Below, in pieces: positions 1-64,000 of a DNA stretch of 64,000 nt. The notes beneath the pieces were generated by a model, which worked only from the letters and a program-made list of their open reading frames with translations, did not search any database and was not told the DNA's origin. Position numbers and translations under genes: made by a program. Origin of the DNA: Rufibacter sp. DG15C (GTDB taxonomy: Bacteria; Bacteroidota; Bacteroidia; Cytophagales; Hymenobacteraceae); the NCBI RefSeq assembly GCF_001577755.1, contig NZ_CP010776.1, forward strand, positions 2,914,001 through 2,978,000. The letters are read 5' to 3'. Positions within the stretch are counted from its first letter, which is position 1; each line of letters begins with the position of its first letter.

Positions 1-229
1 CCGGCTTGTTAAAGGCCAACACAATGGGACGGTCCGACGGTTTTTTGGACTTGATGGTTTCGCCGTCCACAGCCACTACGTCGCCGGGTTTTACTGACGC
101 GCCCATTTTGGGGATGCGGTCATTGATGGTCACGCGGCCTTCTTCAATGTAGCGGTCGGCCTCTCTTCTAGAGCAGAAGCCAGAGTCACTGATGTATTTA
201 TTTAAGCGTACTTGTTCGTCTTTTGACAT
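1..229 (-). CDS. rluF: 23S rRNA pseudouridine synthase RluF-like, N-terminal part
   Basis: Only the first 76 codons are present; the gene runs off the left edge. The start is the ATG at 229. The protein opens with an S4 RNA-binding domain containing RLNKYISDSGFCSRREADRY, closely matching RluF proteins, and reaches the LAFNKP segment where the RsuA/RluF catalytic domain begins. RluF converts a uridine near position 2604 of 23S rRNA to pseudouridine. The catalytic Asp lies outside the window. RluB is the alternative, but the SGFCSRREADRYIEEG segment favours RluF. Confidence 0.85.
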   Translation of the reverse strand, partial: MSKDEQVRLNKYISDSGFCSRREADRYIEEGRVTINDRIPKMGASVKPGDVVAVDGETIKSKKPSDRPIVLAFNKP

Positions 230-276
230 GGTGATGTGATTCTTGGGTGATAGACTAATGCGCGGGTGACTCCTCT

Positions 277-498
277 TTACTTGCCGCCGAAGGTTTTTAC
301 GTACAGGTATTCCACCTTTGTACGAGCCCAGGGCGTCTTTCGGAGAAACTTGAGGCTGGATTGAATGCTGGGGTCACTGACAAAGCAGTTAATCCTGATG
401 CGTTCGCCCAACTTCTCCCAACCGTAGTGTTCCACTAACTGGGCTAGAATGGTTTCCAGGGTTTTTCCGTGAAGGGGATTGTTCTTCTGTGTTTCCAC
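277..498 (-). CDS. VF530 family small DNA-binding protein (DUF2132)
   Basis: This 73-residue protein matches the VF530/DUF2132 family almost throughout: [29 protein letters not shown] and [11 protein letters not shown] are its conserved blocks. The family is a small alpha-helical fold annotated as DNA-binding from structural work; its biological role is not well defined. The length is typical and complete. It lies 47 bp upstream of rluF on the same strand and could be co-transcribed with it. Confidence 0.85.
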
Positions 499-624
499 GC
501 GCTTCTTCTATGATGATGTTTGTGACAATTGCTCCAAGGCAAGACCAGTGGTAACCTTCTTGAATAGAAGCTTTCTAGTCTGTACACAACAAATCAGGAT
601 TTTGATGCGCACTGAAGCAAGACG

Positions 625-632
625 CAAAGGTA
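625..632 (-). promoter_or_regulatory. Candidate Bacteroidota -7 element upstream of the VF530 gene
   Basis: On the minus strand this reads TACCTTTG, an exact match to the Bacteroidota TAnnTTTG element. No clear -33 TTG was seen at the right spacing. It lies about 125 bp upstream of the VF530 start codon. Confidence 0.25.
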
Positions 633-680
633 CCAACATTTGCGCGGACTACAGGATTTAATTAAGAAGAGAAGGGAGAG

Positions 681-726
681 ATGCCGTTTGGGGGCTGTTT
701 TCCAGAAAACAGCCCCCAAACGGCAT
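681..726. repeat. Dispersed palindrome, copy 1 (perfect 21-bp arms)
   Basis: The left arm ATGCCGTTTGGGGGCTGTTTT pairs perfectly with the right arm around the centre CCAG. It sits 9 bp beyond the stop codon of the minus-strand HAD gene. The inner stem GGGGGCTG/CAGCCCCC differs from the usual GGCCTG/CAGGCC yet still pairs fully. There is no long T tract, so it is not a classical terminator. Confidence 0.9.
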
Positions 727-734
727 CTTATATG

Positions 735-1556
735 TTACAGGCAGTATTTCTCTACGGCCACGGCCACGCCGTCTTCTATGCTTTTCAAAGTGACTTCCTT
801 AGCCACTGCTTTCACTTCGTCGCGGGCGTTGGCCACGGCTATGCCCAGACCCACTTCCTGCAGCATGTGAATGTCATTGTAATTGTCCCCGAAGGCAATC
901 ACTTCAGACAGCTGGATGCCATGTTTCTGCAAGATTAACTCTAGACCCGATGCTTTGGAAATAGCTTTGGGCGCCAGCTCAAGGTACGTGTCTTTGGAAC
1001 GGTAGATGTGAATCTCCTCGCCAAACTGCCCATTCAAGGCTTGCTCTAAGGCATGGATTTCGGCCTCAGGGCCCATAAGCATGATTTTGTGCGCGCCGGT
1101 GTTGGCCTGTTGCCAGCTTTCTAGGACCTGGGCAGGGTGTTGCAGGATGGCCTTGGCTTTGGTGATTTTCTCTTCGCGCTCGGTCCATTGGTCCATTTGC
1201 GGGGCGTACCAGAAATCCTCCTGGTACAAGCTCATGTGTACCTGCGTGCCCTGCGTCATCTCCAGAATAGGCTGACAGATAGCTACCGGTATCATCACCG
1301 TCTCCAGGACTTCGGGCGTTCCTGAGCCTTCGGCAAAATGCAAGACATACCCGCCGTTGTAGCAGATGAGCGACGAAGGATGCACGCCCAATTCCTTCTG
1401 CAGGTGGTACATGGCGCTGGGCATGCGGCTAGACGCCAGAATCACCGGGAAATCTTTGGGCAGGCGCTGTAGAGTTGCAATGGTTTTTGGTGACAGTTCC
1501 CGGTCTTTGTTCAAGAGGGTACCGTCAATGTCTGTGCAGAAGGCTTTTAAAATCAT
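735..1556 (-). CDS. Cof-type HAD-IIB phosphatase
   Basis: The 273-residue cytosolic protein has the HAD motifs in order: motif I FCTDIDGTLL (nucleophile D9, acid/base D11), motif II around S42-S43 in LASSR, a motif III lysine near K197-K201, and motif IV FGDNYND (D224, D228). The length and order match Cof-type sugar-phosphate or flavin phosphatases with a C2B cap. The substrate cannot be predicted. It is a single gene flanked by palindromes on both sides. The ATG at 1556 places MILKAFCTDIDG at the N-terminus, the normal spacing for motif I. Confidence 0.9.
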   Translation of the reverse strand: MILKAFCTDIDGTLLNKDRELSPKTIATLQRLPKDFPVILASSRMPSAMYHLQKELGVHPSSLICYNGGYVLHFAEGSGTPEVLETVMIPVAICQPILEMTQGTQVHMSLYQEDFWYAPQMDQWTEREEKITKAKAILQHPAQVLESWQQANTGAHKIMLMGPEAEIHALEQALNGQFGEEIHIYRSKDTYLELAPKAISKASGLELILQKHGIQLSEVIAFGDNYNDIHMLQEVGLGIAVANARDEVKAVAKEVTLKSIEDGVAVAVEKYCL

Positions 1557-1928
1557 GATGCAAAAATACGAAGGACTGGGTTATAAAGACAGAAAGGTTA
1601 AATGCTTTCTCAGGTAGTCTATCCAAATCATTAGATGAAACGATGAAGAACAACCTAATAATAGCCATTGCCAATCGCAGATTCTCCCCTTGAGGATTGC
1701 CAAAACGAGAGTTTGAGGCACCGAGCGCAGCTCAGTAGAGGGGTGTTTACACCTGCAAATGAAGGCAATGCGTGTGAGACAAGGCAGTGCCTAGTCTCTA
1801 CAAATCCACCAATGCATTTCCCCCTCATCCTAACCTTCTCCCTCAGGGAGAAGGGACCACGCTAATACGTTTTTAGGCTGATTTCCAGGAAATAGACCAA
1901 AAACGGATATTAAAATTCACTTTAGCCT
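1557..1928. other. Non-coding gap with repeat-like sequence and palindrome copy 2
   Basis: No credible gene was found in 372 bp. Positions 1670-1860 hold GC-rich repeat-like DNA, including a short hairpin at 1834-1854 (CCTTCTCCCT-CA-GGGAGAAGG). Sequences of this style recur between genes in other Cytophagales as far as I recall; this is not verified here. A TAnnTTTG match reads on the minus strand at 1561-1568, immediately before the HAD start codon, and would imply a nearly leaderless mRNA. Confidence 0.5.
1868..1906. repeat. Dispersed palindrome, copy 2
   Basis: It begins CGTTTTTAGGCTGATTTCC and ends CAAAAACGG around CCAG. The arms are imperfect. It lies 22 bp beyond the stop of the minus-strand M1 peptidase gene. 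Confidence 0.8.
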
Positions 1929-4532
1929 CTATCTGCTTTCCTTCAACAACTTCTCCGCTCTAAACAACCCATCGGCGGCTTGCAGAATCTTGGCTTTCAG
2001 TTTTGAGTTGTAATCTGGATTCTGGGCTAAAAATGAACGCACCGTATTGGCGGCGGAGGTAGTGCCGTAAGACCCGAAGGTAGCCGACAGCCACGAGTAG
2101 GGGAAGAAGATATCCCCGGTCTGTTGAATCTCGGTGAGCATGTTCAGACTCTCAGCCAGGTATTTCTCTGAGGTGGCGGTGCGCAAGGGATGATGCAGAT
2201 AGCCCAGCGCCGACAAGACCCAAGACTCTTTCTCACGGTTCTCTGGGTTCTTCAAAGAAGCGAAGAAGGCATCGCGTACTTTTACGTCCCCAGACAAGGC
2301 CGGAAGCAGGAACTGCATGCGCTGTTTGCGGTCTGGGTTAGGAATGCGGCTCATCTGCTGTTGCAAAATCTCAGCGCTGTTGGGGTAGTCGCGCACGGCC
2401 AGGGCCAGGGCCAAAGAGGTGTAGTCGTCCTCGGTGAGTTTGGCGCCCTCGGGGGCTTGTTCTTCTTTCCAGATTTGATAAAGCTGCTGTTGCGCTTCTT
2501 TGGTGAGCGCAATGCTCTGGTAGGTTTTAAACAGTAGTTTCTTGAAGTTGGGCTTGACCTGTTTCTGCACCGCCTGGACCAGTTCTTTCTCCAGGTCCGG
2601 GGCCAGTTTGTTTCTTTCTGCGGCAGACAACAAGCGCCAGTAGATGTCGCTTAGTTGGCCAGTCATCAGCTTCAGGTTCAGCTCCTCGGGCTCCTGCGCT
2701 AAGCCTTTTCTATAGGTATCCAGCAATTGCCGCGGCGTCACCGACCGACCGTTGAGCATGTTCTCATACAGATTAATGTACGCCGAGGCTCTCTCAACCG
2801 GGCTCTTCAAACTGTACATAGAACCCAGCAGTTTGGCATCTACCGGGAACACGCCATAACCCTGCCCCGTGCTATTGAAAAGCACATACAAAGGCACGGC
2901 TTTGCCCACGGCACTGGGCACGGTCACCTGCGCCTGGTTGGCATTCACTGTCAATTGCTCCACGCGGTTAGGGTACACCAGGGCTACCTCAAAGAACTGC
3001 GGCCAGACGCGGGCCGAGCCGTCTTCACCTTTCTGCGAGATGCGTAGTTCTATGATGGTGCCGTTGGCGGTCTTCAGGTCATAGTCAAAGACCGGCCGAC
3101 CGGGTTCGTTCACCCACACCTGGTTCCAGGCCTGCAAATCTTGCGGAGTAAGCGCGTCTAGAATCTGGATGAGTTCTGGCCAGGTGGCGTTGCCGTTGGC
3201 GTAGGTTTTCAGGTACTTGCGAAGGCCTTGCTTGAACGGCTCTTCGCCCATGAGGCGCTCCAGTTGGCGCATCATGATGGGCGCCTTGTGGTAAATGATG
3301 TTGCCGTACATGGAGCCCGCGTCCTGCAGGTTGTCTAGGTTCTGCCGGATGGGGTTGGCGCCCGCGGTCCGGTCAATGCCATAGGCCGCTGGGAAATGGT
3401 CGGTCAAAAACTTGAGGTCATAATTGGAGTTGGCCACCGCCACCTGCGTGATTTTATCGGCCATGAAATTGGCGAAGACCTCTTTCATCCAGACGTCATT
3501 GAACCACTCCATGGTCACCAAATCCCCGAACCACATGTGCGCCGTCTCATGCGAAATCAAGCTGGAACGGGAAATCTTCTGGTCCTGCGTAGCGCCCTCG
3601 TCCAATAACAGGGTAGAAGCTTTGTACTGGATGGCGCCCACGTGCTCCATGCCGCCGTACTGGAAGTCTGGGATGGCCACAAAATCGAACTTCTGGAACG
3701 GGTATTTTATCTGGGTGTAGTCTTCCATGAAGGCTAAGGCATCGCCGTGAATTTGGAAGATAGGCTCCAAGCTTAATTTTAATTTCTTTTGGTCGGTTTC
3801 GCGGTGCAGAAAGTGCATGGTGTGGCCCTTTACCGCTTGGCTCACGTGCTGGAATTTTCCGGCGGCAAAAGAGAACAGGTACGTGCTGATGGTGTCTGAC
3901 TTCTGGAACCGATAGGTCTTGTCATTGGCCGTGACCGTTGAGTCCAGCAAAGCACCGTTGGCCAGGGCCTTCCACTCTTTGGGCAGGGTCAAGGTCAGTT
4001 CAAAGGTGGCTTTCAAGTCAGGTTGGTCGAAGCATGGGAAAACAGTCCGGGCGCGGTCGGGCACCAAGAGCGTGTACAGGTATTCTTCGTTTCTGTTCAA
4101 AGACAAATCCCCGGCAATGAAATCAATCTCCACCACGTTGGCCCCAACTTTCAAAGCCTTGGCCGGAAGGACAATGTGCTCTTTTGCGAGGCTCACGGCC
4201 ACCGGTTTGCCGTTGATCCGGAGGCTCTTGAGATGGTCGGACTTTTCCTTGAAATCCAGTTGTAGGGGCTGGTCGTTGTCCTTCAGCACAAAGCTGATTT
4301 TCTCACTGGCTTGGATGGGCGCTTGCTTCTGCGCCGGAATGTTGAGGTGCAGGCTGTAGGCCAGGTTTTGCAGGATGGCGCGCCGGTGTTCGGCTAGCTT
4401 TTTAGAGACGCCGGTCTCTACCGCGACTGCCGGAGAACCTGGGCCCATTTTGGATGAACTGCAAGAAAGGGAGGCCACCGCGGTGAGAAGTAACAGACCG
4501 TTTGAAAGGGTTTTGATATATTTATGTTTCAT
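1929..4532 (-). CDS. M1 family aminopeptidase, lipoprotein
   Basis: The 867-residue zinc metallopeptidase has a type II signal peptide with lipobox SLSC (Cys24), so it should be anchored in an envelope membrane. The substrate-recognition motif reads GGMEH (293-297) in place of the commoner GAMEN. The zinc site is HETAH (328-332) with the third ligand E351, exactly the HExxH-x18-E spacing. An N-terminal beta-saddle and a long helical C-terminal half match M1 enzymes of about 850-900 residues. It probably trims N-terminal residues from peptides in the periplasm or at the surface. Adjacent palindromes at both ends suggest a monocistronic unit. Confidence 0.92.
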   Translation of the reverse strand: MKHKYIKTLSNGLLLLTAVASLSCSSSKMGPGSPAVAVETGVSKKLAEHRRAILQNLAYSLHLNIPAQKQAPIQASEKISFVLKDNDQPLQLDFKEKSDHLKSLRINGKPVAVSLAKEHIVLPAKALKVGANVVEIDFIAGDLSLNRNEEYLYTLLVPDRARTVFPCFDQPDLKATFELTLTLPKEWKALANGALLDSTVTANDKTYRFQKSDTISTYLFSFAAGKFQHVSQAVKGHTMHFLHRETDQKKLKLSLEPIFQIHGDALAFMEDYTQIKYPFQKFDFVAIPDFQYGGMEHVGAIQYKASTLLLDEGATQDQKISRSSLISHETAHMWFGDLVTMEWFNDVWMKEVFANFMADKITQVAVANSNYDLKFLTDHFPAAYGIDRTAGANPIRQNLDNLQDAGSMYGNIIYHKAPIMMRQLERLMGEEPFKQGLRKYLKTYANGNATWPELIQILDALTPQDLQAWNQVWVNEPGRPVFDYDLKTANGTIIELRISQKGEDGSARVWPQFFEVALVYPNRVEQLTVNANQAQVTVPSAVGKAVPLYVLFNSTGQGYGVFPVDAKLLGSMYSLKSPVERASAYINLYENMLNGRSVTPRQLLDTYRKGLAQEPEELNLKLMTGQLSDIYWRLLSAAERNKLAPDLEKELVQAVQKQVKPNFKKLLFKTYQSIALTKEAQQQLYQIWKEEQAPEGAKLTEDDYTSLALALAVRDYPNSAEILQQQMSRIPNPDRKQRMQFLLPALSGDVKVRDAFFASLKNPENREKESWVLSALGYLHHPLRTATSEKYLAESLNMLTEIQQTGDIFFPYSWLSATFGSYGTTSAANTVRSFLAQNPDYNSKLKAKILQAADGLFRAEKLLKESR

Positions 4533-4611
4533 GCCATGCTAAAGCTACAAAGGAATAGGCGAATTCCTGTCTAATTCCCCGAGGCTCTAGGAAAGGCATG
4601 CGCATTAGTGG

Positions 4612-4649
4612 CGTTTTGGCCTGATTTCCAGAAAACAAGCCAAAAACGG
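4612..4649. repeat. Dispersed palindrome, copy 3 (divergent gap)
   Basis: CGTTTTGGCCTGATTTCCAG is followed by AAAACAAGCCAAAAACGG. It ends 25 bp before the yjjX start codon and lies between two divergent genes, so it should be inside or next to the yjjX leader. Confidence 0.85.
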
Positions 4650-4674
4650 GTGCTCATTTCTTGATACGCATAAC

Positions 4675-5238
4675 ATGTTTGATAAACCATCCTTGAAAGT
4701 AGTAGTCGCCTCTGGCAATCCAGTGAAAGTGAGCGCGGCGCTGGGCGGCTTGCAACAGATGCTCCCGCACGCCACCATTGAAACGGTTTCCGTGACGGTG
4801 CCCTCCGGCGTAGCAGACCAGCCCATGACCGATGCAGAGACGCTCACCGGCGCACTCAACCGCGTGCAGAATGCCAAAGAAGCCCACCCCGAGGCTGATG
4901 CTTGGGTAGGCATAGAGGGTGGCGTGGATTATCTGCAGGGAGAATTAGCCACTTTCGCGTGGGTGGTCATCCAAACCGAGGATTTGGTGGGCAAAGCCCG
5001 CTCCGGCACGTTCTTCTTACCCAAAGCTGTGCAGGAATTAGTAGAGCAGGGAATGGAATTAGGAGCCGCCAACGACCAGATTTTCTCGCGCACCAACTCC
5101 AAGCAGAAGGGCGGGGCCATTGGCATCTTGACTCATGAAGTGCTGGACAGAAAGCAACTCTACGAGCAGGCCGTCATCCTGGCTTTGGTGCCGCATAAGA
5201 ATAGAGAGCTGTATTTATCTGAATCTTCAAATGCCTAG
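4675..5238 (+). CDS. yjjX: Inosine/xanthosine triphosphatase, YjjX/DUF84 family
   Basis: The 187-residue protein matches the YjjX family, which hydrolyses non-canonical ITP and XTP to keep them out of nucleic acids. It shows the N-terminal phosphate-binding segment ASGNPVKV (12-19), the acidic WVGIEGGV block, and the C-terminal KQKGGAIGILT segment. The length is slightly above the usual 170-180 residues. The ATG at 4675 gives the expected N-terminus. It is followed 87 bp later by the pxp operon in the same direction, with a palindrome between them, so co-transcription is uncertain. Confidence 0.88.
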   Translation: MFDKPSLKVVVASGNPVKVSAALGGLQQMLPHATIETVSVTVPSGVADQPMTDAETLTGALNRVQNAKEAHPEADAWVGIEGGVDYLQGELATFAWVVIQTEDLVGKARSGTFFLPKAVQELVEQGMELGAANDQIFSRTNSKQKGGAIGILTHEVLDRKQLYEQAVILALVPHKNRELYLSESSNA

Positions 5239-5263
5239 CGTATAAAGTTAATTACCTTGACTT

Positions 5264-5302
5264 CGTTTTTAGCCTGTTTTCCAGAAAAAAAGCTAAAAAA
5301 GG
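5264..5302. repeat. Dispersed palindrome, copy 4
   Basis: A degenerate copy, CGTTTTTAGCCTGTTTTCC followed by AGAAAAAAAGCTAAAAAAGG. It lies between yjjX and pxpB and ends 22 bp before the pxpB start codon. Confidence 0.75.
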
Positions 5303-5324
5303 CCATCCATTTTAATCTCCTTCC

Positions 5325-6068
5325 ATGGCTACAACTTCACCAACAGACACCTCGCACATTCAGCTTTTCCCGCTGGGGGACAGTGCGTTGGTGGTGCAGT
5401 TTGGCGAAGGAATTTCTAGTGAGATTCATAGACAGGTGCGGGCGTTTGCGAAGTACGTGGAGGCGCATCCGTTTTATGGATTTGTGGAGCAGGTGCCGGC
5501 CTACACCTCGGTGACCATCTACTACAACCCATGGCTCACCAGCCTGAAAGGGAAGGTCAACCCGTATGAAACCGTAGTGGGGTTGGTGGAAGATATGCTG
5601 GAAAAAGGAATCAGCGCTACCCGCAACAAAAAGAAAACCATCCAAGAGATTCCGGTGTGTTATGGGGGTGATTTCGGGCCGGATTTACCTTTTGTAACTG
5701 AGCACTCCGGGCTGACCGTAGAGGAAGTCATTGCCCTGCATGCGGCCCCGAAGTACCTGGTCTACATGATAGGCTTCGCGCCCGGCTTTCCGTATCTGGG
5801 CGGATTGAATGCCCGTTTGGCCGCGCCTAGAAAGTCTACGCCCAGGCCAGTGATTCCTGCTGGGTCGGTGGGGATAGCGGGCCAGCAGACGGGTGTGTAC
5901 CCTATGCAGACCCCGGGCGGCTGGCAGTTGATAGGTAGAACGCCTCTTCAACTGTTTGACGCCAACAGAGAAACCCCCAGCCTCTTGCAAATGGGCGAGT
6001 ACGTGCAGTTTGTGCCCATCAGCCAAAAGGAATTCCATTTTTTACAAGCGGAGCAACATGGGGCTTAA
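5325..6068 (+). CDS. pxpB: 5-oxoprolinase subunit PxpB (KipI family)
   Basis: The 247-residue protein belongs to the KipI/PxpB carboxyltransferase-C/D family. Characteristic segments are PLGDSALVVQFG at the N-terminus, YMIGFAPGFPYLGGL in the middle and GSVGIAGQQTGVYP near the end. With PxpA and PxpC it forms the prokaryotic ATP-dependent 5-oxoprolinase that opens pyroglutamate to glutamate. Its stop codon lies inside the start of pxpC (11-bp overlap), so translation is probably coupled. Confidence 0.92.
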   Translation: MATTSPTDTSHIQLFPLGDSALVVQFGEGISSEIHRQVRAFAKYVEAHPFYGFVEQVPAYTSVTIYYNPWLTSLKGKVNPYETVVGLVEDMLEKGISATRNKKKTIQEIPVCYGGDFGPDLPFVTEHSGLTVEEVIALHAAPKYLVYMIGFAPGFPYLGGLNARLAAPRKSTPRPVIPAGSVGIAGQQTGVYPMQTPGGWQLIGRTPLQLFDANRETPSLLQMGEYVQFVPISQKEFHFLQAEQHGA

Positions 6069-7065
6069 GATAGAAAAGCCGGGCCTGCTGACCACAGTGC
6101 AGGACCTGGGCCGGAAAGGGCATCAGAAGGAAGGGGTGATTGTGAGCGGCGCCATGGATGCGCTGGCCCTCCGGATTGGCAATCTCTTGATGGGCAACCC
6201 GGAGAATACGGCTTCGCTGGAAATGACCTTGTTGGGGCCTGTCCTTTCATTCACGCAAGACCATGTTATTGCTGTCACCGGCGCAAACCTTTCCCCTAAA
6301 ATTGACGGTGAGCCCATCCCGCTGTGGCGACCGATCTTGGTCAAGAAGGGGGCCAGGCTCTCATTTAGCGCTCCTAAAACTGGAGGCAGGGCCTACTTGT
6401 GTGTGGCCGGTGGTTTAACAGTGGAGCCCATCCTGGGAAGCGCTTCCACCTACTTGAAAGCCGGTTTCGGGGGCTGGCACGGGAAAGCGCTTGCCGCTGG
6501 CGTTGAACTGGAAACGAATACTGTTTCTCCTGAGATGCTTTCCTTCTGGCAGAAGTTAGAAGGCAGACTAGCTGATAAATCTTACGCTGCAAGTTCCTGG
6601 ACGCCGTCGGCTGAGGTACTGCCGGGGTATGGACTGAACCCCACCATACGGGCGGTGCGCGGGCCGGAGTATGACTGGTTTACGCCCGAGAGCAAGGCCT
6701 CTTTTTGGCAGGCGCCCTTCCAAGTAACGCCGCAATCAGATAGAATGGGCTTCCAACTGGAAGGAGCTACGTTAGAATTGCAGAAACCACAGGAGTTACT
6801 ATCTACGGCGGTGACCTTCGGGACGGTGCAGGTGCCCTCCAACGGAAACCCCATCGTGCTCCTGGCCGACCACCAGACCACGGGCGGCTACCCCAGAATT
6901 GCGCAGGTCATCACGGCTGACCTGTCCAAGTTGGCGCAAACGCTGCCAGGACAGATTCTTCAGTTCCAGGAAGTGTCTCTGGAGGAGGCGCAATACATGT
7001 ACATAAAACAAGAGCGGAACCTGGAGAAGCTAAAGCAAACTTTATCCCTTACATTCAAGGCATGA
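6058..7065 (+). CDS. pxpC: 5-oxoprolinase subunit PxpC (KipA family)
   Basis: The 335-residue protein starts [19 protein letters not shown], the standard PxpC/KipA opening; an upstream in-frame extension from 5956 overlaps pxpB and lacks family similarity, so the ATG at 6058 is chosen. [14 protein letters not shown] and [14 protein letters not shown] are further family blocks. It is the biotin-dependent-carboxyltransferase-like partner of PxpB in the 5-oxoprolinase. Its TGA overlaps the ATG of pxpA as ATGA. Confidence 0.92.
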
Positions 7066-7835
7066 ATACTTCTTTGACGGTAGATGTAAACTGTGACCTT
7101 GGCGAGAGCTTTGGCGCCTACCACCTTGGCAACGATGAGGCCATTCTGCCCTTTGTGACGTCCGCCAACATTGCCTGCGGATTTCATGCCGGCGACCCCT
7201 CAGTGATGAAGAAAACGGTGCGTTTGGCATTGGCCAATAACGTAGCCATAGGGGCGCATCCGGGCTTTCCAGACTTGGTAGGCTTTGGCCGAAGAGAGCT
7301 GGCGGTCTCTCCTGAGGAAGTCTACGACATGGTAGTGTATCAGATAGGTGCACTTCACGCCTTTGTGCAGGCTCAGGGCGGTCAATTGCATCATGTGAAA
7401 CCTCATGGCGCCTTGTACAACATGGCAGCGGTGAACGCTGGCCTTGCCCAAGCCATTGCTGAGGCTATTTACCACGTGCATCCCCAGGCGGTGTTGTATG
7501 GTTTGGCAGGGAGTGAGTTGATAAAGGCTGGTCAAAAGATTGGGTTGCAGGTAGCCCAAGAAGTTTTCGCGGACCGTACCTATCAGGCCGATGGTACCTT
7601 GACGTCGCGTAAACAACCTAATGCGTTAATCACCAATCAGAAGGAAGCGACGTCGCAGGTCTTGCGCATGGTCCAGGAGGGAAAGGTTCGCTCCCAACAA
7701 GGGACAGATATTGAGATTCAGGCAGATACCATTTGCCTGCACGGCGATGGGGCGCATGCCCTGGAATTCGCGCGCATCCTGCACCAAATGCTTACCCAGG
7801 AAGGCATCACGCTCAAAGCCATGAATACCTTATGA
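7062..7835 (+). CDS. pxpA: 5-oxoprolinase subunit PxpA (LamB/YcsF family)
   Basis: The 257-residue protein shows the LamB/YcsF signature: [11 protein letters not shown] at the N-terminus, [16 protein letters not shown], and [11 protein letters not shown] with conserved His and Asp residues. PxpA supplies the ring-opening half of the 5-oxoprolinase reaction. The length of about 250 residues is typical. It overlaps pxpC and the transporter gene by ATGA junctions on both sides, strong evidence for one operon. Confidence 0.93.
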
Positions 7836-9022
7836 AATCAACTAAAAACTGGAGTGTCCTGCTAGGGGCGGCATTCCTAATGGCTACCTCGGCGGTAGGT
7901 CCGGGCTTCCTGACGCAGACCACGGTGTTTACCCAGAAGCTGGGCGCTAGTTTCGGGTTTGTGATTCTGGTGTCCATTGTATTGGACATTGTGGTGCAGC
8001 TGAATGTCTGGCGCGTGATTGCCGTCTCAGAGAAGCGCGCGCAGGAAATTGCCAACCTTGTTTTACCAGGCTTGGGGGTGTTCATCTCTATCCTGATTGT
8101 CCTGGGTGGGTTCGCCTTTAACATCGGCAACGTGGGTGGGGCAGGGCTGGGCTTTCAGGTACTGCTAGGCCTTGCTCCAGAGACAGGGGCTATTGTTGCC
8201 GCGCTTATGTCCATTGTCATTTTCCTGGTGCGCGAAGCCGGCAAGATGATGGACCGGTTTGCTCAGGTCATGGGCTTGCTCATGATTCTGCTTATCATTT
8301 ACGTGGCCGCGGTTTCTGCGCCGCCGCTAGGTGAGGCCGCGGTTAAAACCGTTCTACCAGACCAGTTGGACCTCATGGCCATCATTACCTTGGTGGGCGG
8401 CACGGTGGGCGGCTACATCACCTTCGCGGGCGGTCACCGCTTGCTGGATGCCGGTGTGCGCGGTGAGGCCGCTTTGCCCAGCGTCAATGCCAGCGCCGTG
8501 TCCGGGATTGGCATTGCGTCTGTCATTAGAGTGTTCCTGTTTTTGGCCACCTTGGGGGTAGTGAGCAAAGGGTTGTTGCTGGATGAGGCCAACCCCCCGG
8601 CGTCTGTCTTTCAATTGGCCGCCGGGGCGGTGGGGTACAAGCTGTTCGGGTTGGTGATGCTGGCGGCGGCGGTCACCTCCATTGTGGGGTCTGCCTATAC
8701 CTCGGTTTCCTTCCTGAAGTCGTTCCATCCCCGCATCGCCCAGAATGAGAAGTGGTTCATCATCGGGTTCATTGCCATTTCCACCATCATCTTTGTATTG
8801 ATTGGCAAGCCCGTGCATCTGTTGATTCTGGCCGGCTCGCTTAATGGATTGATTCTGCCTATCACCTTGGCTACCATTCTAGTGGCTGCTTACAAAACCA
8901 AAATTATAGGTTCGTATAGACACCCGGTGTGGTTGGCTGTCTTCGGCGCGATAGCCGTGTTGATGATGGCCTATATGGGTGGGTATACCTTGGTCCAGCA
9001 GTTGCCGCAGTTGTTTGAGTAG
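7832..9022 (+). CDS. NRAMP-family transporter of the pxp operon
   Basis: A 396-residue polytopic membrane protein with about 11 hydrophobic segments. The ATG at 7832 overlaps the pxpA stop; an in-frame extension from 7733 is antisense-like and discarded. [14 protein letters not shown] near the N-terminus resembles the NRAMP TM1 region, but the DPGN metal motif of true Mn/Fe transporters is replaced by GPGF. In Bacillus subtilis the equivalent cluster holds the NRAMP relative ycsG beside ycsF and kipIA. Inference: this member may import 5-oxoproline or another organic substrate rather than a metal ion. Confidence 0.85.
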
Positions 9023-9026
9023 ACTC

Positions 9027-9064
9027 CGTTTTTGAACTGTTTTCTGGGAATTAGGCTAAAAACG
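9027..9064. repeat. Dispersed palindrome, copy 5 (convergent gap)
   Basis: CGTTTTTGAACTGTTTTCTG is followed by GGAATTAGGCTAAAAACG. It begins 4 bp after the transporter stop codon. The centre reads CTGG on the plus strand, the reverse of most copies. Confidence 0.75.
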
Positions 9065-9074
9065 AAGACTATCT

Positions 9075-9470
9075 TTAGAAAGAGGCTAGTTCCCGTATTC
9101 CCATATTGAAATCAGAACCAGTCAGGGTCGCATCTCTGGAAGTGGCTACTGCACCGTCTACATAAATAGTGAGTTTGATTTTGGCAGAGGTAGCAGTATT
9201 CACCCAAGCCGCTGGTGGGTACACCGTCACCGCGGCAATAGTAGGGTTGCCTACGCCTTCCTCATCCGGGATGCTCACCGTTTTTGACCAAGTAGTACCA
9301 TTAATGGTTTCAGTGGGTTCGCTATTGGAAGTGACTGCGTAGCTAAACTTGTACTGGTCTGCTTTGTCTGAGGTGAATTCATACCTGACCTGGTGCTCTT
9401 CAGGGTCATCTTCACACGCAGAAAACAACACTGCATTAACCAACAATAATAATGGTAGAAGCTTTCTCAT
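9075..9470 (-). CDS. Small lipoprotein of unknown function
   Basis: This 131-residue protein has a signal peptide ending in lipobox FSAC (Cys19), followed by an acidic linker and a beta-rich domain. The pattern VRYEFTSDKADQYKFSYAV and TTWSKTVSIP vaguely recalls the small MmpS-like beta domains of Bacteroidota lipoproteins, a weak resemblance only. It is probably attached to an envelope membrane. Nothing in the neighbourhood suggests a role. Confidence 0.7.
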   Translation of the reverse strand: MRKLLPLLLLVNAVLFSACEDDPEEHQVRYEFTSDKADQYKFSYAVTSNSEPTETINGTTWSKTVSIPDEEGVGNPTIAAVTVYPPAAWVNTATSAKIKLTIYVDGAVATSRDATLTGSDFNMGIRELASF

Positions 9471-9560
9471 AGTTTTTGGATTTATTGCTGTAAGATATTG
9501 ATTTGTACTAGGTTATTGAAGGTTTGGCTGAAGTTGGGGAAATTATTTCCTTTAAGATTA

Positions 9561-9604
9561 GATAACAAAAAGGCCTGAGATATTTCTCAGGCCTTTTTGT
9601 TATC
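9561..9604. terminator. Bidirectional hairpin terminator
   Basis: GATAACAAAAAGGCCTGAGA pairs perfectly with TCTCAGGCCTTTTTGTTATC around TATT. There is a T run on both strands. It lies 53 bp beyond the S41 peptidase stop (minus strand) and upstream of the small lipoprotein gene, so it most likely ends the peptidase transcript. Confidence 0.85.
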
Positions 9605-9611
9605 CTCAACA

Positions 9612-9649
9612 TGAGATTCTTACGTCTTATGTCCTGCGTCTTGTGTCTA
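9612..9649 (+). repeat. GTCTTRY-type short tandem motif
   Basis: The stretch contains TTACGTCTTATGTCCTGCGT then CTTGTGTCT, a run of imperfect 7-bp units of the form GTCTTNT. A closely similar stretch occurs at 18229-18262, and an inverted one at 18161-18190. The function is unknown. Confidence 0.55.
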
Positions 9650-9656
9650 ACAAAGT

Positions 9657-12600
9657 CTATTTCACTTCCTTCAACAACTCCTGCACGGCGGCTTCCAGTT
9701 GTTGGTCTTTGCCTTTGGCTACCAGCTCAAACTCGTTCATCACTTTCACGTCTGGCTCGGTTTGCAGGTTCTCCAGGTAGCGGCCTTGCACGTCTTTCAC
9801 GCCCAGCGGCGGAACGCCCCAGCGCAGGCTGTTGTCTTGCAGAGACTCCCAACCCGCGAAGGTACAGGTACCCGGCACTGGCATGCCTACCAGCTTCCCT
9901 AGTTTCAAATCCTGGTAACTGAACGCGAAGCAGTGGCCGTCTGAGTAGTTGGCTTCATTGGCGAGGGCAATGCTTGGCTTGTTCCATCTGAAGGATGGCT
10001 CTACGCCAGTCACGCGGTTGTCAGTGGTGTAGGTCAGAAACAGCTTGCCGCTCAGGAACATGGCCAGGTCAGCGACCAGGTCACCGCCGCCGTTGTTGCG
10101 GGTGTCTACTACCATGGCTTTGCGGTTGGCGTACTTGCCCATCACTTCTTCATAGACGGTGCGGTAGCTTGGGTCGTTCATGCCGGGTATGTGTACGTAG
10201 CCCAGTTGGCCGTTGCTCAGGCGGTCCACCTCCTCGGCGTTACGGCGTACCCAGCGCTTGTAGAGCAAGGAATTTTCCTCTCCACCAGAAATTGGTTTCA
10301 CGGTAATGTCGCGGCGGTTTTTAGTGGCTGGGTCATACACGGTGATGAGCGTGTTTTTACCGGCCTTGCGGTTCAGGTACTGCGCGTAGTCTTTCTCTGG
10401 CGTGATGGTCTCGCCGTCAATTCTCTCAATGATGTTGCCCGGCTTGATGTTCAGGCCCGCTTTGTTCAAAGGACCTTCAGCGATGACCTCGTCAATCTTG
10501 ATGCCGTTGCCCGTGTAGGTCTGGTCCATAAAGATACCTAGTGAGGCAGTGGCGTCTGCGTTCACCGGCACGTTAGAAAAACTAGCACCCGAGTGCGACA
10601 CGTTCAACTCGCCCAGCAATTCGCTCAGCATCTCAGAGAACTCATAATTGTTGCTGATGTGCGGCAGGTACTTCTCATAGTCAGGCTTCAGCTCGGCCCA
10701 TTTGGCCCCATGGAAACCGGCGGTGTAGAAGGTCTTCTGCGTACGGCGCCATACGTGGTCAAACATGAATTCGCGCTCAGCGGCTACGTTCAGGTTCATC
10801 TCGCCGTTGATGGCGACGGCCTCCTGTTTGGCCGTGGCTGGGTCTAGTTTCACGATGCGACCATCCGACAACAGGAACATGTTTTTCATTTCCTTGTCCC
10901 ATGACAGGGAGGCGCGGTTGGCGTTCAAAGGAACCAGCATCTTGGTTTCTTTGGTGCGCAGGTTGGTTGACCACAGATTATAGCCTTTCTCAAAGCGGGC
11001 CAGGTAATACAGCGTCTCGCCGTCTTTAGAAACCACGGCATCGCCTAATTGCGAAGAGTGAAGCGTCAGGCGGGCTTTGCGGGTTTTCAGGCCTTCCCAG
11101 TCAATGGTCATACCTTTGTCTTCTTCCTTTTTCTTCTTTTTGTCTTTCTCGTTTTCCTTGGCTTTTTCCTTTTCTTTGGCGGCCTTGTCCTCGGCTTCTT
11201 TTACCAGGGCGTAGTCCTCTTTGCTCAGCCTGAATTTGTCATAGGCATCCTGAGTCAGGAACATGGCAAACACGTCACTTTGGGCGCCGCCGCTGTTGGC
11301 CTGGGCGCGCATGCCTTCGCGGGTGCTGGCCCAGATGAGCATTTTGCCGCCCTGCATCCATTTAGGCGCGAAGTCTTGGTAACCGCTCTCCGTCAGGTTG
11401 ATTTTCTTGCCGGAACCATCGGCGGCAATGAGGCCCACTTCACCGTTGGCGAAACCCGGTTCTGAGAACTCAAACGACAGCCACTTGCTGTCTGGGCTCC
11501 AGGTAAAGTACTGGTCGTTGTCTGACATGGAGAACAGCTCATTGGTGGTGAGCAGGGTGCGCACCTGTTTACTGGCCAGGTTGTACACCTTGAGCGTCAT
11601 GCGGTCCTCCACAAAGGCAATCTCCTTGCCGTCTGGCGAAAACTCGGGCTGGTAGTTCTCCTTGTCGTTGTTGATGATGGGGGTTTCTCTGAGCAGGGTA
11701 GAAGCGTAGAAATACGGCTCCTCTGAGCGCACCATCTGGGTCTGGTAAATCTTCCAGCCCTTGCCACGCTCGGTGGCATATAAAAGAGACTTCCCGTCTG
11801 GCGAGAAGCTTACGCTGCGCTCCTGCTCTGGCGTGTTGGTGATGCGCTTGGTCACGCCGCCTTCCACCGACGACACGAACACCTCGCCGCGGTAGATGTA
11901 GGCCACTTCTTTGCCGTTGGGTGCCACGGCCATGCCGCTCACCCCGCCGCCCACGTTCACAATGCGCTCATTGTTGGCCTTGGCATCGGTGGCAATAATC
12001 ACGGTTAACTTCTGCGGCTCGCCGTTGGGTTGTTTGGTGTAGAGTTCGCCGTCAAAGCTGAAGCACAGCACACCGTTGTTAGACGCGCTCAGGAAACGCA
12101 CCGGATGCTTGCTGAATTTGGTTACCTGCGTAGAGGCGGCATTTGGGGTGCCGGCTGCCATCTTGTGCACGTTGAACGTACCGCTGGCTTCGCTCAAGTA
12201 GTAGATGCTTTTCTCATTGTCAGCGAATACGGGGTTGCGGTCTTCGCCTACATGGTTGGTAAGTTTAGTGTGCTTGTTGGCTTTGGCATCATACATCCAG
12301 AGGTCGCGCGCAATGGCAGATACCTGGTGCTTGCGCCACTGGTTTTCGCCGCCCTTCTTGTCATGGTAGAGGAGCACGTTGCCGTCCTGGCTCACCTTCA
12401 CGTCCTCGGCGGGCGTGGTCAACACCTGCGTTACGCGTCCGCCGGTTACGCCTACTTTGTATAGCTCTGATAGCGCGAAGGTGGAGAACATGCGGTTGCT
12501 GGCCGCATCCATGCGGGTTCCGCCAAAATAGACCGTCTTATCATCTGGGCTGAAGTCATACGGGTACTCATTGGACGAGTGGAAGGTCAGGCGCTGGGCC

Positions 12601-12899
12601 TCGCCGCCATTGATAGACAGCTTGAACACGTCAAAATTCCCGAAACGGTCTGAGGCGAACACAATGGACTTGCCGTCATGGCTCCACACAGGCATGAAGT
12701 CGTGCGCCTCGTGCTGAGTCAGAGGCATAGCCGTTCCGCCGCCGGCCGCTACTTTGTACAAGTCACCTTTATAAGTGAACACAATGGTCTGTCCATCTGG
12801 TGATATGGAAGGGTAACGCAACCACGACGGGGTGCCTTGCGCCGAAGCGGCTATACTGGACCCCGCCAGCAACGCCGAGCACAGAAGTTTCTTTAGCAT
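9657..12899 (-). CDS. Tricorn-like S41 peptidase, secreted
   Basis: The 1080-residue protein has a Sec signal peptide ending ASAQ near residue 21. Two WD40/PD40-type beta-propellers follow, with repeated SPDG and WSHDGKSIVF motifs. A Lys/Glu-rich linker lies near residues 565-600, then a PDZ domain around 780-860 and a C-terminal S41 protease fold. NNGGGDLV and NYSDGHCFAF carry the oxyanion and nucleophile region, with S986 as the likely nucleophile. The architecture equals tricorn protease core and its Bacteroidota homologues, which degrade peptides; here the site is periplasmic. The flanking terminator and gap suggest a single-gene unit. Confidence 0.9.
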   Translation of the reverse strand: MLKKLLCSALLAGSSIAASAQGTPSWLRYPSISPDGQTIVFTYKGDLYKVAAGGGTAMPLTQHEAHDFMPVWSHDGKSIVFASDRFGNFDVFKLSINGGEAQRLTFHSSNEYPYDFSPDDKTVYFGGTRMDAASNRMFSTFALSELYKVGVTGGRVTQVLTTPAEDVKVSQDGNVLLYHDKKGGENQWRKHQVSAIARDLWMYDAKANKHTKLTNHVGEDRNPVFADNEKSIYYLSEASGTFNVHKMAAGTPNAASTQVTKFSKHPVRFLSASNNGVLCFSFDGELYTKQPNGEPQKLTVIIATDAKANNERIVNVGGGVSGMAVAPNGKEVAYIYRGEVFVSSVEGGVTKRITNTPEQERSVSFSPDGKSLLYATERGKGWKIYQTQMVRSEEPYFYASTLLRETPIINNDKENYQPEFSPDGKEIAFVEDRMTLKVYNLASKQVRTLLTTNELFSMSDNDQYFTWSPDSKWLSFEFSEPGFANGEVGLIAADGSGKKINLTESGYQDFAPKWMQGGKMLIWASTREGMRAQANSGGAQSDVFAMFLTQDAYDKFRLSKEDYALVKEAEDKAAKEKEKAKENEKDKKKKKEEDKGMTIDWEGLKTRKARLTLHSSQLGDAVVSKDGETLYYLARFEKGYNLWSTNLRTKETKMLVPLNANRASLSWDKEMKNMFLLSDGRIVKLDPATAKQEAVAINGEMNLNVAAEREFMFDHVWRRTQKTFYTAGFHGAKWAELKPDYEKYLPHISNNYEFSEMLSELLGELNVSHSGASFSNVPVNADATASLGIFMDQTYTGNGIKIDEVIAEGPLNKAGLNIKPGNIIERIDGETITPEKDYAQYLNRKAGKNTLITVYDPATKNRRDITVKPISGGEENSLLYKRWVRRNAEEVDRLSNGQLGYVHIPGMNDPSYRTVYEEVMGKYANRKAMVVDTRNNGGGDLVADLAMFLSGKLFLTYTTDNRVTGVEPSFRWNKPSIALANEANYSDGHCFAFSYQDLKLGKLVGMPVPGTCTFAGWESLQDNSLRWGVPPLGVKDVQGRYLENLQTEPDVKVMNEFELVAKGKDQQLEAAVQELLKEVK

Positions 12900-13004
12900 A
12901 TTTTGTGTGATTAGATGGTTCAGGAATGAGGCAGTAAGTTACAGTTTACTTGCAAGATTAGTAGCCTAAAATAGGGTGTTCTTACAAAGGCAGATGTTTC
13001 TTAT

Positions 13005-13044
13005 CTGTTTTTGGCCTCTTTTCTGGAAAACTGGCCAAAAACGG
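13005..13044. repeat. Dispersed palindrome, copy 6
   Basis: CTGTTTTTGGCCTCTTTTCT is followed by GGAAAACTGGCCAAAAACGG. It lies 12 bp past the stop of the minus-strand LRR kinase and about 105 bp upstream of the peptidase start. Confidence 0.85.
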
Positions 13045-13055
13045 ATTAGGGAGCG

Positions 13056-14375
13056 TTATATATCAGTTAGCGAAGTTTCTATTTCTAGGAAAGAAGGGCG
13101 TTGAATCAGGTCGGTTTGCAAGCACTGGTCACGTAAGGATTTCAGCGCTTTTACAGTTTGTGAATCTTCCGCTGGCACAGGTGCCAGGTGTTGCAGTAAA
13201 TCATCCAGTAGGCACCCAAAGGCCCTTACTTCAACCCGCTCCAGGTTAACCGCTAAAGGTGCCTTGGTGTTATCAAAAACCGTAGCCGCCCCAAAGTCCC
13301 CAAACAGCGGATTGCCATGCTTATTTACCAGCGTGTTGTGCGCATAGACATCACCATGTAAAACTCCTTTGGCTTGCAGATGCACCAGCACCGAGGCAAT
13401 GCCTCGGGCAATGGTCAGCACGTGTGGCAAGGTGAACGTAGTGCCTGGCGGAAAGGTGTCTCTGGTGATAGTCGAGAAGCTGGGTGGTCCGCCCAAATTG
13501 CTGAATCCTTCCGGAATCAGGCCCATGACCAGTCCCTGTTTCTTTTCTGGATGGCCGGTGAGAATAGCCAGGGTTTCCACCAGATTGGGGTGCGCGCCAG
13601 CCACCAAGGAGGCGTTGATTTCATCTTCGGGGAGGCCGTCGCTGGTGACACTTCCTTTGAAGACTTTCACGGCCACTTCTTCGGGCAGTATAGGGTTGGT
13701 TTCTGGTTTCACCTTCGCTTTGTAGATGATGCCGGAGGCTCCCTCACCCAACTGCTCCTCTATTCCTAAATGATTCCAGTTTGTAGTCTGAACCTTGTGC
13801 TGTGCAAGGTTTGATGCGCTGCACGGATTCCCTGCGAATGCCAGCCACGCCAACTTCGGCAAGTTGAAAAGCCAGTCTGGGAGTTGTTGCAATTGATTAG
13901 CTGAGATGCGAAGCAGCTCCAGGTTTTTGCAGTTGGCCAATTCTTGTGGTAACGCTTGCAGGCGGTTGCCGGCCAGCATGAGCTTTTGCATTTGCGTGCA
14001 GTTGCCAATAGAAGCGGGCAGATGGGTGATTTTATTGTCTGTGAGAATGAGCCAACGGCAGGAGGCAGGAATGGAGTTCTCTGGGACCGTTTCTATCTGG
14101 CAGGCCTTGAACCCAATCATCTCCAGGTGGCCGCACCTCCCAAGTACCACGGGTAATTCTGTGAACGGGTTATTGGACAGGAAAACAATCCTGAGCTTGG
14201 TCAGCCGCGCGAACTCCTGGGGCAAGGCGGTTAAGCTATTCCCGGACAAATCCAGCACTTCCAGGGTGTCTGCCAACTGCAGAATCTCCATCGGGAAATG
14301 GGTGAGCCCGCAGCTTAGTTTTAAATGGGTAGTGCCGGTTAACGCGCCAGATTGTAACTGCTCAAGGGTGTGCAT
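13056..14375 (-). CDS. Leucine-rich-repeat protein kinase
   Basis: The 439-residue protein combines about seven leucine-rich repeats (residues 15-205, units of the LxxLxLxxNxLxxLP type) with a eukaryotic-like kinase domain (about 210-439). Kinase motifs are LGEGASGIIYKA (glycine loop), VAVKVF (ATP-binding lysine), LHGDVYAHN (catalytic loop, HGD in place of HRD) and GDFGAA (metal-binding Asp). No signal peptide or membrane segment is seen, so it is probably cytosolic. The ATG at 14375 is chosen; the open frame extends to 14501, but those 42 extra codons are a translated palindrome. The target is unknown. Confidence 0.85.
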   Translation of the reverse strand: MHTLEQLQSGALTGTTHLKLSCGLTHFPMEILQLADTLEVLDLSGNSLTALPQEFARLTKLRIVFLSNNPFTELPVVLGRCGHLEMIGFKACQIETVPENSIPASCRWLILTDNKITHLPASIGNCTQMQKLMLAGNRLQALPQELANCKNLELLRISANQLQQLPDWLFNLPKLAWLAFAGNPCSASNLAQHKVQTTNWNHLGIEEQLGEGASGIIYKAKVKPETNPILPEEVAVKVFKGSVTSDGLPEDEINASLVAGAHPNLVETLAILTGHPEKKQGLVMGLIPEGFSNLGGPPSFSTITRDTFPPGTTFTLPHVLTIARGIASVLVHLQAKGVLHGDVYAHNTLVNKHGNPLFGDFGAATVFDNTKAPLAVNLERVEVRAFGCLLDDLLQHLAPVPAEDSQTVKALKSLRDQCLQTDLIQRPSFLEIETSLTDI

Positions 14376-14432
14376 ATGAAATGGGGTAAAACCCAAAGGT
14401 ACGTAGACAATGGTTGTTTCTAGGGTAAAGGC

Positions 14433-14469
14433 CGTTTTTGGCCTGTTTTCCAGAAAAGAGACCAAAACG
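14433..14469. repeat. Dispersed palindrome, copy 7 (divergent gap)
   Basis: CGTTTTTGGCCTGTTTTCCA is followed by GAAAAGAGACCAAAACG. Read on the minus strand it encodes FLENRPKT, which falsely extends the kinase frame. Confidence 0.85.
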
Positions 14470-14553
14470 ATTTGAACATAGGGTTGCGCTATTCTTAACA
14501 TTGGCGTAACATAAACATAACACTACCGTCACAAAATGGCCATTTGTTCAAAA

Positions 14554-14561
14554 TACCTTTG
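14554..14561 (+). promoter_or_regulatory. Candidate -7 element for the phosphate locus
   Basis: TACCTTTG matches the TAnnTTTG consensus. A proper -33 TTG at about 19-bp spacing is not evident, so the call is tentative. Confidence 0.3.
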
Positions 14562-14706
14562 TAGTGTTAAAAAGCAACTACGCCAACCGTGTATGGAAAC
14601 GCCAAACAGGTTGGAGTAAAGAAGGGGCAAGCTCTTCTAAGAATACCTTTCTGGTAATTGACTATTGCTAGAATTGTTACCTAGTTCTGACTATTAACCC
14701 ATTGTT

Positions 14707-15987
14707 ATGTTCTCACCCATAACTAAGTTCCAGAGTAAAAAGCGCGCTGTTGTGTATTTGTGTGCTGGTTTTCTAATGATGTTCACGCGCCAGGAGGTGG
14801 TGGCTCAAACCACATCAGCAGATTCTGCCAAACTCATCACCACAGACCAGACAGCTAAACCAGCAGAAAAGGAAAGCCACTGGTATGATAAAATCTCATT
14901 GAGAGGCTACGTGCAGATACGCTATAACCGTCTCCTGGAGACCAATGACAAGCTCAAAAGCGACTATGACAAGTCCATGGGAGACAACGGTGGCTTTTTG
15001 ATTAGGCGCGCACGCCTGGTATTCTCAGGCAACCTCACGGACAGGGTCTTTATTTACATTCAACCTGACTTCGCCACCACCCCTTCTGGGAGCAGTTCCT
15101 TGCATTTCGGGCAATTGAGAGACGCCTATGTAGACTTGGCCCTGGACGACCAGAAAGAATATAGGTTCAGGATTGGGCAGAGCAAGATTCCTTATGGCTT
15201 TGAGAACATGCAATCCAGCCAGAACCGCCCAACCTTGGACCGCGCCGATGCCTTGAACACGGGCATACCCAATGAGCGCGATTTGGGTGCCTTCTTCTAC
15301 TGGGCGCCAGCCCACATCCGGGACAGATTCAAAGAACTAGGAAACAGCAAATTGAAAGGCTCTGGAGACTATGGCGTGTTTGCGTTAGGTGTTTTTAACG
15401 GGCAAACGGTGAACAGGGCAGAGGCCAACGACAACCTACATGTGGTAACCCGCCTGTCTTATCCACTGGCCTTGCCTAACGGTCAAATCATAGAGCCCGG
15501 GATTCAGGCCTATACCGGTTTGTACAACGTCACGGAAGAACAGTTAAGCGACCCATCTATTATTACAGGCGGAAATTTCAGAGACCAGCGCGCAGCCGCC
15601 AGTTTGGTGCTGTATCCTAAACCATTCGGCCTGCAGGTGGAATACAACGTTGGCGAAGGCCCGGAATTCGACCCAGAAACCAATTCCATTCAAGTAAAAT
15701 CATTGCACGGTGGTTATGCCCAGGCCACCTATCTGCTACAGGTAGGAAAACAAACCATTATTCCGTTTGCCAAAGCCCAATATTATGACGGCGGACGTAA
15801 AACAGAATTAGACGCCCGCGCCAGCAAGGTCTATGAAACCGAGATTGGGGTGGAGTGGCAACCGCTTCCGCAGTTTGAGCTAGTGACCCAGTACACCATC
15901 TCAGACAGAACCACCAAAGACGGCGCAAAACTGAACAACCGTCAGCATGGTAACCTTCTTCGGTTACAGGCTCAATTTAACTTCTAA
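14707..15987 (+). CDS. Phosphate-selective porin (OprO/OprP family)
   Basis: The 426-residue outer-membrane beta-barrel has an N-terminal signal ending VVAQ near residue 34, a short Pro/Lys/Glu linker, then the OprO/P opening ISLRGYVQIRYN and the RRARLVFSGNL segment typical of the family. It ends in LLRLQAQFNF, with the C-terminal aromatic residue required for barrel assembly. Its place 26 bp upstream of pstS indicates that it passes phosphate across the outer membrane to the Pst transporter. Transcription is presumably induced by phosphate starvation. Confidence 0.88.
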   Translation: MFSPITKFQSKKRAVVYLCAGFLMMFTRQEVVAQTTSADSAKLITTDQTAKPAEKESHWYDKISLRGYVQIRYNRLLETNDKLKSDYDKSMGDNGGFLIRRARLVFSGNLTDRVFIYIQPDFATTPSGSSSLHFGQLRDAYVDLALDDQKEYRFRIGQSKIPYGFENMQSSQNRPTLDRADALNTGIPNERDLGAFFYWAPAHIRDRFKELGNSKLKGSGDYGVFALGVFNGQTVNRAEANDNLHVVTRLSYPLALPNGQIIEPGIQAYTGLYNVTEEQLSDPSIITGGNFRDQRAAASLVLYPKPFGLQVEYNVGEGPEFDPETNSIQVKSLHGGYAQATYLLQVGKQTIIPFAKAQYYDGGRKTELDARASKVYETEIGVEWQPLPQFELVTQYTISDRTTKDGAKLNNRQHGNLLRLQAQFNF

Positions 15988-16013
15988 GCTAAATCTCAAA
16001 GAAATAGACGACT

Positions 16014-16916
16014 ATGAAAACCATCACTCAATTATTCAGCACTAAAACGGCCAGCCTATTCTTGGCGGCTACGCTATTAGTTTCCTGCGGCAAAGACGGC
16101 GACCAGAAGGCAGAAAACATCGAGGCCGACAAAGGCGCAGGCACCTCTACGGCCGCCATCACCATCAAAGGCTCTGACACGGTATTACCGTTGGCCCAAC
16201 AGCAGGCAGAGCGCTACATGGCCAAAAACAAAGGCACTTCGCTTACCATTGTAGGCGGCGGCACGGGGGTGGGTATTTCTGCCCTCATGGAAGGCACCAC
16301 AGACATTGCCATGGCCTCCAGAGACTTGAAGACCCAAGAAAAACTGCAGTTGAAAGGAGCCAAGAAGGACGTGAAAGAAGCCCTGATTGCCTATGACGCC
16401 CTTTCTGTTATTGTCAACCCTAAAAACAAGGTGAGCCAATTGACCCGTGAGCAGCTGGAAGGAATCTTTACCGGTAAAATCACCAACTGGAAAGAAGTGG
16501 GCGGTGCCGATGCTAAGATTGTAGCTTACTCAAGGGAGACTAGCTCTGGCACGTACGAGTTCTTCAAAGAGGAAGTGTTGGACAAGAAGAACTACGCCTC
16601 TGGTATTTTGATGATGCCGGCCACCGGTTCTATTGTGCAGAGCGTAGGCCAGACCGAAGGCGCCATTGGCTACATTGGCTTGGCTTATGAAACCCCAGAA
16701 GTTAAGTCGTTGGCCGTGTCCTATGACCAGGGCAAGACCTATGTAAAACCTAGCGTGGCTGCCGCGCAAGATAAGTCCTATCCGGTATCGCGTCCCTTGT
16801 ACTTCTTTTATGATGCCACCGCTGAGGCCAAAGTGAAACCGTTTGTAGACTACATCCTGTCACCAGAAGGACAGAAGACCGTCCTGGAGATTGGCTACGT
16901 GCCTTTGAACAAGTAA
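16014..16916 (+). CDS. pstS: Phosphate-binding lipoprotein PstS
   Basis: The 300-residue substrate-binding protein has lipobox LVSC (Cys25). Phosphate-contacting segments of the family are visible: IKGSDTVLPL (51-60), GGGTGVGISALMEGTTDIAMASR (81-103) and SRETSSGTY (173-181). It delivers periplasmic phosphate to the PstCA channel. The segment NPKNKVSQL to ITNWKEVGG (135-164) is closely echoed in PstC. The gaps to the porin (26 bp) and pstC (15 bp) imply co-transcription. Confidence 0.93.
   Translation: MKTITQLFSTKTASLFLAATLLVSCGKDGDQKAENIEADKGAGTSTAAITIKGSDTVLPLAQQQAERYMAKNKGTSLTIVGGGTGVGISALMEGTTDIAMASRDLKTQEKLQLKGAKKDVKEALIAYDALSVIVNPKNKVSQLTREQLEGIFTGKITNWKEVGGADAKIVAYSRETSSGTYEFFKEEVLDKKNYASGILMMPATGSIVQSVGQTEGAIGYIGLAYETPEVKSLAVSYDQGKTYVKPSVAAAQDKSYPVSRPLYFFYDATAEAKVKPFVDYILSPEGQKTVLEIGYVPLNK
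16479..16504 (+). repeat. 26-bp direct repeat shared by pstS and pstC (copy A)
   Basis: ATCACCAACTGGAAAGAAGT followed by GGGCGG is present identically at 17181-17206 in pstC. Both copies encode ITNWKEVGG in the same frame, within a longer region of protein similarity. Confidence 0.9.
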
Positions 16917-16931
16917 ACACCAGAACTTCCC

Positions 16932-18152
16932 GTGAAAGCAACTCCTCCTGTTAAGCGCAACGTCGGCCGCCTGGGTGAAAAGGTCATTGAAGCACTCCTG
17001 ACCATCAGCGGGACCGTGACCAGTTTAACGGTGCTTTTGATTGTATTCTTTCTTTTTAAGGAAGGCCTAGGACTGTTCTCGCAGACCCCGGTGAGCGAAG
17101 GCACCGTCATTTCGGTCAGCAACCAGAACCCGGTCAAGGAGCTTTCTGCCAGTGAGATAAAGGAGATCTTTGACCAGAACATCACCAACTGGAAAGAAGT
17201 GGGCGGCCAGAACGCGCCCATCAAAATCTTCAGCGTAGATGACATTACAGACTACTATTCTGAAGAGGAGATAGGCGCTGATTTTGAGTACCTGCCGCAA
17301 CGTTTGAGTGAACTGATGGTGAAGGAGCCCAACCTGCTAGCGTACTTCCCGGATGAGTACCTGGCCAAGGATTTCAAGGGCCATGAGATCAAACTCAAGA
17401 ACTTTACCCTGGGTAATTTTCTGGGGGGCAAGGAATGGTACCCCACTATTACCCCGGCCGTGCAGATGGGCGTGCTCTCACTTATTCTAGGGACGCTGTG
17501 GGTGAGCCTGGGCGCCATCCTCATTGCCTTGCCCTTGGGATTGGCCACCGCCATCTACCTGGCCGAGATTGCCAGTCCACGCATGAGAAACATCCTTAAA
17601 CCTATCATTGAATTACTGGCAGGGATTCCGTCGGTGGTGTATGGTTTCTTTGGTTTGGTGGTGATTGTGCCCATGATTCAGAACGTGTTTGGCTTGCCAG
17701 TGGGGGAGACCGCATTGGCGGGTAGTATCATTCTGGGCATAATGGCCTTGCCAACTATCATCTCTGTGTCTGAGGATGCCATGCGCACCACGCCTAGAGC
17801 CATGAAAGAAGCGAGCTTGGCCTTAGGTGCCAACAAATGGCAGACCATTTACAAGGTCATCATCCCGTATTCCATCTCCGGTATTTCCACGGCGGCTATT
17901 CTGGGCATAGGCCGCGCCATTGGCGAGACCATGGCCGTGCTCATGGTTACGGGGAATGCTTCTGTGATACCAAGTACATTCCTGGAGCCGGTGCGCACCA
18001 TTCCTGCCACCATTGCCGCAGAACTAGGCGAGGCCCCGCAGGGAGGCATCCATTACCAGGCACTCTTCGCACTGGGCTGTATCCTCTTCTTGATGACGCT
18101 GGTGATTAACCTGACCGTAGATTACGTGTCTGCCAAACGAGAAGCGAAGTAA
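16932..18152 (+). CDS. pstC: Phosphate ABC transporter permease PstC with a PstS-like loop
   Basis: The 406-residue permease starts at GTG 16932, 15 bp after pstS. A first membrane segment lies near residues 24-44, and five more follow residue 178. The inner-membrane coupling segment reads MKEASLALGANKWQTIYKV. Unlike proteobacterial PstC of about 320 residues, it has a periplasmic loop of about 125 residues (50-175). Within it, residues 64-101 align with PstS 135-173, sharing ITNWKEVGG and a similar (S)xEQ/EIxxIF helix. PstC and PstA form the phosphate channel. The loop probably contacts PstS, an inference. Confidence 0.9.
   Translation: MKATPPVKRNVGRLGEKVIEALLTISGTVTSLTVLLIVFFLFKEGLGLFSQTPVSEGTVISVSNQNPVKELSASEIKEIFDQNITNWKEVGGQNAPIKIFSVDDITDYYSEEEIGADFEYLPQRLSELMVKEPNLLAYFPDEYLAKDFKGHEIKLKNFTLGNFLGGKEWYPTITPAVQMGVLSLILGTLWVSLGAILIALPLGLATAIYLAEIASPRMRNILKPIIELLAGIPSVVYGFFGLVVIVPMIQNVFGLPVGETALAGSIILGIMALPTIISVSEDAMRTTPRAMKEASLALGANKWQTIYKVIIPYSISGISTAAILGIGRAIGETMAVLMVTGNASVIPSTFLEPVRTIPATIAAELGEAPQGGIHYQALFALGCILFLMTLVINLTVDYVSAKREAK
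17181..17206 (+). repeat. 26-bp direct repeat shared by pstS and pstC (copy B)
   Basis: This is identical to 16479-16504 and encodes PstC residues 84-92. Flanking bases diverge, but protein similarity continues about 20 residues upstream. Confidence 0.9.
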
Positions 18153-18160
18153 TTTTTTAA

Positions 18161-18262
18161 ACACAAGACGTAAGATTTAAGACACAAGACAGCATGGTAA
18201 AACCAGAAGACTCCGAATTTTTAGAGAAGAGAAATCTTGCGTCTTATGTCTTGTGTCTTGAA
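18161..18262. repeat. Inverted pair of GTCTTRY motifs between pstC and pstA
   Basis: The left half (18161-18190) contains ACACAAGACGTAAGATTTAA then GACACAAGAC. The right half (18229-18262) contains AAATCTTGCGTCTTATGTCT then TGTGTCTTG, close to its reverse complement. Together with the stretch near 9612 this makes three related copies in the window. The 133-bp gap otherwise holds no gene. Confidence 0.6.
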
Positions 18263-18285
18263 TCCAACAATAAAGCTGATTAGTC

Positions 18286-19170
18286 ATGGGATTTCAAGAC
18301 GGAACCAAGAAGGGAGAGGGCAAACGTCTAAAACAGACGTTGGCCTTTGGCGTGTTCAAGGTGCTGAGCTTTCTGGTGGTGGCCATTCTGGTCGTTATCC
18401 TGGGCTTCATCATCTTCAACGGCATCTCGGCCATCAGTTGGGAGTTTTTAACCGATATGCCGCGCGAAGGCATGACGCAGGGTGGTATCTTCCCGGCTAT
18501 TGTAGGTACGCTGTGCCTGGTGTTAGGCAGCATGCTGTTCGCATTTCCGGTGGGTATTATGTCTGGTATTTACATCAACGAATACGCTAAAGATGGTTGG
18601 CTGAAGCGCTTTATCAAGCTCATGACCAACAACCTGGCGGGCGTTCCGTCCATCGTGTTCGGTCTGTTTGGGATGGCCTTGTTTGTGAACAAATTGGGCT
18701 TTGGCGATTCGCTATTGGCGGGTTCTTTGACCTTGGGACTGCTGGCCTTGCCGGTGGTCATCAGAACTACGGAGGAAGCCCTGAAAGCGATTGATGATTC
18801 GTTCAGGATTGGCAGTCTGGCGCTGGGTGCCTCCAAGTGGCAAACCACCAGCAAAGTGGTGTTGCCCATTGCGTTCCCCAACATCATCACCGGTTTAATC
18901 CTGTCCATAGGCCGGGTTTCTGGCGAGACGGCGCCCATTCTCTTCACGGTGGCTGCGTACTTCCTGCCCAAGTTACCTACCAGCATTTTTGACCAGGTCA
19001 TGGCCTTGCCGTACCATTTGTACGTGATCTCTACCAGCGGCACAGACATTGAGGCTTCGCGCTCCATGGCCTATGGGACCGCCTTCGTCTTGGTGGTGAT
19101 TGTCTTACTGGTGAACCTGCTGGCCAACTGGCTGCGCAAATACTACGGTAAGAAAGTGAAAATGAACTAA
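18286..19170 (+). CDS. pstA: Phosphate ABC transporter permease PstA
   Basis: The 294-residue permease has six hydrophobic segments and the coupling motif SLALGASKWQTTSKVVLP. The opening cytoplasmic stretch is basic (GTKKGEGKRLKQ). It pairs with PstC to form the membrane channel of the Pst importer. The length is normal, unlike PstC. The distance to pstC is larger than elsewhere in the locus because of the inverted GTCTTRY pair, and pstB follows after a palindrome. Confidence 0.93.
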   Translation: MGFQDGTKKGEGKRLKQTLAFGVFKVLSFLVVAILVVILGFIIFNGISAISWEFLTDMPREGMTQGGIFPAIVGTLCLVLGSMLFAFPVGIMSGIYINEYAKDGWLKRFIKLMTNNLAGVPSIVFGLFGMALFVNKLGFGDSLLAGSLTLGLLALPVVIRTTEEALKAIDDSFRIGSLALGASKWQTTSKVVLPIAFPNIITGLILSIGRVSGETAPILFTVAAYFLPKLPTSIFDQVMALPYHLYVISTSGTDIEASRSMAYGTAFVLVVIVLLVNLLANWLRKYYGKKVKMN

Positions 19171-19174
19171 GCTC

Positions 19175-19212
19175 CGTTTTTAGCCTATTTCCCAGAAATC
19201 AGCCCGAAAACG
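19175..19212. repeat. Dispersed palindrome, copy 8 (inside the pst locus)
   Basis: CGTTTTTAGCCTATTTCCCA is followed by GAAATCAGCCCGAAAACG. It starts 4 bp after the pstA stop and ends 30 bp before the pstB ATG, between genes expected to be co-transcribed. Confidence 0.85.
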
Positions 19213-19242
19213 AACAATTGAACTGCCTCTTTCACAAAAGAT

Positions 19243-19995
19243 ATGAATAGCATAGAAACCAAAGACGTTCACCTGCACTACGGCGATTTTCATGCCCTCA
19301 AAGGCATTACCATGGCCATGAAGAAGAACCAGGTGACGGCTTTTATTGGACCCTCTGGTTGCGGAAAGTCTACGTACCTGCGGTGCTTTAACCGCATGAA
19401 CGACCTCATAGACAACGTCAAAATTACCGGCGAAATCCTGATTGACGAGGTGGACATTTACGCGAAGAACATCCGGGTGGACGACTTGCGCAAGCACGTG
19501 GGCATGGTCTTCCAGAAACCCAACCCATTCCCTAAATCCATCTTTGAGAATGTGGCCTACGGACTTCGGGTGGACGGCATCAAGGACAAAGCCTTCATTG
19601 AGGAGCGCGTGGAAAAGTCTCTGAAGCAAGCCGCCCTTTGGGAAGAGGTCAAAGACAAACTCAAGAAGTCGGCCTTTGAATTATCTGGGGGACAGCAGCA
19701 ACGGTTGTGCATTGCCCGCACGCTGGCCATTGAACCGTCAGTGGTGTTGATGGATGAGCCGGCCTCGGCGCTGGATCCTATCTCCACGGCCAAGATTGAG
19801 GAGCTGATCTATGAACTCAAGAAGGATTACACCATTGTGATTGTAACCCACAACATGCAACAGGCGGGCCGCGTGAGTGACAGCACGGCTTTCTTCTACC
19901 TGGGCGAACTGATTGAATACGGCAAGACCAAGACCATTTTCACCAGCCCCAAAGACGAGCGTACCCAGAACTACATCACCGGCCGTTTTGGTTGA
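19243..19995 (+). CDS. pstB: Phosphate ABC transporter ATP-binding protein PstB
   Basis: The 250-residue ATPase has Walker [10 protein letters not shown] (36-44), the family segment FNRMNDL, the Q-loop region [10 protein letters not shown], signature LSGGQQQR and Walker [14 protein letters not shown]. It powers phosphate import through PstCA. The family usually reads DEPTSALDP; Ala replaces Thr here. The length and start are typical. Confidence 0.95.
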
Positions 19996-20079
19996 TGATT
20001 TGGTCTTGCAAAGCAGAACAAGTTTCCTTGATAAAGAAAGATTTCCTACCTTCAAATCTAGCTACACGTGTCTCCAGGA

Positions 20080-20802
20080 ATGAATCAATTAGACAAAGAG
20101 TTACAGCTCATCAAAGCCAAGGTGAACGCTATGTGGGAGTTGGTAACAGAACAGGTATCTTCTGCCCGACAAGCGCTGGTGACCGCTGACCATGACCTGG
20201 CGCGTAAAGTAGTGAAGCGGGACAAGAAGGTGAACAACTTTGACTCCAAGATTGACCGCATGTGCGAGGACTTCTTCGCCCTCTACAACCCGGTGGCGGT
20301 AGACTTGCGATGGGTCTTGGCCACCTTGAAGATTAACGCCAACTTGGAACGCATTGGAGACGCCGCCGAGGGCATTGCTCAGCAGGTGCGCGAAGTGGAA
20401 GGCACCTTCTCACCAGAGCTCCTGGAGGCCACCCGCCTACTAGAAATGTACGATGCCGCGCAGTCCATGCTGCAGGACGCCTTTAAGGCCTATGATGACC
20501 AGGACACCGACCTGGCCCGTGACCTCATCAAGCGCGACAAACTGCTAAATACCATCAACGGAAAGAAGGATAAGGTGCTGGTAAGGTACATCCAGCAATA
20601 CCCAGACCAGATTGACCACAGCCTAAAAATGTCCAGTGTTCTCCAGAAACTGGAGCGCATGGGCGACCAAGTCACTAATATAGCCGAAGAGGTCATCTTT
20701 TACGTGGACGCCAAGATGATCAAGCACAAAAGCATGAAGAAGAAAACCAAGGTGAAAAAGAACAAACCAGACTCAGAAGATAAATCCTCTCCTGAGGCAT
20801 AA
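20080..20802 (+). CDS. phoU: Phosphate signalling protein PhoU
   Basis: The 240-residue, all-helical protein has two PhoU repeats, with metal-binding-type motifs near DSKIDRMCEDFF and NANLERIGDAAEGIA, and near LQKLERMGDQVTNIAEE. PhoU links Pst transport to the phosphate sensor kinase and represses the regulon when phosphate is plentiful. The ATG at 20080 gives MNQLDKELQLIKAKV, the usual PhoU opening; a GTG at 20068 is possible. A Lys-rich tail ends the protein. No phoR/phoB pair is in the window. Confidence 0.92.
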   Translation: MNQLDKELQLIKAKVNAMWELVTEQVSSARQALVTADHDLARKVVKRDKKVNNFDSKIDRMCEDFFALYNPVAVDLRWVLATLKINANLERIGDAAEGIAQQVREVEGTFSPELLEATRLLEMYDAAQSMLQDAFKAYDDQDTDLARDLIKRDKLLNTINGKKDKVLVRYIQQYPDQIDHSLKMSSVLQKLERMGDQVTNIAEEVIFYVDAKMIKHKSMKKKTKVKKNKPDSEDKSSPEA

Positions 20803-20845
20803 AACAGAAAGGCCGATGCTACATAAGCATCGGCCTTTCTGTTTT
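20801..20845 (+). terminator. Rho-independent terminator after phoU
   Basis: AAAACAGAAAGGCCGATGCT pairs with AGCATCGGCCTTTCTGTTTT, ending in a T-rich tail. It overlaps the phoU stop codon. Confidence 0.9.
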
Positions 20846-20855
20846 ACTGGTTGGC

Positions 20856-20893
20856 CGTTTTCGGCCAGTTTTCTGGAATTCAGGCCAAAAACG
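20856..20893. repeat. Dispersed palindrome, copy 9 (convergent gap)
   Basis: CGTTTTCGGCCAGTTTTCTG is followed by GAATTCAGGCCAAAAACG. It lies between the phoU terminator and the amidase stop. The centre is CTGG. Confidence 0.85.
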
Positions 20894-20899
20894 AAAGGC

Positions 20900-22534
20900 T
20901 TAGGCTGGGTTGGTGGAGTGCAGGAACGTGGGTTTCTGACGCGCCTTGGTGGCCTGCTCAAACGCGTAGGCCAAGGCAATCAACGGACCCTCAGTGTAGG
21001 GCTTCCCGAAGAAGGAAAACCCGATGGGCAGATGATGCACCAGTCCCATGGGCACCGTGATGTGCGGGTAGCCCGAGATGGCCGCCGGTGTGGACAAACC
21101 ATACCCCGAGAAGGCATCACCGTTCACTACGTCAATGCACCAGGACGGACCATAGGTAGGGCCCGAGATGGCGTCCAGCGTGTTGTCATCCATGATTTTG
21201 TTGATGAGTGCGCGCGAGGTTTTCAGGTTCTTGTCGTGCACCTTCACGTACTCCTTGCTTTTCAAGTCGCCTAGCTTTTCTGACTCTTCCAGAATCTCCT
21301 GCTTAAAGTAGGGCATGGCCTTGGCGGCATTCTGCTTGTTGAACTCAATGACGTCTTTCAATGACTTGACCTTGGCATTGGCTGTGGCCAGGTACTTGTT
21401 CACGCCGTCCTTGAACTCGTATTGGAGGACCTTGAATTCGTCGCCGCCCAGTTCTCCAATTTTGGCCGCAATTTCCACTTCCACCACCGTGGCGCCTTTG
21501 CTTTTGAGCACCTCAATGGCCTTCTTGTAAAGCTCGTCAATGCCTTCGTGTCCCTTCAGGAAGGATTTCTCAATGCCTATCCGTTTGCCTTGCAGGCTGT
21601 TGGCGTCCAGGAATTTGGTGTAGTCAGAAAGGGCTTTGCCGGCACCTTCTTGCGTGACAGGGTCATTGGAGTCTTGTCCGGTCAAAGCGCCCAGCAGAAT
21701 AGCCGCGTCCGCCACGGTTCTGGCAATGGGGCCGGCGGTGTCCTGGCTGGCAGAGATGGGGATGATGCCCGCGCGGCTCACCAGGCCCACGGTTGGCTTG
21801 ATGCCCACGGCGCCGTTCACGGAGGCCGGGCACACCACGGAGCCATCGGTCTCGGTGCCCACGGCCACGGCGCACAGGTTGGCCGCCACGGCCGTCCCTG
21901 AGCCTGAACTGGAGCCGCATGGAGAACGGTCCAACACATACGGGTTCTTGGTCTGTCCGCCGCGGCTGCTCCAGCCGCTGGTAGACCGCGTAGACCTGAA
22001 GTTGGCCCACTCGCTCAGGTTGGTTTTGCCCAGGATGACGGCGCCCGCCTCACGGAGTTTGGCGGCCACAAAGGCGTCTTTTCTGGCTTTGTTCTCCGCC
22101 AATGCCAAGGCCCCCGCGCTCGTGGACATCTTGTCACGGGTGTCAATGTTGTCTTTGATGAGCACCGGAATGCCGTGCAGCGGGCCGCGTACTTTGCCGT
22201 TTTTGCGCTCCTGGTCCATGGCCTCGGCAATCTGCAGCGCGTCTGGATTTATTTCGATGACAGAATTGAGTTTTGGGCCGTTTTTGTCGATGGCCTCAAT
22301 GCGGTCCAGGTACAGTTGGGTGATTCTCTTGGAGGTCAGGTCGCCGCTTTTCATTCGGTCCTGCAGCTGCTGGACGGTGGCCTCGCTCAACTCAAACTCA
22401 TCTGAGGGGGAGTTGCCGTCTTTGTCTGTAGTAGCGGTGGTTTTGTCTTTGGTTTGGGTGCAGGCGCCTACGCCCAGCATAGAGAAGGTGATGCCCGCCA
22501 GAGAGCCGGCTTTCAGGAAGTTTCTGCGTTTCAT
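20900..22534 (-). CDS. Amidase-signature hydrolase, exported lipoprotein
   Basis: The 544-residue enzyme shows the amidase-signature triad: K127 in VLIKDNID, the cis-Ser near S208 in PCGSSSGSG and nucleophile S232 in GTETDGSVVCPAS. The N-terminus KRRNFLKAG is a twin-arginine-type motif followed by a lipobox GVGAC (Cys25), so it may be exported folded and lipidated. The ATG at 22534 is chosen; the frame extends to a TTG at 22723 only by translating palindrome copy 10. Related enzymes hydrolyse amides of diverse substrates; the substrate here is unknown. Confidence 0.9.
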   Translation of the reverse strand: MKRRNFLKAGSLAGITFSMLGVGACTQTKDKTTATTDKDGNSPSDEFELSEATVQQLQDRMKSGDLTSKRITQLYLDRIEAIDKNGPKLNSVIEINPDALQIAEAMDQERKNGKVRGPLHGIPVLIKDNIDTRDKMSTSAGALALAENKARKDAFVAAKLREAGAVILGKTNLSEWANFRSTRSTSGWSSRGGQTKNPYVLDRSPCGSSSGSGTAVAANLCAVAVGTETDGSVVCPASVNGAVGIKPTVGLVSRAGIIPISASQDTAGPIARTVADAAILLGALTGQDSNDPVTQEGAGKALSDYTKFLDANSLQGKRIGIEKSFLKGHEGIDELYKKAIEVLKSKGATVVEVEIAAKIGELGGDEFKVLQYEFKDGVNKYLATANAKVKSLKDVIEFNKQNAAKAMPYFKQEILEESEKLGDLKSKEYVKVHDKNLKTSRALINKIMDDNTLDAISGPTYGPSWCIDVVNGDAFSGYGLSTPAAISGYPHITVPMGLVHHLPIGFSFFGKPYTEGPLIALAYAFEQATKARQKPTFLHSTNPA

Positions 22535-22663
22535 GTTGGTTGGTTTGGTCTTGAAAGATACTCCGCGGAAGCTGAAATCAAAACAGCCTTTTCTGATTTT
22601 ATTGCGGAGTTGAGAAGGCGGGCTTTTCCATTCAATAGGAAGGGCGCCCGTTAAGTCAACCAG

Positions 22664-22700
22664 CGTTTTTGACCTGTTTTCTGGAAATGAGGCCAAAAAC
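22664..22700. repeat. Dispersed palindrome, copy 10 (divergent gap)
   Basis: CGTTTTTGACCTGTTTTCTG is followed by GAAATGAGGCCAAAAAC. It lies in the divergent gap between the amidase and P1 peptidase genes and encodes FPENRSKT on the minus strand. Confidence 0.85.
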
Positions 22701-22801
22701 AAGGTGGGATGCGGCATGGTCAATTCTCATCCTTCTAGGTAGGTTTTAGTAGAAATCTACCGGCTAAGGTTTACATTTACTCCTAGCCAAACCACCTGTT
22801 C

Positions 22802-23932
22802 ATGAAACATCTTTTAACTCTTGTATTGCTGCTTTGTCTTCTGCCTTGGGCGCAGGCCCAGCAGCGCAAGCGCGCCAGAGAATACGGCGTGAAGATTGGG
22901 GTATTGCCCACCGGTCAGCTCAACGCCATTACTGATGTGCCAGGCGTGAAAGTGGGGCATGTGACCTTTGTACAAGGCGCTCAGGTACGGACTGGCGTGA
23001 CGGCTATTCTTCCGCATGGCGGCAACCTGTTCCAGGAGAAAGTGCCCTCGGCGGTGTTTGTGGGCAACGGCTTTGGCAAGCTGGCAGGCGTGACGCAGAT
23101 ACGGGAACTAGGCAACTTAGAATCGCCAATTATTCTAACAAATACCCTGGGCGTGGGCACGGCGATGAATGCGGTAGTAGACTACACGTTACAACAGCCG
23201 GGCAATGAAACGGTGCAGTCGGTGAATGCAGTGGTAGGGGAAACGAATGACGGGTATCTGAATGACATACGCGGACGGCATGTGACGCAGGCGCAGGTGC
23301 TGGAGGCCATTCAACAAGCCAAGGGAGGGCCGGTGGCAGAAGGCAACGTGGGCGCGGGGACGGGGACGGTGTGCTTCGGGTTTAAGGGCGGCATTGGCAC
23401 CTCCAGCCGACAACTGCCACAAGCCCTAGGCGGCTATACGGTGGGCGTGCTGGTGCAGAGTAACTTTGGCGGCGTGTTGCAGATAGACGGCGTGCCGGTA
23501 GGAGAGGAACTCAAGCAGTTTTCTTTCAGTAAGCAGATTCTGGAGAAGGCAGATGGTTCCTGCATGATGGTGGTGGCCACCAACGCGCCCGTGGACGCCC
23601 GCAACCTGGAGCGCATGGCGCAGCGGGCCATGCTGGGTCTGGCCAAAACCGGCGGCATTGCCTCCAACGGAAGCGGGGATTACGTCATTGCTTTTTCCAC
23701 CCACGCTGGGGTGCGGGTGCCGTTCACCTCCAAAGAGGCTACCCAAACCGTCACGTATCTTCGGAATGACGACATGAGTGCCTTGTTCCTGGCTACCATT
23801 GAAGCCACTGAGGAAGCCATCATCAATTCGCTGTTCAAAGCTGAAACCATGCAAGGCAAAGACCAACATACCATCCAAGCCCTGCCCTTAGACAAAACCT
23901 TAGACCTACTCAAGAAATACCATGCCCGATAA
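22802..23932 (+). CDS. P1 family peptidase (DmpA/L-aminopeptidase D-esterase), secreted
   Basis: The 376-residue protein has a Sec signal peptide ending AQAQ near residue 20, then the P1 blocks NAITDVPGVKVGH, GGNLFQEKVPSAVFVGNGFG and NTLGVGTAMNAVVDY. VCFGFKGGIGTSSR holds the Gly/Thr-Ser autocleavage region where the N-terminal nucleophile Ser of the second chain is generated. The family cleaves N-terminal residues of peptides or esters. It overlaps the downstream aminotransferase by 11 bp, indicating co-translation. Confidence 0.9.
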   Translation: MKHLLTLVLLLCLLPWAQAQQRKRAREYGVKIGVLPTGQLNAITDVPGVKVGHVTFVQGAQVRTGVTAILPHGGNLFQEKVPSAVFVGNGFGKLAGVTQIRELGNLESPIILTNTLGVGTAMNAVVDYTLQQPGNETVQSVNAVVGETNDGYLNDIRGRHVTQAQVLEAIQQAKGGPVAEGNVGAGTGTVCFGFKGGIGTSSRQLPQALGGYTVGVLVQSNFGGVLQIDGVPVGEELKQFSFSKQILEKADGSCMMVVATNAPVDARNLERMAQRAMLGLAKTGGIASNGSGDYVIAFSTHAGVRVPFTSKEATQTVTYLRNDDMSALFLATIEATEEAIINSLFKAETMQGKDQHTIQALPLDKTLDLLKKYHAR

Positions 23933-24770
23933 CCCAACTTTGTACGCCTATGTGCGCGGCGAGATTCTGCCGTATGAGCAAGCGTTTTTGCATGTGAGTG
24001 ACCTGTCCATTCAGCGGGGCTACGGCGTGTTTGATTTTTTGAAAGTAGAGCAGGGGCAACCGCTTTTCATGGAAGATTACCTGGACCGGTTCTTCCAGTC
24101 CGCCCAATTGATGGAGCTGGAGATTCCCCTGGAGCGGGCGGCGTTGCAAGAGGTAATCTTCACCTTGATTGATAAGAACAACCTGCCGCTCTCGGGTATC
24201 AAGATGATTCTGACGGGGGGCTATTCCCCGGACGGCTATCAACCGGTGTCTCCCAACCTGCTCATCCTTCAGCAGCCTGTGACCATGCCTACCCAAGAGC
24301 AGATTCAGACAGGTTTTTCTATAATCACCCATGACTATGTGCGGGACATTCCGGCGGCCAAGACCATCAATTACTCCGTGGGCATCAAGCTGTTGAGTCA
24401 GGTGAAAGCCCAAGGCGCGGATGATGTGCTGTACCACAACGGCGAGGTTGTATCCGAATTCCCTAGGGCGAATTTTTTCATCGTTCGGCAGGACAATACC
24501 GTAGTGACAGCCGCGCAGGATGTCTTGAAAGGCATTACCCGGAAGAACGTGCTAGAGATTGCCGGCCGGCTGTTCAAAGCCGAGGAAGGCATTGTCACCT
24601 TGCAGGACATTGGCCAGGCCAAGGAGGCGTTTCTCACCAGCACTACCAAGCGGGTCATGCCTGTGGTGAAGATAGACGGCCGCATCATTGGCGACGGTAC
24701 GCCCGGCCCGGTTACGCTTGCGCTTCTGGAAGAACTTCTGAAGCTGGAGAACCCAGATGCATCGCAGTAG
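23922..24770 (+). CDS. Class IV aminotransferase (BCAT/D-amino acid type)
   Basis: The 282-residue PLP enzyme has the fold-type IV order: ISDxSIQRGYGVFD-like segment (HVSDLSIQRGYGVFD), catalytic K147 in AAKTINY, and the conserved glutamate in VSEFPRANFF where PLP nitrogen is bound. The length suits D-amino-acid transaminases, BCATs or aminodeoxychorismate lyases, and the subgroup cannot be resolved by eye. Overlap with the P1 peptidase gene suggests a role in amino-acid salvage after peptide hydrolysis, an inference. Its 3' end overlaps the anti-sigma gene on the other strand by 59 bp. Confidence 0.88.
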   Translation: MPDNPTLYAYVRGEILPYEQAFLHVSDLSIQRGYGVFDFLKVEQGQPLFMEDYLDRFFQSAQLMELEIPLERAALQEVIFTLIDKNNLPLSGIKMILTGGYSPDGYQPVSPNLLILQQPVTMPTQEQIQTGFSIITHDYVRDIPAAKTINYSVGIKLLSQVKAQGADDVLYHNGEVVSEFPRANFFIVRQDNTVVTAAQDVLKGITRKNVLEIAGRLFKAEEGIVTLQDIGQAKEAFLTSTTKRVMPVVKIDGRIIGDGTPGPVTLALLEELLKLENPDASQ

Positions 24771-25161
24771 TTGATGGTTTTGGCGGTGGGTTTTGTTTGC
24801 CAGGCGCGGATGGTGCGAAATAGAAATGGTACACCATCAACACCAGGCAGAAAAACAGGATGAGCAGAATGGCCGCCGTCTGCCAAGCAGACCAGACAAA
24901 GAACCTGGGCTTGCGCTTTTTCTTGGCCAGGTAGTGTTGTACGCGACCGCGCGTCTCCTTCACAGCCTTGTACACTTTGGCTGCCTGCGCCATGTCCATG
25001 CCCTCCACTAGGTCTGAGCACAGCTCACAGGACACCAGGTGGCGCTCCACCTGGTGGTTCTGCTCCGGTGACAGGCGCTCTGACTGGTACCCTCTTAGCA
25101 CCTCCAGTGAAGGATGGCCCTCGGGTCCCCAATCCTGCCCTAAGTGGTGGTTACTGTTCAT
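24712..25161 (-). CDS. Membrane anti-sigma factor with zinc-finger motif
   Basis: The 149-residue protein has an N-terminal HVxxxHLVSCELC pattern (H41, C45, C48), the HxxxCxxC core of ZAS anti-sigma factors, a Lys-rich stretch (KKKRKPR) and one membrane segment near 88-114. About 35 residues lie on the far side. It overlaps the sigma factor gene by 11 bp, so it should bind and hold that sigma factor. The C-terminus overlaps the aminotransferase 3' end in antisense. Confidence 0.82.
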   Translation of the reverse strand: MNSNHHLGQDWGPEGHPSLEVLRGYQSERLSPEQNHQVERHLVSCELCSDLVEGMDMAQAAKVYKAVKETRGRVQHYLAKKKRKPRFFVWSAWQTAAILLILFFCLVLMVYHFYFAPSAPGKQNPPPKPSTTAMHLGSPASEVLPEAQA

Positions 25162-25735
25162 AGTTTTTCTCCAGGTAAATGCGCAGGTTCCGCTTTCCGT
25201 TCTGAATGTGGCTTTTCACTTTGGCCACCTCGTATCCGGTCAAGTCTGCAATCTCTTTGTAGCTTTTCTTTTGCAAATAAAACAACTCCACGCACTGGCG
25301 CTGCTCCTCGTTCAGTTCTCTGAGACCCTGCGCCAAGGCCTGCACATCCAGGTCGGGCTCAGGTTGGTCTGTGAAAGAATGCGCACCAGACTTTTCCAGG
25401 GTGGCGTTGGTTTGGTCATCAAAGGAACTGAATTTTTTCTTTTTGTTTGACCTGAGTAGCATCAAGCAGTGGTTTTTGGCCAAGGTGTGCAGCCAGTTTT
25501 TGAAGACACTTACATCATGCTTTTGCAACGCGGTAAAGAGCGTCTCAAAAATCTGCATAGTGGCGTCTTTGCTTTCCTCCTCGTCCTTCAAATACTTAAG
25601 GCACACCAGATACACCATCTCGGTGTGCCGCTCAAACAACTCACCCACGCACGCCGCGTCACTGGTCTTCCTGAACTGGTGCACCAGCTCCAGGTCAGTA
25701 GGGTCTTTTTGGCGTGAGAAGAGTTTTAAAAACAT
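25151..25735 (-). CDS. ECF-type RNA polymerase sigma factor
   Basis: The 194-residue protein has sigma-70 region 2 (FERHTEMVYLVCLKYLKDEEESKDATMQIF-type segment, about residues 33-65) and region 4 with a helix-turn-helix near the end (LNEEQRQCVELFYLQ, YKEIADLTGYEVAKVKSHI). It should direct RNA polymerase to a small regulon controlled by the overlapping anti-sigma factor. No typical promoter for autoregulation was identified. Confidence 0.9.
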   Translation of the reverse strand: MFLKLFSRQKDPTDLELVHQFRKTSDAACVGELFERHTEMVYLVCLKYLKDEEESKDATMQIFETLFTALQKHDVSVFKNWLHTLAKNHCLMLLRSNKKKKFSSFDDQTNATLEKSGAHSFTDQPEPDLDVQALAQGLRELNEEQRQCVELFYLQKKSYKEIADLTGYEVAKVKSHIQNGKRNLRIYLEKNYEQ

Positions 25736-25863
25736 AGGGCCGGTGGGTCAATGCTTCAAAAAAGGTAACGGATTTCAGTTGAACTCCCGCAATAGCTTTC
25801 TGAAATAAGTATTGCGCTTTAAGGGTAGATGCAGCCATGACTCAAATTCCACACGAAGGGCAA

Positions 25864-25902
25864 AAAAATAAACCAGATACCTTTCGATATCTGGTTTGAT
25901 AA
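25864..25902 (-). terminator. Terminator after the ankyrin gene
   Basis: AAACCAGATA and TATCTGGTTT pair around a 7-bp loop. On the minus strand the hairpin is followed by TTTATTTTTTTG, the tail expected for transcription from the ankyrin locus. Confidence 0.75.
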
Positions 25903-25949
25903 AAATAGTAATAGGGCTATGAATTCGTTGAAAAACAAGTCAATTAATT

Positions 25950-25988
25950 CATTTTTAGCTTGTTTTCGTGGAAATAGGCCAAAAACAG
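25950..25988. repeat. Dispersed palindrome, copy 11
   Basis: CATTTTTAGCTTGTTTTCGT is followed by GGAAATAGGCCAAAAACAG. It is a degenerate copy between the sigma factor and ankyrin loci. Confidence 0.7.
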
Positions 25989-26037
25989 TCCCTGCGTTTA
26001 GACACTAAATAGAACTGGCTCTGCTTAGGTATGAGTA

Positions 26038-26523
26038 TTAGGCGTCTAGGACTTTCAAGGCTTCTTCGTTGCCTATTTTATGGGCCATCTCAGTGGCTGT
26101 CAAGCCACGGCTGTCTCTCAGGTTCTGGTCGGCGCCATGCTTGGCTACAATCTTTACCAATTCATGGCGTCCGAACATGGTCGCGAACATGAGGGCCGTG
26201 CCGCCGCTCCCATTCTGTAGGTTAAGGTCGGCACCGTGTTGAATGAGCAATTCCGCTATTTCGGCGTGGCCTTTGAAGCAGAGACCCATCAAGGCCGTGT
26301 TACCGCTGTTGTCCTGAATGTTCACGTCTGCTCCGGCATCCAGTAAAACTTTGGTGGCTTCTAAATGTCCTTAATAGCTGGCCAGAATCATGGGGGTGAA
26401 GCCACGCCCATCCCGCACGTCTACGTTCACGCCTTCGGCTAGAAGTTCTTTTATTAGCGCCACGTCTCCTTTGCGGGCGGCGTCAAAGAGTAAGTGTTCT
26501 GGGTTAATAGAGCTGAATTCCAT
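26038..26523 (-). pseudogene. Ankyrin-repeat protein gene interrupted by an in-frame stop
   Basis: From the ATG at 26523 the frame reads MEFSSINPEHLLFDAARKGD and continues through one ankyrin unit to ILASY, then a TAA at 26371-26373 (codon 51), then resumes in the same frame with GHLEATKVLLDAGADVN and two to three further repeats to 26038. An intact protein would be about 161 residues with four ankyrin repeats. In normal repeats a residue such as Asn stands where the stop is. The downstream part could still be made from an ATG at 26325 (95 residues). A sequencing error is not excluded. Confidence 0.8.
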
Positions 26524-26665
26524 TGCGTCCATCTATTATGATTATGCTGCAACATACGCAAAACATGAAAGGCTGGACAATCAATACTATTGATAGGCAA
26601 TAGAGGCGGACTATAAGGATTAGAAGTGAATAGATTAGCGGAAGATTAGCTCATAAAAAGAAATC

Positions 26666-26704
26666 CGTTTTTAGCCTGATTTCTAGAAATCAGGCCAAAA
26701 ACGG
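26666..26704. repeat. Dispersed palindrome, copy 12
   Basis: CGTTTTTAGCCTGATTTC and GAAATCAGGCCAAAAACGG pair around a TA centre with one mismatch. It lies 27 bp past the M28 peptidase stop. The inner pair GATTTC/GAAATC differs from most copies. Confidence 0.88.
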
Positions 26705-26731
26705 ATAAGAAATTCATCAAGCTACTACAGG

Positions 26732-28207
26732 CTAGTCGGCCCAGCGCCATTCACCAGCTATTTGGAGAGGTTCTTTGAGGTTGTTCTTAATCAAGAATGC
26801 TTTCGTCTCTGCATCTGTCAGCTTTCTGGCTGGAATGGAAGTGGCATCTGCCAGACCGTACAATAACATGGCACTGAAGCGGACGGTGTTTTTCAATTGC
26901 TGTTCATTCACCAAAGAGAAGGAATCACAGTCGGCATGGTAGCAGTCGCCTGCGTTGTTGGGCAGCTTTCCGCCCGAGGAACCGCCCGTAGGGATGCCCT
27001 GCAACATGAATGGCTGGTGGTCTGAGTGCAAACCAGCCCTGGCAGAGAAACTGTTTTTAAACGTGGTGTCAATAGAGGCGGCAATGGCCCCAATGGATTG
27101 GAACAGCGGCTTCACAGATTCTTGGCTGGCGCTGTAGCCCTTCGGGTCATTGGTCATGTCATAATTGAGCATGAAGGCAATCTTGTCCAGGCTCTTGTCT
27201 TTGGTGGCCTGCTCAATGTAAGCTTCAGAGCCCAATAAGCCCTGCTCTTCGCCCATAAACATGACAAACTCAATGGTGCGCTTAGGTTTTAGGTTCAAGG
27301 CTTGCAAGGTGCGCGCCATGTCTATTACCGCAAATGACCCGATGCCGTTGTCAATGGCACCGGTGGCCAAATCCCAGCTGTCAAGGTGCCCACCAATCAC
27401 AATTTTCTCATTGGGTAGTTCACTGCCTTTTAAGTTGGCAATCACATTTCTGGCTTTGATTTTAGCGGACTTGTTGGTCATCTGGATATTCGCCGTCACC
27501 GCTGTCCCTTTTTGTAACTGATCTTTCAGTGTCAAGCCATCTTCCTTGCCCACGCAAATGGCCGGAATTGGAATGAGCTTACCGGTTACAGATGCAGTGC
27601 CCGTCAAGAGCGTTCCACCCGCTACCGTGTTGATGATGATAATTCCTTTGGCTCCGTTTTTAATGGCCAAGGCGGTCTTCTCAGATCGGTGCAGGTTGCC
27701 CGTGCCGGCAGGTGAACCCGGTAAGATGCCTAAGTATACCAAGGCAATCTTGCCTTTCACCGCGTTGGGTTTGGCTTTGTAGTCGGCTTCCAAGCCATTG
27801 CCCATATCTACTATTTGACCAGTGAGATTAGCCTTAACTGGTGAGTGCGCAAGGGATACCGCCTTTACTTCTTGGTATTGCGCGCCGCTTGTACGAACTT
27901 GCAGCTTTAAAGTTGCCCTGCTCCAGCTCTCCACTTCAAATGGTTGATACCGCACATCCGTCAATCCATAGGATTTGAAAAGTTGAAACGCATAGTCCTC
28001 TGCCTTCTTGCCATTCTCTGATCCCGTGAGCCGGTGGCCAATGGTTTTAGAAGCCTCTTGCAGGGAACTATACGCCTTGGAATTGGCTTGCACTTCAGAA
28101 TTGATTTGCTGGAAGGTGGAGGGCCAAGAGGATTGGGCGTTGGAATTGCTAGCGTAAAAGAATAACAATAGCCCGAAAGCTGTTTTAGAAAAGATAGAAG
28201 AAGTCAT
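26732..28207 (-). CDS. M28 family zinc peptidase, secreted
   Basis: The 491-residue protein has a Sec signal peptide ending SNAQ near residue 25 and a PA-like domain around 125-235. The M28 zinc site follows: H273 and D275 in GGHLDSWD, D285 in GAIDNG, E319-E320 in FMGEEQG, D349 in NYDM, and H396 in HSDHQPF. Such enzymes are periplasmic or secreted aminopeptidases or carboxypeptidases of the PGCP type. It stands alone, with a palindrome at its 3' end and the AT-rich island at its 5' side. Confidence 0.9.
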   Translation of the reverse strand: MTSSIFSKTAFGLLLFFYASNSNAQSSWPSTFQQINSEVQANSKAYSSLQEASKTIGHRLTGSENGKKAEDYAFQLFKSYGLTDVRYQPFEVESWSRATLKLQVRTSGAQYQEVKAVSLAHSPVKANLTGQIVDMGNGLEADYKAKPNAVKGKIALVYLGILPGSPAGTGNLHRSEKTALAIKNGAKGIIIINTVAGGTLLTGTASVTGKLIPIPAICVGKEDGLTLKDQLQKGTAVTANIQMTNKSAKIKARNVIANLKGSELPNEKIVIGGHLDSWDLATGAIDNGIGSFAVIDMARTLQALNLKPKRTIEFVMFMGEEQGLLGSEAYIEQATKDKSLDKIAFMLNYDMTNDPKGYSASQESVKPLFQSIGAIAASIDTTFKNSFSARAGLHSDHQPFMLQGIPTGGSSGGKLPNNAGDCYHADCDSFSLVNEQQLKNTVRFSAMLLYGLADATSIPARKLTDAETKAFLIKNNLKEPLQIAGEWRWAD

Positions 28208-28555
28208 TTTTTGAATTTAAATAAAGGTCAATTTAAACCTTTGCCGAGAAAAATGTTCTAACCGCTTACTTTTTGATGCCGCAGGATATTAAGATTGTAG
28301 TTATTGCTTCGTTAGAATGCAATATGCAAGTAAAATTGTTTTGCAAGTTTTTGAATGTCAAAATGCTTGTGATGAGTAAGAAAAGAGGACCTTTCATTGC
28401 TAGTAAAGTACATTACAAACACTAAGACTGATTTTTTTAATTTGAAAGTGGCAGATTAAATCTCAGGAAGTAAAGGTAAACCTACTTTCTGTAGTTATAA
28501 ATTAGTTTTTGGAAAAAGACAAAGTAATGTTTAAAAAAGATTAGTTGGGCTTTAT
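28208..28555. other. AT-rich gap at the left edge of the first glycan island
   Basis: No gene is seen. Base composition drops sharply to AT-rich here, unlike the backbone to the left. It should contain the divergent promoters for the M28 gene and the glycan genes, but no exact TAnnTTTG with a partner -33 was recognised. It holds no palindrome copy. Confidence 0.5.
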
Positions 28556-29278
28556 ATGTCAATTTCTGTTTTATGTCATCTTTTCTATGAAAATTCCTTA
28601 GTTGACCTTTTTCCTTATTTTAAAAATTTGCAGGAAATGAAGGTTGATTTTTATTTTAATATATGTTCAGAAACTACTTATAAAGATTCTCTTTACAAAA
28701 ATATAAAATCTAATTTTCCAGACTCTGTAATTACGGTTTCCTCTAATGTGGGGAAAGACATAGGTGGCAAGTTAGTTCTAATTGATTTGTATTTAAAAAT
28801 TGGTAATAAGTCTGATTATTTAATATTTATTCATGATAAAGTCAGCCCTCATGCAGCTAATGGACGGCTTTGGAGAGAAAAGCTATTATCTATTTTAGAA
28901 CCATCCAAAATTAGTCAGATCCTTAGAGAGTTTTCCATAAACGATAATGTAGGATTAATTGCCAATAAAGATTTACTTTTAAATGAGTTTGATCAAAGGA
29001 GCGGTAAGATTTTAGGATCTAATGCCTCTATATTATTGGAACTATTGAATGATTATAGATTTAAAATTAAAGACTATACTTTTGTAGGTGGAACCATGTT
29101 CTGGGTAAGGTCTAAAATATATGAAGATTTCTTTTCTAAACACAACCCGCTAACAATTAGGTCTTCTTTAGAGAAAGGGAATGTCCTAGATAATGACAAT
29201 GGAACATACGCGCATTCTTGGGAAAGGATTTTAAGTTGGATAATGAATAATAGTAGCTTTAAAATTAAAGGTATATAA
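28556..29278 (+). CDS. RgpF-like rhamnan synthesis family protein
   Basis: The 240-residue protein resembles the RgpF (rhamnan synthesis protein F) family: NVGKDIGGKLVLI, the FIHDKVSPHAANGRLWREKLL-type block and FVGGTMFWVRSKIYEDF are its hallmark segments. The family takes part in transfer or elongation of rhamnose-containing polysaccharides. It is short and AT-rich, and starts the three-gene island. Its TAA shares one base with the ATG of the next gene. Confidence 0.75.
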   Translation: MSISVLCHLFYENSLVDLFPYFKNLQEMKVDFYFNICSETTYKDSLYKNIKSNFPDSVITVSSNVGKDIGGKLVLIDLYLKIGNKSDYLIFIHDKVSPHAANGRLWREKLLSILEPSKISQILREFSINDNVGLIANKDLLLNEFDQRSGKILGSNASILLELLNDYRFKIKDYTFVGGTMFWVRSKIYEDFFSKHNPLTIRSSLEKGNVLDNDNGTYAHSWERILSWIMNNSSFKIKGI

Positions 29279-30168
29279 TGCTTAATAGGGTTGCAATTAT
29301 CCTTAATGAGTTTGACTTTTCTAAAAAGGATAGATATTTTTATCCTGGGATAAAGTATGTTTTCGTCATAAAAGTAGATGTCCAATTATTACAAGGCTTA
29401 CTTGCCTTTATTTATTCTTCAAAGGATTTTAATGATAATTGTGAAAGCTTTGCACTTTGTTTCCAAGTTGACGGACATACTGAGTCTCAAATTGAGGAAT
29501 TTGTCCGCTCTTTGAAAGAGGAGAAGTTAATCCTTAATATTTTGTTTCATCCGTTGTTCTCCTCCTCCAATTGCAAGCCTTACATGTATTTGGCTTCTGA
29601 AGAAGTAGAAACTCCTACCTTGTCTTTGATAAGTGATGCCATAAACCTAGAACTTGCGTTAGAACCATCAAATACTGTTGAAATACATTATATTCCTCTG
29701 CGGGATATATTACATGAAGCGTCCTCTATTTCATTGGAATATATTGAAAATCATTACGTTGAGAATTACCTTTTGCATGGCAGGGTAGAGGAGGATGTAT
29801 TTGTTAATGGTGCGTTAGGGTTAGAGGAGAGCAATCTGGTTTCTATATTAGGTAAAACTGAAGAACGATTTAAAATTAGTAATCCAATTCTTTATAATAG
29901 CCTTTTAATAATCAAATCAGAAAGGCAGGAAATTAGAAAATTAAAGGTGATTAATTATAACTATGAGAAGGAATTACTTGCCAATAGAGAGTATTTGAGA
30001 GTCTTGCGTAATACCAAGCAATATGAAGAAGTATTGAAATTTTATACAAATGAGTATGAGGTTTTACCGCTTTGGTTTAAAAGAGTTGGTCATGTTATAA
30101 AGGTGGTCACTGGTAAGCGAACACTTAAGTCTCTTTTTAATAAGAACTATATTAAATATTTAAATTGA
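29278..30168 (+). CDS. Unknown protein of the glycan island
   Basis: I do not recognise this 296-residue protein. It has no signal peptide or membrane span and is rich in Glu, Leu and Ile. Residues 200-260 appear helical (KSERQEIRKLKVINYNYEKE) and could form a coiled coil. The tail is basic (GKRTLKSLFNKNYIKYLN). It overlaps RgpF-like by 1 bp and the following fusion glycosyltransferase by 4 bp, so it is certainly expressed with them. Inference: a glycan-assembly or partner protein. Confidence 0.75.
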   Translation: MLNRVAIILNEFDFSKKDRYFYPGIKYVFVIKVDVQLLQGLLAFIYSSKDFNDNCESFALCFQVDGHTESQIEEFVRSLKEEKLILNILFHPLFSSSNCKPYMYLASEEVETPTLSLISDAINLELALEPSNTVEIHYIPLRDILHEASSISLEYIENHYVENYLLHGRVEEDVFVNGALGLEESNLVSILGKTEERFKISNPILYNSLLIIKSERQEIRKLKVINYNYEKELLANREYLRVLRNTKQYEEVLKFYTNEYEVLPLWFKRVGHVIKVVTGKRTLKSLFNKNYIKYLN

Positions 30169-32348
30169 ATTACTGGCTACTCACTACTGAGTTTCCTCCT
30201 TTTTTTGGGGGAGGCATTAGTACTTATTGTTATTTTACAGCAAAAATGCTGAAGGCCAATGGTCACAGTGTTACTGTATTTATAAATGATTCCTCTGTAA
30301 ATAATGTTGACATCACCTTTAAAGAAGATGTTAGGATAGTAAGGTTTAACCCTTCAAAAACTAAGTCTTCTGGCTTTTTAGGGCATGTGGCCAACATTAG
30401 TTATGAGTTTGCTCAAATTGTCAAAGATTTTGTTTTGGCAGAGGGCCAGCCTGATGTGATTGAGGCACAAGAATACTTAGGTATTGCCTACTACCTGTTG
30501 CAATTTAAATATTTGAGATACCACTGGTGTCAGGATATTCCAGTGGTCATCACAATGCATTCTCCCTCTTTTCTTTATATGGAGTACAATCATGTGCTCC
30601 AGTATAAATATCCTAATTATTGGGTTTGTGAAATGGAGAGGTTCTGCCTGCAGGGAGCTAATCTGTTAATTTCTCCTAGCCAATTCATGGTGAATGAACT
30701 GACAAGTCGTTTTACCTTAACAAACAAGAATGTCTTTGTTGTCCCCAATCCATTTGATGATCAAACAAAGGGAAGAAGTAATGTAGGTGGGTCAAGTTTA
30801 CCCAATGAGATTATCTTTTTTGGGAAGCTTACCTTCCAAAAGGGGGCTTCTATTCTGCTAACGTACTTTAAGCAGTTATGGGATGAAGGATTCAATGAAC
30901 CATTGGTTTTAATTGGTGGTCAAGATATTGTGTATCACCCTGAAGGAAAGACCATGGGTGACATTTTTAGAAAAAAATATAAACAGTACATTGAGAAAGG
31001 TCTACTTAAGTTAGAAGATAAAATTCCGCCAAGTCAGATTAAACACAGGCTTTCAACTGCTAAGGTGGTACTCATACCTAGCATGAATGATAATCTGCCC
31101 TATGTAGTGTTTGAGATGATGGCCTTGGGTAAAGTGGTGTTGGCCTCAAAACAGGGAGGACATTCAGAGGTTATTGAGAATGGCAAAGATGGATTCCTAT
31201 TTGACCACAACCATCCAGAAACCTTTTCGGCTCAGTTAAATCATATTCTTTCCCTTTCTGAAAAAGACAGAAAAGTTGTTATCACCAATGCCGTCAAAAA
31301 AGTAAAGGACCATTACAACCTTCAAGCCATTTACGAAAAGAAAATGAAGCTTGTGAAAGAATTGGTAGTAAAGGAACCCAAAGGTTCTAACTTCCCATTT
31401 GTGAGGACTAGAAAGAATTTTTCACCAATTCTTTCTAGCATAGACGACTCAACAGGGAGTGCTGAACTGCTCACCGTCATCATTCCTTTTTATAATCTTG
31501 GTGCCTATTTAGAAGAAACAATTTCTTCCGTCAGAAAGTCTGCGAATGTAAAAAAGGAGATTCTGATTGTAAATGATGGTAGCACGGACGTTAAAAGTCT
31601 TAAAGTGCTTGATAAATTTAGAAAGGCCAAAGATTGTACAGTTATTGATACTAAAAACAGCGGGTTAGCGGCTGCCAGGAATATTGGGGCCAAGAATGCC
31701 AAGGGTAAATTCATCGCTTTCTTAGACGCAGATGACACAGTAGCACCAGAATATTTCTCTAAGGCGTTAAATGTCCTAAAGCAATGCGCAAATGTGCATT
31801 TCGTAGGGGCTTGGACTCAGTACTTTGGAGACTCTACCAAAGTGTGGCCGACTTTTTCTCCAGAACCGCCAGTGATCTTATACCACAACCTTATCAACTC
31901 AAGTTCACTGGTATATAAAAAGGCTTCATTCCTACATGCGGGCCTGAATGATGGCAAAATGCCTTTCCAAGGGTTAGAGGACTATGAGAGCGTTATTTCC
32001 CTTTTAGGGAGTGGCCTTAATGGGGTAGTACTTCCTGAGGTACTTTTCCATTATAGAGTTAGAAAAGATTCTATGATAAGAGATGTTTCCAGTGTGAAGA
32101 TGCTAGTGTTATATGAGTATTTGAGCAAGAAACATAGTGCTTTTTATGCTCAGTATGCTTCTGAAGTTTTTAGTCTAACAAATGCAAATGGCCCCGGCGT
32201 GGTATTAGATAATCCTTCCTTAGATTTTCAATTGATCTACAAATTTCCTTTCAATAGCAGATTGGGCAAAGGAATGATATCAGTAGTTAAAAAGAATAAA
32301 TACCTGAAGAGTGTCGCATTCAAAGCATTCAACTTCATTAAAAAGTAG
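30165..32348 (+). CDS. GT4-GT2 fusion glycosyltransferase
   Basis: The 727-residue protein joins two transferases. Residues 1-390 form a GT-B (GT4) enzyme: FPPFFGGGISTYCYF at the N-terminus, PNPFDDQ, FFGKLTFQKGA and the acceptor/donor motif near PSMNDNLPYVVFEMMALGK. Residues about 437-650 form a GT-A (GT2) enzyme: LTVIIPFYNLGAYLEETISS, VNDGSTD and LDADD (about 520-524). The start is TTG at 30165, overlapping the previous TGA. It probably adds two sugars in sequence to one acceptor in surface-glycan assembly. Confidence 0.85.
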   Translation: MNYWLLTTEFPPFFGGGISTYCYFTAKMLKANGHSVTVFINDSSVNNVDITFKEDVRIVRFNPSKTKSSGFLGHVANISYEFAQIVKDFVLAEGQPDVIEAQEYLGIAYYLLQFKYLRYHWCQDIPVVITMHSPSFLYMEYNHVLQYKYPNYWVCEMERFCLQGANLLISPSQFMVNELTSRFTLTNKNVFVVPNPFDDQTKGRSNVGGSSLPNEIIFFGKLTFQKGASILLTYFKQLWDEGFNEPLVLIGGQDIVYHPEGKTMGDIFRKKYKQYIEKGLLKLEDKIPPSQIKHRLSTAKVVLIPSMNDNLPYVVFEMMALGKVVLASKQGGHSEVIENGKDGFLFDHNHPETFSAQLNHILSLSEKDRKVVITNAVKKVKDHYNLQAIYEKKMKLVKELVVKEPKGSNFPFVRTRKNFSPILSSIDDSTGSAELLTVIIPFYNLGAYLEETISSVRKSANVKKEILIVNDGSTDVKSLKVLDKFRKAKDCTVIDTKNSGLAAARNIGAKNAKGKFIAFLDADDTVAPEYFSKALNVLKQCANVHFVGAWTQYFGDSTKVWPTFSPEPPVILYHNLINSSSLVYKKASFLHAGLNDGKMPFQGLEDYESVISLLGSGLNGVVLPEVLFHYRVRKDSMIRDVSSVKMLVLYEYLSKKHSAFYAQYASEVFSLTNANGPGVVLDNPSLDFQLIYKFPFNSRLGKGMISVVKKNKYLKSVAFKAFNFIKK

Positions 32349-32570
32349 ACTGCAGGTATTTGCCTTTAAATCAGAAACTTTCATCTTACTGTTCTTAATA
32401 ACTAGCTAGAGTTGATTCTGGATTTCAGTTGGATAAAGTACTGGCCCGACTTCTGAAAAAATCAGGGTAGCTTTGTGGTAGAGCGAATAGTCATAATTCT
32501 GTAAGGATTAAAAGGCAATTACCAATTACCTTATGAAAGGTAACCATATGTAGTTCGCCTAAACTTAATG

Positions 32571-32610
32571 AAAAAGCCACTAGCACCTAAATAGGTATGC
32601 TAGTGGCTTT
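32571..32610 (+). terminator. Terminator after the fusion glycosyltransferase
   Basis: AAAAAGCCACTAGCA and TGCTAGTGGCTTT pair around a 12-bp loop. It lies about 220 bp beyond the coding end. Confidence 0.7.
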
Positions 32611-32612
32611 CC

Positions 32613-32651
32613 CGTTTTTGACCTATTTTTCAGAAAATAGGCCAAAAACGG
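32613..32651. repeat. Dispersed palindrome, copy 13 (convergent gap)
   Basis: CGTTTTTGACCTATTTTTC is followed by AGAAAATAGGCCAAAAACGG. The arm ACCTATTTT pairs with AAAATAGGC, one mismatch, again a changed but matched inner stem. Confidence 0.88.
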
Positions 32652-32712
32652 AAATTGATTTCTTTTAAAAACAGAATCAGGAGGCTGCTTTTGGTGGTAC
32701 TTACTTGAATAC

Positions 32713-33996
32713 TTATTTTAAATCATCAAAATCATTCAACACTATGCTGTCTTTCTCTGGCGGAAGAACTAAAAGGAGAAAAGGTAAAAAGAAACCAGTC
32801 AACGTAGCACCTATGCTTCTAGCAAAGTAGACCTCTGAAACCCATGCGGCGGCAAAGGTGAGAACTACTAGAACTGCCAGTCCATTTTGGGATTTAAGAG
32901 CTTGCAGAATTGGCAAACCAATCCAACTCAATGCAAATAGCAACATCCCCACCAAACCCAAGCTATACAGGATGTCAATGTAGTTGCTATGCACGTTCCG
33001 GTCTGTTTGGATGGCATATTGGAAGTTCTTCTCGGCATATTTTTCCTTTAACGCAGCGTCCTTGTCGCCCAAGCCAGTGCCTAGCACCAGGTTCTCCTTG
33101 AAGAGCTCCATTCCGCAGGTCCAAACGGCTAATCTAAAATTGACGCCATTCCATTGGTCCTCGGTGATTTGCATGTTGTAGTGGCTCTCACGGCCCATGT
33201 TTTCAAACTTGAAACTGCTGTAGGCTACTTCCTTGTAACGGTTAAAAGTGAGTGGCAGCGTTTTGTTAACCACTACAGTGCCAATCACCAAACCAAGCAC
33301 TAAGGTCAAGCCTTCCAAAAGCTTACGGTGCTTAACTACATAGTAAAAGCTGAAGCCAGTGGTGACCACCAAAAGCCAGGCAAACATGATTCTACTGGCC
33401 AACAGATAGGCAATCCCATATAAGAAAAGTGTGCCCAGCGTCAGCAATCCCTTATGCTTGTGATTGGAGTAGAAAATGGCGCGGGCAAAGATGAAGATGG
33501 AGATATTGACGAGTAAGGCAATATAAATGGACTGCCTCTCAAGGATGACGGTCAAGGCATCATTGTACAAGAATTCAGGTTTAGCAAAAAAACCTGAAAA
33601 GTAGATGCTCGACAACAAACAAATGAAGAGCACCAAACACGTAATGGTGGCGAAAGAAAGAAGTACCTTATCAATGAATTCTCGGCGCAGATCTAGTAAG
33701 CCAACACCAAGGGGCAGCAGCAATAGCGGAAGCCTGAGCTTTAAATGGTGCAGCCCCGAGTCTTTGTCCTCTGAGAGCAACACACTTACTACCAGAAAAC
33801 CATAGAAAACCAGCATCGCTAAAATATGCTTCCGCTCTTTCAGTAATTGCCACTTCTCACTCAAAGAGTTGAAAAAGAACCCATACAGAAACAAGGCACC
33901 TGTGGCGATACTAGAGTAGGCAGCTAAGCTCCCAGTGAACAGAGAAATAAAAAACAGTAACAGCAATGCGTAGAGGATTTTCTCTTTTTGATTCAT
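32713..33996 (-). CDS. O-antigen ligase family membrane protein
   Basis: The 427-residue polytopic protein has about ten hydrophobic segments and a large periplasmic loop (about residues 230-340) carrying LVLGTGLGDKD and HSNYIDILYSLGLVG, as in Wzy_C/O-antigen ligase proteins. The family polymerises or transfers undecaprenyl-linked glycan; WaaL and Wzy cannot be separated by eye. The ATG at 33996 is preferred over 34011 (MNQKEK opening). It converges on the glycan island and may belong to the same pathway. Confidence 0.82.
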   Translation of the reverse strand: MNQKEKILYALLLLFFISLFTGSLAAYSSIATGALFLYGFFFNSLSEKWQLLKERKHILAMLVFYGFLVVSVLLSEDKDSGLHHLKLRLPLLLLPLGVGLLDLRREFIDKVLLSFATITCLVLFICLLSSIYFSGFFAKPEFLYNDALTVILERQSIYIALLVNISIFIFARAIFYSNHKHKGLLTLGTLFLYGIAYLLASRIMFAWLLVVTTGFSFYYVVKHRKLLEGLTLVLGLVIGTVVVNKTLPLTFNRYKEVAYSSFKFENMGRESHYNMQITEDQWNGVNFRLAVWTCGMELFKENLVLGTGLGDKDAALKEKYAEKNFQYAIQTDRNVHSNYIDILYSLGLVGMLLFALSWIGLPILQALKSQNGLAVLVVLTFAAAWVSEVYFARSIGATLTGFFLPFLLLVLPPEKDSIVLNDFDDLK

Positions 33997-34247
33997 AAGA
34001 AAGCAGCCCAATAAAACATAGTCACGCGTGAAGCCAAAAGGGCGGAGCTTGGGTTCAGCTCACAAAAATACACTAAAATGAGTTAGCCTTTTGATCCTCT
34101 AAAGCCTTATCCAGGCTTGTGGAAAATATTACTAAGAGCTGTCCTTATTAACTTAAGTAGAATCAGCAGAGCGAAAAAGGAATTCTTAATATTAGGGTTT
34201 TCTATATAGTAGATTAAGCAAGTGTCTTTTGGTTACTTTGCAAGAGC

Positions 34248-35036
34248 ATGAGTATACATTTTACATCACTAAATTCGGGGAGCAACGGCAATTGCTATTA
34301 TGTGGGCAATGACCAGGAGGCAGTCCTCATAGACGCAGGCATCTCTTGCCGCGAAACCGAGCGGCGCATGGTGCGTCTGGGGTTGAGAATGAGCAAAGTG
34401 AAGGCCATTTTTGTCTCGCATGAACATTCAGACCATATTAGAGGCGTGGCGGTGCTGGCCAGGAAATACCAACTTCCGGTTTACATCACCCCAGCCACCT
34501 TGCAGAATTGTTACCTTCGCACAGAAGCCATTGAGACAATCTCATTCCTAGCAGAAGAACCCATCCAAGTGGGTGACCTAACCATTACGGCATTTTCTAA
34601 ATGGCATGACGCCGCAGATCCTCATAGCTTTGTGGTGGCCTGCCAAGAATATAAAATAGGGGTATTCACGGATATAGGAAGGGCTTGTCAGAACCTCATG
34701 CGCCATTTCAGCCAGTGCCATGTGGCTTTTCTGGAGGCTAATTACTGTGAGCATCTGCTGGAAAGTGGCCGCTATCCTTACTACCTCAAGAACCGCATCA
34801 GGGGTGGTCACGGCCACTTGTCTAACCGGGAGGCCCTTTCGCTTTTCACCACCTGCAAGCCAGACCATATGAGCCACGTGTTGTTGTCTCATTTGTCTAA
34901 GGAGAATAACTGCCCTAACCTGGTGAAGGAATTGTTTGAGGCGCAGGCAGAAAACACGCAAGTAATTGTAGCCTCCAGGTACGAGGAAACCCCCGTGTTT
35001 ACCTTGCGCATGGCAGAGGCCGCGGTTCAAATATAA
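34248..35036 (+). CDS. MBL-fold metallohydrolase (YycJ/WalJ-like)
   Basis: The 262-residue protein has the metal motif HEHSDH (58-63), an N-terminal SGSNGNCYYV segment and GVFTDIGRACQNL, with another His near GGHGHLSN. This matches the YycJ/WalJ group of metallo-beta-lactamase-fold nucleases or hydrolases; WalJ proteins act in DNA replication or cell-wall coordination in Firmicutes. The exact substrate is unknown. A stand-alone gene with a normal ATG at 34248. Confidence 0.85.
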   Translation: MSIHFTSLNSGSNGNCYYVGNDQEAVLIDAGISCRETERRMVRLGLRMSKVKAIFVSHEHSDHIRGVAVLARKYQLPVYITPATLQNCYLRTEAIETISFLAEEPIQVGDLTITAFSKWHDAADPHSFVVACQEYKIGVFTDIGRACQNLMRHFSQCHVAFLEANYCEHLLESGRYPYYLKNRIRGGHGHLSNREALSLFTTCKPDHMSHVLLSHLSKENNCPNLVKELFEAQAENTQVIVASRYEETPVFTLRMAEAAVQI

Positions 35037-35116
35037 TTGGTAATTGTATTTTTTTGTAAACCATATACGGGCTCCTTCGTTTTTATAGGCATACCGAATC
35101 TTAACCTATAAATACT

Positions 35117-35434
35117 ATGGAAGCAAGAGACTTAAAAAACGAAGCCAGAGAATTAAAGCAGAAAGCTGACAACTTCAACCCAGAGCACAGAGAAGGCCCA
35201 GTGGCCAGAACCATAGAGGAATATACCGCTAAATTGCCATCAGATTTATTCTTATGGGCGGCGCTTGGCTCAATGGCCATTTCAGCGACGCTTAAAATCA
35301 TGAAAAAAGATGATGAGGCGCTTTTTGTAGGTCAGTGGCCAGCTCCGTTCTTGCTACTAGGTTTGTACAATAAAATTGTGAAAGTAAAAGGACACGAAGG
35401 CGAGAAAACTTCCGGCACACGCGGAGGTTTATAA
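35117..35434 (+). CDS. Small predicted membrane protein
   Basis: The 105-residue protein has a charged, helical N-terminus (MEARDLKNEARELKQKADNF), then two hydrophobic stretches near 43-62 and 74-88, and a basic Gly-rich tail. I do not recognise a family. Coding potential is supported by regular codon use and by a strong terminator 15 bp downstream. Confidence 0.7.
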   Translation: MEARDLKNEARELKQKADNFNPEHREGPVARTIEEYTAKLPSDLFLWAALGSMAISATLKIMKKDDEALFVGQWPAPFLLLGLYNKIVKVKGHEGEKTSGTRGGL

Positions 35435-35448
35435 TCTCAATCCATCAT

Positions 35449-35491
35449 AAACAGAAAGGGGAGGCCAAAGCGGCTTCCCCTTTCTGTTTTA
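35449..35491 (+). terminator. Terminator after the small membrane protein
   Basis: AAACAGAAAGGGGA(AG) pairs with (CT)TCCCCTTTCTGTTT across GGCCAAAGCGG. It has a T-rich tail. It shares its ACAGAAAGG/CCTTTCTGT base with the phoU terminator. Confidence 0.9.
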
Positions 35492-35517
35492 ATACACGTC
35501 ACAAACTAATTAAGCCA

Positions 35518-35562
35518 AACCGTTTTTGGCCTCTTTCCCAGAAAAGAGGCCAAAAACGGTTT
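35518..35562. repeat. Dispersed palindrome, copy 14 (near-perfect)
   Basis: AAACCGTTTTTGGCCTCTTT pairs with AAAGAGGCCAAAAACGGTTT around CCCAGA. Inner stem CCTC/GAGG replaces the common CCTG/CAGG but still matches. It lies 31 bp past the hrpB stop. Confidence 0.92.
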
Positions 35563-35593
35563 CTATCTGAAATATGATTTTAGACAGGGGTAG

Positions 35594-38140
35594 TTAGGCT
35601 GGTCGGTTCTTGGTGCGCCGGGTAGGCGGGGCTGTGAGCGGGTCTTCGGGCCAGTGGTGTTTGGGGTAGCGGCCGCGTAAATCTTTACGCACGTCAAAAT
35701 AGCCCGTAGTCCAGAAACTTCTTAAATCACGAGTCACCTGCACTGGGCGCATGGCCGGCGATAGCAAATGTACCAGCAAGGGCACTTTGCCGCCGCCAAT
35801 CCTGGGCGTGTCCAGCATCCCGAAAATCTCTTGCAGGCGCACTGCCAACACCGGAGCCTCTGGGTTTGAGTAGTCCAAGGCTATTCTTGAGCCAGTGGGC
35901 ACCTCTAAATGTGACGGTGCTAAACGGTCTAACTCCTGACGCTGTTCCCAGGTAAAATCCGTGAGAAGGATTTCGGTGAAATCTAGGCGCGCTACTTGGT
36001 CCAATGATTTCAGGCCAACCAGGTGAGGAGCCAACCATTCATGCATGGTTTCCTGCAGCTTGCTATCTGAAACGTCTGGCCAATTAGTTGAATCCAAAAC
36101 GTGTAGAAAAGCCAAACGCTCCTTTAACTGGGTGGCTTCTTTGGGCCAAGGCAAACGCTCTATACCTTTTTCCTGCAAAGCCTGCAACAAGGCTTGATTG
36201 ACTAACTCACCGTTTGGATTAGTGACGAGCTTTTCTTCCAATACTAAAGCGCCCAGTCTCGTAAATTTGCGGGCTGTGACTTTCTCAGTGGTGGTATCCC
36301 ATTTCACTTCTTCCACCTCTTCTAATTGGTGTTTGAAATGCGTGAGAATCTCGGCCTTGTCAATGGGGGCGGCCAACAGCACTCTTGACCTGGCACCAAT
36401 CTCCAAGTGCGCCACTCCGTAGAACTCAGCCTCGGTGAAGAGCTCTGTGGACAAAGTAGCTTTTTGACCGGTCACCAGACGCACCCTTCCCGTTGACTCT
36501 CTTTGGGCCAAGCGGTCTGGGTAAGCTAAGGCCGCTAATATTCCAGCTTTGTCTGGTTGCAATGACTTTTGAGTTTCTTTGATGCGCTGGCGCAAGTGCT
36601 GGGCTTGTTCCTTAACTCTCCTTAACGCATTTTCATCTATGACAAACCCAGGCGTGGGGGGGCGTTTATAATCCAGGATCTCCAATCGTAAGGCTAAGTC
36701 TGGCAAAGGCTCGGTGAAACCACCAGCCTGGGGTTTTAGGATATCCCGGTCAGCCAACAAAGCGGCCAGGGCACAAGCAGTTGCACCGGCACCTAAGGCA
36801 TGGCCTTGCAGTACCAAATGCCCCAACCTAGGAGGCAAGCCCAATGCAGCCATTGCTTTGCCATGCGGGGTAGGATTGCCCTGAGCATCTATGGCTTCTA
36901 GCCTTAGTAATAAATCACGGGCCAACGCCAAAGCGGCGGCAGGTGGGGTGTCCAGCCATTTTAGTTGGTTGGCATCTTTCACTCCCCAAATAGCCAGTTC
37001 CAAGGCGAGGCTGGAAAGGTCTGCCTCACAGATTTCGGGGGCTTGGCGTTCTGGTAGTTGTAGTTGGTCGGCTGCAGTCCAGAGTCTATAGCAGATGCCA
37101 GGACCTAATCGTCCTGCGCGGCCACGGCGTTGGTCTGCGGTGGCCCGCGAGACTTGGATTGTAGACAAGGTGGTTAGGCCGTTGCGCGGCACAAATTTGG
37201 GCACCCGGGCATAACCACCGTCTATCACTATAGTTACGCCCTCAATGGTTAAGCTGGTCTCCGCGATGCTGGTGGCCAACACTACTTTCCTTATACCCAA
37301 GGGGGCGGGTTGAATGGCTGCCAACTGTTGGCTCAGGGTCAAATCACCGTGCAGTAAATGCAGTTGAGTGGCTTCAGGTAGCGTGCTTTCCAGTAATTGC
37401 GCCACGCGTCGCATTTCGCCCATGCCTGGCAAAAACACCAGTATATCTCCAGTGGTATGTTTGGTTAGCGCCTGCCTAATCGCCTTCGGGGCAAGGTTGG
37501 GTAAGCGCTCTGGCGCCCGGGTGCCAGCAGCGGCCACCTCTGCGGGAGATAGGTAAAACGTCTCTACCGGGTACATGCGGCCCTCGCTTCTCACTACAGG
37601 CGCTTCTAGCCAAGCACCCACTCCCGTGGCGTCTAAGGTGGCGCTCATGACCAATAGGCGTAAGTCTGGCCTGAGGACCGCTTGCGCATCCAAGGCTAGG
37701 GCCAAACCCGTGTCTGCGGCCAGGCTCCGCTCATGGAATTCGTCGAAGATGATGGCGGCAATGCCTTCCAGGCCGGGGTCAGCTTGAATGAGCCGGGTCA
37801 AGATGCCTTCGGTGACTACTTCAATTCTGGTTTTGTCTGAGACCTTATGTTCTAGCCGCACCCAGTAGCCCACCGTTTGTCCCACCGCTTCACCTAAGAT
37901 ATCTGCCACGCGCTGGGCGGCGGCTCTAGCGGCCAGCCGACGAGGTTCCAACATCAGGATCTTGCCGTCTGCGCGCCAGGCTGCCTGCAATAAAGCTAGC
38001 GGAACCAGCGTGGTTTTACCGGCACCCGGCGGCGCCTCCAGTACGGCGCGCGTATTAGCTGCCAAGGCCTCCATTAACGCCGGAAGCGCTTCTTTGACAG
38101 GCAGGTCTGGTAACTGGGAAAGGGAAGGATTCACGGACAT
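35594..38140 (-). CDS. hrpB: ATP-dependent RNA helicase-like HrpB
   Basis: The 848-residue DExH helicase has Walker A APPGAGKTT (36-44), Walker B FDEFHERS (132-139, the DEFH form usual in HrpB), MSATLD, and the motif VI region QRRGRAGRLGPG. HrpB-type C-terminal domains fill the second half. The role of HrpB in bacteria is not well settled. The ATG at 38140 is chosen; the frame runs 50 codons further to 38290, but that extension translates palindrome copy 15. Confidence 0.92.
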   Translation of the reverse strand: MSVNPSLSQLPDLPVKEALPALMEALAANTRAVLEAPPGAGKTTLVPLALLQAAWRADGKILMLEPRRLAARAAAQRVADILGEAVGQTVGYWVRLEHKVSDKTRIEVVTEGILTRLIQADPGLEGIAAIIFDEFHERSLAADTGLALALDAQAVLRPDLRLLVMSATLDATGVGAWLEAPVVRSEGRMYPVETFYLSPAEVAAAGTRAPERLPNLAPKAIRQALTKHTTGDILVFLPGMGEMRRVAQLLESTLPEATQLHLLHGDLTLSQQLAAIQPAPLGIRKVVLATSIAETSLTIEGVTIVIDGGYARVPKFVPRNGLTTLSTIQVSRATADQRRGRAGRLGPGICYRLWTAADQLQLPERQAPEICEADLSSLALELAIWGVKDANQLKWLDTPPAAALALARDLLLRLEAIDAQGNPTPHGKAMAALGLPPRLGHLVLQGHALGAGATACALAALLADRDILKPQAGGFTEPLPDLALRLEILDYKRPPTPGFVIDENALRRVKEQAQHLRQRIKETQKSLQPDKAGILAALAYPDRLAQRESTGRVRLVTGQKATLSTELFTEAEFYGVAHLEIGARSRVLLAAPIDKAEILTHFKHQLEEVEEVKWDTTTEKVTARKFTRLGALVLEEKLVTNPNGELVNQALLQALQEKGIERLPWPKEATQLKERLAFLHVLDSTNWPDVSDSKLQETMHEWLAPHLVGLKSLDQVARLDFTEILLTDFTWEQRQELDRLAPSHLEVPTGSRIALDYSNPEAPVLAVRLQEIFGMLDTPRIGGGKVPLLVHLLSPAMRPVQVTRDLRSFWTTGYFDVRKDLRGRYPKHHWPEDPLTAPPTRRTKNRPA

Positions 38141-38193
38141 CTTGCCGCAAAGGTCGGGATTCTTAAGGAAAGAAAATATGTGTAAGAGGCATT

Positions 38194-38232
38194 CGTTTTT
38201 GGCCTCTTTTCCAGAAAACAGGCTAAAAATGA
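38194..38232. repeat. Dispersed palindrome, copy 15
   Basis: CGTTTTTGGCCTCTTTTCCA is followed by GAAAACAGGCTAAAAATG. It lies upstream of hrpB and encodes part of its false N-terminal extension. Confidence 0.82.
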
Positions 38233-38339
38233 AAGCTTTGGCTTTACAAAGAATCCCCTTGTTCGCCCAATGAATGATATGGGTGAACAAGGGGATCCTG
38301 AAAGTCAGCTGTATTCAAGCTTAGCAAGGTCAGGATTCG

Positions 38340-41300
38340 CTATTGAATCACTACCCTTTTAGTCACGGTTCCCTGCGCCGTTTTGATCAGCAACACGTAC
38401 AAGCCTGCCGGCGCTTGCGGCAGGTCTATCTCTAGTTTGGTGACTTGGTGGTCTTTGACCATTTGGCTATGAAAAGTTCTTCCGGTCTTGTCCAGCATCT
38501 GCACAGATTGCACATCAAAGTCGGCTTTAAGGAAGTCAATGGTGAACGTGCCTTGATTAGGGGAAGGGAAGACCTCAATAGATTCTTGCGGCGTGAGCGG
38601 CAATACAGCAAAATCTGCCTTGGCACTTCCGCCAATGCCGGCAACAGAAACAGACCCACTCATGGCTCCTTTGGGCACCCTCACTTTAAGAACGGTTGAC
38701 GAAGCATTCAAAACCTCAGCCTTTACATTTCCAAAGCTAATGGTGTCTTGCTGTCCCAAGGTTAGGAAGTGAATCCCTTTCAATTCCACCACGCTTCCTA
38801 CGCTGGCAGAAGTAGGGAGGACTTCAGTAATCACTGGGGCAGGAATGACCTCAAAGGGTTTGCTGGAGTTTCCGCCGGGCGTAGTGATTTTTACCATTCC
38901 TGATACTGCGCCTGCGGGCACCTGCACAGTTACTTGTTGCTCTTGGGCGCTCACCACCTTGGCCACTTTGTCCCCGAAAAGCACTTGGTTACGTCCTACC
39001 TCTGGAGCGAAGTGTATGCCTTGCAAGGTTACGTTGCCGCCTACGCGCTGTCTGGTTTTGTCAAAGCCTGTAAGGGAAGGCATTTGCCAAACCCTATACG
39101 CATTGCTCTTGGCAGTTCCGCCTTTGGAATAAACGGTAAACACGCCGCTGGTTGCTCCCTGCGGAATGGAAATAATCACTCCGTTGTTGGGGTATCTTGC
39201 AATCTGGCACGGAAAAGTACCTAGGGTGATGCTCTCTAGTAAATCTGGTCTAAGATGCTCTCCAATAATGGTCACTTCAGCACCTACAATTCCTTCAGTT
39301 GAGCTTAGGCCGGTAACTACTGGTGGTTGGTACACGGTAATGTCTTCTTGGCTTAATGTCGCGCCGTCTGGGGTGACTACTTTTATCCTTCCGGTGTAAG
39401 CGTCAACGGGTATTTTTATCCTAAGGAAGGTATCAGAGGCCTCCAGGATTTGAGCCGGAGCTCCGTTAACATACACTTGGTTACTGGCGGCCTCTCTTAT
39501 GAACTTGGTGCCGGTGATGGTCACTTCACTGCCATGTTTACCAGCCCCCGGCCAGAAACTCATAATACGTGGGGATGCAATTACGTTTTTAGCCACCAAC
39601 TGATTGTCACTCATTACTACTGGCATGTCATATACCCTATTGACGGTGGTATTGGTACGCACAGGCTCATTGTAGTCAAAGAAGATGTCCGCCAAGTTCT
39701 CAATCAGGTGCTTCTCCGGCAGATTTGCTTTTGGCTTTATGCTAAACTGCAACTGACCATTACTACCCGCCAAGTCTGTGGCACTGTCTGGCAACATGAT
39801 GTTATCAAAGGTGAACATGAGCACAGGACGTATTTTTCCGGTCACTGACAGCCGGTAGGGGTGCGAAACTGCGCCAACTTTAAGGGTACTGATGTCCAGG
39901 TCAGCAGAAAGTGTGTCTACTACTACCACCCGGTACGCTACGTCTGTGCCTGTATTTTGGAAGCGGACGGTGTAGCGTAAAGGTGTGTTGGTGGGGGTGT
40001 AGTGCTCTGAGGTGAGGCCCGCGGGAATGACTTGCTTGTCATTAGGGTCATACGAGTCTATGATGGGCAGGCACTGCTCGCTGACCTCTGGCTCGGGATC
40101 GTCGGGGGGCAGGGCGCTCATGATTGGAGAAGGAATGCCATCGTTTAAACTAGGCACTTCTAGGTTGGCGCTGGCAAATGTTTTGAATAAATGGCCTTTT
40201 GGTTGGTCTGCCTCTACCCTGATCACTCGTTTATCTGCGGGTACCTGCAACACCAGGCTGTCACCGGCGGCAAGTTTGTACCGCCCAGTGAAGGATAGTG
40301 TAGCGTCCTGCAAAATTCTGAAGGACAGGCTGTCAGGCATGTTTCCTGGGCCATTGTTTGTGAGCACAACTCTGGTGTCCGTCGCAGACGTCAATAGTGC
40401 CTCTACGGCCACATCTGCCAGGCCAACCATAACCGGCGAAGGATAGGTGTTAGATGGCGTAATCCAGGCTTTGGTGCAGACAGTAAGGCCTCTTAGGGCA
40501 GGGTCTGCGCAGGATACGGAGTCTGTGATGGTTATTTTTCCTTCTGTATTAGGTGCAAGGTCTCCCACCTCAAAAACATGGTTGCCTTTGTTGTCTTTAG
40601 TGAACGGAAAGGAGGCAGAGATAAGAATAACTTCTGGCGGTAGCTGCACCATGACTTTTGATCCTTGCGCTCCACCGTACCCTACGTTGGAATATGTTAC
40701 GGTAGTGGTGTTTCTAAAGCAACGCCGCCGCCTGTCTGATGACACATAAACGGTCAACATGGGACGGTTTATAACTGAGTGACCCAGATTAGGACCTTGA
40801 ATCTTACTTCCGTAGGTATCTACTATGACTGGCTTGGTAGAGGGTTGGGGGCAAATGGGAATAGCCGTTTGCCCCGGCTCATCCTTTAAAATAGACCTGA
40901 CTCTGTAGCTTCCCGTGTCTACGGGGATGATGTAATTGCCCTGCTTGTCAGAGATGCCGTAGAAAGGGCCCGGCTCTGCCACCACTAGTACTTGCGGCAA
41001 TGCTTTTTCTTGACTACCCAAGGCACAGTCTCTGTTGTCATCATCAAATAGCTTCCCAATGATGAAGGCTTGGCGCGGTGAATTTTCTGATAGGTACTCG
41101 TCCACATAAGAACCCCGGGAAATGAGTAATCTGCTTCCGGCTTTGTCAATGGAAAATCTTTGAGGCCACATATTAGGCAAGGGACTTAGCCCTTCTAGTT
41201 TTTGAATAAACCTGCCTGAAGCATCATAAACATTTATATCCCCTTCATTCACATACACGTTCAGCTTGTCGTCAAACTCAATCGTAGTGTTTACTGACCC

Positions 41301-42782
41301 TGTGTTATAAGTAGTTTTGGGTGACAATTGAGCCAGAACCTCGCCTGAAGGATTCAGTTTCTGAATTCGATTGCCGTAGTCTATCACGTACATGTGGCCC
41401 AGTTTGTCTACCCCTATGGTATGAGGCCTGTCTACCAACCCAGAAAAAGAGGCAATTGGCTTGCCGGCAGGGTCAAGTTTCTGGATAATTGAATTAGTAT
41501 AATCAACCAGATACATGTTGCCATGTACATCAATATCTAAATCTGAGAAATTATTAAAATTAGGGTTGCTGGCAAAGTTAGTATAGGTGGTGATAAACTT
41601 TCCCTCACCGTTGAATTTTACGATTCTGGAATTGTTGTTTGTACTGTTCAAACAATATAGATTGCCTTTTGCATCTACTTCAATGTCTGTAGAGGGTATG
41701 GTTTCGCCATATTCTGAAGAATAAGAAATGGTAAACAACCGGTGACCGAGGGGGTTGAACTTTTGGATGTTGGTTCCAGCATTTGGCGTATAGTTAAGGA
41801 CATAGTAATTGCCCTGCTGATCTTCTGTAAGGTCCTTGATCATGAGGGAGTTGCCCCATTGCTTGATGGGTTTACCCAAAGGAGAGTAACTCTTGACAGT
41901 TTGCTGATTATAAATGCCGGGTAGTTGCATGGTGAACAGCTCGCCCGTTTTAGTGACAGTAAGAGCTATTCTACCCTCATTGTTGAACGTTGAATCTTCA
42001 AAGCTACCTATAGAAAAAAGCAGTCTCCCTTTGCTGTCAAGTTTATGTACAGACCGCCTGATGGCATCAGAGAAATAAATATTGTCTTCCTGGTCTAGCG
42101 CAATGGTATTTTTGAATTGAAGAGGACTGTATCCATTGTTTAATAGATCGTAAATATCTAATAGCTGACCGGTTGCGTCAACCTTGAAGAGCCTGTACCC
42201 AATGGTTAAAATATGAATGATGCCTTTTGAGTCTATTTGGATAGAGACTGGGTTGTTATAGGCAGGCAGTACGTGATATTCTGTAGGCGGGAGCTTATAC
42301 TCAAAAAGGAAAGTGCCCGTGGCAGTAAACTTCTGAATACGACCATTTTCTGTATCTGCTACATAGATGTTTTTCTGGGCGTCAAGGGCTAATCCTAAGG
42401 GATTATTAAATTGACCTGGACCAGAACCTATTTGACCAAATTGATGAAGTACATCACCTGAGGGGTTGAATTTTTGAATTTTACCTAACGTATAGTTGAT
42501 CACGTAGAAGTTTCCCTCTAGGTCTCTATGAAAAGCTGGATAATAGTTAGAGCTGTCCGCGTTTTTAAGTCTTGTCTTCTTTAGGAGATTACCCTCATAG
42601 TCATATTTGCAGATTCTTCCATAATCCAAGACATACATATTCTTGTCTTCATCCAAGGTGATGTCTGATGGCCCATAAAAAGGGATGCCAAACGTCCTGT
42701 TCCACTCAAATTCAATTGTTTGTGAAAACGCGGGGGAAATGAAAATTAAGCAAAGAATGAAAAGCAGTAAAAATTGGCGCAT
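38340..42782 (-). CDS. Large secreted NHL/TIG protein with T9SS sorting domain
   Basis: The 1480-residue protein has a signal peptide ending AFSQ near residue 21. About ten NHL-type beta-propeller repeats (residues 25-560; recurring IQKFNPSG, GNMYLVDY) follow, then a carboxypeptidase-regulatory-like domain near 575-645. DUF11-type beta domains come next, including SYDPNDKQVIPAG, then about four IPT/TIG domains (roughly 1080-1395), and a C-terminal type IX sorting domain (VFPSPNQGTFTIDF to the end KRVVIQ). It should cross the outer membrane by the type IX system and be surface-attached or released. The role may be adhesion or binding; no catalytic site is seen. Confidence 0.9.
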   Translation of the reverse strand: MRQFLLLFILCLIFISPAFSQTIEFEWNRTFGIPFYGPSDITLDEDKNMYVLDYGRICKYDYEGNLLKKTRLKNADSSNYYPAFHRDLEGNFYVINYTLGKIQKFNPSGDVLHQFGQIGSGPGQFNNPLGLALDAQKNIYVADTENGRIQKFTATGTFLFEYKLPPTEYHVLPAYNNPVSIQIDSKGIIHILTIGYRLFKVDATGQLLDIYDLLNNGYSPLQFKNTIALDQEDNIYFSDAIRRSVHKLDSKGRLLFSIGSFEDSTFNNEGRIALTVTKTGELFTMQLPGIYNQQTVKSYSPLGKPIKQWGNSLMIKDLTEDQQGNYYVLNYTPNAGTNIQKFNPLGHRLFTISYSSEYGETIPSTDIEVDAKGNLYCLNSTNNNSRIVKFNGEGKFITTYTNFASNPNFNNFSDLDIDVHGNMYLVDYTNSIIQKLDPAGKPIASFSGLVDRPHTIGVDKLGHMYVIDYGNRIQKLNPSGEVLAQLSPKTTYNTGSVNTTIEFDDKLNVYVNEGDINVYDASGRFIQKLEGLSPLPNMWPQRFSIDKAGSRLLISRGSYVDEYLSENSPRQAFIIGKLFDDDNRDCALGSQEKALPQVLVVAEPGPFYGISDKQGNYIIPVDTGSYRVRSILKDEPGQTAIPICPQPSTKPVIVDTYGSKIQGPNLGHSVINRPMLTVYVSSDRRRRCFRNTTTVTYSNVGYGGAQGSKVMVQLPPEVILISASFPFTKDNKGNHVFEVGDLAPNTEGKITITDSVSCADPALRGLTVCTKAWITPSNTYPSPVMVGLADVAVEALLTSATDTRVVLTNNGPGNMPDSLSFRILQDATLSFTGRYKLAAGDSLVLQVPADKRVIRVEADQPKGHLFKTFASANLEVPSLNDGIPSPIMSALPPDDPEPEVSEQCLPIIDSYDPNDKQVIPAGLTSEHYTPTNTPLRYTVRFQNTGTDVAYRVVVVDTLSADLDISTLKVGAVSHPYRLSVTGKIRPVLMFTFDNIMLPDSATDLAGSNGQLQFSIKPKANLPEKHLIENLADIFFDYNEPVRTNTTVNRVYDMPVVMSDNQLVAKNVIASPRIMSFWPGAGKHGSEVTITGTKFIREAASNQVYVNGAPAQILEASDTFLRIKIPVDAYTGRIKVVTPDGATLSQEDITVYQPPVVTGLSSTEGIVGAEVTIIGEHLRPDLLESITLGTFPCQIARYPNNGVIISIPQGATSGVFTVYSKGGTAKSNAYRVWQMPSLTGFDKTRQRVGGNVTLQGIHFAPEVGRNQVLFGDKVAKVVSAQEQQVTVQVPAGAVSGMVKITTPGGNSSKPFEVIPAPVITEVLPTSASVGSVVELKGIHFLTLGQQDTISFGNVKAEVLNASSTVLKVRVPKGAMSGSVSVAGIGGSAKADFAVLPLTPQESIEVFPSPNQGTFTIDFLKADFDVQSVQMLDKTGRTFHSQMVKDHQVTKLEIDLPQAPAGLYVLLIKTAQGTVTKRVVIQ

Positions 42783-42964
42783 AAGCCTTTGGCCGATAAG
42801 GAGTTGTTAGGCAAGTTGGCAAACTATAATTGGTTTACCAAAGCAGGGAGAATTGTAAAAACTAAAAATAAGCTATAAGAGGCATTGACTGTTCAGCAAC
42901 TTAAAGGCAAATGAGACAGCCCAAAGCTTAACTGCTAAGAGACAAGGAGAAAATCCTCAAGACT

Positions 42965-43002
42965 CGTTTTTAGCCTCATTTCCAGAAATTAAGCCAAAAA
43001 CG
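42965..43002. repeat. Dispersed palindrome, copy 16
   Basis: CGTTTTTAGCCTCATTTCCA is followed by GAAATTAAGCCAAAAACG. It is 9 bp past the stop of the subtilase gene. Confidence 0.82.
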
Positions 43003-43010
43003 CCTGCTCT

Positions 43011-44681
43011 CTAATTCTTAACTCCTTTCTCCGCGGCTTTCTTTTCTGCCAGCAGCATGGCTTGGTAGGCATTCACAATACCGCCGGTTTTTGACAGTGC
43101 TGCGAAAGCAATTTTCCGTTTGTTGGCCGAAGCTAGGTTGGGCTGGTAGACCTTCTGTTTAGGATGCTGCACGGTAGAGGCTAGCAACACTTCTTTCAAC
43201 TCCACGGCCGTCAGTTCTGGATAATAGGCCCACACCAAGGCGGCGACGCCTGAGACTACGGGGCTGGCAAAGCTGGTGCCGTCCATTTTGTTGTATTGGT
43301 TGCCGGGGGCCAAAGAAATGATCTCTACGCCGGGCGCAAACAGGTCCACCGTCAATTTGCCGTAATTGGAGAATTCGCCGCAGAGGTTTTCATCTAAGAG
43401 ACGGGCGTTGGCACCTACCTCCAGCCAATTGCTGGCCAAGGTACCGTTGCTTCTTTTTTTGGAGGGGAAGTTGGCGGCTTCGTCAATGTTAGAGGCGTCA
43501 TTGCCGGCGGCGTGCACTATGAGCACGTTCTTGCTTTCGGCGTAGGCGGTGGCTTCATCTACCAAGCTTTTCTGGGCAGAGAAGCTCTTCCCGAAGCTCA
43601 TGTTAATGATATGCGCCCCGTTGTCCACGGCATACCGAATGGCCAGTGCAATATCCTTGTCGCGCTCATCGCCTTGGGGAACGGCACGCAGTACCATGAT
43701 TTCCACGTCTTGGGCAATTCCGTCAATGCCTATTTGGTTGTTGCGCACGCCAGCAATGACACCGGCTACCGGAGTGCCATGGTCAGGGCGGAGGCCTGTG
43801 ACGTTGTTGTTGCCATAGCGGCGGTCCTGGATGTCTTCGGGGTTGTCACCTATGATGGTACTGCGGGGATCATAACTCAGGTTGAGGTGCTGGTTCAGGA
43901 AAACATCGCTCATCTCCAGCATGTGGTGGAAAGAGTAGGGCGTGTATCCAAGCTCATACCTGCCTATCAGCCAGGCACGGGCGCGCAAGACATCTTCATT
44001 AGCAGCGGTGATGGCTTTGAGTTCTGCCAAGGTAAAATCTTTTTTATCTAAATGCTGGGCAATGATACCTTCTACTTTGCCCAACACTTGGTTGAACTCC
44101 ATGAGGGACTGCTTGTTCTTTTGTTGTTTGGCTAGTTCCTCGTCAAAGGCTTTCTTGGCGGCTGCATATTGTTTGTATTCTGCTTGTTTGGCGGTGGGCA
44201 CCTTTTGCAGGGAAGTGTATTGGCTGTAAGTAGGGGCCAGCTTACGCAAAATCCTGACAAACTCATAGGTCTCAAACTTGATGTCTTCTCCTTTGGCATT
44301 GCCCAGAAATCCCCAACCGTGCAGATCATCAATGTAGCCATTGGCGTCATCATCCAGTCCGTTGCCAGCCACTTCTTTGGGATTGGTCCAGATGCGGCCT
44401 TGCAGGTCCTCATGCAATATGTCAATGCCGCTGTCAATGACGGCCACCACCGTTTTGCGTTTGGGCGTGCGGGTGGGCAGTAATTCCTGGTACACACGGT
44501 TCACGCTGACGCCTTGCACTTGCTCCACTTCGGGGCTTAGGTTGTACCAGTTCACCAGGCTTTTGTCAAAGCTGGCAATAGTGGAGGTGGGGCCGTTCTG
44601 CGCCTGTGTAGAAGCAGGATTCACCCAGGAAAGTCCTAAGGCTAGCAATAAACAAGAGGGAAGCGTAGAGGTTTTTTTCAT
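43011..44681 (-). CDS. S8 subtilisin-like serine peptidase, secreted
   Basis: The 556-residue protein has a signal peptide ending TQAQ near residue 28. The catalytic triad is D83 in VAVIDSGIDI, H301 in RPDHGTPVAG and S470 in DGTSFASP. Between D83 and H301 there is an insert of about 190 residues, rich in charged helix (residues 135-260), that is longer than in classical subtilisins. It is probably exported to the periplasm or surface. A C-terminal type IX domain is not evident. Confidence 0.9.
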   Translation of the reverse strand: MKKTSTLPSCLLLALGLSWVNPASTQAQNGPTSTIASFDKSLVNWYNLSPEVEQVQGVSVNRVYQELLPTRTPKRKTVVAVIDSGIDILHEDLQGRIWTNPKEVAGNGLDDDANGYIDDLHGWGFLGNAKGEDIKFETYEFVRILRKLAPTYSQYTSLQKVPTAKQAEYKQYAAAKKAFDEELAKQQKNKQSLMEFNQVLGKVEGIIAQHLDKKDFTLAELKAITAANEDVLRARAWLIGRYELGYTPYSFHHMLEMSDVFLNQHLNLSYDPRSTIIGDNPEDIQDRRYGNNNVTGLRPDHGTPVAGVIAGVRNNQIGIDGIAQDVEIMVLRAVPQGDERDKDIALAIRYAVDNGAHIINMSFGKSFSAQKSLVDEATAYAESKNVLIVHAAGNDASNIDEAANFPSKKRSNGTLASNWLEVGANARLLDENLCGEFSNYGKLTVDLFAPGVEIISLAPGNQYNKMDGTSFASPVVSGVAALVWAYYPELTAVELKEVLLASTVQHPKQKVYQPNLASANKRKIAFAALSKTGGIVNAYQAMLLAEKKAAEKGVKN

Positions 44682-45043
44682 ACAAAGGCCTAAAGCAGTA
44701 CCAAAGAGAAAGCAAGTTGTTAGGAGAGTGAGAGCTACAGTGCGGATCCGGTAAAGTTATAGTCTTACTTATGTAAAGTAGTTTCTTGACGAAGTTACAG
44801 TTTTCTATAAATAAATCTAACGTTGGGCATGGATTTACCTTGAGTTCAACAACGCGATAATTAAAATTCATGCCTCCTGAATACTAGTAAAAGGAGGCTT
44901 AACCGTTTTTGGCCTGGTTTCCAGAAATCAGGCCAAAAACGGCTCAAGGCCCATTAGTAGCAGGCAGTAAAACCCATCTATCAGAAAAAGGGTATGTTAC
45001 CACAGGTACCCGTAATGGTACTCCGCAAATCAAAGGCAAACCT
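44682..45043. other. Divergent gap between subtilase and aspartase
   Basis: No gene was found. It holds palindrome copy 17. In-frame codons upstream of the aspartase ATG (44909-45043) translate the palindrome and a non-conserved stretch, so they are treated as leader. Confidence 0.6.
44903..44942. repeat. Dispersed palindrome, copy 17 (divergent gap)
   Basis: CCGTTTTTGGCCTGGTTTCC is followed by AGAAATCAGGCCAAAAACGG. It lies about 100 bp upstream of the aspartase start and encodes FPEIRPKT on the plus strand. Confidence 0.9.
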
Positions 45044-46456
45044 ATGGCACCAACTGTTAGAATTGAACATGACTTTCTAGGCGAAAAAGAAATTCCGGCC
45101 CACGCATATTATGGCGTGCAAACCCTTAGGGCTCTAGAAAACTTCAACATTACGGGCATCACCAATGCGCAAGAACCGTTTTTTATCAAGGCCTTTGCCT
45201 ATGTGAAGAAGGCAGCCGCGCTGGCCAACCATGACTGCGGCGTGCTGAATGCCAAGATCACCGAGGCGATTGTCTTTGCCTGTGATGAACTCATAGCCGG
45301 CAAGTACCAGGACCAGTTCCTGACTGACCTTATCCAGGGCGGCGCCGGGACATCGGTGAACATGAACGTGAACGAGGTCATTGCCAATATCGGGTTGGAG
45401 TACATGGGCCATGCCAAAGGGCAGTATGAGTTCCTGCACCCCAACAACCACGTTAACTTCTCACAGTCTACCAATGATACCTACCCCACGGCAGTCATGC
45501 TGTGCTTGTACTTTAAACTGAACCTGTATATTGACGCGCTCTCAGATTTGCGCAAATCGTTTAAAGCCAAGGCTGTGGAGTTTGCCGAGGTCTTGAAGAT
45601 GGGCCGCACCCAGTTGCAGGACGCGGTGCCTATGTCACTGGGGCAGGAGTTTAACTCCTTTGCCACCACCTTAAAAGACGATTTAAAACGCCTCCGCGAA
45701 GCCCAGCGCAAGCTCACAGAGTGCAATATGGGCGGCACCGCCATTGGCACCAGCATCAACGCCCCAGAAGAATACCCTGTTTTATGCGTGAAGTACCTGG
45801 CAGAGTTGACGGGCCTGCCCATGGTGCTGGCCGAGGACTTGGTGGAGGCTTCCTCAGACATGGGGACGTATGTGCACATCTCTAGCATGCTCAAGCGCAG
45901 CGCCATCAAGATTTCCAAGATCTGTAATGACTTGCGCTTGCTATCGTCGGGGCCGCGGGCGGGCCTAGCTGAGATATCTTTGCCAGCCATGCAGCCGGGC
46001 TCCTCCATCATGCCGGGCAAAGTAAACCCCGTCATCCCCGAAGTAGTCAACCAGACGGCCTTCTATGTGATTGGCGCTGACCTAACCGTGACCATGGCCG
46101 CCGAGGCCGGGCAGCTGCAGCTCAACGTCATGGAACCGGTCATTGCCTTCAGTATCTTCACCTCCATTAACTACATGACCAATGCCTTGATTACGCTGCG
46201 CACCAGATGCGTGGACGGTATCAAAGCCAACGTGGAGAACTGCCAGGCCATGGTCATGCGCAGCGTAGGGATCGTAACCGCTTTGAACCCTATCCTAGGG
46301 TATGAGACTTCGGCGTCCATTGCCAAAGAGGCGCTGGCTACCGGCAAGTCCATCCATGATATTGTGGTGATGGAGCGCAAATTAATCACGCAGGAGAAAT
46401 GGAATGAAATTTATTCTTTCCAGAATATGATACACCCCGTCTTCATTAATGCGTAA
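45044..46456 (+). CDS. aspA: Aspartate ammonia-lyase
   Basis: The 470-residue enzyme converts aspartate reversibly to fumarate and ammonia. It has the fumarase/aspartase signature SSIMPGKVN (320-328), the N-terminal RIEHDFLGEKEIPAHAYYGV segment with ALENFNITG, and VHPNN-like HPNNHVNFSQSTND. These favour aspartase over class II fumarase. The start at 45044 gives the expected N-terminus MAPTVRIEHD. The length is typical of AspA. Confidence 0.93.
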   Translation: MAPTVRIEHDFLGEKEIPAHAYYGVQTLRALENFNITGITNAQEPFFIKAFAYVKKAAALANHDCGVLNAKITEAIVFACDELIAGKYQDQFLTDLIQGGAGTSVNMNVNEVIANIGLEYMGHAKGQYEFLHPNNHVNFSQSTNDTYPTAVMLCLYFKLNLYIDALSDLRKSFKAKAVEFAEVLKMGRTQLQDAVPMSLGQEFNSFATTLKDDLKRLREAQRKLTECNMGGTAIGTSINAPEEYPVLCVKYLAELTGLPMVLAEDLVEASSDMGTYVHISSMLKRSAIKISKICNDLRLLSSGPRAGLAEISLPAMQPGSSIMPGKVNPVIPEVVNQTAFYVIGADLTVTMAAEAGQLQLNVMEPVIAFSIFTSINYMTNALITLRTRCVDGIKANVENCQAMVMRSVGIVTALNPILGYETSASIAKEALATGKSIHDIVVMERKLITQEKWNEIYSFQNMIHPVFINA

Positions 46457-46549
46457 AAGGTCTTTGGTTTGTATTTTGTGTATTTCCGACACGGAAGCCT
46501 CAATATAAGCTTTAAAGAAGTTTTGCGTTGGACTTTAAGAGAGAGGTGT

Positions 46550-47356
46550 ATGTTTAAGATCCCCCTGCTGTACCTCACGGAATGGGTAGAATCCGTTTTC
46601 CAGTCGCCTTATATGCGCGACCTGAAAAAGAAGTACCCGCGGTTTTCCAGGTTTCTGCACGCCCGTTTTAAAACCGACCATTTCTACGGACTTCCGCTGA
46701 CCATCTTGCTTTTCTTGATAGGCGTGAACATGCTCCTGTTGAGTCAACTGGCAGAGAACGTGGTCAACTCAGAGGCCACCAAGGCCCTAGACATACAAGT
46801 GACCGCCTTCTTTTTTAACATGCGCTCCGCAGAACTGAGTTTGTTCCTGTATGCCTTCACACATCTGGGCAACGTGTATGGCGTTACAGCCATGACGGTG
46901 ATGGCCGGACTCTTCTTGTATTTTAAGCGCATGTACCAGCATTTGGTGGCGCTTATTATATCGGTGCTGGGGAGTGGCATTACCATGGATGTATTAAAAA
47001 CTTATTTTAGCCGAGAAAGACCAATTGACGTGGCGTTTTATATTCCAGAAAACTCGTTCTCATTCCCCAGTGGACACGCAGCCAGTGCAATGGCGCTGGT
47101 GGGTTTGTTGGCATATTTCTGCCTGCTGGAGGTAAAGCACCAGCGGGCTAAAATTTTGCTGTTTTTGATGGGACTACTGTACGTACTCTTGATTGGCGTT
47201 AGTAGAATTTACCTGGGGGTCCATTTTTTGACGGATGTGGTAGCCGGGTTTCTGTTGGGGTTGCTGTGGGTAGTGTTGGCCGTAGGCGTCTTAGAATATC
47301 TGGCCATTGACCGCGTGAAACAGGCCGTCAGTAAGGAAGACGTCATGATTACCTAA
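46550..47356 (+). CDS. PAP2 family membrane phosphatase
   Basis: The 268-residue protein has about six membrane segments and the three PAP2 motifs: KTYFSRERP, SFPSGHAAS and SRIYLGVHFLTDV. Such enzymes dephosphorylate lipid phosphates such as undecaprenyl pyrophosphate or phosphatidate at the membrane outer face. The ATG at 46550 follows a GAGAGG ribosome site; a longer TTG-initiated form from 46469 is less likely. It is 93 bp after aspA on the same strand. Confidence 0.88.
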   Translation: MFKIPLLYLTEWVESVFQSPYMRDLKKKYPRFSRFLHARFKTDHFYGLPLTILLFLIGVNMLLLSQLAENVVNSEATKALDIQVTAFFFNMRSAELSLFLYAFTHLGNVYGVTAMTVMAGLFLYFKRMYQHLVALIISVLGSGITMDVLKTYFSRERPIDVAFYIPENSFSFPSGHAASAMALVGLLAYFCLLEVKHQRAKILLFLMGLLYVLLIGVSRIYLGVHFLTDVVAGFLLGLLWVVLAVGVLEYLAIDRVKQAVSKEDVMIT

Positions 47357-47369
47357 ACCGCATTTATGC

Positions 47370-47419
47370 TTAAAACAGAAGGGGACTTTGCTTTAAAGCA
47401 AAGACCCCTTCTGTTTTAA
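47370..47419. terminator. Bidirectional terminator between PAP2 and the hypothetical gene
   Basis: TTAAAACAGAAGGGGACTTT pairs with AAGACCCCTTCTGTTTTAA around GCTTTAAAGCA. T-rich tails exist on both strands. It serves the convergent pair at 47356 and 47423. Confidence 0.9.
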
Positions 47420-47422
47420 AAA

Positions 47423-48382
47423 CTATTTAATCAGGCTTAGAATACCTTTCTTAATCTGTTTGGCACTGTCTGTCAGGTTCTCATCATACTCCATGCCCGT
47501 GTGTTCATACAAGGAGTAAAACGCAAAGTGGAACGCTTTCTCGGCTTCTTCCTGGCTTGAGCCGCTTACCTCAATTTCCAGGTCTGGATAGGCCATAAGG
47601 TAGACACCATCCTCCACATCTACGCGTACTTCCAAAGGGCGCTTCAGGACGATGGGCGGTTCGCCGGCTACGGTAACTTTGGTTACTAATACAATGGCAT
47701 ACGCGGGGGCAGATTCTTCTAAAAGTACTTCGGGCTCCTGCTCAACGCCGGCTGGTAGGGGAGGAGCTACTATGGGCTGCCGCACTTTCTTGGGCCGTAT
47801 CACCTTCGGCTTGTCTTTGGAAGGCGTCAACTCCTGGACTGCGCTCTGCGGAATGCGCGTCAAGGCAAACGTCTTGTCATTCTCTGGGGCATTCACCAGA
47901 ATCTCATAGCCTTCAGATTTCTGGATGGTCTTGAAGAGAGGGCCAAAAATGCGTTTCCGTTCCTCGGTAGTAAAGCGCTCTGCCAACTCCAAAACTGCAT
48001 GTGAGTTGGTATAGTCAACCGCCAGAATCTCCTGCACAAAAGCCGTGAACAGTTCCTTCAACACCGGCAACGGGAAGTCCATGCTGCTGGCGCCTTTGGC
48101 TTTGGTGCCTACATAATCTGGGGCTATGCTAGCCTTGAATCCTTGAAAATTGACGTCTACCATCATCAGGTCTGAGCTGACCTCGGGCTTGGTGACCTGG
48201 GTGTTAATGATGCCTTTGCGCTTGTTGTTGGTAACCGTTAAAAACTGGGTATAGGATTCTTGGAGCAGCAACAGCATCTCTGCCAACAGGCCCACGGCCA
48301 CGGCTTGGTCGGCGCGGTTCTTGGGCTTGATGTGCAGGGTAAAGGCAATGGCTCTTAGGTTCTCCAGGTACTGATTCTCCAT
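47423..48382 (-). CDS. Conserved-type hypothetical protein
   Basis: I do not recognise this 319-residue cytosolic protein. It has an N-terminal helical half (residues 1-165), a Pro/Lys-rich linker with KPKVIRPKKVRQPIVAPPLP (about 190-210) and a C-terminal beta-rich half ending in a helix. Codon use matches its neighbours. The linker suggests two independently folded domains. The gene stands alone between a bidirectional terminator and a palindrome. Confidence 0.7.
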   Translation of the reverse strand: MENQYLENLRAIAFTLHIKPKNRADQAVAVGLLAEMLLLLQESYTQFLTVTNNKRKGIINTQVTKPEVSSDLMMVDVNFQGFKASIAPDYVGTKAKGASSMDFPLPVLKELFTAFVQEILAVDYTNSHAVLELAERFTTEERKRIFGPLFKTIQKSEGYEILVNAPENDKTFALTRIPQSAVQELTPSKDKPKVIRPKKVRQPIVAPPLPAGVEQEPEVLLEESAPAYAIVLVTKVTVAGEPPIVLKRPLEVRVDVEDGVYLMAYPDLEIEVSGSSQEEAEKAFHFAFYSLYEHTGMEYDENLTDSAKQIKKGILSLIK

Positions 48383-48516
48383 ACAAGGGTTAGGTGCTTT
48401 GTTGAGGGTAACAACAGTTTTACAAAGGTAGTTTGCTAAAATTAAGAAGTAGATATTTTATTTTTGCTAAATTATTTAGTAGAGTTGAGGGGCTGATGTG
48501 AGTCCGTATTAACCCT

Positions 48517-48555
48517 CGTTTTTGGCCTGTTTTATAGAAAACAAGCCAAAAACGG
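48517..48555. repeat. Dispersed palindrome, copy 18 (divergent gap)
   Basis: CGTTTTTGGCCTGTTTTATA is followed by GAAAACAAGCCAAAAACGG. The centre ATAG replaces CCAG. Confidence 0.85.
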
Positions 48556-48662
48556 TTCATATAAAGAGAGACGTAGGAACCTACCAACATAGGCGTCGTA
48601 GAAAAAAAGCCTGAGCGCGATGATGTGAATTCTGGGCGTATTTCATTAAAACGATAGAAACT

Positions 48663-49073
48663 ATGTGGCAACCAATTTCAAGGCAAATGCACGGCGTAGC
48701 CGAGGCAGCGTATATTCCGGCCATGGCCTCTGCGCCAGAATCTATAGGGTTCACGAGACAAGAAACAGCCACCACCTTGTGCCGGGCCATTGGCGGCATG
48801 GCCTTGGTGTCTGCCTTGGTCACCAAAGCCGAGTGGGGTGCCGTACAAGTGGTACCGTATAAAGCGCATTTAGCCGTGGATGTGGTGACCAGTCTGTTTA
48901 CTTTGGCTGCCCCTTGGCTGTTTGGCTTCTCTCATCATGCAAAGGTCAGAAACACGTTCATTACCCTGGGCGTAACTGGCTTGGTGGTAAGTGCCTTGTC
49001 CAGACCAGAAGAGATGGACCCCATGAAAGAAAGATCCCTTCGAAGAAAAGCACAGGCGCTGCCAGCTTTATAG
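48663..49073 (+). CDS. Small membrane protein, SPW-repeat-like
   Basis: The 136-residue protein has three to four hydrophobic stretches. AAPWLFGFSHHAKVRNTF resembles the SPW repeat (SPWxxGF) of small membrane proteins, and the preceding helix VDVVTSLFTLAAPW fits. The N-terminal 40 residues are polar. The tail is basic. The function is unknown; the resemblance is moderate. Confidence 0.65.
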   Translation: MWQPISRQMHGVAEAAYIPAMASAPESIGFTRQETATTLCRAIGGMALVSALVTKAEWGAVQVVPYKAHLAVDVVTSLFTLAAPWLFGFSHHAKVRNTFITLGVTGLVVSALSRPEEMDPMKERSLRRKAQALPAL

Positions 49074-49139
49074 GTTAGCGCTATCAAAACCAGACTACCA
49101 CCTAAACAGAAAGTCTACAGTTGGATTTAACCATGAATC

Positions 49140-49179
49140 CCGTTTTTGGCCTGTTTTACAGAAAACAGGCCAAAAACGG
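49140..49179. repeat. Dispersed palindrome, copy 19 (perfect arms)
   Basis: CCGTTTTTGGCCTGTTTT pairs perfectly with AAAACAGGCCAAAAACGG around ACAG. It lies in the convergent gap, 23 bp before the CheB/CheR hybrid stop. Confidence 0.92.
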
Positions 49180-49202
49180 ACTTTAAATTTTAAGGGCTTC
49201 TC

Positions 49203-52200
49203 TTACTTAGGAAAGTACACCTTAAACGTGGTGCCTTTGCCTACTTTGGTGGACACCTCAATCTTTCCGCCTGCGTTGTGCACGATCTTTTTGACCATGT
49301 ACAAGCCAATGCCAGAGCCCTCTACGTGGTCATGGAAACGGGTGAACATGGAAAACAGCTGCTCTTCTTGCGTAGGGCTCATACCTAGGCCGTTGTCTTC
49401 TACTTTCAAAACACTGTACCCGCCTTCGGTGAGGCAGGTGAGGTGGATGTAGGGCTCCTGGTCCAGAGAGCGGTACTTGATGCTGTTGGAGATAAGGTTA
49501 TAAATAATGCTCCGGAGGTTTTTCTCAGAGAAGGAGATGATAGGGCAGTTGGACACGTCCACTTTTAACTGCACTCCAGACTCTTTAAACATCTGGTCCA
49601 AGTCCAGGACAACGTTCTCTATCAATTCGCCTACCTTGATTTTCTCTACCAGGCCATGCTGCTGGTTCTGGAGCTTGGTGACCTCCGTTAAGTTGTCAAT
49701 GGTCTTCTTGAACCGTTCCACCGCGCCTTGCATCATGCTGATAATCTGCTGCAACTCTGCTTGCTCAGATTCCTCTTCTGGGAGCTCCAAAAGAAGCTCA
49801 CGCAATAAGGCCTCTATGTTGAGGATAGGGGCTTTCAAGTCATGCGAGGCCGTGTAGACAAAGTTGTCCAGGTCCTCAATCACGCGCATGAGGTGGTCGT
49901 TGGTTTCCTTTAGCTTCTCCTGGGTTTCTTTGAGGTCTGTGAGGTCAATGAACGAGCCCAGCACGCGGTGGGGCATGTTGTATTCATTGTGCAGGATGTA
50001 GGCACGGTTGTAAATGTAGGCATATGAACCATCAGCGCGGGCCAATTTGAATTCTGCAATCCACTGGTCCTTGCCAGAGTTGATGGTCTCATTGATGCCG
50101 TTCATGACGCGCTGCCGGTCATCTGGATGGATCTTGGTGAGCCAGGAATCTATGCCGTTTTCCATCTCGCGGTGGCTGTAGCCCAGAATGGATTCCAGGG
50201 TATCACTCCACCAGAGTTGATTGTCTACCAGGTTCCAGTCCCAGATAAGGTCATTGGTAGCCTTAGAGACCAGCTTAAAGCGCTCTTGGCTGTCTGTGAC
50301 TTCCTTAGTTCTCTCTACCACCCGTATTTCCAGCTGGTTGTTTAGCTTGATAAGCTCCTCTTCGGCTTTCTTGAGGTCCTCATAGGCCATCAGGATTTTC
50401 TCTTCGCTTACCTTCTTGTCGGTGACGTCTGCCAAAGTCACGGTGAACCCATCGCCCATTTTCACGGCGGCAATCTCATACCAGGCGCGGGTGCCGTTAA
50501 AGTCCAGGAACTGCTCCAAGTGCAGCGGGCTGCCGGTCTCCACCACGCGGGCAAACTTCTTGAACAAACCATTTTTCTTGAGGAAGGACATGTCCTCCAT
50601 CACGCTTTTGCCCATGAGATGCGCCTGCGGCGAGCCCACCAGTTTCTCAGCTTGCTTGTTCAAAAGGCTCCACTCAAAATCTGTGATGACATTCTCTGCG
50701 TTGCGCACCGCCCTAAAGGCCATGATGTTGTTAAGCGAACTATTGAGAACGCCCTGCACCACATTGCTGAGGGTTTTCAGCGTAGTCACTTCCACAAAAC
50801 TCAGCACCACGCCGTCCTTGTTGCCGTCATGCTTAAGGTAGGGGATAATGCGCAATAGAAAATATTTACCATCCTGAGTTTCTACTTCCTGCTCTACCTC
50901 TACAGACGTATTGTTCACCTTCTGGATGTCCTCTAACAGGTTAGGGTAGCGCAGGTTGTGGGACAGGTGGTGGATGGGTCTGCCAACATCTATCTCAATG
51001 ATGTTGATGATGTTTTTGACCGCGGGGGTGAACTTCCGGATGATGAGGTGGTGGTCCAGGAAGAGCTGTCCAATGTTAGAACTCCGTATGTAGTTGTCCA
51101 GGTCCTCGTTGAGTTCCTGTAGCTCACGTATTTTTAACTGGTGCTCAGAGTTGACCGTGTGCAATTCCTCGTTCAAAGACTGCATCTCTTCATTGGAGCT
51201 CTGCAACTCCTCATTAGAAGACATGAGTTCCTCATTGGTGGACTGCAACTCTTCATTGGCGGTGCTCAAATCCTGAACGGTCAAATGCAGGCTCTCACGG
51301 GCTTCTTTGAGCTCAATCTCCATGACAGTGAGCTGCGTGAAATAGTCAGAGTCCTCCTCAGTGATAAGCGAGGGCTTCAGGTTTTTAAGCGAAGGGCTGG
51401 CCTTGCCCACTTCTTGCAACAGCACTAGGATGACCTTGGGCATGTCGCGGTCCACTGAGATGGGCTTCACCGACAGGTTCACCAACTGGTGTTTTTTGCC
51501 CAGCGTCATCATGACCTGCCGGGCCACTGGTTTCTGGTTTTTGAGCACCTTCCTGATGTCCACGCTCAGGGTAACGGCTAGTTCCTTGGGCACCATCTTA
51601 AGCAGGTTCAAGTGCAGGCGCTTGTCGGGTAGCTTTAAGAACCGGTTGATGTCTCCAATGCCGTGCAAGAGCTGGAAGTTGTCATCCACATACAGTCCCG
51701 TGATTTTAAACTCCTCGGCCACGGCGTCCATGAATTGGTCGTTGTAGCGCACCAGCTGTGAGTTCTTGAACGTAGGGCTGTGCTCCACCGGGAAGGAGTG
51801 GGCCTGGGGCGTAATGCCGTAATGCCGCTGGATGCCGCTTTTCTCTTTTATCTTCTGGAAGATCTTCCATTTGCGGTTGCGTTCCGCAAAGTAGGTTTTC
51901 ATGTCCCCAATATGCTCACTGGAGCCCAGAAACAAGTAGCCGTTCTGCTTGAGCGCGTACGGGAACACTGCCAACACCTTCTGCTGCAAATCTGGGTTGA
52001 GGTAGATAAGCATGTTGCGGCAGGTGATCAAATCCATTCTGCTGAACGGCGGGTCCTTTTGCAGGTCGTGCTGGGCAAAGACCACCAAGTTGCGGATGTT
52101 CTCCTTGACGGTGTAGCGGTTATCCTTCAGGAGAAAATATTTCTGGAGTCGCTCTGGGCTTATGTCTTTGGCAATGCTGGCAGAGTAGGTGCCTTTTGAA

Positions 52201-53285
52201 GCTGATTTAATGGCGCGCTGGTCAATGTCTGTGGCAAAGAGCTTGATTTTTGGCTCGCGTCCCATCTTTTCAAAACACTCTTGGAACAGAATGGCCAAGG
52301 AATACACCTCTTCCCCGGTACTGCAGGCAGTCACCCACACTTTTACTAATTCTTCTTCAGGAACACCGGCCACTATGTCTGGAATTACTTCCTGCTCCAA
52401 CAACTCAAACGCCTCTGTGTCTCTAAAAAATTTGGTGACGCCAATCAAGAATTCCTGCCACAACTTCTTGATCTCTGCCGGATGCTCATGCAGGTACGTT
52501 AAGTATGCCGGCAGTCCTTCTACCTTGAGCGTATCCATGCGCTTTTTCAAACGCCGGTAGATGGTGGCCTGCTTGTAGTTCTTGAAATTGGTCTGGGTAT
52601 GCGTGCAGATCAGATCCAGGATTTCCTTGAGCACTCCTTCATTCTCCTCGTCCAGGTCTTTCTCCAACAGGGTCTTTACCAGGGGAATCTGGCGGGTGTA
52701 TTCCATGATCTCACCGGGCATGCGCTCTGGTGAGAAGACATAGTCCACAAAGCCTGCTTCAATGGCGCTGCGGGGCATGCCGTCAAACTTGGCAGTGGCG
52801 GGGTCTTGCACCATCACCATGCCGCCGGCGTTCTTAATCATCTTCACGCCTTTGGTGCCGTCAGAGCCGGTACCGGACAAGATGATGCCAATGGCGTACC
52901 GGCCGCGGTCTTTGGCCAAGGATTCAAAAAAAACGTCTATGGCAAAGTTGGGCTCGCGGTTACGCACTTGGGTGACCAACTGCAGACGGCCGCGCTCAAT
53001 GGTGAGTTGTTTGCCGCTGGGCAACACGTACACGCAGTTAGGACGAGTGCGCATGTTGTCTTCGGCCTCTAGCACCTGCATCTGGGTATGCTTGGACAAT
53101 AGCTCCGCCATCAGGCTTTTATGGTCTGGCGAAAGGTGCTGGATGATGACAAACGAAAAGCTGGAGTTGTTTGGAAAATAGTCAAACAACTTATGGATAG
53201 CCTCTAAACCTCCCGCCGAGGCGCCAATTCCTACAAGGTAATGGTCAGTTTTAGGGGGTTTAACTGCTGGAAGCGTACTATTCAT
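49203..53285 (-). CDS. CheB-CheR-PAS-histidine kinase hybrid
   Basis: The 1360-residue protein joins, in order, a CheB methylesterase domain (triad S23 in GIGASAGG, H50 in IIQHLSPDH, D142 in GTGSDGT), a CheR methyltransferase domain (about 215-490; TACSTGEEVYSLA and ITCRNMLIYL), and a long coiled coil near 675-740 (NEELQSTNEELMSS). At least two PAS domains (about 740-1120), a HisKA dimerisation domain (H in TASHDLKAPI) and an HATPase domain (NSIKYR, VEDNGLGM, GSGIGLYMVKKIV) follow. No CheY receiver or methyl-accepting chemoreceptor is in the window. The ATG at 53285 is 54 bp from the phytochrome gene, so co-transcription is likely. Confidence 0.92.
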   Translation of the reverse strand: MNSTLPAVKPPKTDHYLVGIGASAGGLEAIHKLFDYFPNNSSFSFVIIQHLSPDHKSLMAELLSKHTQMQVLEAEDNMRTRPNCVYVLPSGKQLTIERGRLQLVTQVRNREPNFAIDVFFESLAKDRGRYAIGIILSGTGSDGTKGVKMIKNAGGMVMVQDPATAKFDGMPRSAIEAGFVDYVFSPERMPGEIMEYTRQIPLVKTLLEKDLDEENEGVLKEILDLICTHTQTNFKNYKQATIYRRLKKRMDTLKVEGLPAYLTYLHEHPAEIKKLWQEFLIGVTKFFRDTEAFELLEQEVIPDIVAGVPEEELVKVWVTACSTGEEVYSLAILFQECFEKMGREPKIKLFATDIDQRAIKSASKGTYSASIAKDISPERLQKYFLLKDNRYTVKENIRNLVVFAQHDLQKDPPFSRMDLITCRNMLIYLNPDLQQKVLAVFPYALKQNGYLFLGSSEHIGDMKTYFAERNRKWKIFQKIKEKSGIQRHYGITPQAHSFPVEHSPTFKNSQLVRYNDQFMDAVAEEFKITGLYVDDNFQLLHGIGDINRFLKLPDKRLHLNLLKMVPKELAVTLSVDIRKVLKNQKPVARQVMMTLGKKHQLVNLSVKPISVDRDMPKVILVLLQEVGKASPSLKNLKPSLITEEDSDYFTQLTVMEIELKEARESLHLTVQDLSTANEELQSTNEELMSSNEELQSSNEEMQSLNEELHTVNSEHQLKIRELQELNEDLDNYIRSSNIGQLFLDHHLIIRKFTPAVKNIINIIEIDVGRPIHHLSHNLRYPNLLEDIQKVNNTSVEVEQEVETQDGKYFLLRIIPYLKHDGNKDGVVLSFVEVTTLKTLSNVVQGVLNSSLNNIMAFRAVRNAENVITDFEWSLLNKQAEKLVGSPQAHLMGKSVMEDMSFLKKNGLFKKFARVVETGSPLHLEQFLDFNGTRAWYEIAAVKMGDGFTVTLADVTDKKVSEEKILMAYEDLKKAEEELIKLNNQLEIRVVERTKEVTDSQERFKLVSKATNDLIWDWNLVDNQLWWSDTLESILGYSHREMENGIDSWLTKIHPDDRQRVMNGINETINSGKDQWIAEFKLARADGSYAYIYNRAYILHNEYNMPHRVLGSFIDLTDLKETQEKLKETNDHLMRVIEDLDNFVYTASHDLKAPILNIEALLRELLLELPEEESEQAELQQIISMMQGAVERFKKTIDNLTEVTKLQNQQHGLVEKIKVGELIENVVLDLDQMFKESGVQLKVDVSNCPIISFSEKNLRSIIYNLISNSIKYRSLDQEPYIHLTCLTEGGYSVLKVEDNGLGMSPTQEEQLFSMFTRFHDHVEGSGIGLYMVKKIVHNAGGKIEVSTKVGKGTTFKVYFPK

Positions 53286-53338
53286 GGGCAATGGGGACAA
53301 AATGTCGCTCTGTTATATAAACTCCAGAGCCACAAATG

Positions 53339-54895
53339 CTAGTATCTCTCTTTAATGATTTTTTCAAGCACGGCATTGCGCAGGTTTTCGGCGGCTTCCA
53401 GTTCTTCTGGCAACCAGGGCATGGACGTATGCTTGACCGTCTCCTGGTAGGTGGCAAAAGAGTTTCTAGGGTGGTAGCTTTTACCATCTGGCTCCATCTG
53501 GATGGCCTGGTTGGGATTGCCGCCCCAGCTAATGGTCTGAATCACCTCTGGCCTGAACCCTAAAATGTACTCACCCTCCTCTGCGTTAATGGGCAGCACA
53601 ATCAACCCACTGGCCACCTCTTTGAACTCCTGACTACGCATGTACAAACTAGGCAGCGTGTCTGTGGCGTAGGTTTTGTCTGTTTTGTTGCGCTTTAGCC
53701 AATACACCAGCTCTTTCAAGCTTTGGTGGGTAGGCACCGTGCCGCTGGTCCAGATGCTACCCTCATACAACACGGCCACGCCGTCAATGTTTAAGAGCTT
53801 CTGCAGGTGGTCGCCTTCTTTTACCAAGCCATCGGCAAAGGTAGGGGAGGTGTAGAGCTGCTCCAGCAACTGCGCATGCACGTCCCGCAACTGCGCCCGC
53901 AACTCCATGGTCTTTTCCTTTTCTCTGGCCGCAATCTGCGCCGAAATAATCCCGGACAGCAGTTCCATCGCTGACCGTAGCTCGTAGCTTGGGCACTTGG
54001 GTTGCTTGTTATGGCAAGAGATGAGGCCCCACAACTTGTCATCAATGATGATGGGCAGAGACATGGACGCCTGCACTTTTAGGTTGCCCAGATACTCTAG
54101 GTGCACGCCTGCCACACTGCGCAAGTTGCAGTCAGACAAGTCTGTGAACCGGCTGGTAATTGGGTTGATGATGGGGATTAACCGCACCGGGGTATAGTCA
54201 CGAGCAGGAATTAAGCGGTACGGATTTTTGAAGTACAGGTCCCTGGCCTGTTTGGGTACGTCAGAGGCCGGAAAGCGCAAGCCCATGTAGTCATCCATGT
54301 CCAGCTCCCTTGCTTGGGCAATGACAATGCCGTTCCATTGCGGGTCAAACTGGTACATGAGGATGCGGTCAAATCCTGTTAGTTTTTTCAATTCATCCAC
54401 GCTGATCTGGCTCACCAATTGCGTGGTGGTGGCTTGTTTCAAGAGCGACGTGATGTACTTGATCTGCTGGTACAGGGCTATGAAGGAATCCTGGAGGGCG
54501 GGAGCAGGATTTTCCTCCAGCTCCAACAAAATGTAAGTTTCTTTTAAATGCGCCAGGGCCGTGAACTGGGTGGCCACGTCCTGCACCGTAAACGTCAAGG
54601 TAAACGGAATCTTCTCCTGATGGCTGGAGAGCTGTACTTTGGCCAGAAGGTCGGCTACTTGGGCTTCGGGCAGAAAATTGGCGATGGGTTGGCCCAGCAC
54701 TTCCTCCAAAGAAAGGGAAAGTATCTGCGTGACGTTCTCACTGGCCTGCACAATGCGCTGGTCCTGCGTAGAAAGCGTCAGGAGTACGCCGTGCGGTTGA
54801 ATGAGGTTGACCAGGTGCAACGGAATGCTTCCGCAGAACTCAGAGTCATAATTTTTTTCTATGGCGATGCCAATGGGGGCCTGTTTGTTTTCCAT
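53339..54895 (-). CDS. Bacteriophytochrome photosensory module without output domain
   Basis: The 518-residue protein has the PAS-GAF-PHY core of bacteriophytochromes and ends after PHY. The bilin-binding Cys is C21 (EFCGSIPLHL, then IQPHGVL). PASDVP (209-214, conserved Asp212), H265 in VHLEYL and H295 in SCHN match the chromophore pocket, and PHPRNSF-type HPRNSF near residue 480 marks the PHY tongue. No kinase domain is attached. Inference: it senses red/far-red light and passes the signal to the adjacent kinase hybrid. A heme oxygenase for biliverdin is not in the window. Confidence 0.92.
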   Translation of the reverse strand: MENKQAPIGIAIEKNYDSEFCGSIPLHLVNLIQPHGVLLTLSTQDQRIVQASENVTQILSLSLEEVLGQPIANFLPEAQVADLLAKVQLSSHQEKIPFTLTFTVQDVATQFTALAHLKETYILLELEENPAPALQDSFIALYQQIKYITSLLKQATTTQLVSQISVDELKKLTGFDRILMYQFDPQWNGIVIAQARELDMDDYMGLRFPASDVPKQARDLYFKNPYRLIPARDYTPVRLIPIINPITSRFTDLSDCNLRSVAGVHLEYLGNLKVQASMSLPIIIDDKLWGLISCHNKQPKCPSYELRSAMELLSGIISAQIAAREKEKTMELRAQLRDVHAQLLEQLYTSPTFADGLVKEGDHLQKLLNIDGVAVLYEGSIWTSGTVPTHQSLKELVYWLKRNKTDKTYATDTLPSLYMRSQEFKEVASGLIVLPINAEEGEYILGFRPEVIQTISWGGNPNQAIQMEPDGKSYHPRNSFATYQETVKHTSMPWLPEELEAAENLRNAVLEKIIKERY

Positions 54896-55292
54896 AAAAG
54901 GGGATGCGTGTGGTTCTTGGCCACAGACAGATTGGGCAAGTTAAGCATTTGGCAAATTATAAGATAACCAGCGGGGGAGAAAGGCTACGTATTTACCGCA
55001 AAAATTACTTCTCATACGGGCATCCGCCAATTATAGATATCAGGTGGCCCGGAGGGGATTACAGGAAACCAAAGGCTTGTAGCGTTAGTGATTCTGCATT
55101 TTTCCTGGATGTGATGCCGCAGCATTTACTTGCCGTTTTTGGCTTATTTCTCAGAAAAGAGGCTGAAAATGGAAGCAGCGTTGTCCTGCAAAACGTAGCT
55201 GCACTAGCCTGCTGGAAACCTACTTTTTACAACCTTGTCGCCTGAAGGCAGTAAGAAGAAACACTAACATTGTTCACTTAAACCCACAGACA
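54896..55292. other. Divergent gap between phytochrome and TerB-like genes
   Basis: No gene was found in about 400 bp. It contains palindrome copy 20. An open frame on the plus strand (54904-55245) has no family resemblance and overlaps the repeat. Confidence 0.6.
55133..55172. repeat. Dispersed palindrome, copy 20 (divergent gap)
   Basis: CCGTTTTTGGCTTATTTCTC is followed by AGAAAAGAGGCTGAAAATGG. It is a degenerate copy. Confidence 0.75.
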
Positions 55293-55679
55293 ATGGCAAT
55301 AAGTAAATCCTTTGAGGAGCTTTTAAATACGCAGCAGAAAAAGCTGGCATTTTTTCAGAATATATTACTGGCCGCGGTGGCAGATAGGCAGTTGGACGAG
55401 GGGGAAAGCGATTTTCTGGTGTCTATTGGCAACCAACTGAACCTCTCTGAAGCAGACACCAAGCCCATGGCAGAAAACATTGCCTTGCTCTCTTTTGTGA
55501 TACCAGAAGACGGACTGCAACGCACCCTTGAACTCCAGACGGTCATCATGATGGTCTTGCAAGACGGCCACATAGCCGACAAAGAATACCAACTCTGCCT
55601 GGAATACGCCCGTCGCATTGGGTTCACCAAAGAAACCGTAGATGAGATGATTGGCCAGTTAAGCCAAGAGCAGGCATAA
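55293..55679 (+). CDS. TerB-like small helical protein
   Basis: The 128-residue all-helical protein has the acidic ILLAAVADRQLDEGESDFL segment and a second block MMVLQDGHIADKEY, which follow the TerB pattern of two metal-binding-like helices with D/E. The tellurite-resistance link of this family is only historical; many members are stress or membrane-associated accessory proteins. The resemblance is moderate. It is followed closely by a terminator. Confidence 0.7.
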   Translation: MAISKSFEELLNTQQKKLAFFQNILLAAVADRQLDEGESDFLVSIGNQLNLSEADTKPMAENIALLSFVIPEDGLQRTLELQTVIMMVLQDGHIADKEYQLCLEYARRIGFTKETVDEMIGQLSQEQA

Positions 55680-55704
55680 GAGCTATACAAACCGTAAAAA
55701 GGTA

Positions 55705-55740
55705 AAAAGAGCAGAGGCGTTTAGGTCTCTGCTCTTTTTT
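55705..55740. terminator. Terminator between TerB-like and cupin genes
   Basis: AAAAAGAGCAGAG and CTCTGCTCTTTTTT pair around a 9-bp loop. The tails are T-rich on both strands, serving convergent genes. Confidence 0.88.
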
Positions 55741-56107
55741 ATGGGGCGGTTTCATCTTCCATAAAGGAGGCGTCTTCTAGGTTGCGGAGCCTCACGTAGG
55801 CGCGTTTCCAGGGATGCTCATCTAGCAGGCGCCATTTGTGGCCCTTACCGGTTAGATCTGCGGCCAGCAACACGTCGCCGGGTTGGATGATGAATACTTC
55901 ACCGGTGCTGGTGGTAAATTCCAAGGTTCCCGTAAGGGTGAGCACATATTGCAGGAACGGGGCCGTGTGCCAGTCATAACTGGCCGGCGACGGCGTCTCC
56001 TTGAATTCCAGTTGATAGGTGTCCAGGTTTTTCCTGTCGGGGACATAGCCTGTGGCTACTCTAGAATTGCCGTCTGCGTCTGTGTATAGTTTATAGGCTT
56101 TAATCAT
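55739..56107 (-). CDS. Cupin-fold small protein
   Basis: The 122-residue protein has a single cupin barrel: FLQYVLTLTGTLEFTT, then VFIIQPGDVLLAADLTGKGHKW with PGD and His positions, though one histidine of the first cupin motif is missing (DWHTAPFLQYV retains one). The start at 56107 gives MIKAYKLYT; an upstream in-frame start at 56131 is less likely. The reaction is unknown. Confidence 0.8.
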   Translation of the reverse strand: MIKAYKLYTDADGNSRVATGYVPDRKNLDTYQLEFKETPSPASYDWHTAPFLQYVLTLTGTLEFTTSTGEVFIIQPGDVLLAADLTGKGHKWRLLDEHPWKRAYVRLRNLEDASFMEDETAP

Positions 56108-56477
56108 AGTGCAAGGCTTACATGTGGGCATTATGCTCTCCCAAGGTTTCTTGTACTGCCTGCCCGGTAAGAAGATGTCTTTCCGTTAATAAATTTCGTG
56201 CTGCTTTTGCAAAAGCTTCTTCAAGGGTCAATGTTCTCAAGCAGGTTTTCGTAAGCCGTTTTGGCTTGTTTCCCAGAAATTAGGCAAAAATCAGGCTTTG
56301 GCAGGCAAAAGATTGAGAAGTAGTTTAACCTAATTTGTCAAGTCAGCTTACTGAGAATGTTGTGTGTATTGGGACAACTAATTTCAGCGCCCGGCTGTTA
56401 TGGTATGCTGGAGGAAAGGAGGCAGGTTTGGTTTTGCCACACATTCCCTCTAACTCGCATTTGTTTACAAGAATCTT
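56108..56477. other. Divergent gap between cupin and SelO genes
   Basis: No gene was found in 370 bp. It contains palindrome copy 21 and otherwise unremarkable sequence; the SelO promoter was not resolved. Confidence 0.55.
56256..56292. repeat. Dispersed palindrome, copy 21 (divergent gap)
   Basis: CCGTTTTGGCTTGTTTCCCA is followed by GAAATTAGGCAAAAATC. The right arm is degenerate. Confidence 0.72.
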
Positions 56478-58046
56478 ATGGAGCGTTTACATCAGAAAGA
56501 ATATAAAAACGAATTTGTGCAGGCCTTTCCCGGAGATGACTCTGGTGATACCCGTCCCAGGCAGACGCCGGGCATGCTGTACAGCAAGGCCATTCCCACG
56601 CCGGTCAAGCAAGTGACGTTGCTAGCCTGGTCAGAGGAATTGGCGCAAGAGCTGGGTGTTGAAAAGCCGGTAGACCAACAAGATCTGGATGTCTTAGGCG
56701 GAAACGCGCTAGCGCCCTCCATGCAACCGTACGCGGCCTGCTACGCCGGGCACCAGTTCGGGAACTGGGCTGGGCAGCTGGGCGACGGCCGGGCTATTAC
56801 GTTAGGCGAATGGACCTCGCCCAATGGCCAGTCATGGGAGTTTCAGCTGAAAGGCGCCGGACCCACCGCCTATTCCAGAAGGGCAGACGGACGGGCGGTG
56901 CTGCGTTCCTCGGTGCGCGAATACTTGATGAGCGAAGCCATGCATTACCTGGGCGTGCCCACCACCCGGGCCTTGAGCCTGGTGACGACCGGCGACCAGG
57001 TCATGCGAGACATGTTCTATAATGGTAACCCCGAGTTTGAGCCCGGCGCCATTGTGATGCGCGTAGCGCCTAGTTTCCTGAGGTTTGGGAGTTTTGAGAT
57101 GCCGGCTGCCCGCCAGGAGCTGGACAACCTGCGCCAACTGGTGGAATGGACCCTCAAGAAATACTATCCGCATATCCAGGGCGAAACGCTGGAAGAAAAG
57201 ATCCTGCCATGGTTCAAGGAAATCATGGACCGCACTGCGTTTATGATCACAGAATGGCTGCGCGTGGGCTTTGTGCACGGCGTCATGAACACGGATAACA
57301 TGTCCATTCTGGGCCTTACCATTGACTATGGCCCGTACTCGTTCCTAGACGACTATGACCCAGACTTTACGCCCAATACTACAGATTTGCCGGGCCGCCG
57401 GTACGCCTTCGGGAAGCAGGCAAACATTGCGTACTGGAACCTGGGTTGTCTGGCCAGCGCTTTGGCTACCTTATTACCAGATAGCAAAGAACTAGTCGCC
57501 TTGTTGGAAACCTATAGCGAAGTGTATTACCAGAAGTACTTCGCTATGATGGCCAAAAAAATAGGCTTGGACCAGGTGCGCGAATCTGACCCGGCCTTCC
57601 TCACCCAATGGGAAGAAACCCTAGCCGAGGTACAATCCGACATGACCATCTTCTACCAATTGCTCATTGACCTGCCTTTGGAATTGGGTACGGAAGAAGA
57701 GGCCATTGCATACTTTGCAGACAGCTATTACACTACGCCGGGCATACGCGAAAGCGCCTTGTTGTACGCCATGTTGCAAGCCTACGCAGAGCGCCTGAAA
57801 AGCAACAACATCTCCAGAGAGGCCTCCCAAGAGATTATGCGGCAAGCCAACCCGAGGTTCATTCTGAGAAACTACCTGCTGCATCAAGCCATTGAGGGCC
57901 TCACCAAAGGCGATGACCAGCTGTTCACCCAACTGCAAGCCGCCACGAAGGACCCGTACAGCAAAGCCCACGACCAGTTCTTCGCCAAACGCCCCGACTG
58001 GGCCAGCCAAAAAGCAGGCTGCTCCATGCTTTCTTGCAGTTCTTAA
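56478..58046 (+). CDS. selO: Protein adenylyltransferase SelO (YdiU family)
   Basis: The 522-residue pseudokinase transfers AMP to Ser, Thr or Tyr of target proteins. Family blocks are YAACYAGHQFGNWAGQLGDG, LKGAGPTAYSRRADGRAVLR, REYLMSEAMHYLGVPTTRAL and HGVMNTDNMSILGLTIDYGP (metal/ATP region). The C-terminus GCSMLSCSS carries two cysteines where animal SelO has selenocysteine. The ATG at 56478 gives the expected length. It is a stand-alone gene followed by a weak terminator. Confidence 0.93.
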   Translation: MERLHQKEYKNEFVQAFPGDDSGDTRPRQTPGMLYSKAIPTPVKQVTLLAWSEELAQELGVEKPVDQQDLDVLGGNALAPSMQPYAACYAGHQFGNWAGQLGDGRAITLGEWTSPNGQSWEFQLKGAGPTAYSRRADGRAVLRSSVREYLMSEAMHYLGVPTTRALSLVTTGDQVMRDMFYNGNPEFEPGAIVMRVAPSFLRFGSFEMPAARQELDNLRQLVEWTLKKYYPHIQGETLEEKILPWFKEIMDRTAFMITEWLRVGFVHGVMNTDNMSILGLTIDYGPYSFLDDYDPDFTPNTTDLPGRRYAFGKQANIAYWNLGCLASALATLLPDSKELVALLETYSEVYYQKYFAMMAKKIGLDQVRESDPAFLTQWEETLAEVQSDMTIFYQLLIDLPLELGTEEEAIAYFADSYYTTPGIRESALLYAMLQAYAERLKSNNISREASQEIMRQANPRFILRNYLLHQAIEGLTKGDDQLFTQLQAATKDPYSKAHDQFFAKRPDWASQKAGCSMLSCSS

Positions 58047-58784
58047 TACCATCTTCAACTACTTCTCAAACCCAAAAGGCTGCCACTAAATCCGCGGCCT
58101 TTTGTGGTAAAATGACAAAACCGTTTTTAGCCTATTTTCTAAAAATTAGGCTAAAAACGGTTTTTTTATTGGTCAGTAGTGCTACACTAGATCATTGCTT
58201 CTAATGCCGCATTATTGAGCTACTCTCGGTGCCTGAAACTCTCTATGGGTCAATCCTCAAGAAGGGAACACGCGTTTGGGCAAAGGCTGTTTTAAAGTAG
58301 AATCAATTAATTTGTAAAAGAAAAACCAAACCGTGCCTTGGCACGCATGCCTCTGCAGCGACATGAACTGATTTTGCTTAAGGAAAGACCATAGACAAGC
58401 AAGCCTTAACAGGATTGGAACCAGAACCAGTCCTGGTCCTGAGCGCCTCTGTTGTTTCGTTGCCGCAGGCAGGGCTCCTGAGCCCAGAGTACAACAGCAG
58501 TGCGAAGGGCCAGGACGAGGCCCCGCGGCCGTGAGCGCTTAGAGGTAGTGATGAAACTTGGAAGTGAGTGCGCACCGCAATAAGCGGCAACGACAAAGCA
58601 ATAGCCAACGGCATCTACCAGCCAACTCCAAAAAATCAGTTGATCCTTCAGCAGAATGCACCTCAAGATCAACCTCCAAGCAAACCCATCAATGACCAAA
58701 ACATCCTCAAAATTCTAATTCCCTATTCTGCTTTCCAGAAAGCCGGTAATCCTTATATTTACCAGACAAACTAAACCTACAACT
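58047..58784. other. Long gap with hairpin, palindrome and GC-rich repeat-like DNA
   Basis: A weak hairpin (CAAAAGGC/GCCTTTTG, about 58071-58105) follows SelO, then palindrome copy 22. Positions 58375-58580 are GC-rich with small hairpins (GGGCTC-CT-GAGCCC, GTGCC-TT-GGCAC). A minus-strand frame there (58378-58614) reads low-complexity Ser/Leu/Arg sequence and is not called as a gene. It resembles multi-copy repeat DNA, which a genome search could test. Confidence 0.5.
58118..58163. repeat. Dispersed palindrome, copy 22
   Basis: AAACCGTTTTTAGCC pairs perfectly with GGCTAAAAACGGTTT. The inner TATTTTC/AAAATTA stem is almost complete. It is downstream of SelO. Confidence 0.9.
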
Positions 58785-59216
58785 ATGTATACAGGATTAC
58801 AGCATCTACACTCTTACTTGGCATACCTGGTCTTAATAGGACTGTTAATCTCTTGGCTGAACGGTGTGGCCGGGCTCATGGGCAATAAAGTATTTACGCA
58901 CAAAGACCGCAAACTGAGCTTGTTGGGTTTGATTCCGGCACACCTGCAGTGGGTGATTGGCTTGGTGTTGTATTTCGTGTCGCCGCTTGGGATTTCTAAC
59001 TTCTCCAAAGCAGGCATGAAGGAGTCTGGCGCGCGTCTGTATTTTCTGGAGCATCCCTTGATGATGGTGTTGGCTGTTATCTTCATCACCATTGGCTATG
59101 CCAAAGCAAAGCGCCAACTAGACACCACCCAAGGCTTTAAGTCCATCGCTATTTTCTATGGATTGGGATTGATCTTGATTTTGAGCCGCCTGCCATGGTC
59201 TGCTTGGTTGAGTTAA
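58785..59216 (+). CDS. Small four-helix membrane protein
   Basis: The 143-residue protein has four hydrophobic segments (about 10-30, 48-68, 88-108, 118-138) with HxxxH-like HLHSYLAYL near the N-terminus and a conserved-looking FLEHPLMMVLAVIF segment. Its histidines could bind heme or metal, but no family is recognised with confidence. A terminator follows 17 bp later. Confidence 0.78.
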   Translation: MYTGLQHLHSYLAYLVLIGLLISWLNGVAGLMGNKVFTHKDRKLSLLGLIPAHLQWVIGLVLYFVSPLGISNFSKAGMKESGARLYFLEHPLMMVLAVIFITIGYAKAKRQLDTTQGFKSIAIFYGLGLILILSRLPWSAWLS

Positions 59217-59232
59217 GAATAAACGATTAAAT

Positions 59233-59270
59233 GAAAAGGTCCTCCTTCTAGTAGAAAGAGGACCTTTTTT
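59233..59270 (+). terminator. Terminator after the four-helix membrane protein
   Basis: GAAAAGGTCCTCCTT and AAAGAGGACCTTTTTT pair around CTAGTAG. The T tail is on the plus strand. Confidence 0.88.
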
Positions 59271-59290
59271 TATGGTTGAAAGTTTTGAGA

Positions 59291-59530
59291 TTACTGTACC
59301 CAAGACCGACGTTCGTCAAAGTGGTTGCAGCCAAACATGGCGCCGGTGATCATCTCAAACTGCCTAGGTTTAGAGTCCTGCGGACCTTCATGTACCAAGG
59401 GCAATACATATTCTGGGTTCATGGCGTGTTGGCCGGTGAGCTCATCACAAACGCCAAATTGATTGCTCTGCGTTTCTACTACCTTAGAGTCTTGGGCCCA
59501 GTGGGCGCAATGATTGCAAGTCGCTTCCAT
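59291..59530 (-). CDS. Small Cys-rich protein
   Basis: The 79-residue protein has CNHCAHW at the N-terminus, GVCDELTG in the middle and MFGCNHF at the end, four Cys and several His that could bind zinc. No signal peptide is seen. The ATG at 59530 and good codon use support it. The function is unknown. Confidence 0.62.
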   Translation of the reverse strand: MEATCNHCAHWAQDSKVVETQSNQFGVCDELTGQHAMNPEYVLPLVHEGPQDSKPRQFEMITGAMFGCNHFDERRSWVQ

Positions 59531-60076
59531 ATCTATATGCCGTTTAGGTGAAACATCTATTTATAAGGTTATACCTATACAATGGCTTAGTATGTTTCAT
59601 CTAATCAGGATATTTAGATAATTTAGAATATTACTAAATTAAGCCTGAGGGTTCATAAGTATGCCTAATTGTCCTCCAGCTTTACGCATATCTAGTCAAG
59701 GAACCAGTTCACTTTTCTACGCAGAAATCATCGGTTAAATGTGCTGCATAGCAAGTGCATAGATTGGTCCTATTTGGTGTCCTTACTGTTTAAGCGGAAA
59801 CAACACTTGGAAGTAGAAAAGGCCTACTATCTAAGTATGCAGTAGAGCGTTAACATTCATAAAAACGAAGTTCTTTTCCGTTGAAGAGACTCAGTTAGTG
59901 AAGACGAAAAGGCGCAGATGGAGAATGAGGAAAGTTTGCATTAAAGGAAAATAAGTGGACAACAGGACTTTGAAAATTGCCCTACTAAGCACTAAGGCTA
60001 TCTTTTTGGTGGGGTAGGCATCTTCTAGGTAAAATTGCCGTATCCTACACCACCAACATACCTTAAAACTACCACT
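59531..60076. other. AT-rich gap, no gene seen
   Basis: About 545 bp without a supported gene or palindrome. Composition is AT-richer than the backbone to the left. Promoters of the flanking genes should be here but none is clear. Confidence 0.5.
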
Positions 60077-60451
60077 ATGGAAAATAACTTAGAACCTAAA
60101 TCCCTTGCCGACCTGATTCATAACCCATCTGAGATTTCAGCGATTATCTCTGATCCAGCTGAGTCGGGCATGAGGTTTTACCAATCATTGCACAACAAAG
60201 ATAAATCATACGTAGCCTTCGCGGCGGGTGTGGGGCTATTGGCCTACGGCTTGTACCTGAGCAAATCTGGGAGCGCTAGCAGCAAAAAAGATAATGCTGG
60301 GAGCACTGGTAACCAAGGCACGAGTTCTAAAGGAAATAATCTGGCCGCTTCCTTCCATAGGGCTGGCGCTCAAAGCAGTGCTTCAACTGGCGAAGGCAAC
60401 AACAAAAACATCAGCACCAAAGAGCTGGACGTGAAAAAGAAAAACAAATAG
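60077..60451 (+). CDS. Small membrane-anchored Gly/Ser-rich protein
   Basis: The 124-residue protein has one hydrophobic segment near residues 57-76 (YVAFAAGVGLLAYGLYLS) and a Ser/Gly/Asn-rich, basic tail of about 48 residues. The ATG at 60077 is preferred over 60035, because the upstream codons include the low-complexity leader. The family is unknown. Confidence 0.7.
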   Translation: MENNLEPKSLADLIHNPSEISAIISDPAESGMRFYQSLHNKDKSYVAFAAGVGLLAYGLYLSKSGSASSKKDNAGSTGNQGTSSKGNNLAASFHRAGAQSSASTGEGNNKNISTKELDVKKKNK

Positions 60452-60473
60452 TCTTCTTGAAGACATCTAAATC

Positions 60474-60508
60474 AAAAGAGGCGCAGAAATTTCTGCGCCT
60501 CTTTTTTG
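60474..60508 (+). terminator. Terminator after the small membrane-anchored protein
   Basis: AAAAGAGGCGCAGAAA pairs with TTTCTGCGCCTCTTTT with no spare loop beyond two bases. The T tail is on the plus strand. Confidence 0.9.
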
Positions 60509-60530
60509 TGCCTTTAACTTTGAGCAAGGT

Positions 60531-60570
60531 GCATTTTTGGCGTATTTCTTTCATTTCAAGCTAAAAACGG
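60531..60570. repeat. Dispersed palindrome, copy 23 (most degenerate)
   Basis: GCATTTTTGGCGTATTTCTT is followed by TCATTTCAAGCTAAAAACGG. Only the ends are alike. It is the last copy in the window, at the left edge of the AT-rich cluster. Confidence 0.55.
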
Positions 60571-61554
60571 CGTTAATCATATATGCCTACTTTTTAGCTA
60601 CTGAGTATGCTTTAATAATAAATATTTCTAAAACAGGCAATATTTTTTGTTAAGGTAGTATCAAGATCTGAATTGATATGATGCTTGTGGGAAACTCAAT
60701 CTTAGACGAAGAATTAGTATAATTTTTAAAATGAAGGAAAAATTTAAAATTTTCCTTAGCCAATACTGAAGGCAAGGTTCAAATAGCAATACTCTAATGC
60801 TTTCTATTTGGTGTTAGTAAAAATTATTGAGGGATGCAATGCCATAAAAGTACTAAATAGGTCAAAGACTACAGTTAAATTAATCTCATAAATAATTATA
60901 TAATCCACTCTATATAATTTAGAGAAAATACATTGTGTATCTAAGGTGTGTGATTAACTATTTGATTATTAAGTATTTAAATAGGTTGTTGCCATAAGTT
61001 TTTTATTCTTTTTAAGTTAGAATTCATGGCCAAATAAAAAAATCGTAACTTTGGAAAGTGACACAATGCTATTGCATTTTACTAATATTAATGACACCTT
61101 AGTTGGTTTTTACTTGATTAGGTTAGCATAAAGTCGTCATTCAAATTAAAAGTTGATAATTTAAGATATTTTAATAAAATTTAATAAATAAATAATACGT
61201 GCTAATTGTGTAAACTAATCTGAACAAAATATTTATATAAAAGAAAATTATATTGGTGTAAAGTAAGGTTTAACATTTGAGTACTTTATTGAATATGTTG
61301 TAAGATATAAATTATAATATTTAGGTTATATTTTTTTAATTTGAAAATATATTTTTGATTAAAAGTCTCTTGTGTATAAAATGTTAAGATGTATTTAATA
61401 TTTTTTTAACGATAATGCTGGTGTTTGTCTAAGGTTTTAGCAAAATGCTAGTGTATTTATGAATGCAAAAAAAATCTTAAAAATAGTCTGAAAATATTGA
61501 TATTTTCGTTTATAGTTTGTTTTGAAGAAATAATTATAGTATTAAAGATAATGT

Positions 61555-62406
61555 ATGATTGAATTTTTATATAAATTTCATAACGAAATTCCTGTTATAG
61601 ATTTTAGCTCTGTTAAGCAAGATGAGAAGCTAATGTCTTTAGGTCGGTTTTATGGATTTGATAATATTACTGGTCAGGATACTTTTTTTGAAATTAACTC
61701 TCCAAACCTGAGAGAAAGTGTTATCTCTAAAAATTCTAGGTGTACCAATAGAGTTAGGCAATTGGTAATAGCTTTGGCTAAGCTAAATAATGAGCAAGAA
61801 ACTTCAAGTCTGGAATATCTTCTGCAAAAGCATTATCTAGATAAACGTATTTTACTTTTGGAAAGCCACTCTCCTTTTGCCTCTATATTTAAGCATTATT
61901 GTAATAAATATAATATTGAACTTTATGCAACAGAGTATCTGAGTTTTACAGCTAGTTCAGGAGAAATCATTAATGAAACGCTTCATGTAGACATTCAAAA
62001 TACTCATTTTCCAGAAGAGTACTTTGATTTAATAGTGCATACAGATGTTTTTGAGCACGTTCCAGATGCATTGCTTGGTGAAAAGGAAGTTGCAAGAATA
62101 TTAAAAGTAGGCGGTGCTGTAATATTTACAGTTCCATTTGATCATGATGGATCAGAAGACTCGCTGTATGCTGAGCTAAAGAATAACGAAATTTTATATT
62201 ATAAGCCCCCTGTGTACCATGAAGATCCTGTATCAGAATCTGGAAAATGTTTAGTTTTTAGAATATTTAGCCTACCTGAAATGTGGTCTAGATACAAGGC
62301 CAATGGTTTAGATCTTTATAGTATTTATGTGCATAGCAGGTACATGGGTGTATTGGGGAATGATGGTTTTTCATTTACTGGTGTTAAGAAGTGGAAAGTA
62401 GAGTAG
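61555..62406 (+). CDS. SAM-dependent methyltransferase
   Basis: The 283-residue protein has a class I methyltransferase core: ILLLESHSPFASIFKHY in the place of motif I, VHTDVFEHVPDALLGEKEVARILKVGGAVIFTVPF (motifs II-III, with the FEHV/VPD acidic loop) as in methyltransferase type 11. The N-terminal 90 residues are unlike the core and could be a binding extension. It starts the second glycan cluster and overlaps the next gene by 16 bp. Probably it methylates a sugar of the surface glycan. Confidence 0.82.
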   Translation: MIEFLYKFHNEIPVIDFSSVKQDEKLMSLGRFYGFDNITGQDTFFEINSPNLRESVISKNSRCTNRVRQLVIALAKLNNEQETSSLEYLLQKHYLDKRILLLESHSPFASIFKHYCNKYNIELYATEYLSFTASSGEIINETLHVDIQNTHFPEEYFDLIVHTDVFEHVPDALLGEKEVARILKVGGAVIFTVPFDHDGSEDSLYAELKNNEILYYKPPVYHEDPVSESGKCLVFRIFSLPEMWSRYKANGLDLYSIYVHSRYMGVLGNDGFSFTGVKKWKVE

Positions 62407-63692
62407 CGATAATTACAGGTTTTTATAAATCACCAAATTTTCTTAAAGAGTTATTTAAAAGTCTAAATAAACAATCGTATAGGTTATTTGATGTTTATAT
62501 ATATAATTATGAGTTAAATGAATTTGATGTTGGTCTTATTGCTGACATAAATTTTAATTACCATTTGCTTAATTTACCCAAAAATGTTGGTTTTGCAGGT
62601 GGCAATAATGCTGCTATTAAAGCGGCAAAACAAGTATTTGATTATTCATTCTATGCCCTAATTAATGACGATACCAAGCCAGATAAAGATTGGCTTCTAA
62701 ACCTTGTATCCAAAGCAAGAGAAAGAGATGAAATTGGTGTGGTTACTTCTAAGCTTGTTTTTTATGAACGGTTTTTACTTGTTCAAGGTGATATAACAAG
62801 TGAAAATCAACCGCACAATCAAATTGTAGAAGCACGATTCTATAACAACTCTTGCTTTGAAAATTGCTGGTACCCTAAAAAATTCTTTTTAGAGGGTTTT
62901 GGTAATGAAGAAGAGGATGAAATATTTACTTTTAGAAGCATTGGACCCAAATTTCAAGTTTGCTTGCCAGTGGCTACCTGTGACTTGAGATTGCCTGTCA
63001 AGCTTAGATTATATATAAAATGTAATTCTGAAGTTGAGGACCAGGTTATTAAGCTAAGAGTGGGATCCTTCTATCTACCTGAGTTTAAGTTGCAGAAGGA
63101 TAAAATCTTCTATGAGCTTACCATTCCTGAAACTGTATTTGAGAAAGATTCTTTCATGATGGTTCAAAATGCTGGTTCAGACGTGGATGAGCAGTTTAAT
63201 GGATATGATATTGGTTCTGGGCAAATTGATAAAGGGCAATTTGACGCTGAAAGAGAAGTGAAAATGTTTTGTGGCGGTGCCTGCTTAATTTCTAAAGTTG
63301 CTTTAGAAAAGGTTGGGCTTTTTGAAGAGTTATATTTTAGTTATTATGAAGACTCTGATTTGAGTTTTAGGATAAGAAACAATGGTTTCAAAATAGTATA
63401 TAATCCAAAAGCTCTAGTATGGCATTATCACTCCGCAACAAGCGTGGAATGGTCTCCTTTCTTTACATATCACGTTTTTAGGAATAAATTAATTTTCGCT
63501 TTCAAAAACATAGGTATTAAAGCTTTTGTTGCCTCATATTTAGATCGTATTAATGAAACCTGGTATTTTGTTAAATTTGGATACAAAATCAAGTTTTCTG
63601 ATCCAGCACTAAGGTCAAGAATAAAGCTGAATTTTAACGTACTAAAAGACTCAGTTTCAGGAATTATTAGATATAATCCAACCAAGTTCTAA
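62391..63692 (+). CDS. GT2 glycosyltransferase with inserted domain
   Basis: The 433-residue GT-A enzyme has the N-terminal AIITGFYKSPNFLKELFKSLN, PKNVGFAGGNNAAI and the donor region ALINDDTKPD with DD in place of DxD. After about residue 135 an inserted stretch of about 150 residues (beta-rich, around FRSIGPKFQV to GQFDAEREVKM) interrupts the fold, which resumes with CGGACLISKVALEKVGLF and YYEDSDLSFR. The start is GTG at 62391. The right cluster neighbour abuts directly. Confidence 0.85.
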   Translation: MESRVAIITGFYKSPNFLKELFKSLNKQSYRLFDVYIYNYELNEFDVGLIADINFNYHLLNLPKNVGFAGGNNAAIKAAKQVFDYSFYALINDDTKPDKDWLLNLVSKARERDEIGVVTSKLVFYERFLLVQGDITSENQPHNQIVEARFYNNSCFENCWYPKKFFLEGFGNEEEDEIFTFRSIGPKFQVCLPVATCDLRLPVKLRLYIKCNSEVEDQVIKLRVGSFYLPEFKLQKDKIFYELTIPETVFEKDSFMMVQNAGSDVDEQFNGYDIGSGQIDKGQFDAEREVKMFCGGACLISKVALEKVGLFEELYFSYYEDSDLSFRIRNNGFKIVYNPKALVWHYHSATSVEWSPFFTYHVFRNKLIFAFKNIGIKAFVASYLDRINETWYFVKFGYKIKFSDPALRSRIKLNFNVLKDSVSGIIRYNPTKF

Positions 63693-64000
63693 GTGAAAAT
63701 TTTCTTATTTAATAAATATTTGCCTACCAGCGGGGGAGGTGAAAAGCATGCGGGAGGCATTGCGGAAGTTCTTTCAAAAAAGCATGATGTCACAATTCTA
63801 TATAGCGGTGAAGCTAATGTTACGCTAATTTCATCAAAATTAAATCTTGATTTATCAAGAGTAAAGTTTGTTAGTTTTAGTGAAGAGAGAAATATATATA
63901 GCCAGGTGATGGAGTTTATACAATCCAATAGACCTGACATATTTATTAACGCAACCTATTTCTCTACGTTTGTTGCGCCTAATGCTGTTAATATTTCCTT
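63693..64000 (+). CDS. GT4 glycosyltransferase, N-terminal part
   Basis: It begins with GTG at 63693 directly after the preceding stop and runs off the right edge (102 codons visible). The opening KIFLFNKYLPTSGGGEKHAGG is the Rossmann start of GT-B enzymes with the GGGEKHAGGIAEVL acceptor loop. The catalytic half is outside the window. Confidence 0.78.
   Translation, partial: MKIFLFNKYLPTSGGGEKHAGGIAEVLSKKHDVTILYSGEANVTLISSKLNLDLSRVKFVSFSEERNIYSQVMEFIQSNRPDIFINATYFSTFVAPNAVNIS

Follow-up and report, generated by a model that had tools for sequence, protein, structure and literature searches.

The window, a 64,000-nucleotide stretch of DNA from Rufibacter sp. DG15C, carries on its reverse strand two neighbouring genes: upstream, an outputless photosensory module of the bacteriophytochrome type (53339..54895; 518 aa) and, downstream, a CheB-CheR-PAS-PAS_10-PAS-PAS-histidine kinase hybrid (49203..53285; 1360 aa from an ATG at 53285), identified by its Pfam domains and by a homologue beside the phytochrome in 80 of 80 genomes. 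The gap between them (53286..53338, same strand) measures 53 bp, or 38 bp if the hybrid starts at a TTG farther upstream (53300; 1365 aa), close to the 54 bp given in an earlier sequence-only reading of this DNA, and a consensus scan lists neither a terminator-like nor a promoter-like site within it. A terminator-like hairpin with an 18-bp stem (49140..49179, no strand assigned), which is a consensus match only, separates the hybrid from the convergent gene.

The phytochrome and the hybrid

The phytochrome is the sole PHY match of its genome at E <= 0.001. It has the PAS_2-GAF-PHY core of BphP proteins (Pfam 5.6e-18, 1e-12 and 9.2e-52, respectively, all above cut-offs), together with their N-terminal cysteine, pocket and PHY tongue, and its nearest solved chains in a structure search are phytochromes. 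Neither the open reading frame nor Pfam places any domain C-terminal of PHY, so that the same-chain output of a BphP is lacking, and the NCBIfam BphP equivalog model scores it at 293 bits, below the cut-off of 1040. Cys21 (codon 54833..54835, reverse strand), which we take from the BphP literature to be the biliverdin attachment site, is a cysteine in 80 of 80 clade sequences, and the pocket residues D212, P214, Y221, R259, H265 and H295 are equally invariant in the clade alignment. In the tongue, W457 and P476 are found in 80/80, G459, R477, S479 and F480 in 79/80 each, and G458 in 70/80; the roles of these motifs (W-G-G, PRxSF) and of the pocket residues (D-x-P, two histidines) are presumably those of known phytochromes. 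Across 14 aligned members the phytochrome keeps its length, end point and C-terminal helix, and across 80 its pocket, which rules out a truncation artefact; at least 66 short phytochromes of this clade are among the matches listed.

The hybrid matches CheB_methylest, CheR_N, CheR, PAS_10, PAS_4, PAS_3 and HATPase_c in Pfam, with HisKA below the cut-off (20.8 vs 26.9 bits). The same scan detects no GAF, PHY or other photosensor family, no MCP-signal, CheW or CheA domain, and no Response_reg, leaving a CheB without the N-terminal receiver. The sequence-only reading, which had described a phytochrome with Cys21 and no output domain beside a methylesterase-methyltransferase-PAS-kinase hybrid with no obvious photosensor of its own, is borne out on both proteins. 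All features of the hybrid lie on the reverse strand, and its conservation is given over 78 sequences, with L094 (hybrid split over two frames) and L181 (frameshifted) left out. The CheB methylesterase domain (residues 18-193, 52707..53234; PF01339, 3.6e-60) has S23, H50 and D142 in 78/78 each, presumably the Ser-His-Asp of known CheB proteins. The CheR_N and CheR domains follow (residues 220-473, 51867..52628; PF03705, PF01739); their ACSTGEE and RNMLIYL motifs are mostly invariant, and this part combines CheR_N with conserved SAM-binding-domain motifs and Foldseek matches to 5ftw and 1af7. An alpha/beta domain at residues 506-626 (51408..51770), to which Pfam assigns no family in the window protein, was named PAS-like by eye from AlphaFold2 secondary structure, and the corresponding stretch of the paralogues L156 and L166 matches PF00989. 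Beyond the PAS_10 domain (residues 729-834, 50784..51101; PF13596, 6.6e-27), the protein ends in a HisKA-HATPase_c kinase (49209..49868) in which the phospho-acceptor H1148 and residues N1263, N1267, D1297, G1299, G1301, G1325 and G1327 occur in 78/78 each, so that the His box and the N and G boxes are present.

The EE-repeat helix

Between the CheR side and PAS_10, AlphaFold2 predicts a single long helix (residues 644-735, 51081..51356), with block pLDDT values of 81-88 across residues 661-720 that fall to 44-74 at either end. It contains five EE[LM]x[ST]xN heptads (residues 678-712, 51150..51254), and residues 655-728 form the best-conserved stretch of the hybrid, with 35 of 74 positions invariant in the 78 sequences and a conservation of 0.87 vs 0.77 for CheB. 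In chemoreceptors, the glutamate pairs that CheR and CheB modify during adaptation stand at heptad spacing and are followed by small residues, with the site consensus [ASTG]2-xx-[EQ]2-xx-[ASTG]2. The hybrid resembles them in its CheR and CheB families and in the heptad-spaced glutamate pairs of its helix, and differs in lacking MCP-signal, CheW and CheA domains and in that the full consensus is mostly unmet: it occurs in 12 of 60 CheB-CheR fusions (12 of 40 phytochrome-linked hybrids and none of 20 paralogues), with one site, at residue 674, in the window hybrid. Its absence from 48 of 60 fusions disqualifies it as proof of methylation. Half-sites average 3.4 per coil vs 0.3 in shuffles.

The helix accompanies CheB-CheR in all 60 fusions and is seen in none of the seven informative PAS_10 proteins without CheB-CheR, controls that came from the stronger PAS_10 matches and of which six have just 18-41 residues before PAS_10 (L317 has 284; in an eighth, L319, the frame starts at PAS_10 itself). 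It is also retained in two kinase-less paralogues, L156 of the window's own genome and L166. Since it is common to CheB-CheR fusions unlinked to a phytochrome, it cannot explain the phytochrome link. Those unlinked fusions of Bacteroidota share the order CheB-CheR-EE helix-PAS_10, with HATPase_c in 6 of 8 scanned, but have other neighbourhoods and mostly fall on separate branches of the CheB-CheR tree, and L156 and L166 lack the kinase domain.

Two readings of the helix have to be weighed. We put at even odds that it is a structural coiled coil spacing the CheR side from PAS_10, in which case CheB and CheR would act on another protein or be regulatory, with no self-methylation, and the phytochrome might still drive the kinase. 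This accords with the scarcity of the full consensus, with Foldseek matches of the model to PAS-helix assemblies such as FixL and LOV-HK, and with a pTM of 0.38 that leaves the relative placement of domains unsure; moreover, where PAS_10 lies near the N terminus, as in six of the seven controls, absence of the helix may simply reflect absence of any N-terminal extension. Against it stand a conservation above that of CheB, the unbroken association with CheB-CheR and the retention of the helix in the kinase-less paralogues. Alternatively, the helix may be a methylation substrate built into the hybrid, and a target outside the protein would then not be required for CheB and CheR. On that basis, we tentatively suggest that the pair could be a self-adapting photoreceptor, in which a free phytochrome switches the kinase and a dedicated EE-repeat helix gains and loses methyl groups through the CheR and CheB fused to it in the same protein. 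The helix with its repeat, its persistence in kinase-less paralogues and the existence of pair-bearing genomes without chemoreceptors (3/21) favour this idea; that persistence and the weakness of the PAS_10 control shift the odds of self-methylation in opposite directions.

Conservation of the gene pair

Adjacency in relatives, proposed in the sequence-only reading as a check, proved complete: in all 80 of the 80 genomes that carry this phytochrome clade, among them the window's own, the hybrid gene adjoins the phytochrome gene on the same strand. The phytochrome comes first in 76 pairs and the hybrid in four, three of which have an 11-bp gene overlap, the fourth (L181) having both genes frameshifted. 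The pair extends over genera of Cytophagales, Chitinophagales and Sphingobacteriales, and the next most frequent neighbour occurs in only 17 of the 80 genomes; an accident of local synteny is excluded, as the pair persists while flanking genes vary. In a named locus set, which overlaps the 80 genomes and is not additive with them, the hybrid stands beside 67/67 outputless phytochromes vs 0/13 canonical phytochrome kinases (L097, L099, L100, L101 and L067, duplicates of L178-L181 and L192, are uncounted). The pairing does not extend to every outputless phytochrome: L110, L111 and L182, from another clade (29-31% identity), all lack the hybrid in the fetched stretch and adjoin heme-oxygenase-like genes and small proteins. 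A 506-aa phytochrome frame (L068, genome G189) clusters with canonical phytochromes and is likewise without a CheB-CheR hybrid.

Distances between phytochromes correlate at 0.87-0.94 with those of the CheB-to-PAS_3 segments of the hybrid, at 0.67 with HisKA and at 0.74 with HATPase (L094 and L181 left out), values that include shared species history, the kinase-end figure being perhaps lowered by poor alignment in longer hybrids. The CheB-CheR-PAS-helix-PAS part is the likelier docking side, because it is constant and tracks the phytochrome, in contrast to a kinase end that diverges or is swapped between lineages. As to a strict single origin, the phytochromes of 40 linked loci group together on the same side of a branch whose support is 43, and support reaches 100 at the branch that includes an 862-aa phytochrome kinase (L104) as well. 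Linked halves in the CheB-CheR tree need 3 label changes vs 17 in shuffles, and a p-AU of 0.302 neither establishes nor rejects their grouping as one clade.

Mere co-regulation, with the hybrid sensing another cue and the phytochrome signalling to an unlinked partner, we consider unlikely. Several PAS-type domains of the hybrid could sense by themselves, some CheB-CheR-PAS kinases have no phytochrome beside them, and the interaction of the two proteins is a prediction; yet the pairing holds in 80/80 genomes and in both gene orders, with the genes overlapping in three, and the hybrid type is absent where the phytochrome is. The latter follows from 29 genomes searched for CheB, eight of which have no phytochrome match: the hybrid type is missing from 8/8, and their only CheB frames above 900 aa, three in number, all belong to a paralogue clade.

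A predicted two-protein light receptor

The usual BphP system joins a phytochrome histidine kinase to BphO and a single-domain response regulator. The sequence-only reading had proposed a search for bphO, which came up empty in the window's own genome with two heme-oxygenase models (PF01126 and profile A2), and no BphO-type enzyme was found in the genus Rufibacter; in other lineages bphO adjoins the pair, a heme oxygenase being its neighbour in 12 of 80 genomes. PF14518 has one match in the own genome, and other enzyme types are possible bilin sources. As a general BphO replacement this family fails: among 15 pair-bearing genomes, the other 14 have no match, 13 of them also lacking BphO (matches occur as well in genomes G011, G005 and G026). 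Single-domain receivers lie within two genes of the pair at 14 of 80 loci (10 on the same strand, 4 on the opposite), and L178-L181 show the run hybrid>phytochrome>heme oxygenase>receiver; in the window, no response regulator stands next to the pair.

The earlier statement that no chemoreceptor is present holds for the window and not for the genome, which has one MCP-signal match (1715 aa), outside the window and far from the pair, in a cluster with CheW, a receiver, CheB, a CheA-like kinase and CheC. A scheme in which the hybrid's CheB and CheR act on this chemoreceptor and light thereby tunes chemosensing is nevertheless very improbable: the distant cluster has its own CheB, and the MCP-signal search gave no match in 3 of 21 pair-bearing genomes (99-100% complete). 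Decay of a truncated phytochrome kinase, to which the missing output and BphO-type gene might point, is scarcely credible, since 14 aligned members share the end point and the C-terminal helix and 80 sequences have an invariant pocket.

We favour, as the probable reading of these comparisons, one red/far-red receptor split into two proteins. The phytochrome, with biliverdin bound at Cys21, would be the photosensory subunit; on photoconversion it would contact and regulate the hybrid in trans, and the hybrid kinase would phosphorylate a stand-alone response regulator. More speculatively, the hybrid's CheR and CheB might methylate and demethylate the glutamates of its own EE helix, providing adaptation for the light-regulated kinase. 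The split receptor, first proposed from the sequence alone, is supported because the pairing is universal in its clade in both gene orders, spans three orders of Bacteroidota and comes with conserved chromophore, kinase, CheB and CheR residues. Counting against it are the lack of a BphO-type match in the own genome and of a receiver gene beside the pair, and the three outputless phytochromes of another clade without the hybrid (3/3).

Like BphP kinases, the system has the PAS-GAF-PHY core with its N-terminal cysteine, pocket and tongue, and heme oxygenase or receiver neighbours in some lineages; unlike them, it has its output in a second protein, alongside CheB, CheR and several PAS domains, its phytochrome scores well below the BphP cut-off, and its genome lacks a BphO-type match. 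In H-NOX/HnoK and NosP/NahK, a sensor protein is encoded beside the kinase that it regulates in trans. The present pair shares that arrangement, but its sensor is a phytochrome and its kinase carries CheB and CheR.

Phytochromes are usually single-chain sensor-effector proteins. The pairing in relatives suggests that a broad bacterial group has a little-known light-sensing system made of two proteins. A clade whose separate sensors go with a single kind of partner across three orders of Bacteroidota would offer a natural split for studying phytochrome signal transfer. The portions of the literature available to us name no role for CheB-CheR-PAS fusions; light would be a definite input for them, and the substrate question for their CheB and CheR becomes directly testable. 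Should self-methylation be true, chemoreceptor-type adaptation would be built into a light-regulated two-component kinase and, by extension, CheB-CheR-PAS fusions in general would be devices that adapt by methylating themselves, independently of any MCP.

The gene pair and its conservation

The phytochrome of the window occupies 53339-54895 on the minus strand, an open reading frame (ORF) of 518 aa in which Pfam recognizes PAS_2, GAF and PHY domains and, downstream of PHY, zero further domains. On the same strand, at 49203-53285, lies the hybrid, which counts 1360 aa from its ATG and carries CheB_methylest (residues 18-193), CheR_N (220-269), CheR (283-473), PAS_10 (729-834), PAS_4 (868-958), PAS_3 (1024-1110), a sub-threshold HisKA match (1140-1207) and HATPase_c (1254-1359). 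The ORFs and their Pfam domains thus bear out the sequence-only reading of an outputless phytochrome upstream of a CheB-CheR-PAS-kinase hybrid. A consensus scan detected neither a terminator-like nor a promoter-like site in the 53 bp that separate the two genes, and placed an 18-bp hairpin at 49140-49179, 3' of the hybrid and at the end of a convergent gene; this gene encodes an SPW-repeat protein (48663-49073), and the hairpin lies between it and the hybrid. The window's genome, a single 4.14-Mb contig, contains one PHY match.

A family search with the phytochrome as query matched 163 of 200 genomes. Short open frames (512-581 aa) typify at least 66 matches of one clade, the window's among them, and the remaining matches among those listed have frames of 736-1037 aa, except that of genome G189 (528 aa). 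Order and phylum searches contributed 14 further clade members from five other families, and the surroundings of all 80 (66 + 14) were read. The adjacency that the sequence-only reading had remarked recurs throughout these relatives: the hybrid adjoins the phytochrome on the same strand in 80/80 genomes. The phytochrome comes first in 76 and the hybrid in four; three of the reversed pairs overlap by 11 bp, and the fourth, at locus L181, is frameshifted in both genes. Where the phytochrome leads and the hybrid is unbroken (n = 75), the gap to the first possible hybrid start has a median of 42 bp (range -38 to 367). Clustering of the flanking ORFs of at least 100 aa recovered the phytochrome and the hybrid's cluster (92 members, other kinases included) at 80/80 loci each, followed by a receiver-domain cluster (17/80), an unrelated gene (13/80) and two clusters at 12/80, one of them heme oxygenase. 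Pair-bearing genera include Rufibacter, Pontibacter, Adhaeribacter, Rhodocytophaga, Chitinophaga, Taibaiella, Mucilaginibacter and Pedobacter, in the orders Cytophagales, Chitinophagales and Sphingobacteriales.

A named collection, which overlaps the 80-genome set, gives the same picture. Among the best 80 of its 560 phytochrome loci, a CheB-CheR neighbour accompanies 67/67 outputless phytochromes vs. 0/13 canonical phytochrome kinases (11 Microvirga, one Aerophototrophica and one Bryobacterales MAG). The 67 include one locus cut by a contig end (L252), one that runs into a stop after 853 aa near a contig end (L254), one reversed and frameshifted (L261) and one with its hybrid in two frames (L243). 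The last resembles L094 (4726-8853), where CheB-CheR and helix-PAS-kinase fall in separate frames through a natural split or a frameshift; their contigs are equally long, and both probably represent the same assembly. The pair is real and conserved.

Constant parts, exceptions and ancestry

All 80 phytochromes share C21, Y181, W187, N188, D212, P214, Y221, R259, H265, S277, S279, H295, W457 and P476, and 79 conserve R477, S479 and F480; the best solved-structure match is 9jry, over residues 17-515. The hybrid matches solved structures of CheB, CheR and kinase. Its CheB residues S23/H50/D142 and kinase H1148 are invariant in 78 full hybrids, with complete or almost complete conservation of the CheR motifs, N box and G boxes. 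Across 78 pairs, phytochrome distances show correlations of 0.87-0.94 with those for CheB, CheR, the PAS-like linker, the coil, PAS_10, PAS_4 and PAS_3, as compared with 0.67 for HisKA and 0.74 for HATPase, values that partly reflect species history. Hybrids of Chitinophagales, Sphingobacteriales and some Cytophagales span 1351-1619 aa, and their kinases share just 22-28% identity with that of the window. Of these hybrids, L095, L102 and L107 were scanned by Pfam, and all three showed additional PAS matches. The high correlation from CheB to PAS_3, together with the divergent kinase, suggests that the CheB-CheR-PAS part is the constant partner.

The hybrid is missing from the vicinity of three outputless phytochromes in a distant clade (L110, L111, L182), and also from that of the 506-aa frame of G189 (L068), which clusters with canonical phytochromes. 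This second outputless clade (L110:2287-5308, L111:8060-11195, L182:6603-10343) adjoins heme-oxygenase-like genes and small proteins, one with a SpoIIAA-like match just below the Pfam cut-off. By eye, these small proteins resemble a 112-150 aa family found upstream of the split phytochrome at 5/80 loci (L040, L051, L052, L082, L088), whose L052 member has zero Pfam matches. At L103 (5956-13251), a 2431-aa phytochrome kinase adjoins a heme oxygenase gene and, by eye, a receiver-like gene; the roughly 1700 residues after its kinase match zero Pfam families at E <= 0.01.

The phytochromes linked to a hybrid lie on one side of a branch with support 43, and the branch joining them with an 862-aa phytochrome-PAS-kinase (L104) has support 100. 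Linked CheB-CheR halves require 3 label changes vs. a shuffled mean of 17, and a single clade of them is not rejected (p-AU 0.302). In the 8 of 29 genomes searched for CheB that have no phytochrome match, the only CheB frames above 900 aa, three in number, fall in a clade of paralogues.

Candidate substrates of the CheB-CheR half

Residues 655-728 are the most conserved stretch of the hybrid, with a mean identity to the window residue of 0.87 and 35/74 positions invariant, compared with 0.77 in CheB and 0.54 in HATPase. AlphaFold2, given 32 sequences, predicts one helix over residues 644-735 (block pLDDT 81-88 at 661-720 and 44-74 at the ends); domain placement in the model is not trusted because pTM is 0.38. 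A run of four to nine heptads, each opening with two Glu/Gln, occurs in 60/60 examined fusions of CheB and CheR, of which 40 are linked hybrids and 20 are unlinked paralogues, with strict EE[LM]x[ST]x[NK] heptads numbering 5-6 per linked hybrid and 2-6 per paralogue. HATPase_c is present in 6/8 paralogues scanned, and the other two, CheB-CheR-PAS_10 proteins of about 990 aa (L156 from the window's own genome and L166), keep the helix without a kinase domain. None of seven informative PAS_10 proteins lacking CheB-CheR has the helix, among them a plain PAS_10 kinase from the window's own genome; with PAS_10 beginning within 42 residues of the start in 6/7, this control is limited.

Half the chemoreceptor consensus (Glu-Glu-x-x-small-small) appears 3.4 times per coil vs. 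0.3 in shuffles. The full chemoreceptor methylation consensus was found in 12/40 linked hybrids, with a single site in the window protein, vs. 0/20 paralogues. It is no less likely that the helix is a purely structural coil than that it is a methylation substrate in cis; that the hybrid's own CheR and CheB might act on it is a tentative proposal drawn from these motifs. The absence of a chemoreceptor noted in the sequence-only reading holds for the window and fails for the genome, which encodes one 1715-aa MCP clustered with CheW, receiver, CheB, CheA-like kinase and CheC genes (L176:4228-13709; G000:C1:3292227-3301708); this MCP has 12-13 HAMP matches. Exactly one MCP-signal match occurs per genome in 16/16 family genomes tested, and a chemoreceptor is unlikely as the general substrate because 3/21 pair-bearing genomes have no such match.

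Receivers, bilin supply and published accounts

At 14/80 loci (10 on the same strand, four on the opposite) a single-domain receiver is encoded no more than two genes away from the pair, the domain being confirmed by Pfam in two of these neighbours; L178-L181 run hybrid, phytochrome, heme oxygenase, receiver. A heme-oxygenase model (profile A2) matched 95/200 family genomes, all phytochrome-bearing. A BphO-type heme oxygenase was not detected by this profile in the other 68 family genomes with a phytochrome: 49 of a Pontibacter-type genus, three of an Adhaeribacter-type genus and 16 of the window's genus, where the bphO that the sequence-only reading suggested looking for was thus not recovered. 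The split phytochrome is carried by 62 of the 68, with an invariant bilin pocket despite the missing BphO. PF14518, considered as a replacement bilin source, does not close this gap.

No description of the pair was found in the open-licence literature searched, and the available portions of PMC6194562, PMC2890560, PMC1183210, PMC4422448 and PMC11832031 do not describe it. As far as its available text goes, PMC4422448 took both PGP and HK from each of 19 Bacteroidetes phytochromes, so outputless phytochromes would not fit that set; that of PMC2890560 mentions a Rhodospirillum centenum CheB-CheR hybrid and gives it no role. We conclude that the pair is a two-protein phytochrome system, not described in the literature searched, in which, as the genomic comparisons support well, the phytochrome would act on the hybrid in trans.
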